From Nitrospirota bacterium (GTDB taxonomy: Bacteria > Nitrospirota > Thermodesulfovibrionia > UBA6902 > DSMQ01), in NCBI GenBank assembly GCA_016212185.1, contig JACRGX010000060.1:1-40304 (forward strand): DNA of 40,304 nucleotides. The letters run 5' to 3'. The position numbers and the translations under genes are program-made. The notes below the pieces were generated by a model. That model made no database searches. It was not told the DNA's origin and saw nothing but the letters and a program-made list of their open reading frames with translations. Below, in pieces: positions 1 through 40,304 of the stretch (the stretch's first letter is position 1; every line of letters begins with the position of its first letter).

Positions 1-1341
1 ATATCCGCAGACGGCAGGCAGTATGTTTTTTATATTAGAAGGGGAGTAAAATTCTCAAATGGCAGGGAGGTCACTGCCGGTGACTTCAAGTATTCATTTG
101 AAAGACTGCTCCAGCCTCAGACAAAATCCCCGAATACATGGGCGCTGGACAGGATAAAAGGCGCAAAGGACTTTATTGACGGCAGGGCTAAGGATGTCTC
201 AGGAATAAAAACAGTAGATAAATACAAACTCGTTATTGCCCTTGAAAAGCCGTTTGCTCCTTTTCTGAGCCTTCTTTGCATGACTGCCGCATATGTAGTG
301 CCAAAAGAGGACGTTGAAAAATGGGGCGCTGATTTTTCAACACATTCCTCGGGCACAGGTCCATTTGTTCTCAAGGCATGGAAGCACAACCAATACCTTA
401 TGCTGGAGGCAAGGGACGATTATTTTGAAGGAAATCCGGCTATAAAGGGTATAGTGTACAGCATTATTCCTGAGGACCTGACTGCTGCCGCGGAGTTTGA
501 ATCAGGAAACCTTGATGTAATGTCAATACCTGCGGCTGAATTCAGACGCTATTCAAATAGTGAAAAATGGAAGAGCCTTGTTTCCGGCGCTTCAGGGATA
601 AATACTTATTATCTCGGGTTCAACTGCGACAGGCCGCTGTTTAACAACCCTCTTCTGCGAAAAGCAGTCAACCATGCGATAGACAGAGGGAAAATATTAA
701 GGACTATTTATGAGGCAAGGGGTGTGCCGGCTTCAGGACCCGTGCCGCCGGCGCTGAAATCATGGGCTGTTCCTGACATGTATCCGTATGATCCTGAGAA
801 GGCTAAATCCCTGCTGAAAGAGGCAGGGTATCCGGCAGGCATTAAAATAAAAATTTACCTGACTGCGGATCAGGAGGTTCTTGATATTTTAGAAGTCATT
901 CAGGGGTATCTGATGAATGTCGGGATTGAGGCTGAACTCAGACAGCTTGAATGGAGCGCTTATAAGGCGGCAATCAATTCTGGGGAGCCTGATGCGTTTT
1001 GGCTTAGCTGGTGGGCTGACTACCCTGACCCTGAAAATTTTTTGTTCCCTCTTTTTCATTCGTCAAATTTCGGCCCCGCAGGCAACAGGGCAAGATTTAA
1101 AAATAAAGAGGTAGACGCATTGATAGAAAAAGGGCAGGGCAGTATTGATAAGAAAAGGCGGGACGAATATTATGAAAAGGCGGAAAAACTCATTGTTGAT
1201 TCGGCGCCGTGGGTATTCTTCTGGCACAAAAAGGAATTTACAGTAAGACAGCCCCGGGTTAAAAATTATAAAATTTACCCGATTTACAGTATTGACAAGG
1301 GGATGGAGATAGAGTTAAGAGTTATGAAGGATGAAGGTTGA
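1..1341 (+). CDS. ABC transporter substrate-binding protein, family 5 (5'-truncated)
   Basis: This is the 3' part of a periplasmic solute-binding protein of the peptide/nickel/opine (SBP_bac_5, OppA/DppA-like) family, which delivers its ligand to an ABC permease. The frame is open from base 1, so the signal peptide and the first residues lie outside the window. Visible family features are the early FYIRRGVKFSNG and DFKYSFERLL segments, the YYLGFNCDRPLFNNPLLRKA segment typical of the family, and a C-terminal FWLSWWADYPDPENFLFPLF stretch. No permease gene follows; the next gene is a convergent pseudogene, so the transporter genes are either upstream or elsewhere. The last codons (VMKDEG) are written by a gaaggatgaaggttgaa word that is common in this genome, so the native C-terminus may have been altered. 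Ligand unknown; family assignment is firm. Confidence 0.9.
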   Translation: MSADGRQYVFYIRRGVKFSNGREVTAGDFKYSFERLLQPQTKSPNTWALDRIKGAKDFIDGRAKDVSGIKTVDKYKLVIALEKPFAPFLSLLCMTAAYVVPKEDVEKWGADFSTHSSGTGPFVLKAWKHNQYLMLEARDDYFEGNPAIKGIVYSIIPEDLTAAAEFESGNLDVMSIPAAEFRRYSNSEKWKSLVSGASGINTYYLGFNCDRPLFNNPLLRKAVNHAIDRGKILRTIYEARGVPASGPVPPALKSWAVPDMYPYDPEKAKSLLKEAGYPAGIKIKIYLTADQEVLDILEVIQGYLMNVGIEAELRQLEWSAYKAAINSGEPDAFWLSWWADYPDPENFLFPLFHSSNFGPAGNRARFKNKEVDALIEKGQGSIDKKRRDEYYEKAEKLIVDSAPWVFFWHKKEFTVRQPRVKNYKIYPIYSIDKGMEIELRVMKDEG

Positions 1342-1879
1342 ATACGAAGTAAGACTTTGAGGGTTTCCGGTTTTCCGGCAAATTCAAATGCGGAAACGGC
1401 GTCTTTCAGGTCAAAGACGCTGCTGCTGTATTTTTCAAGGGGAAGTTTATGTGCCTGTAAAAATTTAATTGCTTCGCTAAACCTTCCGCATCTTGAGCCT
1501 ACCACTGTTATTTCATTCACGACAATGGGGAATGGATTGAAATTAAATGCAGAGGCATATGTGCTTTTTAGCACAAGCGTTCCCCTTGGTTTTGTGCATT
1601 CAATCCCCAGTTCAAGCCCCGATGGATTGCCTGAGGCCTCAACTACAACGTCAAACATGGATTTTTTAAAATTATCTAAAAGAACTGTCTGAATTCCGCT
1701 TTCTTCTAATAAGGCAAGTTTATTTTTGTGTTTTCCAACAACAATGAGATTACAGCCCGTGGATTGCAGGACATGGGCCATGAGCAATGCGAGCTTTCCA
1801 TCAATGCCTCGCCCTTTTTTCTTTCAGGTTTTGCTATATTGCAGACCTTTAATGTCTTGTCAAAGACAACGGCTTTCAT
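1284..1879 (-). pseudogene. Zinc-type alcohol dehydrogenase (MDR family), internally deleted
   Basis: Remnant of a medium-chain NAD(P)-dependent dehydrogenase. An ATG at 1879 opens a normal N-terminus (MKAVVFDKTLKV...KPERKKGEAL). It then runs into a frame that stops after about 60 codons. The Rossmann and C-terminal part (DGKLALLMAHVLQSTGCNLI ... DVVVEASGNPSGLELGI) continues in a different frame from about 1800 to 1342. The catalytic GroES-like domain, roughly 130-140 residues in the family, is missing at the GEAL/DGKL junction. The C-terminal frame also lacks its usual stop after KVLLRI and reads into the end of the convergent transporter gene, across a ccttcatccttca word. Both lesions argue that the gene is dead. 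Expression of the 167-aa C-terminal frame from a TTG cannot be excluded but would give no complete enzyme. Confidence 0.8.
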
Positions 1880-1897
1880 GGGACTAATTTAATGCCG

Positions 1898-2602
1898 TTA
1901 TTTTGCCGTCTTCTCAGTAATTGAGAGCAATTCAACTTCAAAAATCAGGACTGAATTCGGCTCTATGACATTCCCGGCGCCTGTTTCGCCGTAGGCAAGG
2001 TTTGACGGAATGAAAAGCTGCCACTTTGCGCCTTCTTTCATTAATTGCAAAGCCTCTGTCCAGCCTGCAATTACCCCGCCGACCTGAAAAGTTACAGGCT
2101 CACCGCGTTTGTATGAACTGTCAAACTCAGTGCCGTTAATTAATTTTCCGCTGTAGTTGACCTTCACAGTGTCTGACGCCTTTGGAGTTTTGCCGGTTCC
2201 TTCTTTTATTACCTTATACTGAAGTCCGCTCGGTGTTGTTTTTACGTCTTCTTTTTTCTTGTTTCCCTCAAGAAAGGCAGTGCCTTCATTTTTATTTTTG
2301 TCTAAAAGCGCTTGTATGTGCTCCTGCTGTTTTGTTGACAGGTCTTTTTGCAGGGCTGTGAGGGTTTCGCGGAGTTCATCATCGGTTAACAAAAGCTTGC
2401 CGCTAATAAGCGCATCACTGACTCCCTTTGCAAGAATATTCGGATCAATATCAATGGACTGATTTTTTATATCAGTTCCAATCTTTAGTCCGATAGCGTA
2501 ACTTACCTTATCCTTTTGAGTCTTTAATGCAGGCTCTTCACCGGCAGCGGTAATCCCCGATAAAAATACAAGAAGTATAACTGCTGTCAATTGTAACTTC
2601 AT
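1898..2602 (-). CDS. Secreted FKBP-type peptidyl-prolyl isomerase (Mip/FkpA-like)
   Basis: Predicted 234-aa exported peptidyl-prolyl cis-trans isomerase that helps fold envelope proteins. Residues 1-20 form a signal peptide (hydrophobic LTAVILLVFLSGITAAG). Residues about 27-110 match the FKBP_N dimerisation domain (SYAIGLKIGTDIK...), and a charged helical linker follows. The FKBP domain runs from about 125 to 228, with VKVNYSGKLINGTEFDSSY, GWTEALQLMKEGAKWQLFIP and LAYGETGAG. The architecture and length are those of Mip and FkpA. The ATG is preceded by aaaggagc at good spacing. It stands alone between a pseudogene and a 400-bp gap, so it is probably monocistronic. Confidence 0.93.
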   Translation of the reverse strand: MKLQLTAVILLVFLSGITAAGEEPALKTQKDKVSYAIGLKIGTDIKNQSIDIDPNILAKGVSDALISGKLLLTDDELRETLTALQKDLSTKQQEHIQALLDKNKNEGTAFLEGNKKKEDVKTTPSGLQYKVIKEGTGKTPKASDTVKVNYSGKLINGTEFDSSYKRGEPVTFQVGGVIAGWTEALQLMKEGAKWQLFIPSNLAYGETGAGNVIEPNSVLIFEVELLSITEKTAK

Positions 2603-3002
2603 AATGCTCCTTTCAGGCTTTTGATTTTTGAGACTTATAACATCATATCAGAGCCTTCTTTTTCTTGTCAAAGAAAATTACGGCGGGCGTAGGCGGCAAA
2701 GAGGATGTTTTTGTGAAATGACGCATTAAAGGTGAAATAACGCACTTTTAAAAATTTATTTGGCAAATGCCGGCAGCACCCAGTGATGTGCAATTATGTA
2801 TAGCGAAATACAACCAATCAATATCAAAGGTAAAAATATTTTTGAAAACAAATGAACAATAATAAATAGACTGCTGGATATGTCCGGCACTTTTTTTGCA
2901 TCATTATAAATTTATCTTGAATATTAACGAGTTAAGGATGAAAAATTTACACTATTCTGTAAAAAATCATAACAATATAAATAATATAATTAGGAAAAGA
3001 CG
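2603..3002. other. Gene-poor gap with a terminator-like hairpin
   Basis: This AT-rich gap lies between the divergent FKBP and tetraheme cytochrome genes. At 2870-2897 a 7-bp stem with a TATG loop is followed by seven or eight T on the plus strand. It looks like an intrinsic terminator, but no plus-strand gene is visible upstream of it. On the minus strand a 44-codon hydrophobic frame runs from a GTG at 2890 to a stop at 2758 and reads like a membrane segment (FSKIFLPLILIGCISLYII). It has no ribosome-binding site and could be a gene remnant. Close to the cytochrome start there are TATAAA/TATAAT boxes at 2976-2990, without a convincing -35. Confidence 0.4.
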
Positions 3003-3656
3003 ATGAATAAAATCTTGAGTGCAGGATTAGTTTTGATGCTTGTATTAGGAGCATTTTATGCCCTTTATGGCGCTGACAATGTTGCTAATACTAAGCACAA
3101 CCTCAGCTCAAGTGGAACAGGCACATATAAAACTACAAGCACAACCGAGATCTGTATAATGTGCCATACACCTCACAGTGCATCTCTCAATGTTGCCCTC
3201 TGGAATAAAACAGACCCGAGCGGGCCGTATAACATGTATAACTCTCCGACAATAGACATGATAGTTTCATCTGCCCCTCAGTTGCAATCACTGGCGTGTC
3301 TGGCATGTCATGATGGAAGTATTGCCTTTGATGCTCTTCTTAACAGCCCTGGCAGTGGTAATAATCCCGTGAATTGGCAGTGGAATAACGGTTGGGATAA
3401 AATACAAGCGGGTGAACCTACTCGTCTTGGCACGGACCTGGCTGATGAGCACCCGGTCTCAGTACAGTACGACCCCACAAAGGATACGGCGTTTAATCCA
3501 GTGGTGAACGGCAAGGTAAATGAACTCCCGATTTTCGGTCCTGACGGCAGGGTTGAATGTTCAAGCTGTCATAACCCTCATGATAATCAGTCCCCGCCGT
3601 TCTTAAGGGCAGATAACTCAAATAGCGAGTTATGCAAAAGGTGTCACATAAAGTAA
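3003..3656 (+). CDS. Secreted tetraheme cytochrome c (doubled-CXXCH type)
   Basis: Predicted 217-aa periplasmic electron carrier with an N-terminal signal peptide (ILSAGLVLMLVLGAFYALYGA). Four c-type heme sites are visible: CIMCH near residue 52, CLACH near 99, CSSCH near 188 and CKRCH near the C-terminus. The first and third are followed by TPH or NPH, as in the paired-CXXCH cytochromes of anaerobes. Spacing is irregular and the middle is heme-free (W/N/G-rich), so it is not a cytochrome c3. Partners cannot be named: no oxidoreductase is adjacent. The ribosome-binding site is weak (aggaaaagacg). A strong terminator follows 40 bases after the stop, so the gene is likely a single transcription unit. 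Confidence 0.88.
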   Translation: MNKILSAGLVLMLVLGAFYALYGADNVANTKHNLSSSGTGTYKTTSTTEICIMCHTPHSASLNVALWNKTDPSGPYNMYNSPTIDMIVSSAPQLQSLACLACHDGSIAFDALLNSPGSGNNPVNWQWNNGWDKIQAGEPTRLGTDLADEHPVSVQYDPTKDTAFNPVVNGKVNELPIFGPDGRVECSSCHNPHDNQSPPFLRADNSNSELCKRCHIK

Positions 3657-3695
3657 AAGCGTATTATACTTAAATCTGTCAGTGAGAATTAATTT

Positions 3696-3730
3696 AAAAG
3701 GCGTCCTGAATGTCTGGGACGCCTTTTTTT
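3696..3730 (+). terminator. Rho-independent terminator after the tetraheme cytochrome
   Basis: An 11-bp stem (aaaaggcgtcc pairing with ggacgcctttt, 3696-3706 with 3717-3727) closes a 10-base loop and runs into a tract of seven T. It sits 40 bases after the cytochrome stop codon. Confidence 0.9.
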
Positions 3731-3810
3731 ATCCATGTTTTTTTTGACAACTTTTCCCCTCAAATGGTAAAATTCCTAACCTTTTGAGTTTTGAATAAAC
3801 AATACAATTA

Positions 3811-3950
3811 ACCACAGAGTGCACAGAGTATTTTTTTATTGCAAAATTATTAAGTATCATTTCAAAATGCAAATTTAAGATACTAACTTTGTTCCGATGG
3901 GTCGGGAATAAATTTACAATGAATATTTTCTCTGTGTTCTCAGTGGTGAA
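3811..3950. repeat. Palindromic element, CACAGAG family, copy 1
   Basis: Imperfect long hairpin with ends accacagag ... ctcagtggtgaa and a second inner pair of arms, attgcaaaattat against ataaatttacaatga. The copies at 10270-10385 and 18206-18333 share the arms and the core tcatttcaaaatgcaaattt. This copy carries an inner ccgatgggtcggg palindrome also found in copy 3. It ends 11 bases before the cooC start codon and therefore supplies most of the upstream region of that operon. Confidence 0.85.
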
Positions 3951-3961
3951 AAGGTATTTGA

Positions 3962-4762
3962 ATGAAAATAGCAATTACAGGTAAAGGCGGTGTTGGCAAG
4001 ACTACGGTTTCAGCATTATTAAGCCATATATATGCCTCAGAAGGTAAAAGGGTGATAGCTGTTGACGCAGACCCGGATGCTAATTTAGCGGCGGCGCTGG
4101 GCGTTCCCAAAAACGACAGGGACAGGATAATGCCGGTTGCTGAGATGGGCAGTCTGATAGAAGAAAGAACAGGCGCAAAGCCCGGCAGTGTCGGAGGAGT
4201 TTTTAAACTTAACCCGAAGGTTGATGACATCCCGGAGGGGTTCGGTTATAAAATAAACGGCATTACGCTGCTTGTGATGGGAAAATCCAAGGCGGCGGCG
4301 TCAGGGTGTTACTGCCCTGAAAATGCTTTTTTAAGAAGGCTTCTGAAGCATCTTATCGTTGAAAGAGACGAGGTTGTGATAGTTGATACAGTTGCCGGCA
4401 TTGAACATATTACAAGAGGAACGGCAGAAGGGGTTGACGCCTTTATCATTGTAGTTGAACCCGGGCAGAGGAGTCTGCAGACGGCAGAAACAATCAGAAA
4501 TCTTGCACAGGGATTAGGGATAAAAAAGATTTTTGTTGTTGCCAATAAGGTGAGAGACGACAACGACATTATGTTCATAAAGAAGTCGCTTGGTGATTCA
4601 GGCTTTTTAGGCTCCATGAGTTTCAACAATGATATTATGGGCGCAGATGTTAAGGGTCTGCCTCCTCATGAGGCATCTGCAAAGGCGCTGGAAGAGGCAG
4701 TTAAAATAAAAAATCACTTGAAAGTTATACTTGAAAAAATATCTCAGGGAAAAACTTCTTAA
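3962..4762 (+). CDS. cooC: CooC-type CO dehydrogenase maturation ATPase
   Basis: Predicted 266-aa P-loop ATPase of the MinD/CooC family, which inserts or delivers Ni to the C-cluster of anaerobic CO dehydrogenase. It begins with the deviant Walker A GKGGVGKTT (residues 7-15), followed by VDADPDANLA. The CooC signature Cys-Tyr-Cys is at about 116-118 (SGCYCPEN); in CooC these cysteines bind metal at the dimer interface. A VIVDTVAGIEHITRG segment follows. Length matches characterised CooC proteins. The start is the ATG preceded by aaaggt. Its end overlaps the 5-formyl-THF cyclo-ligase by 32 bases, which points to translational coupling with the folate genes. No CO dehydrogenase or acetyl-CoA synthase subunit is in the window; I infer one elsewhere in the genome. 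Confidence 0.9.
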   Translation: MKIAITGKGGVGKTTVSALLSHIYASEGKRVIAVDADPDANLAAALGVPKNDRDRIMPVAEMGSLIEERTGAKPGSVGGVFKLNPKVDDIPEGFGYKINGITLLVMGKSKAAASGCYCPENAFLRRLLKHLIVERDEVVIVDTVAGIEHITRGTAEGVDAFIIVVEPGQRSLQTAETIRNLAQGLGIKKIFVVANKVRDDNDIMFIKKSLGDSGFLGSMSFNNDIMGADVKGLPPHEASAKALEEAVKIKNHLKVILEKISQGKTS

Positions 4763-5417
4763 AAAACGCGATATTATCAGTCTCCGGAAGAGGATGGAAA
4801 AAGGGGCGCTGATAATAAAACGGCTTTTTAGGATGTCTGAGTTTAAAAAGGCTGAAAGCATATTATTCTATGCCTCATTTAAATCAGAGGTGGACACTAT
4901 AAATTGTTTGCAGGCTGCTATTACTCACGGTAAAAGAATTTCATTGCCGAAGGTAGATAAAAAGCGCAGGCGCTTGATGCTTTATGAAATAAAAGATACA
5001 TCAGAACTGGCGCCGGGCTGTATGGGCATCCCTGAACCCGCTATTCTCAGGGGCAGAAAAACGGCTTTGAAGGATATTGATGTTGTCGTAGTTCCGGGGG
5101 CAGGCTTTGATATTTACGGCAATCGTCTTGGATACGGGGCAGGTTATTATGATAAGTTGTTATCAGGGATTAGAGATTGGGGATTAGGGATTAGGGAGCA
5201 GAAAAACAAGAATTTTACCAAGTCCCAAACCCGAACCCCGAAACCCTTTCTTATCGCCCTTGCATTTGAGGAGCAAATTATTCCCAAAGTGCCAAATGAA
5301 GGGCATGATATAAAGATAGACAAGATAGTTACGGAGAAAAGGATTGTGAATTGCAAAACAGAGGGTTCAAGGATGCAAGGGGTCAAGGGGTCAAGCGGCG
5401 GAGTCAATTATTTTTAA
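4731..5417 (+). CDS. 5-formyltetrahydrofolate cyclo-ligase with repeat-derived insertions
   Basis: Converts 5-formyl-THF to 5,10-methenyl-THF with ATP (MTHFS, FAU1/YgfA family), returning a dead-end folate to the C1 pathway. Family motifs are KRISLPKVD and the C-terminal VVVPGAGFDIYGNRLGYGAG with YYDKLL. The start is a TTG inside the end of cooC, chosen because the N-terminal KKYLREKLLKKR block is at the expected place. Two stretches are not native. About 27 residues after DKLL (IRDWGLGIRE...TPKPF) are encoded by a hairpin repeat at 5166-5250. The last ~20 residues (SRMQGVKGSSGG) come from ggggtcaa words. Both keep the frame, and the first falls between conserved strands, so the enzyme is probably still active. 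Confidence 0.87.
   Translation: MKKYLREKLLKKRDIISLRKRMEKGALIIKRLFRMSEFKKAESILFYASFKSEVDTINCLQAAITHGKRISLPKVDKKRRRLMLYEIKDTSELAPGCMGIPEPAILRGRKTALKDIDVVVVPGAGFDIYGNRLGYGAGYYDKLLSGIRDWGLGIREQKNKNFTKSQTRTPKPFLIALAFEEQIIPKVPNEGHDIKIDKIVTEKRIVNCKTEGSRMQGVKGSSGGVNYF
5166..5250 (+). repeat. GGGATTAGG hairpin element inside the cyclo-ligase gene
   Basis: Tandem gggattaggg words form the left arm, and aaacccgaaccccgaaaccc forms an imperfect right arm. The loop agcagaaaaacaagaatttt is found again, in reverse orientation, in the element at 6036-6105. The insertion keeps the reading frame. Confidence 0.8.
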
Positions 5418-5456
5418 ATATTGTGTTCACTGGAATCCTGGAATCCTGGAATCCTC
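5363..5456. repeat. Tandem-word repeats at the cyclo-ligase 3' end and in the folE leader
   Basis: 5363-5395 holds gggttcaa/ggggtcaa words read as the C-terminal tail of the cyclo-ligase. 5431-5456 holds three ggaatcct(g) units in the 57-base gap before folE. They belong to the 7-9 bp word class that recurs at 22552, 28563, 28781, 29161, 29344 and 30381. Confidence 0.8.
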
Positions 5457-5474
5457 TAACCCTGTTAGTTAGAT

Positions 5475-6035
5475 ATGGATAAAAAGAAGATTGAAAAAGG
5501 CGTAAGGCTCATCCTTGAAGGCATAGGCGAGGATGCAGAAAGGTCCGGGTTAAAGGATACTCCACGGCGCATTGCGGAAATGTATGAGGAGATTTTCGCA
5601 GGGCTTAAGACGCCGGTTGAGGAGATATTAAAGCCAATAGCAGGCGAGAGCCATGATGAGCTGGTGCTGCTTAAGGACATACCTTTTTATTCAGTATGTG
5701 AGCATCACTTTCTTCCTTTTATCGGAAAGGCTCATGTCGCATACATACCTTCAGGAGAGATAGTCGGCTTAAGCGAGCTTGCAAAGGCGCTGGAGATTTT
5801 CGCAAAGAGGCCTCAGGTGCAGGAGCGCCTTACGACCCAGCTTGCAGACCTGATAATGGAAAAGATCAAACCCAAGGGCGCAATGGTTATTATTGACGCA
5901 GAACATCTGTGCATGAGCATGAGGGGAATAAAAAAGCCCGGCTCCAGAACAGTTACATCAGCAGTCAGAGGGATATTCCGCACCAAGCGGTCCACAAGGG
6001 AAGAACTGCTGGAATTAATAAAAAAAGGGGTTTAG
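5475..6035 (+). CDS. folE: GTP cyclohydrolase I
   Basis: Opens the guanine ring of GTP to make 7,8-dihydroneopterin triphosphate, the first step of tetrahydrofolate synthesis. The 186-aa length and motifs are those of the homodecameric type-I enzyme: [14 protein letters not shown], then [32 protein letters not shown], and [16 protein letters not shown]. The zinc ligands expected from the family, Cys75, His78 and Cys146, are all present. The start is the ATG just after the tandem-word region. No clear Shine-Dalgarno is visible, so translation may depend on the upstream genes. It lies in the C1 gene block between the cyclo-ligase and folD, which fits a supply of THF for the Wood-Ljungdahl methyl branch. 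Confidence 0.96.
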
Positions 6036-6105
6036 AGATTAGGTGTTAGGGATTGGAAAATTCTTGTTTTTCTGCTCCCTAAGCCCTAATCCCAAATCCC
6101 AGGAA
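6036..6105 (-). repeat. GGGATTAGG hairpin element between folE and folD
   Basis: Inverted copy of the element inside the cyclo-ligase gene. The left arm is gattaggtgttagggattgg, and the right arm is ctccctaagccctaatccc. The loop attcttgtttttctgct is the reverse complement of the 5166-5250 loop. It begins right after the folE stop codon and ends before the folD ribosome-binding site. Confidence 0.8.
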
Positions 6106-6119
6106 TACAGGAGGGAAAC

Positions 6120-7034
6120 ATGTCAGCAAAGATTATAAGCGGAACAGAAATTGCCGCACAGATAAGGGAAGAGCTAAAAAAAGAAGTTGCAGAATTAAAG
6201 GACAAACATGGGGTAGCGCCGGGACTGGTTACTATTCTTGTAGGTAAAAATCCCGCCTCTGTCAGTTATGTCACCGGCAAGCAGAAGACTGCGCACGAGC
6301 TTGGTTTCAATTCCATACAGGACGACCAGTCTGAGAATCTCTCAGAAGCCGACCTGCTTAAGCTTATTGACAAATACAACAAAGATCCCAAAATACACGG
6401 CATACTTGTTCAGCTCCCGCTGCCCAAACACATTGATGAGAAAAAGGTGCTGAACGCCATTGACCCGGATAAAGATGTGGATGGGTTTCACCCGGTCAAT
6501 GTCGGCCGTTTAATGATTGGCGGCGCTGAGGTTAAATTCCTGCCGTGCACGCCTGCAGGCATTCAAGAGCTGATTGTCCGCGCCGGCTTTGAAACCTCCG
6601 GGGCTGAAGTCGTTGTTGTCGGACGCTCAAACATTGTAGGCAAGCCCATTGCCAACATAATGCTTCAGAAGGGCAGGGGTGCCAATGCAACGGTCACAAT
6701 AGTGCACACAGGCACGAAGAACCTTGAGGCACACTGCAAGCGCGCAGACATACTTATCGTTGCCGCAGGCGTACCCGGCCTGGTAAAACCTGAATGGATT
6801 AAGCCCGGCGCCTGCGTCATAGACGTCGGAGTAAACCGAGTGGGTGAAAAATTAAGCGAAAAGACCGGCAAGATAGTGCCGATACTGAAGGGAGACGTTG
6901 ACTTTGATGCGGCCAAGGAAATAGCCGGCGCCATCACTCCCGTGCCTGGCGGCGTAGGTCCGATGACTATAACCATGCTGATGAAAAACACTGTTGCCTC
7001 TGCAAAGATGCATGCAGGCTTATCGTTGAAGTAA
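6120..7034 (+). CDS. folD: Bifunctional methylene-THF dehydrogenase / methenyl-THF cyclohydrolase
   Basis: Interconverts 10-formyl-, 5,10-methenyl- and 5,10-methylene-THF with NAD(P). The 304-aa protein has the catalytic SYVTGKQKTAHELG block with Tyr50 and Lys54 at the same positions as in E. coli FolD. It also has VQLPLPKHI, DVDGFHPVNVGRL, PCTPAGI, the nucleotide-binding VVVGRSNIVGKPIANIML and the C-terminal ITPVPGGVGPMT. The start ATG has a good site (caggagggaaac). Placed between folE and the metF-associated genes, it most likely works in the reductive direction of the Wood-Ljungdahl methyl branch here. No formate-THF ligase is in the window. Cofactor preference cannot be read from the sequence. 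Confidence 0.97.
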   Translation: MSAKIISGTEIAAQIREELKKEVAELKDKHGVAPGLVTILVGKNPASVSYVTGKQKTAHELGFNSIQDDQSENLSEADLLKLIDKYNKDPKIHGILVQLPLPKHIDEKKVLNAIDPDKDVDGFHPVNVGRLMIGGAEVKFLPCTPAGIQELIVRAGFETSGAEVVVVGRSNIVGKPIANIMLQKGRGANATVTIVHTGTKNLEAHCKRADILIVAAGVPGLVKPEWIKPGACVIDVGVNRVGEKLSEKTGKIVPILKGDVDFDAAKEIAGAITPVPGGVGPMTITMLMKNTVASAKMHAGLSLK

Positions 7035-7050
7035 AGTGGGGTGTATTAAC

Positions 7051-7204
7051 AAAGGCATACATGCCCTCAAAACTTTAAGAACGCAACATAATTATTATCT
7101 GTCATGCTGCAAAAAGTTTTGAGTTTTTGCCTTTAAACTATTTGATAAAAGGCAGCATGACGTTAAGGTGTTGCCCTTAAAGTTTTTCAGGCACATATGC
7201 CTTT
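7051..7204. repeat. Structured palindromic element, GTCATGCTGC family, copy 1
   Basis: A two-level hairpin fills the folD / flavoprotein gap. The outer arms (aaaggcatacatgcc...actttaagaacgcaac and gttgcccttaaagttttt...atgccttt) enclose a perfect 10-bp inner stem, gtcatgctgc (7101-7110) with gcagcatgac (7152-7161). The inner loop can fold alternatively, as gcaaaaa/tttttgc and gccttt/aaaggc. Copies 2 and 3 lie at 24089-24245 and 11386-11583. The 100 bases that follow hold only AT-rich words and a further aaggcatacatg before the next ribosome-binding site. Confidence 0.85.
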
Positions 7205-7304
7205 ATTAATTTGGCATTTGGGTTTTGGAATTTGAAATTTAAGGCATACATGTCTTTTTATAAGAAAGCAATCTATAAGAGACTAAGGTTTAAGGAGAGG
7301 ATTA

Positions 7305-9410
7305 ATGTCTATAAGCAATAGCAAAGCTGAAACTGTACCCTATAAGCCCTACGGCGCTGAGATTAAAGAGACAAGGCCTTATTCGCCCTGCCGCGCCGCA
7401 TGTCCGGTGCACACTGATGTGCAGGCATATGTGGGGCTGATTGCTCAGGGGCGGTACACAGAAGCATTTGAGGTCATTACTTCAGTGAACCCAATCGCAG
7501 CGGTCTGCTCAATGATATGTCATCATCCATGCGAGCAGGCGTGCAGGCGGTGCGCTGTTGACGAGCCTCTGTCAGTGCGTCATTTGAAACGGTTTGCCAT
7601 TGAGCAGTCAAAGGACTACCGCCGCAGAAAGAGAAGGCTCATTCAGAAAACTAAAAATAAAAGCATCGGCATCATCGGGTCAGGCCCTTCGGGACTGGCT
7701 GCTGCAAATGACTTAGCTGAATTGGGTTATAGCGTTACCATTTATGAACGGCATCCTGCGCTTGGCGGTATGCTTGCATCTGCAATCCCGCCCTACCGTT
7801 TGCCGAGAGAAGTTTTGAAAGAAGACATTGACGATGTCATTGCCAAAGGGGTTGAGGTAAAGACGAACTGCGAAATCGGCAGGGATGTAAAACTTGACGA
7901 CCTTGCGAAGAAACACGACGCAGTGCTTATTGCAATAGGTCTTTCCCTGAGCCGGTCGCTGAACATACCCGGAGTGGAAGGCGCAGGCGTACTTCTTGCA
8001 ATACCTTTTCTTGAGGATGTGGCATTTAACCGGAAGCCCGCACTTGGGAAAAAGGTTCTGGTTATCGGCGGCGGAAACGTTGCCATGGACGTGGCCCGCA
8101 CTGCACGCAGGCTCGGGGTTCAGGATGTCTCAATGGTCTGCCTTGAGAGCGCCGAGGAGATGCCTGCCTGGAAATGGGAAGTAGACGAGGCGCTTGAAGA
8201 AGGAATTACAATTTCTCATCGCTGGGGGCCGAAGGCAGTCAGGCGTCAGGGAGATAAAGTTCAGGGGCTTGAGGTTGTAAAAGTGAAGTCTGTTTTTGAT
8301 GCCAACGGCAGGTTTAATCCGTCTTTTGATAATGATACGACAATGTTAATTGAAGCCGACACCATCATCATCACTATCGGACAGATGTCAAATCTATTGT
8401 TCCTGAAGGATAGTCCTGTCAAGACTGATGAGCGCGGCGGCCGGGTTGAGTGGAATCCTAATACACAGATGAGCAGCGCCAAAGGTATTTTTGTCTCAGG
8501 CGAGGCTGTGACAGGTCCCGGCTCTGCCATTGCCGCTGTTGCAAGCGGGCATCGTTCAGCGCTGGCAATACATCTTTTTCTTCAGAGGGAAACAATTGAA
8601 GGAAAACTGCCTGCGCAGGAAAAAGAAAAGATTACCCAGCTTCCTTCGACAGTTGCCGAAAAAATTATCCGTGAACCACGCAGGGTGATCAAACACCTGG
8701 CCCCTGAGGTGCGCTGTGATACAATGACGCATTTTGAGATAGGATACGACGAGGAAGAGGCGCTTAAAGAGGCAGGACGGTGCCGCGGCTGCGGAGGCGG
8801 AGCAATTGTAGATAAGAATAAGTGTATGGCATGTCTTACCTGCCGGAGAATTTGCCCTTATGGCGCTCCGGTTGTCACTTCAGTCTCAGAAATACGTCCC
8901 GAATACTGTCAGGCCTGCGGGCTTTGCGCGCCTGAATGTCCGGGAGAGGCAATCAGCATGGTAAGTTATGATGTCAGGGAGATTCAAAAAACGCTTGCAT
9001 CAATTGTGGGAGTTATAGATTTGAACCGGCAGGAGCCTGTCATTGCGGCATTTCTCTGCACACACCATATGGGTGTGATGGGTTTTAAAGCGTCTGAAAA
9101 CGTGCGCAAAGTCTCTGTGCATTGCACCAGCCGGATTGATATTCTTGATATGTTGAAGGCATTTGAAAGCGGCGCAGACGGAGTTGCCGTAATGCGCTGT
9201 AATGATGGAACCTGCAAATACCGCGACATTGCGCACAGGGTAAATGCGCGGGTTGACAGGGCCAGGAAACTCATTTCAATGTTAGGAATAGAGGCAGGGC
9301 GCATTGAGATTTTTTCCCCTGTGTCAGGCGATAGAGGCAATCAATATGCAGATGTGTGCGCTGATTTTACCGCACGCATAAAACAAATTGGGCTGAGAGG
9401 TGTTAAGTAA
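7305..9410 (+). CDS. GltD/NfnB-like flavoprotein fused to 2x[4Fe-4S] and MvhD domains
   Basis: A 701-aa cytoplasmic redox protein. Residues 25-90 carry the N-terminal Fe-S module of the GltD/NfnB family (PCRAACPVHTD ... CSMICHHPCEQAC). An FAD site GSGPSGLAAAND is at about 124, and an NAD(P) site VIGGGNVAMDVAR at about 251. Two ferredoxin clusters (CMACLTCRRICP, CQACGLCAPECP) occupy about 508-545. The last 125 residues resemble MvhD/FrhD, with FLC, HC and RCNDGTC cysteines; the second cysteine of the usual MvhD CxxC is replaced (CTHH). metV and metF follow directly. In acetogens MetVF associates with HdrABC-MvhD, so I infer that this fusion is the electron-input subunit for methylene-THF reductase. 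The enzymatic partner is not proven. The start has aaggagagg. Confidence 0.88.
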   Translation: MSISNSKAETVPYKPYGAEIKETRPYSPCRAACPVHTDVQAYVGLIAQGRYTEAFEVITSVNPIAAVCSMICHHPCEQACRRCAVDEPLSVRHLKRFAIEQSKDYRRRKRRLIQKTKNKSIGIIGSGPSGLAAANDLAELGYSVTIYERHPALGGMLASAIPPYRLPREVLKEDIDDVIAKGVEVKTNCEIGRDVKLDDLAKKHDAVLIAIGLSLSRSLNIPGVEGAGVLLAIPFLEDVAFNRKPALGKKVLVIGGGNVAMDVARTARRLGVQDVSMVCLESAEEMPAWKWEVDEALEEGITISHRWGPKAVRRQGDKVQGLEVVKVKSVFDANGRFNPSFDNDTTMLIEADTIIITIGQMSNLLFLKDSPVKTDERGGRVEWNPNTQMSSAKGIFVSGEAVTGPGSAIAAVASGHRSALAIHLFLQRETIEGKLPAQEKEKITQLPSTVAEKIIREPRRVIKHLAPEVRCDTMTHFEIGYDEEEALKEAGRCRGCGGGAIVDKNKCMACLTCRRICPYGAPVVTSVSEIRPEYCQACGLCAPECPGEAISMVSYDVREIQKTLASIVGVIDLNRQEPVIAAFLCTHHMGVMGFKASENVRKVSVHCTSRIDILDMLKAFESGADGVAVMRCNDGTCKYRDIAHRVNARVDRARKLISMLGIEAGRIEIFSPVSGDRGNQYADVCADFTARIKQIGLRGVK

Positions 9411-9420
9411 GTATCTCATG

Positions 9421-9490
9421 GTGTCATTCCCGCTTGTCGGGAATCCTTCTTATGGTAAGATTCTGGACAAGCCAGAATGACAAATATAGA
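9421..9490. repeat. Imperfect hairpin, GTCATTCCCG type
   Basis: gtcattcccgcttgtcgggaatcc and gattctggacaagccagaatgac form a compound inverted repeat in the 148-base gap before metV. Sequences of this class are widespread dispersed repeats in bacterial genomes. Nothing else is seen in the gap except the metV ribosome-binding site (agaaggag). Confidence 0.7.
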
Positions 9491-9558
9491 CAAGCTGGCA
9501 TGACAACCCGATAGAGGCATCTTCGGGTAAATGACAGCAATAGAAGGAGTAAAAAACT

Positions 9559-10260
9559 ATGATCGTAGGCTCACAAAAATCAATTGACGAAATCTGGAAT
9601 ATGGTCCAGGACTTTAAAAAGGTGCTTGTATTCGGCTGTAATACCTGTGTCGCTATCTGCCATGCAGGCGGAGAAAAGGAGGCAGAGACCATTGCAATGC
9701 TCCTGAGGATGCGTGCGGGGCAGGAAGGGAAGGCTATGGAAGTAAACCACATGGGCGTTATGCGCCACTGCGAGCCTGAATACTTTGACCCTGTGATTGA
9801 TGAGGTAAAAAAGTTCGACCTCGTGCTTTCCACGGCATGCGGAGTAGGAGTAAATTTTTTGTCTGACCGCACCGGTAATGTTCCTGTATATCCGGGCATA
9901 AATACATCTTTTTACGGCGCAGTAGAGGCGCCGGGTAATTTTGTGGAGCTTTGCGCCGGCTGTGGCAACTGCATCCTGCATCTGACCGGAGGCATATGCC
10001 CCATAGCGCGGTGCTCAAAGACGCTTATGAACGGACCCTGCGGCGGCACTAACAAGGGCAAATGCGAGATCAGCCCTGACGTGGACTGCGCATGGTACCT
10101 TATTGTTGAGCGCATGAAAAAGCTCGGCGCCCTTGAAAAACTCTCTGAAATCCTGCCGCCGCGCAACTGGTCCACGTCCCGTGACGGCGGACCCCGCAGG
10201 GTGTCGGTTGAACACATAAGAGAGTATGAAGAAAAAGAAGAGCAAAAATCTGAAAAATAA
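9559..10260 (+). CDS. metV: MetV, zinc-binding methylene-THF reductase subunit
   Basis: A 233-aa protein of the MTHFR C-terminal (MetV) family, the small iron-sulfur/zinc partner of MetF in Wood-Ljungdahl organisms. It is rich in ordered cysteines: VFGCNTCVAICHAGG near 26-37, MRHCEPE, STACGVG, and the hallmark C-terminal CAGCGNCIL...GGICPIARC...LMNGPCGGTNKGKCE. These fit the Fe-S and Zn sites described for MetV. Length and gene order (metV before metF) are typical. The lysine/glutamate-rich tail after about 215 is not conserved. Ribosome-binding site agaaggag. I infer that it bridges electrons from the preceding flavoprotein to MetF flavin. Confidence 0.92.
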   Translation: MIVGSQKSIDEIWNMVQDFKKVLVFGCNTCVAICHAGGEKEAETIAMLLRMRAGQEGKAMEVNHMGVMRHCEPEYFDPVIDEVKKFDLVLSTACGVGVNFLSDRTGNVPVYPGINTSFYGAVEAPGNFVELCAGCGNCILHLTGGICPIARCSKTLMNGPCGGTNKGKCEISPDVDCAWYLIVERMKKLGALEKLSEILPPRNWSTSRDGGPRRVSVEHIREYEEKEEQKSEK

Positions 10261-10269
10261 AAAAGTTTT

Positions 10270-10385
10270 ACCACAGAGGTTTCATTGCAAAATTATCAAT
10301 TATCATTTCAAAATGCAAATTTTAAATGCTAACTGTACAATGATAAATTTACAATGACTCCTTTCTCTGTGCCCTCTGTGGTGAA
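10270..10385. repeat. Palindromic element, CACAGAG family, copy 2
   Basis: Compact copy between metV and metF. The outer arms accacagag / ctctgtggt and the inner arms tcattgcaaaattatca / tgataaatttacaatga pair nearly perfectly. It lacks the ccgatgggtcggg centre found in copies 1 and 3. The metF ribosome-binding site starts 10 bases after it. Confidence 0.85.
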
Positions 10386-10405
10386 TTTCTTTTGGAGGAA
10401 AAATT

Positions 10406-11383
10406 ATGAAAAGCGGAAGCAATCTTGAAAAGGTTATAGCAAGCGGCAAACCTGCAGTTACGGCAGAGCTTGGCCCGCCCATGAGCGCCGATGGACATGA
10501 AGTTGTAAAAAAAGCGCAGTTACTTAAAGGATTTTGCGATGCTGCAAACATTACGGACTGCCAGACTGCGGTGGTCCGCATTTCAAGCATTGCTGCCGCA
10601 GCCATTGCCTTCAGGGAAGGACTGGAGCCTGTCATGCAGATGACCTGCCGTGACAGAAATCGCATCGCTATGCAGGCAGACCTTCTCGGCGCTGCCGCGC
10701 TCGGACTTAAAAACTGCCTCTGCCTTGCCGGAGACCATCAGAAATTCAGCGCCGCAGGCAGACTGAAGGGCCATCCGGGCGCAAAGAATGTATATGATGT
10801 TGATACCTGCCAGCTTGTCGGCATACTTAAAAAAATGCGTGATGAGGGTAAGCAGGAAGGCGGCGACCCGCTGGAAGTATCGCCAAAGTTTTTTATCGGC
10901 GCATCCTGGACACCTATGGCAGACCCCATTGACTTCAGACCGGTAAATCTCATGAAGAAAGTAAATGCAGGCGCGGATTTCATTCAGACTCAGGGTATTT
11001 ATGATATTGCCGGCTTTCGCTCTCAGATGGAGAAGATACGGAACATGGGGCTTCATGAGCGCACTGCAATCTTAGGCGGGATTATTGTGCCCAAAAGCGC
11101 CATGATGCTTAAGTACATGGATTCTTCAGTTGCCGGCGTGTCTGTGCCGAAGTCTCTCATGGACCGGATGAACAAGGCAAAGGAATCTGCCGGAGATGAC
11201 AAAAAGAAGGCGAAGGAACTGCAGGAGGCTGAAGGAATAAAGATTACCGTAGAGCTCATCCATCAGGTGCTTGAGACGCCCGGCGTAAAAGGCGTGCACA
11301 TACAGGCGATTGAATGGGAAAACGCCATTGCCGGCATTGTCAAGGCGGCGGGATTATATCCAAGGCCGGAGATTTCTGTGTAA
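10406..11383 (+). CDS. metF: Methylenetetrahydrofolate reductase
   Basis: Reduces 5,10-methylene-THF to 5-methyl-THF, the last folate step before methyl transfer to the corrinoid protein or to homocysteine. The 325-aa protein is a TIM-barrel MTHFR of the MetV-associated type. Visible features are TAELGPPMSADGHEVVKKA with the conserved early Glu, NITDCQTAVVRIS, MQMTCRDRNRIAMQADLLGA, CLAGDHQ, GASWTPMADPIDF, and GADFIQTQGIYD. It lacks the C-terminal regulatory domain of eukaryotic enzymes, as expected. The start has ggaggaaaaatt. With metV and the upstream flavoprotein it probably forms a complex that takes electrons from that protein rather than directly from NADH; this is inferred from gene order. 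Confidence 0.95.
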   Translation: MKSGSNLEKVIASGKPAVTAELGPPMSADGHEVVKKAQLLKGFCDAANITDCQTAVVRISSIAAAAIAFREGLEPVMQMTCRDRNRIAMQADLLGAAALGLKNCLCLAGDHQKFSAAGRLKGHPGAKNVYDVDTCQLVGILKKMRDEGKQEGGDPLEVSPKFFIGASWTPMADPIDFRPVNLMKKVNAGADFIQTQGIYDIAGFRSQMEKIRNMGLHERTAILGGIIVPKSAMMLKYMDSSVAGVSVPKSLMDRMNKAKESAGDDKKKAKELQEAEGIKITVELIHQVLETPGVKGVHIQAIEWENAIAGIVKAAGLYPRPEISV

Positions 11384-11385
11384 TA

Positions 11386-11583
11386 TAAGGCATAAGGCAG
11401 GGACACCTGTTCAATCTTTAGAATGCAACTTTGCCCCGCTTTTTCAGAAAGGGCGGGGCAAAATTATTATATGTCATGTTGCAAATTTTATAGCTTATTC
11501 AGTATGACCATCTTACTAAAAGGCAACATGACATCAGAGGTGTTGCTCTAAAGCTTTCTCAGGTGTCCCTGCCTTATGCCTTA
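11386..11583. repeat. Structured palindromic element, GTCATGCTGC family, copy 3 (with nested hairpin)
   Basis: Outer arms at 11386-11409 and 11560-11583 are perfect reverse complements over 24 bases. The inner stem gtcatgttgc (11473-11482) / gcaacatgac (11523-11532) is also perfect. Relative to copies 1 and 2, both arms changed together (ctgc/gcag became ttgc/gcaa), so pairing is kept. A 31-base nested hairpin (ttgccccgc...gcggggcaa, 11431-11461) sits in the left arm at the point where the other copies read gcaac(a)t-aattatta. The element fills the whole gap between metF and the convergent phosphorylase gene and includes that gene's stop codon, so it may also stop transcription. Confidence 0.88.
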
Positions 11584-12390
11584 AATCTTTGCCTCTTTCA
11601 GCGCATCTTTGCACGGGCATTTTCTTTTCTCAGGCAGGAGGCGGAAGGTTTCTTTAAGCAGGTTTTTGATTTTTTCCACCGAGGACTTCATTGCCTCCAG
11701 GACCTCTGCGACTGTGAGTTTCTGTTTTTTTATCCCTGCGGCATAATTTGCCACAAGCGCTATTGATGAATAGCAAATCTCAAGCTCCCTCGCAAGCGCG
11801 GCCTCAGGCATGCCGGTCATTCCTACGATATCAGCGCCCAAGATGCCGAAGGCCTTGATTTCTGATGCAGTCTCAAGCCGCGGTCCTTCAACGGCAATAT
11901 ATGTCCCGCTTTTTATCAGCCGCACTCTGGCGCGCCTGCCTGCCTTAAGCAGCAATCCCCGCATCTCAGTGCAATAAGGTTCTGTGAAATCAATATGCAC
12001 TACTCTCGGTACGAGTCGATTCCGACCTTCTTTGCCGTCGTAAAAAGTATTCTTTCTGTTTCGCGTCATATCAATTATTTTGTCCCCGATGACAATGTCT
12101 CCGGGCTTAAGCCCTTTTTTTATCCCGCCTACGGCACTGACTGATATGATTCTTTCAACGCCAAGTTTTTTAAATCCATAAATATTTGCCCTATAATTAA
12201 CCATGTGGGGCGGTATGCCGTGATGCGCGCCGTGGCGGGGGAGAAAGACGACTTCTGCGTCTCCGAACATTCCTATCCGGTACTCGTCAGAAGGCTTGCC
12301 GTAGGGTGTGGCAAGTTTCCGCGATTTTTTTATGGTTAAGCCCTTAATTTCATAGAGTCCGCTGCCGCCGATTACGCCGATCTTTGCCAA
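11581..12390 (-). CDS. S-methyl-5'-thioadenosine / thioinosine phosphorylase family protein
   Basis: A 269-aa trimeric-type purine nucleoside phosphorylase of the MTAP/PNP family, which salvages methylthioadenosine or a related nucleoside by phosphorolysis. Motifs are IGVIGGSGLYEI, VFLPRHGAHHGIPPHMVNYR, SVSAVGGIKKGLKPGDIV, YIAVEGPRLETASEI, and GMTGMPEAALARELEICYSS. The segment after it reads VANYAAG, with Asn where adenosine-specific MTAPs have Asp. In this family Asn goes with 6-oxopurines, so methylthioinosine or inosine/guanosine may be the true substrate. The start chosen is the TTG at 12390, because aaggaggaaaaaca precedes it directly and the protein then begins AKIGVIGGSG as in homologues. 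The longer frame overlaps the upstream gene. Confidence 0.88.
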   Translation of the reverse strand: MAKIGVIGGSGLYEIKGLTIKKSRKLATPYGKPSDEYRIGMFGDAEVVFLPRHGAHHGIPPHMVNYRANIYGFKKLGVERIISVSAVGGIKKGLKPGDIVIGDKIIDMTRNRKNTFYDGKEGRNRLVPRVVHIDFTEPYCTEMRGLLLKAGRRARVRLIKSGTYIAVEGPRLETASEIKAFGILGADIVGMTGMPEAALARELEICYSSIALVANYAAGIKKQKLTVAEVLEAMKSSVEKIKNLLKETFRLLPEKRKCPCKDALKEAKI

Positions 12391-12409
12391 TGTTTTTCCT
12401 CCTTGATTA

Positions 12410-12922
12410 TTAAGGCTTTCTTTCAGCCAGAATTTTTTTTGCGGCTGACCTGACCGCCTCTGTAACAGATTTATTTTTTGCAATCATTCCCAAATCTTTT
12501 GTCTTAATAGAGCGTATATTGCTTAATGCTGCTCCCTGAGGTGTTTTGGGATTAGTGACCAGAGCATACAGTATGGAATAGTTTTTCAGCCATTCCCTTT
12601 TCTTGGAAATCAGTCTAAGGACTTCTTCTGTGGATGTTTTCTGTTTTGCAATAAGCTCTATCTCGCTTTCAGAAATTTTTTGATTTTCAAGGACTGCCGC
12701 CACTATTTCTTTACTTGAATCGCGCACAAGAATTGACCGGATTTCCCTGCCGCCTTTCATTGCGAGCTGAATTTTCTCACCGACCTTCATGCTCTGTATT
12801 TTTTGAAGCAGGGTCTGGGTTTTGTGTTCAGTTGGCTCTTCTTTTTCCTCTACCGTGAGAGTCTCAACAACTTCTTTTGTGAGGTCTGAGGGACCAAACT
12901 CAAGGGGATTGATTTCTTCCAT
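12410..12922 (-). CDS. Conserved hypothetical protein, helical
   Basis: A 170-aa soluble protein with no signal peptide or membrane segment; I cannot assign a function. The N-terminal 40 residues are acidic and probably disordered (EEKEEPTEHK). The rest is helical with a repeated pattern: KVGEKIQLAMKGGREIRSIL, then AAVLENQKISESEIELIAKQ, then EVLRLISKKREWLKNYSILY, then ALVTNPKTPQGAALSNIRSI. This suggests HEAT-like helical pairs of a type I recall from hypothetical proteins of deltaproteobacteria. The ATG at 12922 is preferred over a TTG 12 codons upstream; neither has a clear ribosome-binding site. It lies 19 bases upstream of the phosphorylase start and probably shares its transcript. Its promoter would lie in the gap that holds the CRP-like site. 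Confidence 0.7.
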   Translation of the reverse strand: MEEINPLEFGPSDLTKEVVETLTVEEKEEPTEHKTQTLLQKIQSMKVGEKIQLAMKGGREIRSILVRDSSKEIVAAVLENQKISESEIELIAKQKTSTEEVLRLISKKREWLKNYSILYALVTNPKTPQGAALSNIRSIKTKDLGMIAKNKSVTEAVRSAAKKILAERKP

Positions 12923-12983
12923 AACTTTATGATACACATCATAGTGGTTTTTTTGCAAAAATGTTTTAATTAATTTGTAAAAT

Positions 12984-12999
12984 TGTGATTTGCGTCACA
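12984..12999. promoter_or_regulatory. CRP/FNR-superfamily operator, TGTGA-N6-TCACA
   Basis: The perfect inverted repeat TGTGAtttgcgTCACA lies in the divergent gap, 62 bases from the 12922 start and 65 bases from the 13064 start. This is the canonical half-site pair for CRP-type regulators and is close to the HcpR consensus of anaerobes. The regulator itself is not in the window. Confidence 0.7.
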
Positions 13000-13063
13000 G
13001 AATTAGTGACGGTTTACTATTATCTTTAGATATAAAGAAGAGAGAACCAAAGGAGGATAATAT

Positions 13064-13189
13064 ATGAAAAATAGAGGTAAAAGAAGATTTGTGAGTGAAA
13101 AAGAAATTGAACAATTTTGCCAGAGCGCTGCAATGGTATTAAAGAAAATCCGCGACAGAATTAGTGAAAAACAGTCAAAGAAACGGTAG
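13064..13189 (+). CDS. Small basic protein (41 aa) downstream of the CRP-like site
   Basis: A 41-codon gene beginning MKNRGKRRFVSEKEIEQF and ending KKIRDRISEKQSKKR. It has a near-perfect ribosome-binding site (aaaggaggataatat) at ideal spacing, an operator upstream and a strong terminator directly after the stop, so it has all parts of a real transcription unit. The protein is very basic at both ends with an amphipathic middle (EKEIEQFCQSAAMVLKKIRD), one cysteine and no membrane segment. I do not recognise the family. It could bind nucleic acid or a partner protein. Confidence 0.7.
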   Translation: MKNRGKRRFVSEKEIEQFCQSAAMVLKKIRDRISEKQSKKR

Positions 13190-13196
13190 GTGAAGT

Positions 13197-13249
13197 GCGT
13201 TAGGTGCGTTAGTCAATAAACTGTTGACTAACGCACCTAACGCTTTTTT
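13197..13249. terminator. Strong bidirectional terminator hairpin
   Basis: A perfect 20-bp stem (13197-13216 with 13224-13243; gcgttaggtgcgttagtcaa and its complement) has a 7-base loop followed by TTTTTT on the plus strand. It ends the 41-aa gene. On the minus strand the last codons and stop of tlyA lie inside the stem. A shorter A tract before it makes it less ideal as a terminator for tlyA. Confidence 0.88.
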
Positions 13250-14169
13250 AAGTATATTAAATACTCAACATTGCCTTTTGGGCCTGTAATCGGTGATTGG
13301 ATAAGCCCCTTAACCCCAAAGCCCATTTTTGCTGTTTCGGTTTTAATCTTTTCTACAACCTCAAAGCGTTTAGCTTTGTCTCTGACAACCCCGCCTTTGC
13401 CAACATGCTCCCTGCCTGCCTCAAACTGCGGTTTTATAAGCGCAATTATTTCTCTTCCGGGTTTTAAAAAAGTAGAAACTACGGGTATGACTTTCAGAAG
13501 GGAAATAAATGACACATCTATTACTGCTATATCTATATTTTTTTCTTTTAAGTCTTCTAGTCTTTTACTTCTGACTTCCCGATACGAGTCTCCGCTTGTA
13601 GAGTCGAGTCTGCGACTAAGGGTCGCTCCGACTGACTTCCCGATACGGGTCTCCGCTCGTAGAGTCAAGTCTGCGACTGAGGGTCGCTCCGACTGATTTC
13701 TGACTTTCTCATCAAGATATCTTATATTTGTTTTTTCCAGCAAAATTACATGTGGGTCGTTTCTGAGCTTATAGTCAAACTGTCCATAACCGACGTCTAT
13801 GGCATAAACCTTCTTTGCCCCGTGTTTTAAAAGACAGTCGGTGAATCCTCCGGTTGATGCGCCGACATCCATTGCAATTTTATTTCTAACATCTACTTCA
13901 AAATCCCTTATTGCCGCCTCAAGTTTTAATCCCCCGCGGCTTACATAAGGCATTTTTTGAAGTATTTCTATCGGGGCATCATCATTTATAAGCGTGCCTG
14001 CCTTGTCAGCTTTAATGCCATTAACAAGGATGTTTCCTCCTAAAATTAATGCACGCGCCTTTTCCCTGCTTTCAGCGAGTCCTTTTTCAAACAGGAATTT
14101 ATCAAGGCGAATTTTATTATTTTTCAAGATTTTTTTGAATGATTGAACTGATAAATTGTCGGGCTTCAT
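13237..14169 (-). CDS. tlyA: TlyA-family rRNA 2'-O-methyltransferase with repeat insertion
   Basis: S4-domain plus FtsJ-like SAM methyltransferase (TlyA/RrmJ-like hemolysin A family), expected to 2'-O-methylate rRNA. The S4 part is IRLDKFLFEKGLAESREKARALI...GNILVNG. The SAM site is AMDVGASTGGFTDCLLKHGA. Later motifs are AIDVGYGQFDYKLRNDP, LLEKTNIRYL, IAVIDVSFISL, and LIKPQFEAGREHVGKGGVVRD. Between NIRYL and IAVIDVSF the family normally has a few residues. Here about 40 extra residues appear, encoded by two tandem 61-bp repeats. The ATG at 14169 is my choice, inside the upstream TPR gene. A TTG at 14127 would begin closer to the conserved S4 domain; neither has a good ribosome-binding site. 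The frame stays open, so function may survive. Confidence 0.87.
   Translation of the reverse strand: MKPDNLSVQSFKKILKNNKIRLDKFLFEKGLAESREKARALILGGNILVNGIKADKAGTLINDDAPIEILQKMPYVSRGGLKLEAAIRDFEVDVRNKIAMDVGASTGGFTDCLLKHGAKKVYAIDVGYGQFDYKLRNDPHVILLEKTNIRYLDEKVRNQSERPSVADLTLRAETRIGKSVGATLSRRLDSTSGDSYREVRSKRLEDLKEKNIDIAVIDVSFISLLKVIPVVSTFLKPGREIIALIKPQFEAGREHVGKGGVVRDKAKRFEVVEKIKTETAKMGFGVKGLIQSPITGPKGNVEYLIYLKKR
13573..13695. repeat. Two tandem 61-bp repeats inserted in tlyA
   Basis: Units at 13573-13633 and 13634-13694 differ at only a few positions (gacttcccgatacg.gtctc ... gggtcgctccgact). Since 61 is not a multiple of 3, the two copies are read in different frames: one gives RPSVADLTLRAETRIGKS and the other GATLSRRLDSTSGDSYREV. 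Flanking bases restore the tlyA frame. Confidence 0.9.
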
Positions 14170-16171
14170 TATCAGGGTCAAGTTTAAAGGCAATCTTATA
14201 GTGTTCAATTGCTTTATCGGTTAATCCTTTGGACTGATATACCTTGCCAAGATTATAATGCGCCTTAGAATAATCCGGGTTAAACTTTATGGCAGACTGG
14301 TATTGCTGTATTGCTTTATCTGTAAGCCCTTGCGATTTATAGGCAGCGCCAAGACCATTGTATGCTTCGGAATAATTGGAATTAAATTTTATTGCAACCT
14401 GATACTGTTCTATTGCTTTATCGGTCAGACCTTTAGACAAATATGCGTTTCCGAGGTTATAATATGCATCCGGGAAATCAGGTTTAAATTTTATAGATAG
14501 CAGGTAATAATCTATTGCTTTATCAAACAGTCCCTTATCGCTATAAGCAATGGCAAGATTACAATATGAAATCTGGGAATAAGGGTTAAGCTGTAAAGCA
14601 ATTTGATATTGTTCAAGCGCTTTGTCTATAAGTCCGTGGACTTTATAAGCGGTGCCGAGATTGCTATATACTCTTTCTTTGCCGGGGCTTTTGCTTTTAA
14701 CGTCCTCCCATAGTCTTATTTCGTCCTGCCACACGATATTCCTCTGATATGTGGCAATTGAGAGGGCAATAACAATAGCAGCAAGTAGTAAAACAGTAAT
14801 CTGTGACGCGTGATGCGTAATGCGCGAAAAAGCATAAAAGACCAAACAAACAAAAGCGATAATCAACCCAATGCTTGGCAGGTAGAGCCTGTGTTCAAAT
14901 ATTACATCAACAATTGGGATAACGCTTGATTCAACAGATAACGTTATAAAGAACCAGAAAATTCCGAAAGCTGTGAAGCGCAAGGTTGAAGGATGAAGGT
15001 TGAAGGATGAAAGTTTTTTTGAATAATAAAAAAGATAGACACCAAAACAAAAGATTCCAAATAAAAGCAGAAACGACAAGAACACATTGGGATTAAGAAA
15101 CGAATTATATATCGGATAGTCATAATCAAGATTCTGGTTCACAGGAAAAAATAAAAGCCTTATGTATGTAACTATTACCCTGAATTCCGTAAAGAGATAA
15201 TCTAATCTTGTCATAGTTGTCTGAATCCTTGTCGCCTTGCTAACGTCACCGAGTAAGTTTCCGGCAGATTCATCAAATCCCATTAGGGTTAATGGAATAA
15301 TGAGCATGGTAAGGAGAAAGGGGGTTAAAAAAAGAAACCGTGACATGTGACGCGTGATACGTGATGTTGAAGGTTGACGGTTGACGGATGAAGGATGAAT
15401 TTGAGACTTACTGAAGAAGAAAAATTCATAAAGGACAATTATAATCGGGAGTGTGAAGGCAATTTCCTTAGTCTTCATGGCAAGGACTGCGGAAAGGACA
15501 GATGTCAGATACCAGAACACAGATGACAGACTAAAGATTTTTTGCCTCTGGTCTATGTTCTGTGTTCTGAATTTCACATACATCACAAGGCTTAGAAGAT
15601 AAAAAAGTGTTGCAAGTGATGCAAACCTCTGGACAATGTATGTCACTGCCTGCGTCTGAACGGGGTGGGAGACGAAGAGCAAACTTGAAAATAAGGCGAT
15701 TAAATTAGTTTGGAGTTGGGAGTTTGGAGCCTGCCTGCCGGCCGGTAGGCAAGGTTCGGAGACAATATTTTCTTCACTCCTGACCCCTGACTCCTTACTC
15801 CTAACTGCTGTTTGCAGCGTCAGCACAACCAGCCAGTAGATAAGCAGGGTGTTTATGATGTGGATTGTGAAATTAATGACATGATAACCTGTAACATTCA
15901 ATCCATGCAATTTGTAGTTCAGTGCAAAGGTGAGGTAAGTAATGAATCTGCTTTTAAACGTGGTAAAAGATGGTTCTGCTGGAGAGTTTTTTAAGGTTTC
16001 AATAAAAGACTTGAAGTTTTTAACAGGCAGAAAATTAACAATATTTGAGTTATCATCGAACTGAAAAGGAGCATAAAAGGTGTTGGAGTATGCAAACAGG
16101 GTTATTAGTAAAATAAGAAGGATATGGGTAACAGGTTTATGGCAGAAACTATTTTCATATTTAATCTGCAT
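14117..16171 (-). CDS. Polytopic membrane protein with C-terminal TPR array (TMTC-like)
   Basis: A 684-aa protein with about ten hydrophobic segments in residues 15-470, followed by five to six TPR units. The N-terminal HILLILLITLFAYSNTFYAP and FQFDDNSNI resemble bacterial TMTC/PMT-like glycosyltransferase relatives, in which an early acidic pair after the first helix is conserved; transfer activity here is only a guess. The TPRs repeat YNLGNAYLSKGLTDKAIEQY about every 34 residues. Several loops are repeat-derived: SKESGVRSEENIVSEPCLPA, HPSSVNRQPSTSRITRHMSR, FNLHPSTLRF and SRITHHASQ. The ATG at 16171 is preferred over an upstream TTG. The gene overlaps tlyA at its 3' end. Base composition is like that of its neighbours. 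Confidence 0.8.
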   Translation of the reverse strand: MQIKYENSFCHKPVTHILLILLITLFAYSNTFYAPFQFDDNSNIVNFLPVKNFKSFIETLKNSPAEPSFTTFKSRFITYLTFALNYKLHGLNVTGYHVINFTIHIINTLLIYWLVVLTLQTAVRSKESGVRSEENIVSEPCLPAGRQAPNSQLQTNLIALFSSLLFVSHPVQTQAVTYIVQRFASLATLFYLLSLVMYVKFRTQNIDQRQKIFSLSSVFWYLTSVLSAVLAMKTKEIAFTLPIIIVLYEFFFFSKSQIHPSSVNRQPSTSRITRHMSRFLFLTPFLLTMLIIPLTLMGFDESAGNLLGDVSKATRIQTTMTRLDYLFTEFRVIVTYIRLLFFPVNQNLDYDYPIYNSFLNPNVFLSFLLLFGIFCFGVYLFYYSKKLSSFNLHPSTLRFTAFGIFWFFITLSVESSVIPIVDVIFEHRLYLPSIGLIIAFVCLVFYAFSRITHHASQITVLLLAAIVIALSIATYQRNIVWQDEIRLWEDVKSKSPGKERVYSNLGTAYKVHGLIDKALEQYQIALQLNPYSQISYCNLAIAYSDKGLFDKAIDYYLLSIKFKPDFPDAYYNLGNAYLSKGLTDKAIEQYQVAIKFNSNYSEAYNGLGAAYKSQGLTDKAIQQYQSAIKFNPDYSKAHYNLGKVYQSKGLTDKAIEHYKIAFKLDPDNEARQFISSIIQKNLEK
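14801..15399. repeat. Tandem words inside the TPR membrane-protein gene
   Basis: Three word clusters lie in coding sequence: 14801-14826 (tgacgcgtgatgcgtaatgcgcg), 14982-15014 (gaaggatgaaggttgaagg type) and 15340-15399 (gtgacatgtgacgcgtgatacgtgatg followed by gttgacggttgacggatgaagg). They encode soluble-looking loops between predicted membrane helices. Confidence 0.75.
15720..15761. repeat. CCTGCCTGCCGG palindromic element in the TPR gene
   Basis: gagtttggagcctgcctgcc followed by ggccggtaggcaaggttcggag; the centre is a palindrome. The same block recurs at 21851-21888 in copA, and a shorter one lies at 18334-18352. Read on the minus strand here it encodes [12 protein letters not shown]. Confidence 0.88.
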
Positions 16172-16293
16172 GATCAGAATTAAGATAACCAAAGTCCCGA
16201 TACTTCAGGATGGGGTATCATAAATCAAAATAACAATAACGTACTGCTCGCCGGTCTACGACTCATAGAGCAGGCAGGCTTCATCCCTAAACC
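16172..16293. other. Short intergenic region with repeat debris
   Basis: It contains a cccgatacttcaggatgggg word similar to the 61-bp tlyA repeat and a tagagcaggcaggc fragment of the CCTGCC family. I see no gene and no clear terminator for dxs. Confidence 0.4.
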
Positions 16294-18177
16294 TTATTTT
16301 AAAACCCTTTCCCGTTTGCCGGCCAAAGCCAATGCTGCCTTTGCAATCCCTTCTGCATCCAGACCGAATTTATTTCTAAGTATTTTTTGCGAACCATGCT
16401 CAATAAATTTATCCGGCAGTCCAAGCCTTTTTATTTTCAGCCCTTCAATGTTAAGCTCTGCTAAATATTCAAGCACTGCGCTTCCAAAACCGCCCTCAAG
16501 GGTATTTTCCTCTGCTGTGAGGACATACTTAATTTCTTTTGCAAGACTGCCAAGCAAATCAGTATCAAGGGGTTTTGCAAATCTTGCATTTACCACGCAT
16601 GCGCCTATTCCAGCGTCTTCAAGCAGGTGCGAGGCGTTTATCGCAGGCAGAACGGAACTTCCGATTGCAGTGATTAAGATGTCTTTGCCTTCTCTCATTA
16701 CTTCAGCTTTTCCAATTGGAAGTATCCGCAGGTTCCCTTCATCTGGAATTTTTGATGCACGCCCCCTCGGATATCTTATTGCGCATGGCCCGTTGTAAGA
16801 AACCGCGGTTTTAAGCATGTCCTGAAATTCATTTTCATCCTTTGGCGCCATGACAACCATATTGGGGATATGCCTGAGATATGAAAGGTCAAATGCGCCG
16901 TTATGCGTAGGCCCGTCTTCACCGACAAAGCCTCCGCGGTCAATTGCAAAAATCACTGGAAGTTTTTGAATGCAGACATCGTGCACAATCTCGTCATACG
17001 CCCTCTGCAAAAATGTGGAATATATTGCAACGACCGGTTTTAATCCCTGCACCGCAAGCCCTGCTGCAAATGTTACTGCGTGGGGCTCGGCAATGCCAAC
17101 GTCGTAAAATCTCATTGGAAATGCCTTTGCAAATTCCGTCAGTCCGGTGCCCTCGGTCATTGCAGCTGTTATTGCGATAATGCGGCTGTCTTCCCTTGCG
17201 AGATTTACAAGGCAGTTGCCGAATACCTCGCTGAAGGTCGGGTTTGCAGATGCAGGCTGACAGCCTGTTTCAATATCAAAAGGTCCAATGCCGTGGAAGA
17301 GGCACGGGTTTTTCTCAGCCAGAGAATAGCCTTTGCCTTTTTTTGTAATCGCATGAATTAAAACGGGGCGCGAAAAATCCTTAAAACGCTCAAGCGTTTC
17401 AATGAGGGCTTCAATCTTATGACCGTCAACAGGTCCTACATATTCAAACCCTAATTCCTCAAAGAGCATTCCCGGGACGAAAAAGCCCTTAACCGTGCCT
17501 TCAGCCTTCTCAGCTATCCTGAGCATGGGCTCTCCGACCTTTGGTATGCGGCCAAGGATAGACCGTGTCTCTTTTTTAAATTTTGTATAGAGTTCGCCTG
17601 TCATTATCTTATTCAGATATACGGAAAGCGCGCCGACATTCGGCGATATTGACATCTCATTATCGTTAAGAATGACAATGAGATTTTTTTGCAGATGCCC
17701 TGCGTGATTTAATCCTTCAAAGGCGAGCCCTGCGGTCATGGCCCCGTCGCCTATAACGGCTATTACCTTGAAGTCTTCTTTCTTCTGGTCTCTTGCCTCT
17801 ATAATGCCCAGAGCGGCTGATATGGATGTGGAACTGTGTCCTGTTCCAAAGGCATCGTGCGGGCTTTCCTCAATTTTCGGGAAACCTGAAATGCCGCCGT
17901 ACTGCCTGATTGTTGAAAAAGACTCCGCCCTTCCGGTCAGGAGCTTGTGCGCATAGGACTGATGGCCGACATCCCATATAAATTTGTCCTTCGGAGAGTC
18001 AAAGACTTTGTGAAGCGCAATAGTGATTTCAATGACTCCAAGGTTTGACGCGAGGTGTCCGCCGTTAATGGCAACCCTCTCAATAATCGTGTCTCTTAAT
18101 TCCCCGGCGAGTTCCTTCATTTCTGCGATGCTAAGTTTCTTAAGATCTTTGGGACTTTTTATTTTCTGTAAAATCAT
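16294..18177 (-). CDS. dxs: 1-deoxy-D-xylulose-5-phosphate synthase
   Basis: Condenses pyruvate and glyceraldehyde-3-phosphate (thiamine diphosphate, Mg) in the first step of the MEP isoprenoid pathway. The 627-aa length is standard. Motifs are GGHLASNLGVIEITIALHKV, DKFIWDVGHQSYAHKLLTGR, GTGHSSTSISAALG, the ThDP/Mg site VIGDGAMTAGLAFEGLNHAG followed by LNDNEMSISPNVGA, and FYDVGIAEPHAVTFAAGLA with DRGGFVGEDGPTHNG in the second half. The start ATG has agaggaaagc. It lies downstream of ispA on the same strand, separated by a CACAGAG palindrome, so the two isoprenoid genes may be cotranscribed. Confidence 0.97.
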   Translation of the reverse strand: MILQKIKSPKDLKKLSIAEMKELAGELRDTIIERVAINGGHLASNLGVIEITIALHKVFDSPKDKFIWDVGHQSYAHKLLTGRAESFSTIRQYGGISGFPKIEESPHDAFGTGHSSTSISAALGIIEARDQKKEDFKVIAVIGDGAMTAGLAFEGLNHAGHLQKNLIVILNDNEMSISPNVGALSVYLNKIMTGELYTKFKKETRSILGRIPKVGEPMLRIAEKAEGTVKGFFVPGMLFEELGFEYVGPVDGHKIEALIETLERFKDFSRPVLIHAITKKGKGYSLAEKNPCLFHGIGPFDIETGCQPASANPTFSEVFGNCLVNLAREDSRIIAITAAMTEGTGLTEFAKAFPMRFYDVGIAEPHAVTFAAGLAVQGLKPVVAIYSTFLQRAYDEIVHDVCIQKLPVIFAIDRGGFVGEDGPTHNGAFDLSYLRHIPNMVVMAPKDENEFQDMLKTAVSYNGPCAIRYPRGRASKIPDEGNLRILPIGKAEVMREGKDILITAIGSSVLPAINASHLLEDAGIGACVVNARFAKPLDTDLLGSLAKEIKYVLTAEENTLEGGFGSAVLEYLAELNIEGLKIKRLGLPDKFIEHGSQKILRNKFGLDAEGIAKAALALAGKRERVLK

Positions 18178-18205
18178 AATGCTTTCCTCTAATTTAAAAC
18201 TAATA

Positions 18206-18352
18206 AACCACAGAGAACACGGAGTATTTCAGTGCAAAATTATCAATTATCATTATCAAAATGCAAATTTTAAATGCTAACTTTGTCCCGATGGGTCGGG
18301 AATAAATTTACAATGATTATTTTCTCAGTGTTCCCTGCCTGCCGGCAGACAA
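18206..18352. repeat. Palindromic element, CACAGAG family, copy 3, joined to a CCTGCC palindrome
   Basis: 18206-18333 matches copy 1, including the cccgatgggtcggg centre. Where the right arm should end in ctctgtggt, the sequence changes at about 18334 into cctgcctgccggcagacaag, a member of the CCTGCCTGCCGG family. One repeat appears to have landed in, or replaced the end of, the other. It lies between ispA and dxs. Confidence 0.82.
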
Positions 18353-18360
18353 GCTCTTAA

Positions 18361-19248
18361 CTAATTCCGTCTCCTTAAAATATACTTTGCAATTTCCCTG
18401 AGCGGGTCTGCCTTGCTGTTAAAATCTCTGATAGCATCAAGGGAGTTTTCTATGAGAATTTTTGCCTCTTCCTTTGATGTTTCCATACCGAATACAGAAG
18501 GGTAGGTGTTTTTCCCCCTTAAAATATCAGCGCCTGCTGATTTTCCCAATTCCTCATCAGTGCCTGTTATATCTAAAATATCATCTACAATCTGGAAGGC
18601 AAGCCCAACATTTTCTCCGTATTCTGACAGCGCATTAAGCTCTTTCCGTGAGGCTCCTCCAAGTATCGCCCCTATGCGCACCGACGCCCGGATAAGCGCG
18701 CCTGTCTTATGTGTATGAATATAAAGGAGGTCGCTCTTTTTTGCTTTTTTGCCCTCAAGCAGTATATCAGCCGTCTGTCCGCCGACCATACCGTGCGGCC
18801 CGCAGGCATACGTCAGTTCCCTGATGATATTAAGCAGTGCATCCGGCTTGGTATTGGCATTTGAGACTATACTAAAGGCGTCTGTCAGCAGGGCATCGCC
18901 TGCAAGTATTGCAGTGGCCTCTCCAAAAACCTTGTGATTTGTAGGCTTATTCCTTCTCAGGTCATCGTCGTCCATGGCTGGAAGGTCGTCATGTATAAGC
19001 GAGTATGTATGGATCAGTTCAAGGGACGCCGCAATAGGGACGATACTACCGGCTCTTCCGCCCACTGCCTCATGTCCTGCAATTGCAAAAATAGGACGCA
19101 GTCTTTTACCGCCTGCCATTAAAGAATAACCCATTGATCTGTGAAGGTTTTTCGGGCAAGAGTTGTTTTTTCTCGTTGAAGAAATATAACTTTTTAAAAA
19201 GCTGTCTACAAGCCTGTAGTTTTTTTTAAGATAAGAATTTAAATCCAT
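18361..19248 (-). CDS. ispA: Polyprenyl (farnesyl/geranylgeranyl) diphosphate synthase
   Basis: Adds isopentenyl diphosphate to allylic diphosphates to make C15-C20 prenyl diphosphates. The 295-aa all-helical enzyme has GKRLRPIFAIAGHEAVGG, the first Asp-rich motif in DDLPAMDDDDLRRNKPTNHK and the second in FQIVDDILDITG, plus HTHKTGALIRAS. Length and the residues before the first motif (ELIHTYSLIHDDLP) fit the short-chain FPP/GGPP class. Chain length cannot be settled by eye. No clear ribosome-binding site precedes the ATG. It is next to dxs, so it supplies the same pathway. Confidence 0.94.
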   Translation of the reverse strand: MDLNSYLKKNYRLVDSFLKSYISSTRKNNSCPKNLHRSMGYSLMAGGKRLRPIFAIAGHEAVGGRAGSIVPIAASLELIHTYSLIHDDLPAMDDDDLRRNKPTNHKVFGEATAILAGDALLTDAFSIVSNANTKPDALLNIIRELTYACGPHGMVGGQTADILLEGKKAKKSDLLYIHTHKTGALIRASVRIGAILGGASRKELNALSEYGENVGLAFQIVDDILDITGTDEELGKSAGADILRGKNTYPSVFGMETSKEEAKILIENSLDAIRDFNSKADPLREIAKYILRRRN

Positions 19249-19388
19249 GGCAAAATCCGTCAGTTATTTTAATAAACTAATATTATAGCAAATATTTATT
19301 TTTTAGGCTTCAAGCTGCAATGTTCGGCATTAAAGCATTATTTTAGATGGCTAAAATTATCGGGAGAGATTATAATTAAACACCGGAT

Positions 19389-19426
19389 ATGACGGATGTC
19401 ATAGACTAAAATACGGCAGTCCGTAT
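19389..19426. promoter_or_regulatory. Two adjacent short inverted repeats upstream of nfu
   Basis: ATGAC-ggat-GTCAT (19389-19402) and ATACGG-cagt-CCGTAT (19411-19426) are both perfect, 8 bases apart. They end 51 bases before the start of the Nfu gene, in a 229-base gap that has no other feature. A TATAAT-like sequence (gtataata) overlaps the second repeat, as expected for an operator, but no matching regulator can be named. Confidence 0.45.
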
Positions 19427-19477
19427 AATAAGATTAGAAAGTCAGTAAGACTTTTATTAAATCAGGAGGGTACGAAA

Positions 19478-19702
19478 ATGCTTAAGGAAAAAGTTGAGGC
19501 TGTATTAAGTAAAATTAAACCGATGCTTCAGAGGGACGGCGGTGATGTTGAGCTTGTCACTGTTGAATCTGACGGTGTGGTAAAGGTGAGGCTGGTAGGG
19601 GCATGCGGGGCGTGTCCGATGTCTACGATGACGCTTAAAAATGCCATTGAAGCCACGATAAAGAAGGAGATTCCTGAGATTAAATCAGTGGTGCAGGTGT
19701 AA
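19478..19702 (+). CDS. NifU-like C-terminal domain protein (Nfu), Fe-S carrier
   Basis: A 74-aa stand-alone Nfu domain that carries or delivers iron-sulfur clusters. It begins LKEKVEAVLSKIKPMLQRDG, continues GDVELVTV, and has the cluster-binding CGACPMSTMTL (Cys-x-x-Cys), followed by GIE-like IEATIKKEIPEI. Length is that of single-domain Nfu proteins. Start ATG with caggagggtacgaaa. It is the first gene of a same-strand group of small redox/metal proteins that ends with a copper ATPase. Confidence 0.93.
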   Translation: MLKEKVEAVLSKIKPMLQRDGGDVELVTVESDGVVKVRLVGACGACPMSTMTLKNAIEATIKKEIPEIKSVVQV

Positions 19703-19716
19703 AGCGGAGAGGAGCT

Positions 19717-20127
19717 ATGGATAAGATAATTGTCTGGTATCTGAGGATGAGTGTTTTTTATTTTGCCGCCGGGGCCTTATTAGGCGCCGGCATGCTTTTA
19801 TGGCCATATGACGCCGGTTATTATATCCCTGCGCATGTCCACTTGAATCTGTTAGGGTTCATGTCAATGATGATTTACGGCGTGGGATATCATATCCTGC
19901 CGAGATTCAGCGGTGTGCATATCTACAGCCCGGCGATTGTGACGATACAATTTTGGCTTGCCAATGCAGGACTGCTGATGATGGCAATAAGCTGGCCGTT
20001 TCATGAAATGCAGACAGCCCTTTCATTAATCAGACCCTTGCTGATGCTTTCAGCGCTTTTGACGCTGATTGCAGTTGTTCTTTTCACCTACAACATACTT
20101 AAGACGATCAAGCCGATGGATAAGTGA
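19717..20127 (+). CDS. Small heme-copper oxidase subunit I-like membrane protein
   Basis: A 136-aa protein with four predicted membrane helices (about 10-30, 40-62, 72-95, 103-127). The second helix region (AHVHLNLLGFMSMMIYGVGY followed by HILPRFSG and IYSPAIVTIQFWL) resembles the heme-ligand helices of CcoN/NorB-type subunits, but it is only a quarter of that length. Family members of this short type are often labelled cbb3 oxidase subunit I, though they cannot form a full binuclear centre. His41, His43 and His59 are candidate metal or heme ligands. The start has gagaggagct. Its neighbours (Nfu, DUF1858) fit a redox or nitric-oxide context, but the function is unknown. Confidence 0.75.
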   Translation: MDKIIVWYLRMSVFYFAAGALLGAGMLLWPYDAGYYIPAHVHLNLLGFMSMMIYGVGYHILPRFSGVHIYSPAIVTIQFWLANAGLLMMAISWPFHEMQTALSLIRPLLMLSALLTLIAVVLFTYNILKTIKPMDK

Positions 20128-20193
20128 GGTTATGATTAAAATCATAGCAGGTTTGCGTAATCCGGATTAGACTATAAGTAAAAGGAGGGTGAA

Positions 20194-20409
20194 ATGGAAA
20201 CAAAAACTGAAGTGACAAAAAATTCAATAATAGGGGATGTCATTAAGTCAGTCCCCGGCGCAAAGGAAGTTGTTCAGAAGTATTTCGGCTCGGGCTGTTT
20301 TACGTGTCCCGGCATTAATATGGAAACGATAACCTTCGGAGCGGCAATGCATAATATGGACCCTGAGAAAATAGTTGATGAGATTAAAAAATTATCTCCA
20401 ACCCAATAA
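20194..20409 (+). CDS. DUF1858 domain protein
   Basis: A 71-aa protein made almost entirely of a DUF1858 domain, the domain also seen at the N-terminus of ScdA/RIC-like proteins and near hybrid-cluster proteins. Visible are SIIGDVIKSVPGAKEVVQKY, the conserved GCFTCPG with a CxxC pair and MHNMDPEKIVDEIKKL. No catalytic role is established; the cysteines suggest a redox or metal sensor. Start has aaaggagggtgaa. Confidence 0.88.
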   Translation: METKTEVTKNSIIGDVIKSVPGAKEVVQKYFGSGCFTCPGINMETITFGAAMHNMDPEKIVDEIKKLSPTQ

Positions 20410-20423
20410 AGAGGAGGCAAACA

Positions 20424-20552
20424 ATGGAGCATAAATGTTTAAACTGCGGCGCTACAAGCAATCAGATTGTACTGATTCCCTGCGAACATAAGGGAGAGGC
20501 ATTATATGTATGCGTAAAGTGTCTGCCTGTTCTTATTCACGGCTCCCACTAA
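20424..20552 (+). CDS. Tiny zinc-ribbon-like protein (42 aa)
   Basis: A 42-codon frame starting MEHKCLNCGATSNQIVLIPC and ending KCLPVLIHGSH, directly after a strong site (gaggaggcaaac). It has CxxC at 5-8, another Cys at 20, and CVKC at 31-34, with His residues at 3, 22, 39 and 42. This is the ligand pattern of a zinc ribbon or small metal-binding protein. I do not recognise the family. It lies 14 bases after the DUF1858 gene and is probably cotranscribed with it. Confidence 0.7.
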   Translation: MEHKCLNCGATSNQIVLIPCEHKGEALYVCVKCLPVLIHGSH

Positions 20553-20632
20553 GCTTACGAATTTATAACACAACCAGAACAGATAACAGAAGGATTATAC
20601 TGGTATCTGCTGCCCCGTTTAAAACTTGCAGC

Positions 20633-20662
20633 TTGAGTGATTTCAATCAGGTTTGTTACAAT
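20633..20662 (+). promoter_or_regulatory. Putative sigma-70-type promoter for the YHS/copper genes
   Basis: TTGAGT (20633-20638) and TACAAT (20657-20662) are separated by 18 bases and precede the YHS gene by 25 bases. The gap of 135 bases before that gene suggests a separate transcription start here. Spacing and boxes are acceptable but not consensus. Confidence 0.4.
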
Positions 20663-20687
20663 GTTGTTAAACGAAGGAGGTGATATT

Positions 20688-20861
20688 ATGGCGCAGGATC
20701 CGGTTTGTAAAATGAATGTTGATGAAAACAAATCCGCTGGAACAAGCTCTTACAAAGGCAAGACATATTATTTCTGTGCAAAGAACTGTAAGGAAAAATT
20801 TGACAGAGAACCTGAAAAATATGCTGGCGGGAGCAGTTGCGGCTGTCACAGTTGTCACTAA
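20688..20861 (+). CDS. YHS domain protein (57 aa)
   Basis: A stand-alone YHS domain: MAQDPVCKMNVDENKS, then TSSYKGKTYYFCAKNCKEKF, then DREPEKYAGG. YHS domains bind transition metals, often copper, through the VCKM and FCxxxC cysteines; here a Cys/His-rich tail (CGCHSCH) is added. The start chosen is the ATG at 20688, because gaaggaggtgatatt precedes it and the YHS domain begins at once. The frame is open further upstream but has no ribosome-binding site. It is cytoplasmic (no signal peptide) and is first in a copper-handling group with 20892, 21362 and 21698. Confidence 0.9.
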   Translation: MAQDPVCKMNVDENKSAGTSSYKGKTYYFCAKNCKEKFDREPEKYAGGSSCGCHSCH

Positions 20862-20891
20862 CACAGAACAGTAATTAAAGGGGTGATTAAA

Positions 20892-21353
20892 ATGAAAAAG
20901 GCGATGTTAATTGCGGTTTTGGTTTTGGCGATTGCAGTAACATACAGCTATGCCCAGATGGCGCACGACATGAAGAGTGAAGGCGCAGAGGAGATGAAAC
21001 ACAGTGACATGGTGTGCAGGGAAGGCATGCTGGGACATGGTAAGATAATGGACTGCATGTCAGACATGATGCAAGACATGTCGGGCATGATGAAAAAGAT
21101 GTCGGGTATGATGAAGAAAATGCCTGATGCGGAAAAAGACAAAACTATGGACAGGATGCACAAGATGTCCGGCATGATGAAGGACATGTGTGCTGAGATG
21201 AATAAAATGTCTGAGATGATGGACAGCGGCATGGCGAAAGAAGAAGACATGAAGATGATGCACGAAAGAATGATGGAAATGAAAAAGCGTATGTCCGGTA
21301 AACAGGAATCAAAAGAGGAAACGCCTGCCAAACCGGAGCAGCATAAGCATTAA
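20892..21353 (+). CDS. Exported methionine-rich protein, probable copper binding
   Basis: A 153-aa protein with a signal peptide (AMLIAVLVLAIAVTYSYA) and a mature part in which about one residue in four is Met (34 by my count). Typical runs are MSGMMKKMSGMMKKM and EDMKMMHERMMEMKKRM; there are three Cys and a His-containing end (PEQHKH). Clusters of Met on a charged helix are the usual way periplasmic proteins hold Cu(I) or Ag(I). The start is the ATG at 20892 with aaaggggtgatt. It is embedded between two YHS genes and a CopA-type ATPase, which supports copper storage or chaperoning outside the membrane. I do not match it to a named family. Confidence 0.8.
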   Translation: MKKAMLIAVLVLAIAVTYSYAQMAHDMKSEGAEEMKHSDMVCREGMLGHGKIMDCMSDMMQDMSGMMKKMSGMMKKMPDAEKDKTMDRMHKMSGMMKDMCAEMNKMSEMMDSGMAKEEDMKMMHERMMEMKKRMSGKQESKEETPAKPEQHKH

Positions 21354-21361
21354 CAAACAAG

Positions 21362-21664
21362 ATGTTTAAGTTTCTTACAGGAGTAGTGTTGATTTCATGC
21401 CTGCTGTCTGCGCATGGTTTCGCGCAATCAGGCTCTGTTTTAATGAAGGGCGGGGAATGGACCTCAGGGAATAGTCAGAAAAAGGCAGACACAGCGCTGG
21501 ATCCCGTCTGCGGGATGAGTGTCAGTTTGGACAAGGCTGCTGCAACAAGCAAGTATAAAGACATGACTTATTATTTCTGTTCTGTAAAATGCAGGGAAAG
21601 ATTTGATAAAGAGCCTGAAAAGTATCTTCAGGATTCAGGGGCTGACAGGCATAACCATCCATAA
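21362..21664 (+). CDS. Exported YHS domain protein
   Basis: A 100-aa YHS protein with a signal peptide (FLTGVVLISCLLSAHGFA). The YHS domain follows from about 45: DPVCGMSVSLDKAAA, then DMTYYFCSVKCRERFDKEPE, then KYLQD, and a His-containing tail. Unlike the 57-aa YHS protein it should act in the periplasm. The start lies 8 bases after the Met-rich gene, so the two are coupled. Ribosome-binding site is weak. Role inferred: periplasmic copper binding next to the ATPase. Confidence 0.87.
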   Translation: MFKFLTGVVLISCLLSAHGFAQSGSVLMKGGEWTSGNSQKKADTALDPVCGMSVSLDKAAATSKYKDMTYYFCSVKCRERFDKEPEKYLQDSGADRHNHP

Positions 21665-21697
21665 AGCCGTAATCCATTTAATTTCCCAAAGGAGAGC

Positions 21698-24073
21698 ATG
21701 GTAACTGATCCGGTCTGCAAAATGACAATTCACGAAAAGGACGCCGCAGGAACGTCTGTTTATAATGGCACGACATATCACTTCTGCTCAATAACCTGCA
21801 AGGAAGATTTTGATAAAGACCCGGAGGCATATTTAAAAGTTTCAAGTTTAGAGTTTGGAGCCTGCCTGCCGGCAGGCAAGGTTCGGAGTGAATCCCCCTC
21901 CGTCCCCCCTTTGACAAAGGGGGGCAAGGGGGGATTTGATATGGCTAAGGACCCGGTCTGCGGAATGGTTGTGGATAAGGAACGCTCATTGAAGATACAG
22001 CAGGGCGGCAGGACTTATTACTTTTGCAGTCAGGGCTGTGTAAGGACCTTTGAGGCGCCTGAGGCGGAACTAAAGTCCATGAAAAGAAGGGTCGCCATTG
22101 CCCTCACAGGCGTCCTTGCACTTGCAATTTTCAGGACGGCGGTTTTTCTCGGGCTTGCGGCCGGAGCCACAATCTTAACATGGGTCCCTATTCTATGGCT
22201 GCCGTGGTTTACGTGGGGTGTGTGGCTGTTTATTATTACAACGCCTATTATGATTTTTGGCGGGAAAGGGTTTTTTATCGGTGCATGGCATGCAATTAAA
22301 GACCGTGCGGCAAACATGGATTTGCTGATTGCTCTCGGCACTTCTACTGCCTATATTTACAGCGCGTTTGTTGTTTTCTTTCCAAGTGTCTTGCCTGTTG
22401 ATGAGAAAAACGTTTATTTTGAAGTGTCGGCCATAATAATCGCCTTTGTTCTTCTTGGAAAATACATGGAGGAGATAATTAAAAAAAGGAGTTCTGCCGC
22501 TATCCGCAAACTTCTTGACCTTAAGCCGCAGACGGCAAGAGTTATGAGACAGGGGTCAAGGAGTCAAGGGGTCAAGGGGTCAAGTGCAATGGAGGAAATG
22601 GAGATTCCTGCGGAGTCTGTGATGATTGATGATATTGTGATTGTCAGGCCCGGGGAGAAAATACCGACCGACGGAATTGTCACGGAAGGACACTCATCTG
22701 TAGATGAAAAGATGCTGACCGGTGAAAGTGTCCCTGTTGAGAAGAAGACTGGAGATGAAGTCATAGGCGGTACAATAAACAAGACAGGGGCCTTTAAGTT
22801 CAGGGCGATAAGGATTGGCTCTGAAACTACACTGAGCCAGATAATAAAGATGGTGGAAGAGGCACAGACGTCATCGTCTCATATTCAGCGGCTTGCCGAT
22901 AAGGTAGCGTCATACTTTGTTCCGGCGGTTATAGGTGCGGCGTTTTTATCTGCAATCGTATGGATGCTTATCGGTAATCCGACAATGGCGCTTTTGTCTT
23001 TTGTAGCGGTTTTAATTATTGCCTGCCCCTGCGCGCTCGGCATAGCCACGCCTGCGGCGCTTATGGTCGGAGTAGGCAAGGGTGCAGAACTTGGGATACT
23101 CATAAGAGGAGCTGAATATCTTGAAAGGGCTGAAAAACTGAATGTAGTGGTCTTTGACAAGACCGGTACTCTTACGAAAGGTGAGCCCGAGGTGACAGAA
23201 ATAGTGGCAAGTGAAAGTGTCAGTGAAGGTGAAATATTACAACTTGCGGCAATCGCTGAAAAAGGCTCAGAGCATCCTCTGGCTGAGGCAATTTTAAAAA
23301 GGGCGAATATGACCGGGCTTGCCATACCGGATGCAGAGACATTTGAGGCTGTTCCAGGGCATGGCGTTAAAGTAAAGTCTCAGGGAAAAGAAATACTGAT
23401 AGGCAACAGAAGACTTATGAAAGATTTTGATATTGGCATACAGGATAAAGAGTCTGTAATCTCAGAGCTTGAAGAAAAGGGCAATACCGTAATGATTGTT
23501 GCGAGAGATAAAAAATTTATCGGGTTGATTGCAGTTGCAGATACTTTAAAGGAAAACGCAGAAGATGTAGTGAAGGGGCTTAAAGGTGAAGGCATTCAGG
23601 TTGTAATGCTGACGGGGGACAATGAAAAAACTGCAAAGGCCATTGGCTCTAAAGTAGGAATTGATAGAATTATTGCAAATGTCCTACCCGGTGAAAAGGC
23701 TAAAGTTATTAAAGACCTTCAGGCTGAAGGAAAAGTTGTGGCAATGGTGGGAGACGGGATTAATGATTCCCCTGCACTTGCACAAGCAGAAATCGGTATT
23801 GCAATAGGCCGCGGCTCTGACGTGGCAAAGGAAACAGGCGGCATCATACTTGTCAGGGATGATTTAAGGGATGTCATAAGAGGGATACGCCTGAGCCGGG
23901 CAACGATGAGAAAAATTAAGCAGAATCTTTTCTGGGCTTTTGTTTACAACAGCGTGGGGATTCCCCTTGCGGCAATCGGGCTGCTGAATCCGATAATTGC
24001 TGCGGCGGCAATGTCGCTCAGCTCGCTTTCAGTTGTAACAAATTCAGCGTTGCTTAAGAGGGTGAAAGTTTAA
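21698..24073 (+). CDS. copA: Copper-type P1B ATPase with two N-terminal YHS domains
   Basis: A 791-aa P1B ATPase that should export Cu(I) from the cytoplasm. Instead of HMA domains the N-terminus has two YHS domains (1-47 and 80-122: DPVCKM...YHFCSITC and DPVCGM...YYFCSQGC). Eight membrane segments follow, with [17 protein letters not shown] as the CPC ion site. The phosphorylation site is [11 protein letters not shown], and the hinge is [18 protein letters not shown]. The last helices carry [12 protein letters not shown] and [15 protein letters not shown], as in Cu(I) pumps. Two repeats are inserted in frame: a CCTGCC palindrome plus a poly-C/G hairpin between the YHS domains ([20 protein letters not shown]), and ggggtcaa words in the actuator linker ([17 protein letters not shown]). 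Start with aaaggagagc. Confidence 0.93.
21851..21936. repeat. CCTGCCTGCCGG palindrome plus CCCCC/GGGGG hairpin in copA
   Basis: 21851-21888 repeats the block seen at 15720 (gagtttggagcctgcctgcc...aaggttcggag). 21891-21936 is a long C-rich/G-rich inverted repeat (aatccccctccgtccccc ... caaggggggatt). Together they lengthen the linker between the two YHS domains by nearly 30 residues without breaking the frame. Confidence 0.88.
22552..22584. repeat. ggggtcaa tandem words in copA
   Basis: Four (a)ggggtcaag units, one degenerate, are read as [14 protein letters not shown]. The QGVKGSS peptide also ends the cyclo-ligase encoded at 4731. Confidence 0.85.
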
Positions 24074-24088
24074 GGGGTGTGTTGTAAT

Positions 24089-24245
24089 ATAACGGCATAT
24101 ATATTTTCAAAACTTTAAGAAAGCAACTATAATTATTAGATGTCATGCTGCAAAAAGTTTTAAGTATTTGACCTGAACTATTTGTTAAAAGGCAGCATGA
24201 CTTCAAGGTGTTGCCTTAAAGTTTTTCAAACACATATGCCGTTAT
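24089..24245. repeat. Structured palindromic element, GTCATGCTGC family, copy 2
   Basis: It lies between copA and the convergent cytochrome gene. Inner stem gtcatgctgc (24142-24151) with gcagcatgac (24192-24201). The outer arms ataacggcat and atgccgttat differ from those of copy 1 (aaaggcat/atgccttt) but still pair. The segments tcaaaactttaagaa, caaaaagttt and aaggtgttgcc are shared with copy 1. Confidence 0.85.
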
Positions 24246-24290
24246 GCAGTTTCCGGGGAGTAAGGGTTTGTCATTAATGAAAAAAGTTGT

Positions 24291-25280
24291 TTAGTGTCCG
24301 AAAAGATTGGGCATGTAAAATACGTCGTATTTTGTCACCAAACTCTTAATATTCAGATATTGCAGGTCATTAATTTTTCTTTCTTCAAAGCCGAGCTGTT
24401 TGAAATCTAATATGCCTTTTGGGGAATGGCATTCATTGCATGCCATACTGATTTCCATCCTTGCCGTGTCTTTGTGAAAGTATTTTAATTCCTTCTCCTT
24501 TTCCGCAGGACTCAGATTTTTTTCTCTGTTTTTAAATTCAATTGCTTTTTTTGTATCCCATGTATTCACTAATACATTTTTCTTACTGTTTTCTTTTGAG
24601 AAAACAGCTATTCTGGATATAACATATTCAGTTTTTGCCTGATTTTCCTTTGAAGAAAAGATTCTTAATATCTGGGTTATAACACCCTCAGTCTCCTGTG
24701 GTTTCTCCTGGTGTGTGCCATAGGGTCCGCCGGTAAATTCAACATGTTCGGGGCGGTTCCATTCATAAGTCAAATTCTTTAATGGATCCTTCTTTAAATG
24801 GCACATCTCACAAAACATAAACCCTGTGTGCATATTAATAAAGGCCCTCATCTTAATATTTTTACTGTGAGGATATAAGGGATGACAGGCCCTGCAGGAT
24901 GAATTGTCATGCAAGGTTGTGATAACAAATTTTTCATCCTTATGAAATGCGCCTGAGGAGGATTTTATCGCCTTTATTTTTTCCTTATCTTTAAGATGAC
25001 ATTCTGTAGTGCAGTCAAGCACTGAGGCGCCTGTGTGCGGAATCTGCTCTATTTTCGGATGGCATTTCCTGCAGTCAACTTTGCCGTGAGGTGAATCAAG
25101 GTGTTTTCTCTCGTCAATGTGAAGCACCCTGATTTCATTTTGTTTTTCTATTTTTGCCAGTCCAGGATATTTATGGCAGGTAAGACATCCAAACCTGTCT
25201 ATGGCAAAGCAGGTAACTGCTGTGCTTGAAACAAAAAACGCAGTTATTATCAGCAAAGACTTAAGGATATATTTTTTCAA
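24291..25280 (-). CDS. Six-heme cytochrome c with one CX3CH site
   Basis: A 329-aa exported or membrane-anchored cytochrome (N-terminal helix ILKSLLIITAFFVSSTAVTC). Heme sites in order: CLTCH, CRKCH, a variant DCTTECH with three residues between the cysteines, CRACH, CEMCH and, after a long charged heme-free stretch of about 110 residues, CNECH. Many extra His (PHTG, YPHSKN, GTHQEK) can serve as distal ligands. The pattern recalls NapC/NrfH-like and tetraheme-type quinol-interacting cytochromes, but I cannot assign a family. The gene is convergent with copA and divergent from yajQ, with no redox partner beside it. The ATG has no clear ribosome-binding site. Confidence 0.82.
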   Translation of the reverse strand: MKKYILKSLLIITAFFVSSTAVTCFAIDRFGCLTCHKYPGLAKIEKQNEIRVLHIDERKHLDSPHGKVDCRKCHPKIEQIPHTGASVLDCTTECHLKDKEKIKAIKSSSGAFHKDEKFVITTLHDNSSCRACHPLYPHSKNIKMRAFINMHTGFMFCEMCHLKKDPLKNLTYEWNRPEHVEFTGGPYGTHQEKPQETEGVITQILRIFSSKENQAKTEYVISRIAVFSKENSKKNVLVNTWDTKKAIEFKNREKNLSPAEKEKELKYFHKDTARMEISMACNECHSPKGILDFKQLGFEERKINDLQYLNIKSLVTKYDVFYMPNLFGH

Positions 25281-25455
25281 TATATTCCCTCAGATGTAAC
25301 AGTGATAAAATTTAATTTTTGATTAGATTAAATTCTATCACATATCTCCTGAATTCATTTATGAAAAAATCATATATCCATATGAATAAAATATATATCT
25401 GCGCTTTTAACTAATCTTTTGTATAATATTATAATTTTTTCATGAGGAGGATTTT

Positions 25456-25953
25456 ATGGCGGATGAACATTCTTTTGATATTGCAAGCAAGGTGGACCTT
25501 CAGGAGGTTACAAATGCCGTTCAGCAGGCCCTGAAGGAAATCAGCCAGAGGTTTGATTTCAAGGGAAGCAAGAGTAATATTGAGCTTGATAAGGGTAAGA
25601 ATGAAATACTTGTGCTGTCGGATGATGAGCCCAAGCTTAAAAGCGTCATAGAAATACTAAAAGACAAATTTGTCAAAAGAAAAATATCTCTGAAGTCACT
25701 TGTTTTTGGAAAAATGGAGCCGTCTCTTTCCGGAACCGTGAAGCAGGTCATAACCCTTCAACAGGGCATACCTTCTGACAAGGCAAAAGAAATCGTAAAG
25801 CTTGTCAAGGACACGAAACTTAAGGTACAGTGTGAAATCCAGAAAGACCAGGTCAGGGTGAGGGCCAAGAAGATTGACGACCTTCAGGCAGTGATGAAAT
25901 TCCTCAGGGAAAAGGATTTGGGCATACACATGGAGTTTGTGAATTACAGGTGA
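25456..25953 (+). CDS. YajQ-family nucleotide-binding protein
   Basis: A 165-aa protein of the YajQ/UPF0234 family. It begins ADEHSFDIASKVDLQEVTNA and contains EISQRFDFKGSKSNIEL near 30-45 and GKMEPSLSGTVKQVITLQQG in the middle. The C-terminal DKVRVRAKKIDDLQ-like segment and FVNYR are also typical. Members bind nucleotides, and some bind c-di-GMP; a HD-GYP protein at 34451 shows this organism has c-di-GMP turnover, but a link is only inference. A tataat-like box lies at 25425-25430, and a ribosome-binding site (gaggaggatttt) precedes the ATG. It stands alone. Confidence 0.93.
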   Translation: MADEHSFDIASKVDLQEVTNAVQQALKEISQRFDFKGSKSNIELDKGKNEILVLSDDEPKLKSVIEILKDKFVKRKISLKSLVFGKMEPSLSGTVKQVITLQQGIPSDKAKEIVKLVKDTKLKVQCEIQKDQVRVRAKKIDDLQAVMKFLREKDLGIHMEFVNYR

Positions 25954-25996
25954 AATCTGCAGGAAGTGTTTTTGCTCTGTCACCGGAATTCTTTTT

Positions 25997-26230
25997 TTAA
26001 TTGCCTGAAGATGTTTTTTGCTCCTGGAGTTTTTCGCTGATCCAGAGGTCCAGAAGGGCATCAGGCGTGACGCCGTGTCTGAGTGCGGAAGCCATGATTT
26101 CGTCGGAAAATATTCTCCGGACTGCATAATAAGTAACTTCCGGTGCGCCGGCTGATTCAGCAGATGGTTTTGAATTTATATTTTCACCTTTCCATTTTTC
26201 ATATTCTGCCCTGTTTTTAAAAGTCGGCAT
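25997..26230 (-). CDS. Small hypothetical protein (77 aa)
   Basis: It starts MPTFKNRAEYEKWKGENINS and ends SEKLQEQKTSSGN. A strong ribosome-binding site (aaggaggaaggag) precedes the ATG, which makes it a real gene. It is soluble, with an acidic/basic helical N-terminus and a helix EIMASALRHGVTPDALLDLWI. I do not recognise a domain. Promoter not seen. Confidence 0.65.
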   Translation of the reverse strand: MPTFKNRAEYEKWKGENINSKPSAESAGAPEVTYYAVRRIFSDEIMASALRHGVTPDALLDLWISEKLQEQKTSSGN

Positions 26231-26243
26231 CTCCTTCCTCCTT

Positions 26244-26286
26244 ATACTTCCCTCACCCTTGACGGGGGAGGGTTAGGGTGGGGGTG
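26244..26286. repeat. CCCTCACCC / GGGTTAGGGTGGGGG hairpin
   Basis: ccctcacccttgacgggggagggttagggtggggg is an imperfect inverted repeat upstream of the 77-aa gene, of the same C-rich/G-rich type as the one at 21891 in copA. The rest of the 190-base gap holds the cysES promoter. Confidence 0.6.
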
Positions 26287-26384
26287 TTTATAAAAATCTC
26301 TCTCCCCTCGGTTTTATATTCATCTTCCGTTTAAATTATCAGTCAATCATCTTGTGGAGTAAAGGTAATTTTCACCTTATTTAA

Positions 26385-26413
26385 TTCGCATCTAAAGGCA
26401 AATATAGTATAAT
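26385..26413 (+). promoter_or_regulatory. Promoter placing the cysES start at or near +1
   Basis: A perfect TATAAT (26408-26413) with a weak -35 (ttcgca, 26385-26390; 17-base spacing) ends 7 bases before the ATG at 26421. Transcription would begin at or next to the start codon, and no Shine-Dalgarno sequence is present, so a leaderless mRNA is likely. Confidence 0.5.
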
Positions 26414-26420
26414 ATCGGCA

Positions 26421-28547
26421 ATGGGTTTCCTATATAACATAAGGCGTGATTACAGGGCGGTTTTTGAGAAGGACCCGGCTGCAAGAAACGGGTTTGAAGT
26501 TATCTTAGCATATCCCGGCTTTCATGCAATTCTTCTTCACAGGATTAATCACTTCCTCTGGAAGATAGGGATACCTGTCATACCAAGGTTTTTATCGCAT
26601 GTAGGCAGATTCCTGACCGGCATTGAAATACACCCGGCTGCAAAAATCGGCGCCGGATTTTTTATTGACCACGGCATGGGCGTTGTCATCGGAGAGACAT
26701 CGGAGATAGGAGAGAATGTGCTTATCTATCAGGGAGTTACTCTCGGGGGCACCGGTAAGGAAAAAGGGAAACGGCATCCTACCCTCGGCAATAATGTAAT
26801 TGTTGGCACCGGCGCAAAGATACTCGGCGCAGTAACTATCGGAGACAATGTCACAATAGGAGCCAACTCCGTTGTGCTTAAATCAATTCCGGGCAATTCA
26901 ATAGTCGTAGGCGTGCCGGGCAGGGTAACAAAAAAGAAGATAATCAGGATGACCACTGAAGAAGGATTAAAGGAAGTTGTGGACACTTTCCCGGACCCGA
27001 TGTCAGAGAGGATGGAAGACCTTGAAGCCAGGATTAATGAAATTGAAAAGAGGACGGAAGACATGGAAAAACACAAGGAAAAAGCAAGCAATATCCGCAT
27101 TTATAACACCCTTACCGGAAAGAAAGAGGAATTTGCGCCGGTTGTAAAGGGAAATGTTGGAATGTATGTTTGCGGGATAACGGCATATGATGTGTGTCAC
27201 CTGGGACATGCAAGGAGCGCCATTGTATTTGACGCCATCAAGAGATACCTTAAGTACAGCGGTTTTCAGGTAAGGCATGTCAGGAATATCACTGACATTG
27301 ACGACAAGATAATAAACAGGGCTGCAAAGGAAAACGTCTCTACCGGGGAAATCGCAAAAAAATATACGGATGAATATTACATTGACATGGACAGGCTCGG
27401 CGTAAGCAGGGCTGATGTTGAGCCAAAGGCTACCGAGCATATAAAAGAGATGATAGACACCATTAAAACGCTTGTTGAAAAGGGCTATGCTTACAGTGTT
27501 GCCGGCGACGTGTATTTTGAGGTCAGTAAATTCTCTGATTACGGCAAGCTCGCAAAGAGGAATCTCGATGAGATGATGGCAGGCGCAAGGGTTGATGTAG
27601 ATGAAAAAAAGAGAAATCCGATGGATTTTGCCCTGTGGAAGGCATCAAAGCCCGGCGAGCCTTCATGGGACAGCCCGTGGGGCAAGGGCCGACCCGGCTG
27701 GCATATTGAATGCACTGCAATGTCGTCAAAGTATCTAGGGGAGACTTTTGATTTGCACGGCGGCGGAGCTGACCTTATATTCCCGCACCATGAAAATGAA
27801 ATTGCACAGAGCGAGGCGGCGACCGGCAAGCCGTTTGTAAAATACTGGGTGCATAACGGGTTTATCACCATTGACAAGGAAAAGATGTCCAAGTCACTTG
27901 GAAATTTTTTCACGATTAAAGAAATCATGGATAAGTATGAGCCTGAGGTTGTCAGGTACTTCCTGCTTGCAACTCATTACAGAAGCCCCATTGAGTTTTC
28001 TGACGCACAGCTTAACGAGATGGAAGTATCCATTGACAGATATTATTCAACGGTACTCAGGATTAATGATTTTCTTGAGTCGGGCGGAGATGTGGATAAG
28101 ATACCTGCCTCGGTGCAGGACTTTGAAAAACAAACAGAAGCCTTAAGAGAAAAGTTCAGGGATGCAATGGATGATGATTTTAACACAGCGCTTGCGCTTG
28201 GAAATATCTTTGAATTCATCAGAGAGGTAAATAAATTTCTTGATGCAAAACCCTCGGGGCAAAAGGCAAAGGAGATTGTATCAAGGGCCAAGGATGCGCT
28301 TGTTGAAGTAGGAAATGTGCTGAATATATTTAATAAGAGCCCGGAACAATGGTACAGCGCTCTGATGAAGGTGAAGAACGTAGGATTTTCAGATGATGAT
28401 ATCAGGAAAAAGATAGCGGAAAGACAGGAGGCAAGACAGAAAAAAGACTGGGCGCAGGCTGATGCTGTAAGAAAGGAGCTTGAAGAAAAAGGCATAATTC
28501 TTGAGGATAAAAAAGATACTACAAGATGGAAGATTAAGGTAGGGTAA
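26421..28547 (+). CDS. Serine O-acetyltransferase / cysteinyl-tRNA synthetase fusion (CysE-CysS)
   Basis: A single 708-codon frame. Residues 1-185 are Cys[29 protein letters not shown], left-handed beta-helix hexapeptides, and the active-site [15 protein letters not shown] and [20 protein letters not shown] coiled-coil linker of about 40 residues follows ([20 protein letters not shown]). Residues 225-708 are a full class-I Cys[12 protein letters not shown], zinc ligands in [18 protein letters not shown] and [10 protein letters not shown], the HIGH variant HLGHAR, and [10 protein letters not shown]. cysE and cysS are often neighbours; a fusion would tie cysteine synthesis to charging. An internal ATG at 27062 ([15 protein letters not shown]) could also yield free CysRS. 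Confidence 0.93.
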
Positions 28548-28562
28548 AGAAAATGTTTAAAC

Positions 28563-28584
28563 GTTCAAATGTTCAAATGTTCAA
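28563..28584. repeat. gttcaaat tandem words before yggS
   Basis: Three gttcaaat units directly upstream of the yggS ATG occupy the place of a ribosome-binding site, leaving none recognisable. Confidence 0.7.
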
Positions 28585-28587
28585 GAA

Positions 28588-29289
28588 ATGGCGATAGATG
28601 ATGCGATTAAGGCAGTAAGAGACAGAATTAAAAAAGCTGCACTCAGGGCAGGGAGAAATCCTGAAGAAATAAAACTCATTGCAGTTACAAAGACCGTTAG
28701 TTTAGAAAAGATAGCAGAGGCGGTAAGGGCAGGAGTGGTAATCTTTGGAGAGAACAGGGTGCAGGAAGCCCATGAAAAAATTTCAAATTTCAAATTTCAA
28801 ATTTCAAATTTAAAGATTGAGTGGCATTTGATAGGGCATTTGCAGAGCAATAAAACTAAAAATGCTGTTCAGTTGTTTGACCTCATACATTCAATAGATT
28901 CTGCCGGACTTGCAGAGGAAGTAAACAGGCAGGCGGAAAAGATAAATAAAGTTCAGAGGGCGCTTGTTGAGGTGAAATTGTCAGAAGAAGAAACAAAGCA
29001 CGGGGTTTCTGAAAATAATTTGATGCCCCTGCTTGAAAAAACAAACAACCTGCAGAATTTAAAACTTGAGGGTTTAATGACAATGCCGCCTTTTTTTGAC
29101 GACCCTGAAAGAGCAAGACCATATTTTAGGAGGTTAAGAAAATTAAGAGATGATATTAATAAGATTCAAGATTCAAGATTCAAGATTCAAGATTTATCAA
29201 TGGGGATGTCAAATGATTTTGAAGTTGCAATTGAGGAAGGTGCGACAATGGTCAGGATAGGGACGGCGATTTTTGGGGAGAGGGAATAA
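28588..29289 (+). CDS. yggS: YggS/PLPBP pyridoxal-phosphate homeostasis protein, repeat-expanded
   Basis: A 233-aa PLP-binding TIM-barrel protein that keeps vitamin B6 and amino/keto-acid pools balanced. It has IKLIAVTKTVSLEKI with the PLP lysine, VIFGENRVQEAHEK, WHLIGHLQSNKTKNAV, HSIDSAGLAEEVNRQAEK, VEVKLSEEETKHGV, LEGLMTMPP and the C-terminal LSMGMSNDFEVAIEEGATMVRIGTAIFG. Two loops are enlarged by tandem words: ISNFKFQISNLK (28781-28812, tttcaaa units) before WHLIGH, and IQDSRFKIQDLS (29161-29195, gattcaa units) before MGMSNDF. Both lie between conserved blocks. The gene is followed by proC, yggT and divIVA, the usual neighbours. Confidence 0.95.
   Translation: MAIDDAIKAVRDRIKKAALRAGRNPEEIKLIAVTKTVSLEKIAEAVRAGVVIFGENRVQEAHEKISNFKFQISNLKIEWHLIGHLQSNKTKNAVQLFDLIHSIDSAGLAEEVNRQAEKINKVQRALVEVKLSEEETKHGVSENNLMPLLEKTNNLQNLKLEGLMTMPPFFDDPERARPYFRRLRKLRDDINKIQDSRFKIQDLSMGMSNDFEVAIEEGATMVRIGTAIFGERE
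28781..29195. repeat. Two in-gene tandem-word insertions in yggS
   Basis: 28781-28812 is (tttcaaa)n and 29161-29195 is (gattcaa)n, about four to five units each. Sequence between the two, roughly 28813-29160, is ordinary yggS coding. Confidence 0.88.
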
Positions 29290-29290
29290 T

Positions 29291-30088
29291 ATGATAGGTT
29301 TCATTGGCGGCGGGAACATGGCGGAAGCCATCATAAAGGGTCTGAGGGGTCAAGGGTTCAAGGGTTCAAAGGAAGAAATAATTGTCTCGGAGCCGAGGGA
29401 GGACAGGAGGCAGTACCTTGAGAAGAACTACGGGGTGAAAACAACTTCTTTAAATAAAGATGCTGTGTCTTTGTGTGATATTATAATCCTTGCCGTTAAG
29501 CCCCAGAATATGGATGCGGTGCTTGATGAAATCAGCGCTGCAGTTACAGATGATAAAACAGTGGTTTCAATTGCCGCAGGCATTACGCTTGCGTTTTTAT
29601 CTTCAAAATTAAAGACGAAAAAACTAATCAGGATCATGCCGAATACTCCGGCGCTTGTTCAGGAAGGGATGTCTGTCATGTCCATGTGCGAGTGCATTCA
29701 TGATAAAGATATTGCAATAGTCAGAGATATCTTAATGTCCATAGGGAAAGTGATTACATTGCCTGAAAAATATATGGATGCCGTGACTGCCCTGTCAGGC
29801 AGCGGGCCTGCGTTCATTGCATTTTTTATTGAGGCAATGATAGATGCCGGAGTAAAAACGGGATTAGGCAGGGACCATGCGTCAGAACTTGCAGTGCAGA
29901 CTATTATCGGCACGGCAGAGCTTCTTAAGACAGGTATGACGCCTGAGAAATTAAGGGAAATGGTAACATCACCCGGAGGCACGACTGCCGCAGGGCTGAA
30001 GGCATTTGAGGAAAAAAACTTTAATGATATTATTGCCTATGTTATTGAGGCGGCGGTAAAGAGGGCAAAGGAATTGGGGGGTTGGTGA
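29291..30088 (+). CDS. proC: Pyrroline-5-carboxylate reductase
   Basis: Makes proline from pyrroline-5-carboxylate with NAD(P)H. The 265-aa enzyme begins MIGFIGGGNMAEAIIKGL with the Rossmann motif, then has ILAVKPQNMD, IRIMPNTPALVQEGM, VTALSGSGPAFIAFF and the signature MVTSPGGTTAAGL near the end. The start chosen is the ATG at 29291, because the Rossmann strand begins there; a GTG/ATG-like start further upstream would overlap yggS. Residues GLRGQGFKGSKEEI are written by ggggtcaa/gggttcaa words (29344-29372), extending a loop after the first helix. It is in the yggS-proC-yggT-divIVA group. Confidence 0.95.
   Translation: MIGFIGGGNMAEAIIKGLRGQGFKGSKEEIIVSEPREDRRQYLEKNYGVKTTSLNKDAVSLCDIIILAVKPQNMDAVLDEISAAVTDDKTVVSIAAGITLAFLSSKLKTKKLIRIMPNTPALVQEGMSVMSMCECIHDKDIAIVRDILMSIGKVITLPEKYMDAVTALSGSGPAFIAFFIEAMIDAGVKTGLGRDHASELAVQTIIGTAELLKTGMTPEKLREMVTSPGGTTAAGLKAFEEKNFNDIIAYVIEAAVKRAKELGGW
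29344..29372. repeat. gggttcaa tandem words in proC
   Basis: Three gggg/gggt-tcaa units are read in frame as RGQGFKGSK, in the loop between the dinucleotide-binding helix and the second strand. Confidence 0.82.
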
Positions 30089-30094
30089 ATAAAT

Positions 30095-30394
30095 ATGTTT
30101 ATACTTGCTAATTTAATATCAGCCGCAGCGCAGATACTGGACATAGCGCTGTCGGCATACATGTGGATTGTGATAATTGCAGCGCTTATAAGCTGGGTGA
30201 ATCCGGACCCGTATAATCCTATCGTGAGGTTTTTACACTCGGTGACTGACCCTGTCCTGAGGCCGATAAGAAGGAGGCTTGGTTTCGGGTTCGGCATTGA
30301 TATATCGCCCATGATAGTGATACTGATAATTATCTTTATCAGGCGTTTTCTGGTATCATCTTTGATTGAGATGGCGTTGAAAATTAAAAGTTAA
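30095..30394 (+). CDS. YggT family membrane protein
   Basis: A 99-aa protein with two hydrophobic segments (about 5-35 and 65-90) and the YggT signature WIVIIAALISWVNPDPYNPI, then RFLHSVTDPVLRPIRRRL. YggT proteins are linked with envelope and division functions, and in many bacteria sit exactly here, between proC/yggS and divIVA. The start is 6 bases after proC. Confidence 0.92.
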   Translation: MFILANLISAAAQILDIALSAYMWIVIIAALISWVNPDPYNPIVRFLHSVTDPVLRPIRRRLGFGFGIDISPMIVILIIIFIRRFLVSSLIEMALKIKS

Positions 30395-30415
30395 AAATTA
30401 AAATTAAAAGTTAAG
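30381..30415. repeat. aattaaaagtt tandem words between yggT and divIVA
   Basis: Four aaattaaaa(gtt) units overlap the yggT 3' end and fill the gap; the divIVA site (aggaagaaggaggg) follows directly. Confidence 0.75.
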
Positions 30416-30438
30416 AGTTTAAGGAAGAAGGAGGGCAT

Positions 30439-30915
30439 ATGAGGATTACACCGCTTGATATTCAGCAAAAACAGTTTGCAACCAAATTCAGGGGATTTGA
30501 TATTGAAGAGGTTGATTCTTTTCTTGAGCTTATAAGGGAGGAAATGGAAGAACTCTTGAGGGAAAATGCCAACCTCAGGGAGGCAGTGAGGCTGATAGAA
30601 AAGCAGTTGAAGGATTACAAGAATATTGAAACAACCCTGAGGGACACGCTTGTAGCAACCCAGCAGATGACTGAAGAATATAAAGAAAATGCAAAGAAAG
30701 CGGCTGAGCTTATAAAGAAAGAAGCCGAGCTTCAGGCGGATGAGATGCTGAAAGAGGCGCATGAAAAGGTCGTTAAAATTCATGAGGACATAACTGACCT
30801 TAAGGGAGTAAGAAGGCACTTTAAGGAAGAATTAACCCGGCTGATACAAAGCCATCTGAAGATGCTTGAGTTTGATAAAGAGAGAGAGAAAGAAACCCCT
30901 GCCGAGGGCGCGTAG
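30439..30915 (+). CDS. DivIVA-domain protein
   Basis: A 158-aa coiled-coil protein that starts with the DivIVA membrane-curvature domain (MRITPLDIQQKQFATKFRGF, then DIEEVDSFLELIREEMEELL). It continues as an uninterrupted charged coiled coil to about 140. In Gram-positives DivIVA organises poles and division sites; in diderms such as this its role is less clear. Its neighbours yggS and yggT are the same as in Gram-positive division clusters. Strong start (gaaggagggcat). It ends 3 bases before hisS. Confidence 0.92.
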   Translation: MRITPLDIQQKQFATKFRGFDIEEVDSFLELIREEMEELLRENANLREAVRLIEKQLKDYKNIETTLRDTLVATQQMTEEYKENAKKAAELIKKEAELQADEMLKEAHEKVVKIHEDITDLKGVRRHFKEELTRLIQSHLKMLEFDKEREKETPAEGA

Positions 30916-30917
30916 AG

Positions 30918-32174
30918 ATGAAGTTTAAGGCTCTGAAAGGCATACAGGATATTCTGCCTCCTGAAACATCCGGCTGGCAGCGCATAGAAGCTTCTGCCAG
31001 GGAGGTTTTTAAGACCTACGGATTCAGAGAAATCAGGCTTCCTGTAATTGAATCAACAGATATTTTTCTAAGAAGCATAGGAGAGACGACCGACATAGTT
31101 GAGAAGGAGATGTACACGTTTACGGACAAGGCTGACAGGAGCGTAACGCTGAGGCCCGAAGGCACTGCGCCTTTTGTCAGGGCCTTTGTAGAGCATCACC
31201 TTTTTAACGAGCCGCCGCCGCAGAAGTTTTATTACATGGGCCCGATGTTCAGGTATGAAAGACCCCAGGCCGGCAGGCAAAGACAGTTTCACCAGATAGG
31301 CGTTGAGGCATTAGGCGTTGAAGACCCCAAGATTGATGCAGAGGTTATTTCCCTGCTTTTAGTGTTTCTGGAAAAAATCGGGATTAAAGACGCCCGATGC
31401 GAGGTTACCTCTATCGGCTGTGTTCAATGCCGTCCTGATTTCAGAGCGGCGCTTAAGGATTTTTTTAAAGACAGGCTTGGTTTTTTTTGCGACGACTGCA
31501 AAAGGAGGTATGAACTTAATCCGCTCAGAATCCTTGACTGCAAGGTTGAGGCCTGCATAAACGGGCGTCAGGGCGCGCCTTCGGTTATAGATTTTTTATG
31601 CGGCGACTGCACAGAGCATTTTAACGGTGTGCAGCATTATCTTAAACTTCTAAGCGTTCCTTATACTGTCAATTCGGGCTTAGTAAGGGGGCTTGATTAT
31701 TATACGAGGACTGCGTTTGAGGTAAAAAATTATTCCCTCGGGGCGCAGAATACAGTGGCTGCAGGCGGCAGGTATAACGGGCTTGTAGCGGAATTCGGCG
31801 GTCCTAAAATCCCTGGGATCGGCTTTGCAATAGGCGTGGAGAGGATACTAACTCTTTTAAGCGGGTTATCTGACGGACATGAGGGTCCTGATGTCTTCCT
31901 GTGCTCTCTCAGCAGTGAGGCCGGAGAAAAGACTGCTGTCCTTGCAGGGCAGTTGAGGCTTAAGGGTTTATGGGCTGAGATAAGCTATGATAAAACATCA
32001 CTCCGGAGCCAGATGAGGAGGGCTGACAGATTACGCGCTAAAAATGTGATTATTGTGGGAGAGGATGAGATGAAAAGTCACACGGTTGTCATAAAAAATA
32101 TGCAGGATAAAACAGAGACTAAGGCTCCTCTTGAGGTTTATGAAATACTGAGAATAGTTAGGGGCCGTGATTAG
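30918..32174 (+). CDS. hisS: Histidyl-tRNA synthetase
   Basis: Charges tRNA-His. The 418-aa class-II enzyme has KGIQDILPPETSGWQ, motif-1 ETTDIVEKEMYTF, motif-2 LRPEGTAPFVRAF, YYMGPMFRYERPQAGRQRQF with the following HQIGVEALG, the histidine motifs GLVRGLDYYTRTAFEV and AAGGRYNGLV, and motif-3 GIGFAIGVERIL. The insertion domain contains Cys pairs (FFCDDCKRRY, FLCGDCTEHF). The start is the ATG two bases after the divIVA stop. Confidence 0.97.
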   Translation: MKFKALKGIQDILPPETSGWQRIEASAREVFKTYGFREIRLPVIESTDIFLRSIGETTDIVEKEMYTFTDKADRSVTLRPEGTAPFVRAFVEHHLFNEPPPQKFYYMGPMFRYERPQAGRQRQFHQIGVEALGVEDPKIDAEVISLLLVFLEKIGIKDARCEVTSIGCVQCRPDFRAALKDFFKDRLGFFCDDCKRRYELNPLRILDCKVEACINGRQGAPSVIDFLCGDCTEHFNGVQHYLKLLSVPYTVNSGLVRGLDYYTRTAFEVKNYSLGAQNTVAAGGRYNGLVAEFGGPKIPGIGFAIGVERILTLLSGLSDGHEGPDVFLCSLSSEAGEKTAVLAGQLRLKGLWAEISYDKTSLRSQMRRADRLRAKNVIIVGEDEMKSHTVVIKNMQDKTETKAPLEVYEILRIVRGRD

Positions 32175-32277
32175 TTTTTACCCTTATAAGTATTGTAATT
32201 ATTAATGTCCAATTACAAAGCTCAAATGCCAAATGTTTGAAATTTAGATTTTGGAATTTGATATTTCCCCATAATTT
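32175..32277. other. Intergenic words before the histidine kinase
   Basis: caaatgccaaatgtttgaaatttagattttggaatttgatattt is a mixture of aaatg/gaattt words of the dispersed repeat class. No promoter or ribosome-binding site is evident. Confidence 0.4.
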
Positions 32278-34068
32278 ATGTATAAAAACAGGTTAAGCCA
32301 CAAAGTTATTCTTGCCTTCCTTGCATTTTACCTGACCCTTGCTCTACCGTTGATCTTTATAGTTTTTTCCCCGTCCGGCTATGCAAGAGAACTTACTATT
32401 GACCAATATCTGACAAAAATACGTGAGACTATTATCGGGTTTTCTGTTTTAGCTTTTTTTTCTGCGCTGGTCTTTGCATTATTTTTTATCAGGGGGATAC
32501 TGAGGTCCGCCAGAAACCTTCATGACGGAGTTACAAAGATGAGAAGGGGCGAGACGAATGTCTCCCTCCATATATATTCCACCGATGAGCTCGGAGATGT
32601 CACAGAGGCGTTCAACGAAATGTCCGCTACCATCCATGAATATACGGAAGAGCTGAAGAAAAAAGACCTTTATATAAATACAATGCTGGACCCTCTGTGG
32701 GTTGTTGACATAGAGGATGTTGTGATTGACATAAATCCGGCATTTACTGTCCTTTTAGGCTATCAAAAAGTAAACGCCGTTGGAATGTGCCTTTATGAAT
32801 TTTTTGATGAGAAAAACCGCAAGATAATACAAACGCAGGCGAAATATTGGGAAAAGATGCTGTCCCATACCTTTGAGGTGGAAATTAAAAATATCTATAA
32901 CACCAATATCCCTGTTCTGATAAGCAGCGCCCCGGTTTTAAAAGATAAGAAGATGATCGGGAAGGTCGGAGTGTTCAAGGATTTCAGGGCGCAGAGGGCG
33001 CTCAGGGAAAACATGGCCAATATCATACTGGACTGCATACCGGACGGAGTTTACACAATTAATATGGAAAAGGTTATTACTGCGATGAACAGCGCCGCCG
33101 AAAAAATTCTTAGAGTCACGAGAAGCGTTGCCATAGGCATGCCCTGTTCAAATGTGATTATGCATACGGATCAGGAAGGCAAATCCCTTTGTGATCAGTG
33201 CCCTATGTCAATCGCAATGAAGGGTGAGGCAATACGTATAGAAACAACTCTTCAAATAGGGGGCAGGCTGACAGCGCTTCTTATTACCTGCTCGCCACTC
33301 TTTACGCCTGACGGCAAAATAACCGGAGCTGTCCAGGTATTCAGGGATATTTCCGAGGAGAAAGAAATTGAGCAGATGAAAACGGATTTTGTAGAGTCTG
33401 TCTCCCATGAATTCAGGACGCCCTTGTCGGCAATTGTAGGCATGACGGAAATGCTGATGGAGCATGCGGTCAAAGGCCCCAAGAAGGATGAATACCTTAA
33501 AACAATTTACAGCGAGGCCTTAAGGCTTTCCGATATGGTCTCTCAGCTTCTGGATATTTCAACGACAGAGCACGGGCATATACATTTTGAGAGGGAGCTT
33601 ATTGATTTAAAGGACCTTATCTCTTCATTCATAAGCACCTATGAAACCAAAAAGGCAGTAAAAGACAAGGGAGCAATTATCAGCTTTGCCGATTACCGCA
33701 AGGATGCCCCCCTGCACCCGTTTTTCGGTGATAAAAACAGGTTGAAACAGGTTATAATCAATTTACTTGACAATGCAGTCACTTATTCTGATGACGGCGT
33801 CAGGGTGGCAGTTGAACTTAATACTCAAAATAAAAATACAATAATCAGCGTAAAGGATTCGGGATGGGGGGTGCCGCCGGAGGACCTTCCGCACATATTT
33901 AAGAGGTTTTACAGGGGCAGGCACAGCAGGATTCTGAAGGGCACGGGACTCGGCCTGCCTCTTTGCGAGGAAATAGTAAAGCTGCATGGAGGAACTATAA
34001 CTGTGGAAAGCGAACTTGGCAGGGGCAGTGAATTTGTGCTGACCTTTCCGGCCGAAGAAGGGCAATAA
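32278..34068 (+). CDS. Membrane histidine kinase with HAMP and two PAS domains
   Basis: A 596-aa sensor kinase. Two helices (about 10-30 and 50-74) flank a very short external loop, so the signal is probably sensed in the membrane or inside. HAMP (about 75-125: DELGDVTEAFNEMSATIHEY) is followed by PAS at about 140-250 and by a second PAS at 255-365. The second PAS contains a Cys cluster, MPCSNVI...SLCDQCPMS, which might bind metal or respond to redox. The HisKA box SVSHEFRTPLSAIVGMTEML has the phospho-His near 377. The ATPase part has NLLDNAVTYSD, DSGWGVPPEDLPHIFKRFYR and GTGLGLPL. The response regulator follows 9 bases later. Confidence 0.93.
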   Translation: MYKNRLSHKVILAFLAFYLTLALPLIFIVFSPSGYARELTIDQYLTKIRETIIGFSVLAFFSALVFALFFIRGILRSARNLHDGVTKMRRGETNVSLHIYSTDELGDVTEAFNEMSATIHEYTEELKKKDLYINTMLDPLWVVDIEDVVIDINPAFTVLLGYQKVNAVGMCLYEFFDEKNRKIIQTQAKYWEKMLSHTFEVEIKNIYNTNIPVLISSAPVLKDKKMIGKVGVFKDFRAQRALRENMANIILDCIPDGVYTINMEKVITAMNSAAEKILRVTRSVAIGMPCSNVIMHTDQEGKSLCDQCPMSIAMKGEAIRIETTLQIGGRLTALLITCSPLFTPDGKITGAVQVFRDISEEKEIEQMKTDFVESVSHEFRTPLSAIVGMTEMLMEHAVKGPKKDEYLKTIYSEALRLSDMVSQLLDISTTEHGHIHFERELIDLKDLISSFISTYETKKAVKDKGAIISFADYRKDAPLHPFFGDKNRLKQVIINLLDNAVTYSDDGVRVAVELNTQNKNTIISVKDSGWGVPPEDLPHIFKRFYRGRHSRILKGTGLGLPLCEEIVKLHGGTITVESELGRGSEFVLTFPAEEGQ

Positions 34069-34076
34069 AGGCAGAG

Positions 34077-34451
34077 ATGATGAAAAAGGTTATTATTGTT
34101 GATGACGAACCGTTTATTCTTATGATCCTTGAGGATAAATTTAAGTCTGCCGGCTTTAAGGTATTGACGCGCAGGAACGGACAGGGGATAATGGAGCTTG
34201 TAAAATCAGAAAAGCCTGACCTTTTAATCGTAGACTGGATGCTGCCCGATACAACCGGCATAGATATATGCAGGATGATAAAAAACACGCTGGAAATATG
34301 TGCAATCCCTGTATTTATGCTTACTGCAAAAGGGCAGGAAGCAGATGAGAAATGCGCGATGGAAAGCGGAGTGGCGAAATATATAACAAAACCATTCAGC
34401 CCCAAGACGCTTCTTACCCTTGTTATTGAAACGATTGGAGAGGCAAAATAA
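34077..34451 (+). CDS. Single-domain response regulator
   Basis: A 124-aa CheY-like receiver without output domain. Acidic pocket VDDEPF (Asp9/10), phospho-acceptor Asp53 in VDWMLPDTTG, Thr in MLTAKG and Lys in YITKPFSP are all present. It is placed between a kinase and a GAF/HD-GYP gene, with which it overlaps by one base (TAATG). The likely chain is kinase to receiver to c-di-GMP enzyme, acting through protein contact. Confidence 0.93.
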   Translation: MMKKVIIVDDEPFILMILEDKFKSAGFKVLTRRNGQGIMELVKSEKPDLLIVDWMLPDTTGIDICRMIKNTLEICAIPVFMLTAKGQEADEKCAMESGVAKYITKPFSPKTLLTLVIETIGEAK

Positions 34452-35590
34452 TGGCGGCAAAACCCCGGACAGCCAATAAACCGAAAAGTCAGATGGACCA
34501 ACTGCGGGATGATCTCCTTTTAACTACACGCGAGCTCAGCGGCGCCTATGAAGAATTATCAATTTTTCACCGTCTTTCACAGACGCTTGCCGGGCTGACG
34601 CTTGAGCAGATTTATGACAAGCTTCTTGATGAGATTCAGGCGATGCTTGATGTAAAGACAGTGGCAATTATGCTGATAAACGAAGAAGGGAATGAATTAT
34701 ACACTGTTTCCTTCAGGGGCAAGTGGCCCAGCGGAAAGGTATTTAAAAAAGGAAATAATATCTTCTGGACTACGATTGAACAACGCTCGCCTAAAGTGGT
34801 CGGCGATATTATAGGGCTCTCGGCAAGGATAAAGATAAGCCCCATCCTGATATGTCCTGTCATCGGAAAGAAAAAAGCGCTCGGCGCCATCATCGTCGGC
34901 GAAAGAAAGTCAGGGAAAGAGTTTTATTCATCTGATATTAAGTTCCTGCTGGCCATTGCTTCTCAGGCGGCGCTTGCGATAGAAAATGCTTCTTTGTATC
35001 AGGAGCTTGAGAATCTTCTGCTCAGCACGGTTGTCGCTTTTGGCAAGGCTATTGACTCAAGGTCGCACTGGACGTACGGTCATTCCGACAGGGTGACAAA
35101 ATATGCGGTTGACATTGCCAGAGAGATGGAGATGGACAACGCCTTTATTGAGAAACTAAAAATTTGCAGCCTTCTTCACGACATAGGGAAAATCACAATA
35201 CCGATAGATATTCTGGATAAACCGGGCGATTTGACGGAATTGGAAATGAATCAGATGAACCGGCACCCGTTTATAGGCGCCAGAATTTTTGAGGATTTTA
35301 AGGCCTTCAAGGATATAGTTGAGGGGATTAAACACCATCACGAAAGATGGGACGGCAATGGTTTTTACGGAGAATTAAAAGGTGAGAAAATACCGCTGAT
35401 GGCAAGGATAATTGCCGTTGCCGACGCCTATGATGCATTGACGTCCGACAGGCCGTACAGAAAGAAAAAAAACAGGGAAGAAGTTATTACCGAAATAGCT
35501 GACAAGGCAGGCAAACAATTTGACCCTAAGTTAGTCCAGATTTTTTTTAAAGTCATAGAAGCATACGGTCAGAAAGAGCAGAATGACTGA
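34451..35590 (+). CDS. GAF/HD-GYP c-di-GMP phosphodiesterase-like protein
   Basis: A 379-aa cytoplasmic protein: coiled N-terminus to 40, GAF domain about 45-185 (LDEIQAMLDVKTVAIMLINE, ASQAALAIENASLYQELE), then HD-GYP about 190-370. Metal and catalytic motifs are HSDRVTKYAVDIA, LLHDIGKITIP, HRHP-like MNRHPFIGARIF, HHHERWDGNGFYG and ARIIAVADAYDALTSDRPYR. The name-giving GYP is changed to GFY here. HD-GYP proteins break c-di-GMP to GMP; the change may affect partner binding more than catalysis. It is translationally coupled to the receiver. Confidence 0.92.
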   Translation: MAAKPRTANKPKSQMDQLRDDLLLTTRELSGAYEELSIFHRLSQTLAGLTLEQIYDKLLDEIQAMLDVKTVAIMLINEEGNELYTVSFRGKWPSGKVFKKGNNIFWTTIEQRSPKVVGDIIGLSARIKISPILICPVIGKKKALGAIIVGERKSGKEFYSSDIKFLLAIASQAALAIENASLYQELENLLLSTVVAFGKAIDSRSHWTYGHSDRVTKYAVDIAREMEMDNAFIEKLKICSLLHDIGKITIPIDILDKPGDLTELEMNQMNRHPFIGARIFEDFKAFKDIVEGIKHHHERWDGNGFYGELKGEKIPLMARIIAVADAYDALTSDRPYRKKKNREEVITEIADKAGKQFDPKLVQIFFKVIEAYGQKEQND

Positions 35591-36233
35591 CAGGAAAGAC
35601 AACTGTAAAACTTTAAGTCATTATACTGAATCTAATGTTCTCATAGAAGGTACAGGCGTAATTCTTGCCGGCGGGGAGAATAAGCGGATGCCTGTTTTGA
35701 AGCCGTTTATTGAGATTAACGGCGAGAGGATTATTGAGAGAAGCTTTAGAATAATGAAGCGGCTTTTCAGGGAAACCTTTATTGTCACCAATCAGCCCGA
35801 GCATTACCTGTATCTTGAAATTCGCATGCTGGGTGATGCTTATAATATAAGGGGGCCGATGACAGGTGTGTTTACGGCTCTTTTAAATGCGCCGTCCGCG
35901 TGGGTATTTATTTCAGCATGCGATATGCCGTTTATAAACGAAGAATTAATAAGATATATGGCTTTAAAAAGACATGACTGCGACGCGGTGGTGCCCCTGT
36001 TAAACAACAGGGCAGAGCCGCTTTTTGCTTTTTACTCCGGCAGGCTATTGCCGCTGATGGAGAAGGCTGTTCTTTCAGGGAAGACAGCGCTAAAAGATTT
36101 TTTAGTCAATAAAAGGGTAAAATACGTGAAAACCGGAGAGATAAAAAGCATAGACAGGGAGGCAAGGTCTTTTATAAACCTTAACTGCCCTGAAGATGTG
36201 AGGCATTGTTTATGCTCTGGAAGACGGGGTTGA
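35583..36233 (+). CDS. mobA: Molybdenum cofactor guanylyltransferase
   Basis: Attaches GMP to molybdopterin, needed by most bacterial molybdoenzymes, such as formate dehydrogenases and nitrate reductases. The 216-aa NTP-transferase has VILAGGENKRMPVLKPFIEI (GGxxxRM/Kx loop), IRGPMTGVFTALLNAP, the metal site FISACDMPFINEEL, VPLLNNRAEPLFAFY and C-terminal FINLNCPEDV. The ATG overlaps the HD-GYP stop by 8 bases. Some relatives in this family use other substrates (MobA-like), so specificity is likely but not certain. Confidence 0.85.
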   Translation: MTDRKDNCKTLSHYTESNVLIEGTGVILAGGENKRMPVLKPFIEINGERIIERSFRIMKRLFRETFIVTNQPEHYLYLEIRMLGDAYNIRGPMTGVFTALLNAPSAWVFISACDMPFINEELIRYMALKRHDCDAVVPLLNNRAEPLFAFYSGRLLPLMEKAVLSGKTALKDFLVNKRVKYVKTGEIKSIDREARSFINLNCPEDVRHCLCSGRRG

Positions 36234-36270
36234 AATTAACTTTTAAAATTTGTTATTTAAAGGAGGAAAA

Positions 36271-36474
36271 ATGTTTGGACTTGGAATGCCGGAACTGATT
36301 GTAATCTTAGTGATTGTAATAGTTGTATTCGGCGCCTCAAGGCTTCCGGAATTGGGTAAAGGCATCGGAGAGGCGATAAGGAATTTCAAAAAGTCGTCTT
36401 CAGAGCCGAAAGAGATAGATGTGACGCCGAAGAAAAATGCCCAAGCCGGAGAAGACAAGGAAAAGAAATCTTAA
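36271..36474 (+). CDS. tatA: Twin-arginine translocase subunit TatA
   Basis: A 67-aa pore-forming subunit of the Tat exporter, which moves folded cofactor proteins. It has an N-terminal helix ([16 protein letters not shown]), the hinge [21 protein letters not shown] and a charged tail. The start is the ATG at 36271 with aaaggaggaaaa; the upstream ATG in frame has none. Neighbouring mobA fits, because many molybdoenzymes use Tat. tatB and tatC are not in the window. Confidence 0.95.
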
Positions 36475-36477
36475 TCA

Positions 36478-37584
36478 ATGGCTCATGAAACGGACTCACC
36501 GGCGGTCTTTGCCGAGATTGACCTTAATGCCTTGTCGCGCAACCTTGATGCAGTCAGGAAGAAGACAAAAAATAAATCTGCAATTCTCGCTGTAGTCAAG
36601 GCAGGGGCTTATGGTCACGGCGCTGTGCAGGTCTCACGGCGGCTTCTGGACCAAGGCGTATCAATGTTAGGCGTAGCCTTTGCAGAGGAGGCGGTCAGGC
36701 TCAGGGATGCAGGCATAAAGGCTCCGGTGCTTGTTTTTTTTGACAGAGATAATATAGACGCATATTTTAAATATAAACTAACGCCTGTGGTTTTTGACCT
36801 TGAAACAGCCCGGAAAATCGCCAAAGAGGCTTACAGGCGAAGCTGCAGGATGCCTGTGCATATCAAAGTGGATACCGGCATGGGGCGTATCGGGTTTACC
36901 CCGCAGGATGCATTTCAATCAATTATTAAAATCTCCAGGATGAAAAATATTGAGCTTGAAGGCATTATGAGCCATTTTTCAGAGGCAGACCTCAGTGATA
37001 AAGAATTTGCCTTATGGCAGATAAAAAACTTTATACATCTTGTGAAATCACTGAAAAAAAAGAGCGTCGGTTTTAAGTTCCATCATATGTCAAACAGCGC
37101 CGCTGTCATGAGTTTTCCCGAGGCTCACTTCAACATGGTCAGGCCCGGCATAATGCTTTACGGTTACGGTGTTAAAGAGCACAGACTCAGTCCTGTGCTA
37201 AGCCTTAAAAGCAGGATTATACAGATTAAAAAAGTTCCCGCCAATACACCGGTGAGCTATGGGAGAACTTATATCACAAGGAGAAAAAGCGTTATAGCCA
37301 CGGTCCCTTTGGGCTATGCCGACGGGTATAACAGGAAACTCTCAAACTACGGAGAGGCGCTTGTAAACGGCAGGCGCGCGCCTGTTGCCGGAAGGGTCTG
37401 CATGGATACGGTCATGCTTGACGTTACGGCAATCCCCGGGGTTAAAGAAAATGCAGAGGTTGTTTTAATCGGAAGGCAGGGGAAAGAAAAAATTACTGCG
37501 CGGGAAATTGCAGATAAAATCGGCACCATCCCCTATGAAGTTCTTACGTCAATAAGCCGGCGGGTTAAAAGAGTCTATAAGTAA
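36478..37584 (+). CDS. alr: Alanine racemase
   Basis: Makes D-alanine for peptidoglycan with PLP. The 368-aa fold-III enzyme has the PLP lysine in AVVKAGAYGHGA (Lys41), HIKVDTGMGRIGF, MSHFSEAD, FHHMSNSAAVMSFPEAHFNM, VRPGIMLYG, VPLGYADGYNRKLSN and RVCMDTVMLDV. The start ATG follows tatA by 3 bases without its own clear site, suggesting coupling. It is the last gene of the kinase-mobA-tatA group. Nothing with a terminator shape was seen after it. Confidence 0.96.
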   Translation: MAHETDSPAVFAEIDLNALSRNLDAVRKKTKNKSAILAVVKAGAYGHGAVQVSRRLLDQGVSMLGVAFAEEAVRLRDAGIKAPVLVFFDRDNIDAYFKYKLTPVVFDLETARKIAKEAYRRSCRMPVHIKVDTGMGRIGFTPQDAFQSIIKISRMKNIELEGIMSHFSEADLSDKEFALWQIKNFIHLVKSLKKKSVGFKFHHMSNSAAVMSFPEAHFNMVRPGIMLYGYGVKEHRLSPVLSLKSRIIQIKKVPANTPVSYGRTYITRRKSVIATVPLGYADGYNRKLSNYGEALVNGRRAPVAGRVCMDTVMLDVTAIPGVKENAEVVLIGRQGKEKITAREIADKIGTIPYEVLTSISRRVKRVYK

Positions 37585-37780
37585 ACAAACTGCAGTTCCA
37601 GCCTGATTTAAAAACCCTTAAAGCAATCTAAATTCAGCAGCCGTATGCCTTTCAAGACCAAAGCATTAGCATAGGACACTCTTTGGGGGATGTTCTGTGG
37701 TAATATGTGCGTAAAAACCTGTGGTTTTTCAATAGCAGCGATTTGTATAATTGGCGTTGTTATTGCATAATGTGGAGTAA
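37585..37780. other. Gap after alr
   Basis: About 200 bases with no gene that I can support. A frame continuous with the cas6e remnant extends back to about 37703, but it has no recognisable Cas6 sequence before KGIKFE. A small hairpin (aaaaacctgtggttttt) lies near 37715-37730. It may be scrambled remains of the same cas gene. Confidence 0.35.
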
Positions 37781-37906
37781 CAAAGGGATTAAATTTGAGG
37801 TATCCTGAAAGTGGTTGAGCCGGATGCTTTTGTTCAAATAATACACCAAGGCATCGGCCGCGCCAAGTCCTTCGGCTGCGGCCTTATGCTGGTGAGGCGG
37901 GTATGA
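37781..37906 (+). pseudogene. 3' remnant of cas6e (type I-E CRISPR endoribonuclease)
   Basis: A 35-codon stretch ending at TGA 37904-37906 reads GILKVVEPDAFVQIIHQGIG followed by RAKSFGCGLMLVRRV. This is the typical Cas6e/CasE C-terminus (GVLxVxDPxxF...GIGxAKxFGCGLL). Just before it, KGIKFE, which belongs to the same conserved strand, is in another frame. One G is missing at about 37799, and a TGA blocks the frame. No further Cas6e sequence is seen upstream, so only the last ~40 residues remain. Its stop overlaps the next possible ATG (37903), the arrangement usual between cas6e and cas1 in type I-E operons. cas1 and cas2 are absent here. Confidence 0.75.
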
Positions 37907-37932
37907 GAGTGAAGAACGAGAAAGGGGCTAAC

Positions 37933-38805
37933 ATGGAATCAAATATTGCTGTTTTTAGAGGGAAGGAAGTCAGAAGAATAATTCACAACAAAGAATGGTG
38001 GTTTTCTATAGTAGATGTATGTGGAGCGCTCACTTCAAGCGCCGATGCGGGAGCATACTGGAGGAAGTTGAAACAAAGACTCAATGAAGAAGGAAGTGAG
38101 GTCGTGACGTTTTGTCACGGACTGAAATTACCGGCCTCTGACGGGAAAAACTACGAAACCGATTGCGCCAACACCGAAGGCATTTTCCGTGTTATCCAGT
38201 CTATCCCTTCCCCCAAGGCCGAGCCTTTTAAGCGCTGGCTTGCAAAAGTCGGGTACGAGCGAGTGCAGGAGATAGAAAACCCGGAGCTTGCGACGAAGAG
38301 AACAAGGGCTTTATACAAGGCAAAAGGATATTCTGATGTCTGGATTGAAAAACGCATGCGTGGCATAGCCATCAGGGAAGAACTCACCGATGAATGGAAA
38401 AAGAGGGAAGTGAAAGAGAAGAAGGAATATGAGATATTAACTGCTGAAATTGCAAGGGCTGCATTCGGCATTACACCGTCCCGGCATAAGAAACTGAAAG
38501 GTCTAAAGCGAGAAAATCTTCGTGACCACATGAACGACCTTGAACTGATTTTCTCAATGCTCGGCGAAGCTGCAACTACTGAGATAACACGGGTGGATAA
38601 TGCAAAAGGATTTCATGAGTCCAAACATTCAGCACGCAAAGGTGGCGAAGTTGCAGGCAAGGCACGAGAAGACCTTGAACGGAAAACCGGTAAACGTGTT
38701 GTCTCACGAGAGAATTATCTGACCGAGCCAGAAAGCCGGAAGAAGTTGGAGGGAAAGGAATTAAGGGTAAGGATCATCAATGGCACAAAACGCAAAGAAA
38801 ACTGA
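37933..38805 (+). CDS. Bro-N family protein (phage antirepressor-like)
   Basis: A 290-aa protein with an N-terminal Bro-N domain (MESNIAVFRGKEVRRIIHNK, WWFSIVDVCGALTSS, IFRVIQSIPSPKAEPFKRWL AKVGYERVQEIENPEL). It then has a basic helical C-terminal region (KRTRALYKAKGYSDVWIEKR, GITPSRHKKLKGL, DNAKGFHESKHSARKGGEVAG). Bro-N/DinD-like proteins occur in phages and commonly as solitary bacterial genes; DNA binding is likely, the role here unknown. The ATG at 37933 is chosen because gaaaggggctaac precedes it. An ATG at 37903 overlapping the cas6e stop would add ten residues. It probably entered between cas genes by transfer. Confidence 0.83.
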   Translation: MESNIAVFRGKEVRRIIHNKEWWFSIVDVCGALTSSADAGAYWRKLKQRLNEEGSEVVTFCHGLKLPASDGKNYETDCANTEGIFRVIQSIPSPKAEPFKRWLAKVGYERVQEIENPELATKRTRALYKAKGYSDVWIEKRMRGIAIREELTDEWKKREVKEKKEYEILTAEIARAAFGITPSRHKKLKGLKRENLRDHMNDLELIFSMLGEAATTEITRVDNAKGFHESKHSARKGGEVAGKAREDLERKTGKRVVSRENYLTEPESRKKLEGKELRVRIINGTKRKEN

Positions 38806-38926
38806 ACATTCCGGCGCCAAGAAAGGCTCCGGCGCTTACTGGGGGAGGAAGATTGCGGCCAAGAAGGAATCAAACAGGAAAAGACGGGAGAATGATAAGG
38901 GGAGTGTAAGGGAGCAGAAGGAGTAG
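38780..38926 (+). CDS. Small basic protein (48 aa) coupled to the Bro-N gene
   Basis: A 48-codon frame, MAQNAKKTEHSGAKKGSGAY, then WGRKIAAKKESNRKRRE, starts inside the last codons of the Bro-N gene (26-base overlap) with a weak aagga site. More than a third of its residues are Lys or Arg. Overlap and position suggest translational coupling, and it may be a partner of the Bro-N protein. I recognise no domain. Confidence is moderate because the length is short and the opposite strand is also open. Confidence 0.6.
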   Translation: MAQNAKKTEHSGAKKGSGAYWGRKIAAKKESNRKRRENDKGSVREQKE

Positions 38927-38937
38927 TAAGGTTCAAG

Positions 38938-40304
38938 ATGACAGAATATTATGCGCATACACCAAATGATGACGGCAACTGGCATTTCCTTGATGCACAC
39001 TTGAAAGAAGTAGCAGAGCTTGCCAAAGCATTTGCAGGTAAATTTGACGCCGGTGATTTAGCTTTTTGGATTGGACTATGGCATGATCTGGGAAAAGCTA
39101 ATCCTGAGTTTCAAGATTATCTTAAGGCATGCAATAAGAATCAATATCACATAACCGTGCCTCATTCTATTTGGGGCTCAGCATTGGCATATGCGCTTAT
39201 CAGTAGAAACAAAGAAGGTAGTCGCTGGGAAGAAATAGCTCTAACGATTGCAGGACATCATGGCGGAATTGACCAACCGGGATCACTGTCTCAGAAGCTT
39301 GCGGAGCGCATTCAAAATAATCAGATGATCTTCCAACATATTGTTGAGCATGCAAAGAAACTTCCTTCCCCACCACAAGTAAGCCTGCCGGAATTGACCC
39401 GCACACAAAGAGAATTGTTTATTCGAATGGTTTTCTCTACACTTGTTGATGCTGATTACCTGAACACGGAAAAACATTTCAAAGAGAAGCAGTACCTTTT
39501 AAGACAGCAACAGCAGCGGATCGAAAATCTCTGGAATATATTTGATGTAAATCAAAAACAGTTTATTGATGCTGTCCACTCTGAAACTGATGTCAACAAG
39601 GTTCGTAAGGATGTTTATGAATTGTGCGATAAAGCGGCATTAGGGAAGCCCGGTGTCTATAGACTAACGGTGCCAACCGGTGGCGGTAAAACAAGAAGTG
39701 GTCTGGCTTTTGCGCTAAGACATGCTGTTGAAAACAAGATGGACAGAGTTGTTGTTGCAATTCCTTATACAAGCATCATTGACCAGACGGCAAAAGAGTA
39801 TAGGAAGATTCTTGGGGTTGATGCAGTGCTTGAACATCACAGCCAGGTAAGCGTTCCTGCTGATGAAAGTCAGGATGTTACGCTTATTTCATTAAGACTT
39901 GCCATTGAGAATTGGGATGCGCCGCTTATTGTGACTACAACGCTACAGCTTTTTGAAAGCCTCTTTTCGAATAAGCCGGGGAAAGTGCGCAAACTTCACA
40001 ATCTTTGCCGGAGTGTTATTGTAATAGACGAAGTTCAGGCTTTGCCGCCGGAATTACTGACTCCGACTCTTGACGTGTTGAAGGAGCTTGTTGAGCGATA
40101 TTCTATTTCCGTTGTTCTTTGCACTGCAACCCAGCCGGCATTTGAAGATAGTCATTATCTGAGACCGTTTCAGGGAATGCAAGTCAACGAGATAGTGCCG
40201 AAAGAAATATACAAAGAGCATTTTAAGAAACTTGAGCGAATCACATACTCCCGAAAAAAAGAGCCGATCTCCTGGCAGGAATTGGCAAATGAAATCTCTG
40301 AGGA
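38938..40304 (+). CDS. cas3: CRISPR-associated Cas3 (HD nuclease plus helicase), 3'-truncated by the window
   Basis: The first 455 codons of a Cas3, the nuclease-helicase that degrades DNA marked by a type I Cascade. Residues 1-200 are the HD nuclease: FLDAHLKEVAELAKAF with the first His, LWHDLGKANPEFQDYL (His-Asp near 49), VPHSIWGSALA and IAGHHGGI. The SF2 helicase begins with VPTGGGKTRSGLAFAL (Walker A near 244), then VAIPYTSIIDQTAKEYR, VIVIDEVQALPP (DExH-like box near 363) and LCTATQPAF (motif III). No frameshift is seen up to base 40304. The start ATG lacks a strong ribosome-binding site. The HD sequence looks more like type I-C/I-B than I-E by memory; the missing Cascade genes downstream would settle it. 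Confidence 0.93.
   Translation, partial: MTEYYAHTPNDDGNWHFLDAHLKEVAELAKAFAGKFDAGDLAFWIGLWHDLGKANPEFQDYLKACNKNQYHITVPHSIWGSALAYALISRNKEGSRWEEIALTIAGHHGGIDQPGSLSQKLAERIQNNQMIFQHIVEHAKKLPSPPQVSLPELTRTQRELFIRMVFSTLVDADYLNTEKHFKEKQYLLRQQQQRIENLWNIFDVNQKQFIDAVHSETDVNKVRKDVYELCDKAALGKPGVYRLTVPTGGGKTRSGLAFALRHAVENKMDRVVVAIPYTSIIDQTAKEYRKILGVDAVLEHHSQVSVPADESQDVTLISLRLAIENWDAPLIVTTTLQLFESLFSNKPGKVRKLHNLCRSVIVIDEVQALPPELLTPTLDVLKELVERYSISVVLCTATQPAFEDSHYLRPFQGMQVNEIVPKEIYKEHFKKLERITYSRKKEPISWQELANEISE

Follow-up and report, generated by a model that had tools for sequence, protein, structure and literature searches.

We found that a Bro-N gene lying between a scrap of type I-E cas6e and a type I-C-like cas3 belongs to family PDC-S13. 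We read it, with a probability of roughly 55%, as an embedded single-gene antiphage defense candidate that lodges at the seams of multigene defense operons and that would also have had a module-joining role here. The gene sits near the end of the window, the whole 40,304-nucleotide stretch of DNA that was analyzed, which is one entire contig of the 103 that make up a 2.33-Mb draft genome. What looked like a phage gene in a damaged CRISPR locus becomes a recurrent and testable component of defense operons.

The CRISPR stretch follows an alr-like housekeeping gene (36478–37584), the final syntenic gene ahead of the island. Synteny with a same-genus genome (G189), at 88% DNA identity, stops at window position 37582 and gives way to different genes thereafter; the CRISPR stretch was therefore probably inserted directly 3′ of alr. 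The ∼210 bp after the alr-like stop (37585–37797) form the left border of the acquired island and hold no recognizable gene, and an Rfam search of the locus, this segment included, returned no match. The truncated 3′ end of cas6e (37798–37906), the Bro-N gene (37933–38805), a small ORF termed p48 (38780–38926), and cas3 (38938–40304) follow on the + strand, the strand that also carries the alr-like gene; the contig end at 40304 falls inside cas3. None of the direct repeats in the window forms a CRISPR array. Farther upstream, the window holds a 61-bp stretch duplicated in tandem (13571–13692) and consecutive 21-base methionine-rich repeats (21042–21235). The same genome also has a type III locus (L090; G000:C5, 6982–18274) in which two cas1-cas2 pairs stand in tandem and a CRISPR array lies where the contig ends.

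The cas6e remnant comprises the C-terminal 35 codons and a TGA stop (37904–37906), as the first-pass annotation had recognized. The 35-residue peptide matched TIGR01907 (E = 5.7e-10) and PF08798 (E = 9.4e-13), and the closest relative was the intact cas6e from L137, which is a complete I-E operon (90.8% DNA identity over 109 bp). The annotation had also proposed a one-base frameshift, which we could not confirm: the DNA stops resembling the nearest intact copy of cas6e abruptly at 37798, and a truncation junction accounts for this equally well. The residues KGIKFE, read in another frame just before 37798, fit a cas6e motif loosely, and the sequence farther upstream is unrelated. A longer, frameshifted cas6e was rejected, as the comparison with that nearest intact copy revealed nothing homologous upstream of 37798. 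In place of a complete gene in an I-E operon, the window holds 35 codons of cas6e, and no other cas6e was found in the genome. Similar cas6e-tail scars lie upstream of Bro in L005, L080, L032, and L140, where the working cas6e is located elsewhere, which suggests that effector-module replacement is common at the cas6e/Bro seam. Separately, L143, L144, and L148 carry a second, out-of-place cas6e C-terminal fragment after the stop codon of the working cas6e, a pattern that suggests exchange of cas6e ends.

The Bro-N ORF opens at 37903, in an ATGA overlap with the cas6e stop, and the conserved start at 37933 yields a protein of 290 residues. It contains a Bro-N domain (PF02498, 56 bits, E = 6e-15), and its residues 12–283 align with positions 4–277 of the 286 in the PADLOC PDC-S13 profile, a full-length match (E = 2.6e-121). 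A search of GTDB genomes with this protein recovered 80 loci, mostly at ∼55–84% identity, in hosts spread widely and patchily over Nitrospirota, Desulfo-groups, Elusimicrobia, candidate phyla, and DPANN archaea. The earlier description of the gene as phage-type is misleading, as relatives occur in only 4 of 50,697 phage records (and in 11 of 72,556 plasmids) and are common in CRISPR and R-M loci on chromosomes. The PHROG matches of the window protein were weak. The phage Bro-N relatives are annotated as anti-repressors, proteins that are phage-encoded beside a repressor, and the window gene has cas3 as its neighbor. With Bro-N domains also present in phage anti-repressors, a role as an operon regulator is possible. 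PDC families stem from a guilt-by-embedding screen (Payne et al. 2024, preprint 10.1101/2024.01.29.577857, as cited in PMC12988326) and, according to PMC12988326, are mostly unvalidated. A literature search found no functional assay of the PDC-S13 family.

To avoid the bias of picking loci by similarity, we searched 230 genomes of the class with the Bro profile, Cas1, and Cas3-HD, defining “near” as no more than 20 kb from cas1 or cas3 and computing the expectation from genome sizes. Of the 45 high-scoring Bro genes (at least 440 bits), 22 were near copies, the window's own among them, where 0.83 would be expected (P about 2e-27), an enrichment of about 26-fold for close relatives. The low-scoring relatives gave 1 of 43, although the two score bands are not independent, the profile having been built partly from CRISPR-linked sequences; without score bands, 26 of 101 copies lie near cas genes. 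All 26 run in the same direction as those cas genes, and the CRISPR-linked copies fall into two supported clades in the tree. The survey and the scarcity of the family in phages led us to reject the chance insertion of a single phage gene.

Enrichment and shared direction also count against a selfish drifter, a mobile single gene without benefit that is tolerated at seams where insertions harm least. Such a gene would fit the very wide, patchy spread over phyla, the scraps of flanking DNA that some copies carry (cas6e tails, for example), and the presence of other drifter-type genes at the same seams. Nevertheless, Bro has evolved at a dN/dS of 0.05–0.13 over long divergence, which indicates strong purifying selection, and neither transposase nor terminal repeats nor conserved ends were seen. 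We consider the drifter unlikely. A mobile element with fixed ends was rejected on the same flanks: what Bro copies have in common there is cas genes, p48, or short local leaders.

About half of the 80 Bro loci are type I CRISPR operons. In type I-E, Bro lies between cas6e or cas5e and cas1e, with the intact order cas6e-Bro-cas1e in L137, L141, L142, L029, and L011; the first-pass annotation was therefore correct that the window gene begins where cas1 would be expected. In type I-C, the position is between cas7c or cas4 and cas1, and a third set of copies occupies the operon head before cas3. No copy was seen inside the effector block in the type I CRISPR loci examined. Other genes use the same seams: in Bro-free I-E loci (L173, L174, L177, L178, L179, and L180), the cas6e/cas1e seam is filled by BrnT/BrnA toxin–antitoxin pairs or DUF1016/YhcG nucleases, and RhuM genes (one, in L065, checked with Pfam) occur alongside Bro at the I-C seam. 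PADLOC assigns two of these genes to candidate families as well (RhuM to PDC-S23/S05 and DUF1016 to PDC-S02).

Away from CRISPR, Bro is often found in R-M systems. The second copy in the source genome (L091) has a PLD/SNF2 helicase on one side and a type IIG enzyme-methyltransferase on the other, and L139 has the order Mod-Bro-Res of a type III R-M system, with similar arrangements in L182, L186, L187, and L188. In L181, L184, and L185, Bro stands beside housekeeping genes, as would fit a mobile passenger. A Bro copy outside CRISPR in L004 carries 48 bp from the start of cas1e that match the I-E locus of that genome (L034) at 92% identity, a match suggesting that Bro can exit a CRISPR locus and take a fragment of it along. 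In two genomes of one genus (L123 and L126), Bro is at the same non-CRISPR site, with p48 in only one of them, and its leader is similar to the one found in L124, where Bro precedes cas3. In L189 (4486–9210), a PurL-like (FGAR-AT) protein continues in frame at its C-terminus into Bro-N, for a total of 1575 aa.

These placements bear on whether Bro is a dedicated CRISPR accessory, that is, an operon-embedded regulator or adaptation factor that, DdrC-like, would hold DNA ends and could feed Cas1–Cas2 or control cas1 expression. Bro is often directly upstream of cas1, with stop and start codons overlapping in several loci, and the DdrC-like predicted fold described below, the anti-repressor annotation of phage relatives, and the two CRISPR-linked clades all agree with such a role. 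However, the family also occurs in R-M operons without adaptation genes, including the second copy of the source genome; Bro precedes cas3, away from cas1, in the window and other loci; and unrelated nucleases and toxin–antitoxin pairs fill the same seam. A dedicated accessory thus seems improbable to us. The earlier remark that the gene could be a regulator or cargo pointed in the right direction, and an embedded defense candidate is the closest description.

To characterize the protein, we compared its segments across copies and predicted its structure. Pairwise identity in residues 37–80 (38041–38172), a putative hypervariable recognition cassette, is nearly uncorrelated with that in residues 82–262 (r = 0.01–0.15) and reaches 0.25 with the N-terminus, whereas other segments correlate with each other at 0.29–0.61. 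This decoupling fits a cassette swapped between Bro copies, and the 90%+ DNA match of the window gene to L078 is confined to the cassette. The AlphaFold model (mean pLDDT 85.3) has a winged-helix Bro-N domain and a helical C-terminal domain, with the cassette covering the second helix and the following strands of the N-terminal domain; by analogy with winged-helix proteins in general, we infer that it could be a DNA-recognition surface. Sequence searches gave no credible PDB homologue. The best solved fold match was DdrC (Foldseek E = 6e-7, 257 columns), with low TM-scores by query length (0.27–0.40), perhaps because the domains are oriented differently. Viral fold matches include KilA-N/Bro-N regulators.

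Downstream of Bro, p48 is a basic 48-aa ORF that overlaps the Bro 3′ end. Profile searches found no family match for it, and relatives in L013, L020, and L028 share 87–90% protein identity. In the class, 22 copies were found; 10 of them lie 61–1153 bases upstream of a same-strand cas3, including in I-E and Bro-free loci, and 7 directly follow Bro. We flag p48 as an undescribed small gene ahead of cas3. The window cas3 encodes HD and helicase domains (TIGR01596, E = 5e-31), and its best PADLOC model is Cas3c (E = 8e-130), of the I-C group. The contig ends before any cas5c-cas8c-cas7c block that a type I-C operon would have downstream, and Cas_Csd1 was not found elsewhere in the draft genome.

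The two flanks of Bro point to different CRISPR types. To the left, the DNA is 91% identical to the I-E locus L137; to the right, the p48 region is 90–94% identical to the I-C loci L013, L020, and L028. In a tree of residues 77–262, the window Bro groups with the I-E Bros of L005 and L029 (support 92). Given I-E matches on one side, I-C matches on the other, and a conserved Bro part that groups with I-E, the locus is best read from its sequence as a hybrid in which an I-E cas6e tail meets an I-C p48-cas3 at Bro, the sole shared element. The spacing between the cas6e stop and Bro and the leader match those in intact I-E loci; together with the grouping, this indicates that Bro probably traveled with the cas6e tail. 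That two CRISPR systems are mixed here had been proposed from the start and holds. The accompanying suggestion that Bro had invaded the locus does not, since Bro recurs in type I CRISPR operons and R-M operons alike, and Bro-p48-cas3 is conserved without any I-E remnant in L013, L020, and L028. The first-pass annotation had named such conservation, along with an intact cas6e elsewhere in the genome, as evidence against its scenario; the former was found and the latter was not.

Those same three loci would also suit an explanation confined to the window, in which deletions eroded an earlier I-E locus and an independent I-C locus carrying Bro-p48-cas3 later arrived right next to its remains, without Bro serving as a site of recombination. 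The I-E-like spacing and leader, however, and the grouping of the conserved part with I-E Bros speak against a separate landing, which we regard as doubtful. A metagenome assembly chimera is a further possible source of the hybrid. For a genuine hybrid, recombination through Bro would be the simplest route; no breakpoint could be placed inside the gene.

As an embedded defense candidate, Bro would be co-transcribed with its host operon and would probably bind DNA through its swappable recognition surface. It could then act as a second layer that either attacks or silences the DNA of phages or halts the cell once CRISPR or R-M has been bypassed. Since CRISPR loci of different types hold copies that are highly similar, Bro may also serve as a homology patch for recombination between loci; recombination of this kind, or a transfer with an equivalent outcome, would have joined the I-E cas6e-Bro end to the I-C p48-cas3 head beside alr. 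Against the defense reading stand the facts that DdrC is not a defense protein, that TM-scores to it are low, that Bro-N occurs in phage anti-repressors, and that some copies have housekeeping neighbors (L181, L184, and L185). More tentatively, a PDC-S13 clade may regularly inhabit the type I CRISPR operons of several phyla, swap its cassette between copies, and provide a homology block for the exchange of effector and adaptation modules between I-E and I-C. The family was already known as a defense candidate; the present analysis adds the CRISPR-linked clade, the apparently swappable cassette, and the hybrid locus. The places to look are the seam that precedes cas1 and, ahead of cas3, the head of the operon. 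Bro would offer a concrete route for the shuffling of CRISPR modules, and the protein is suggested to recognize DNA through an exchangeable cassette.

Several known systems resemble parts of this picture. Phage Bro-N/Ant anti-repressors share the N-terminal Bro-N domain with the window protein but differ in the C-terminal part, and phage records hold almost no members of the window family. DdrC of Deinococcus radiodurans (PDB ID codes 8u0g, 7udi, and 7qvb), characterized by a winged helix of Bro-N type and a helical dimerization domain at the C-terminus, covers both the Bro-N-like N-terminal and the helical C-terminal parts of the predicted model; it binds DNA, prefers single strands, and shields DNA from nucleases (PMC5436757). 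Identity to DdrC is 12–14% and the TM-scores are low, so we do not claim family membership, and DdrC is a DNA-damage response and repair protein not known from a defense operon, whereas Bro is found in such operons. RhuM/Fic genes embedded in R-M operons (PMC3710099) have the same habit of residing inside defense operons but are unrelated to Bro in sequence, and RhuM has only been proposed to act as a toxin. The closest counterpart is PDC-S13 itself: the window Bro-N is likewise embedded in an immune operon, the way in which PDC families were found, and many of its relatives have CRISPR and R-M neighborhoods.
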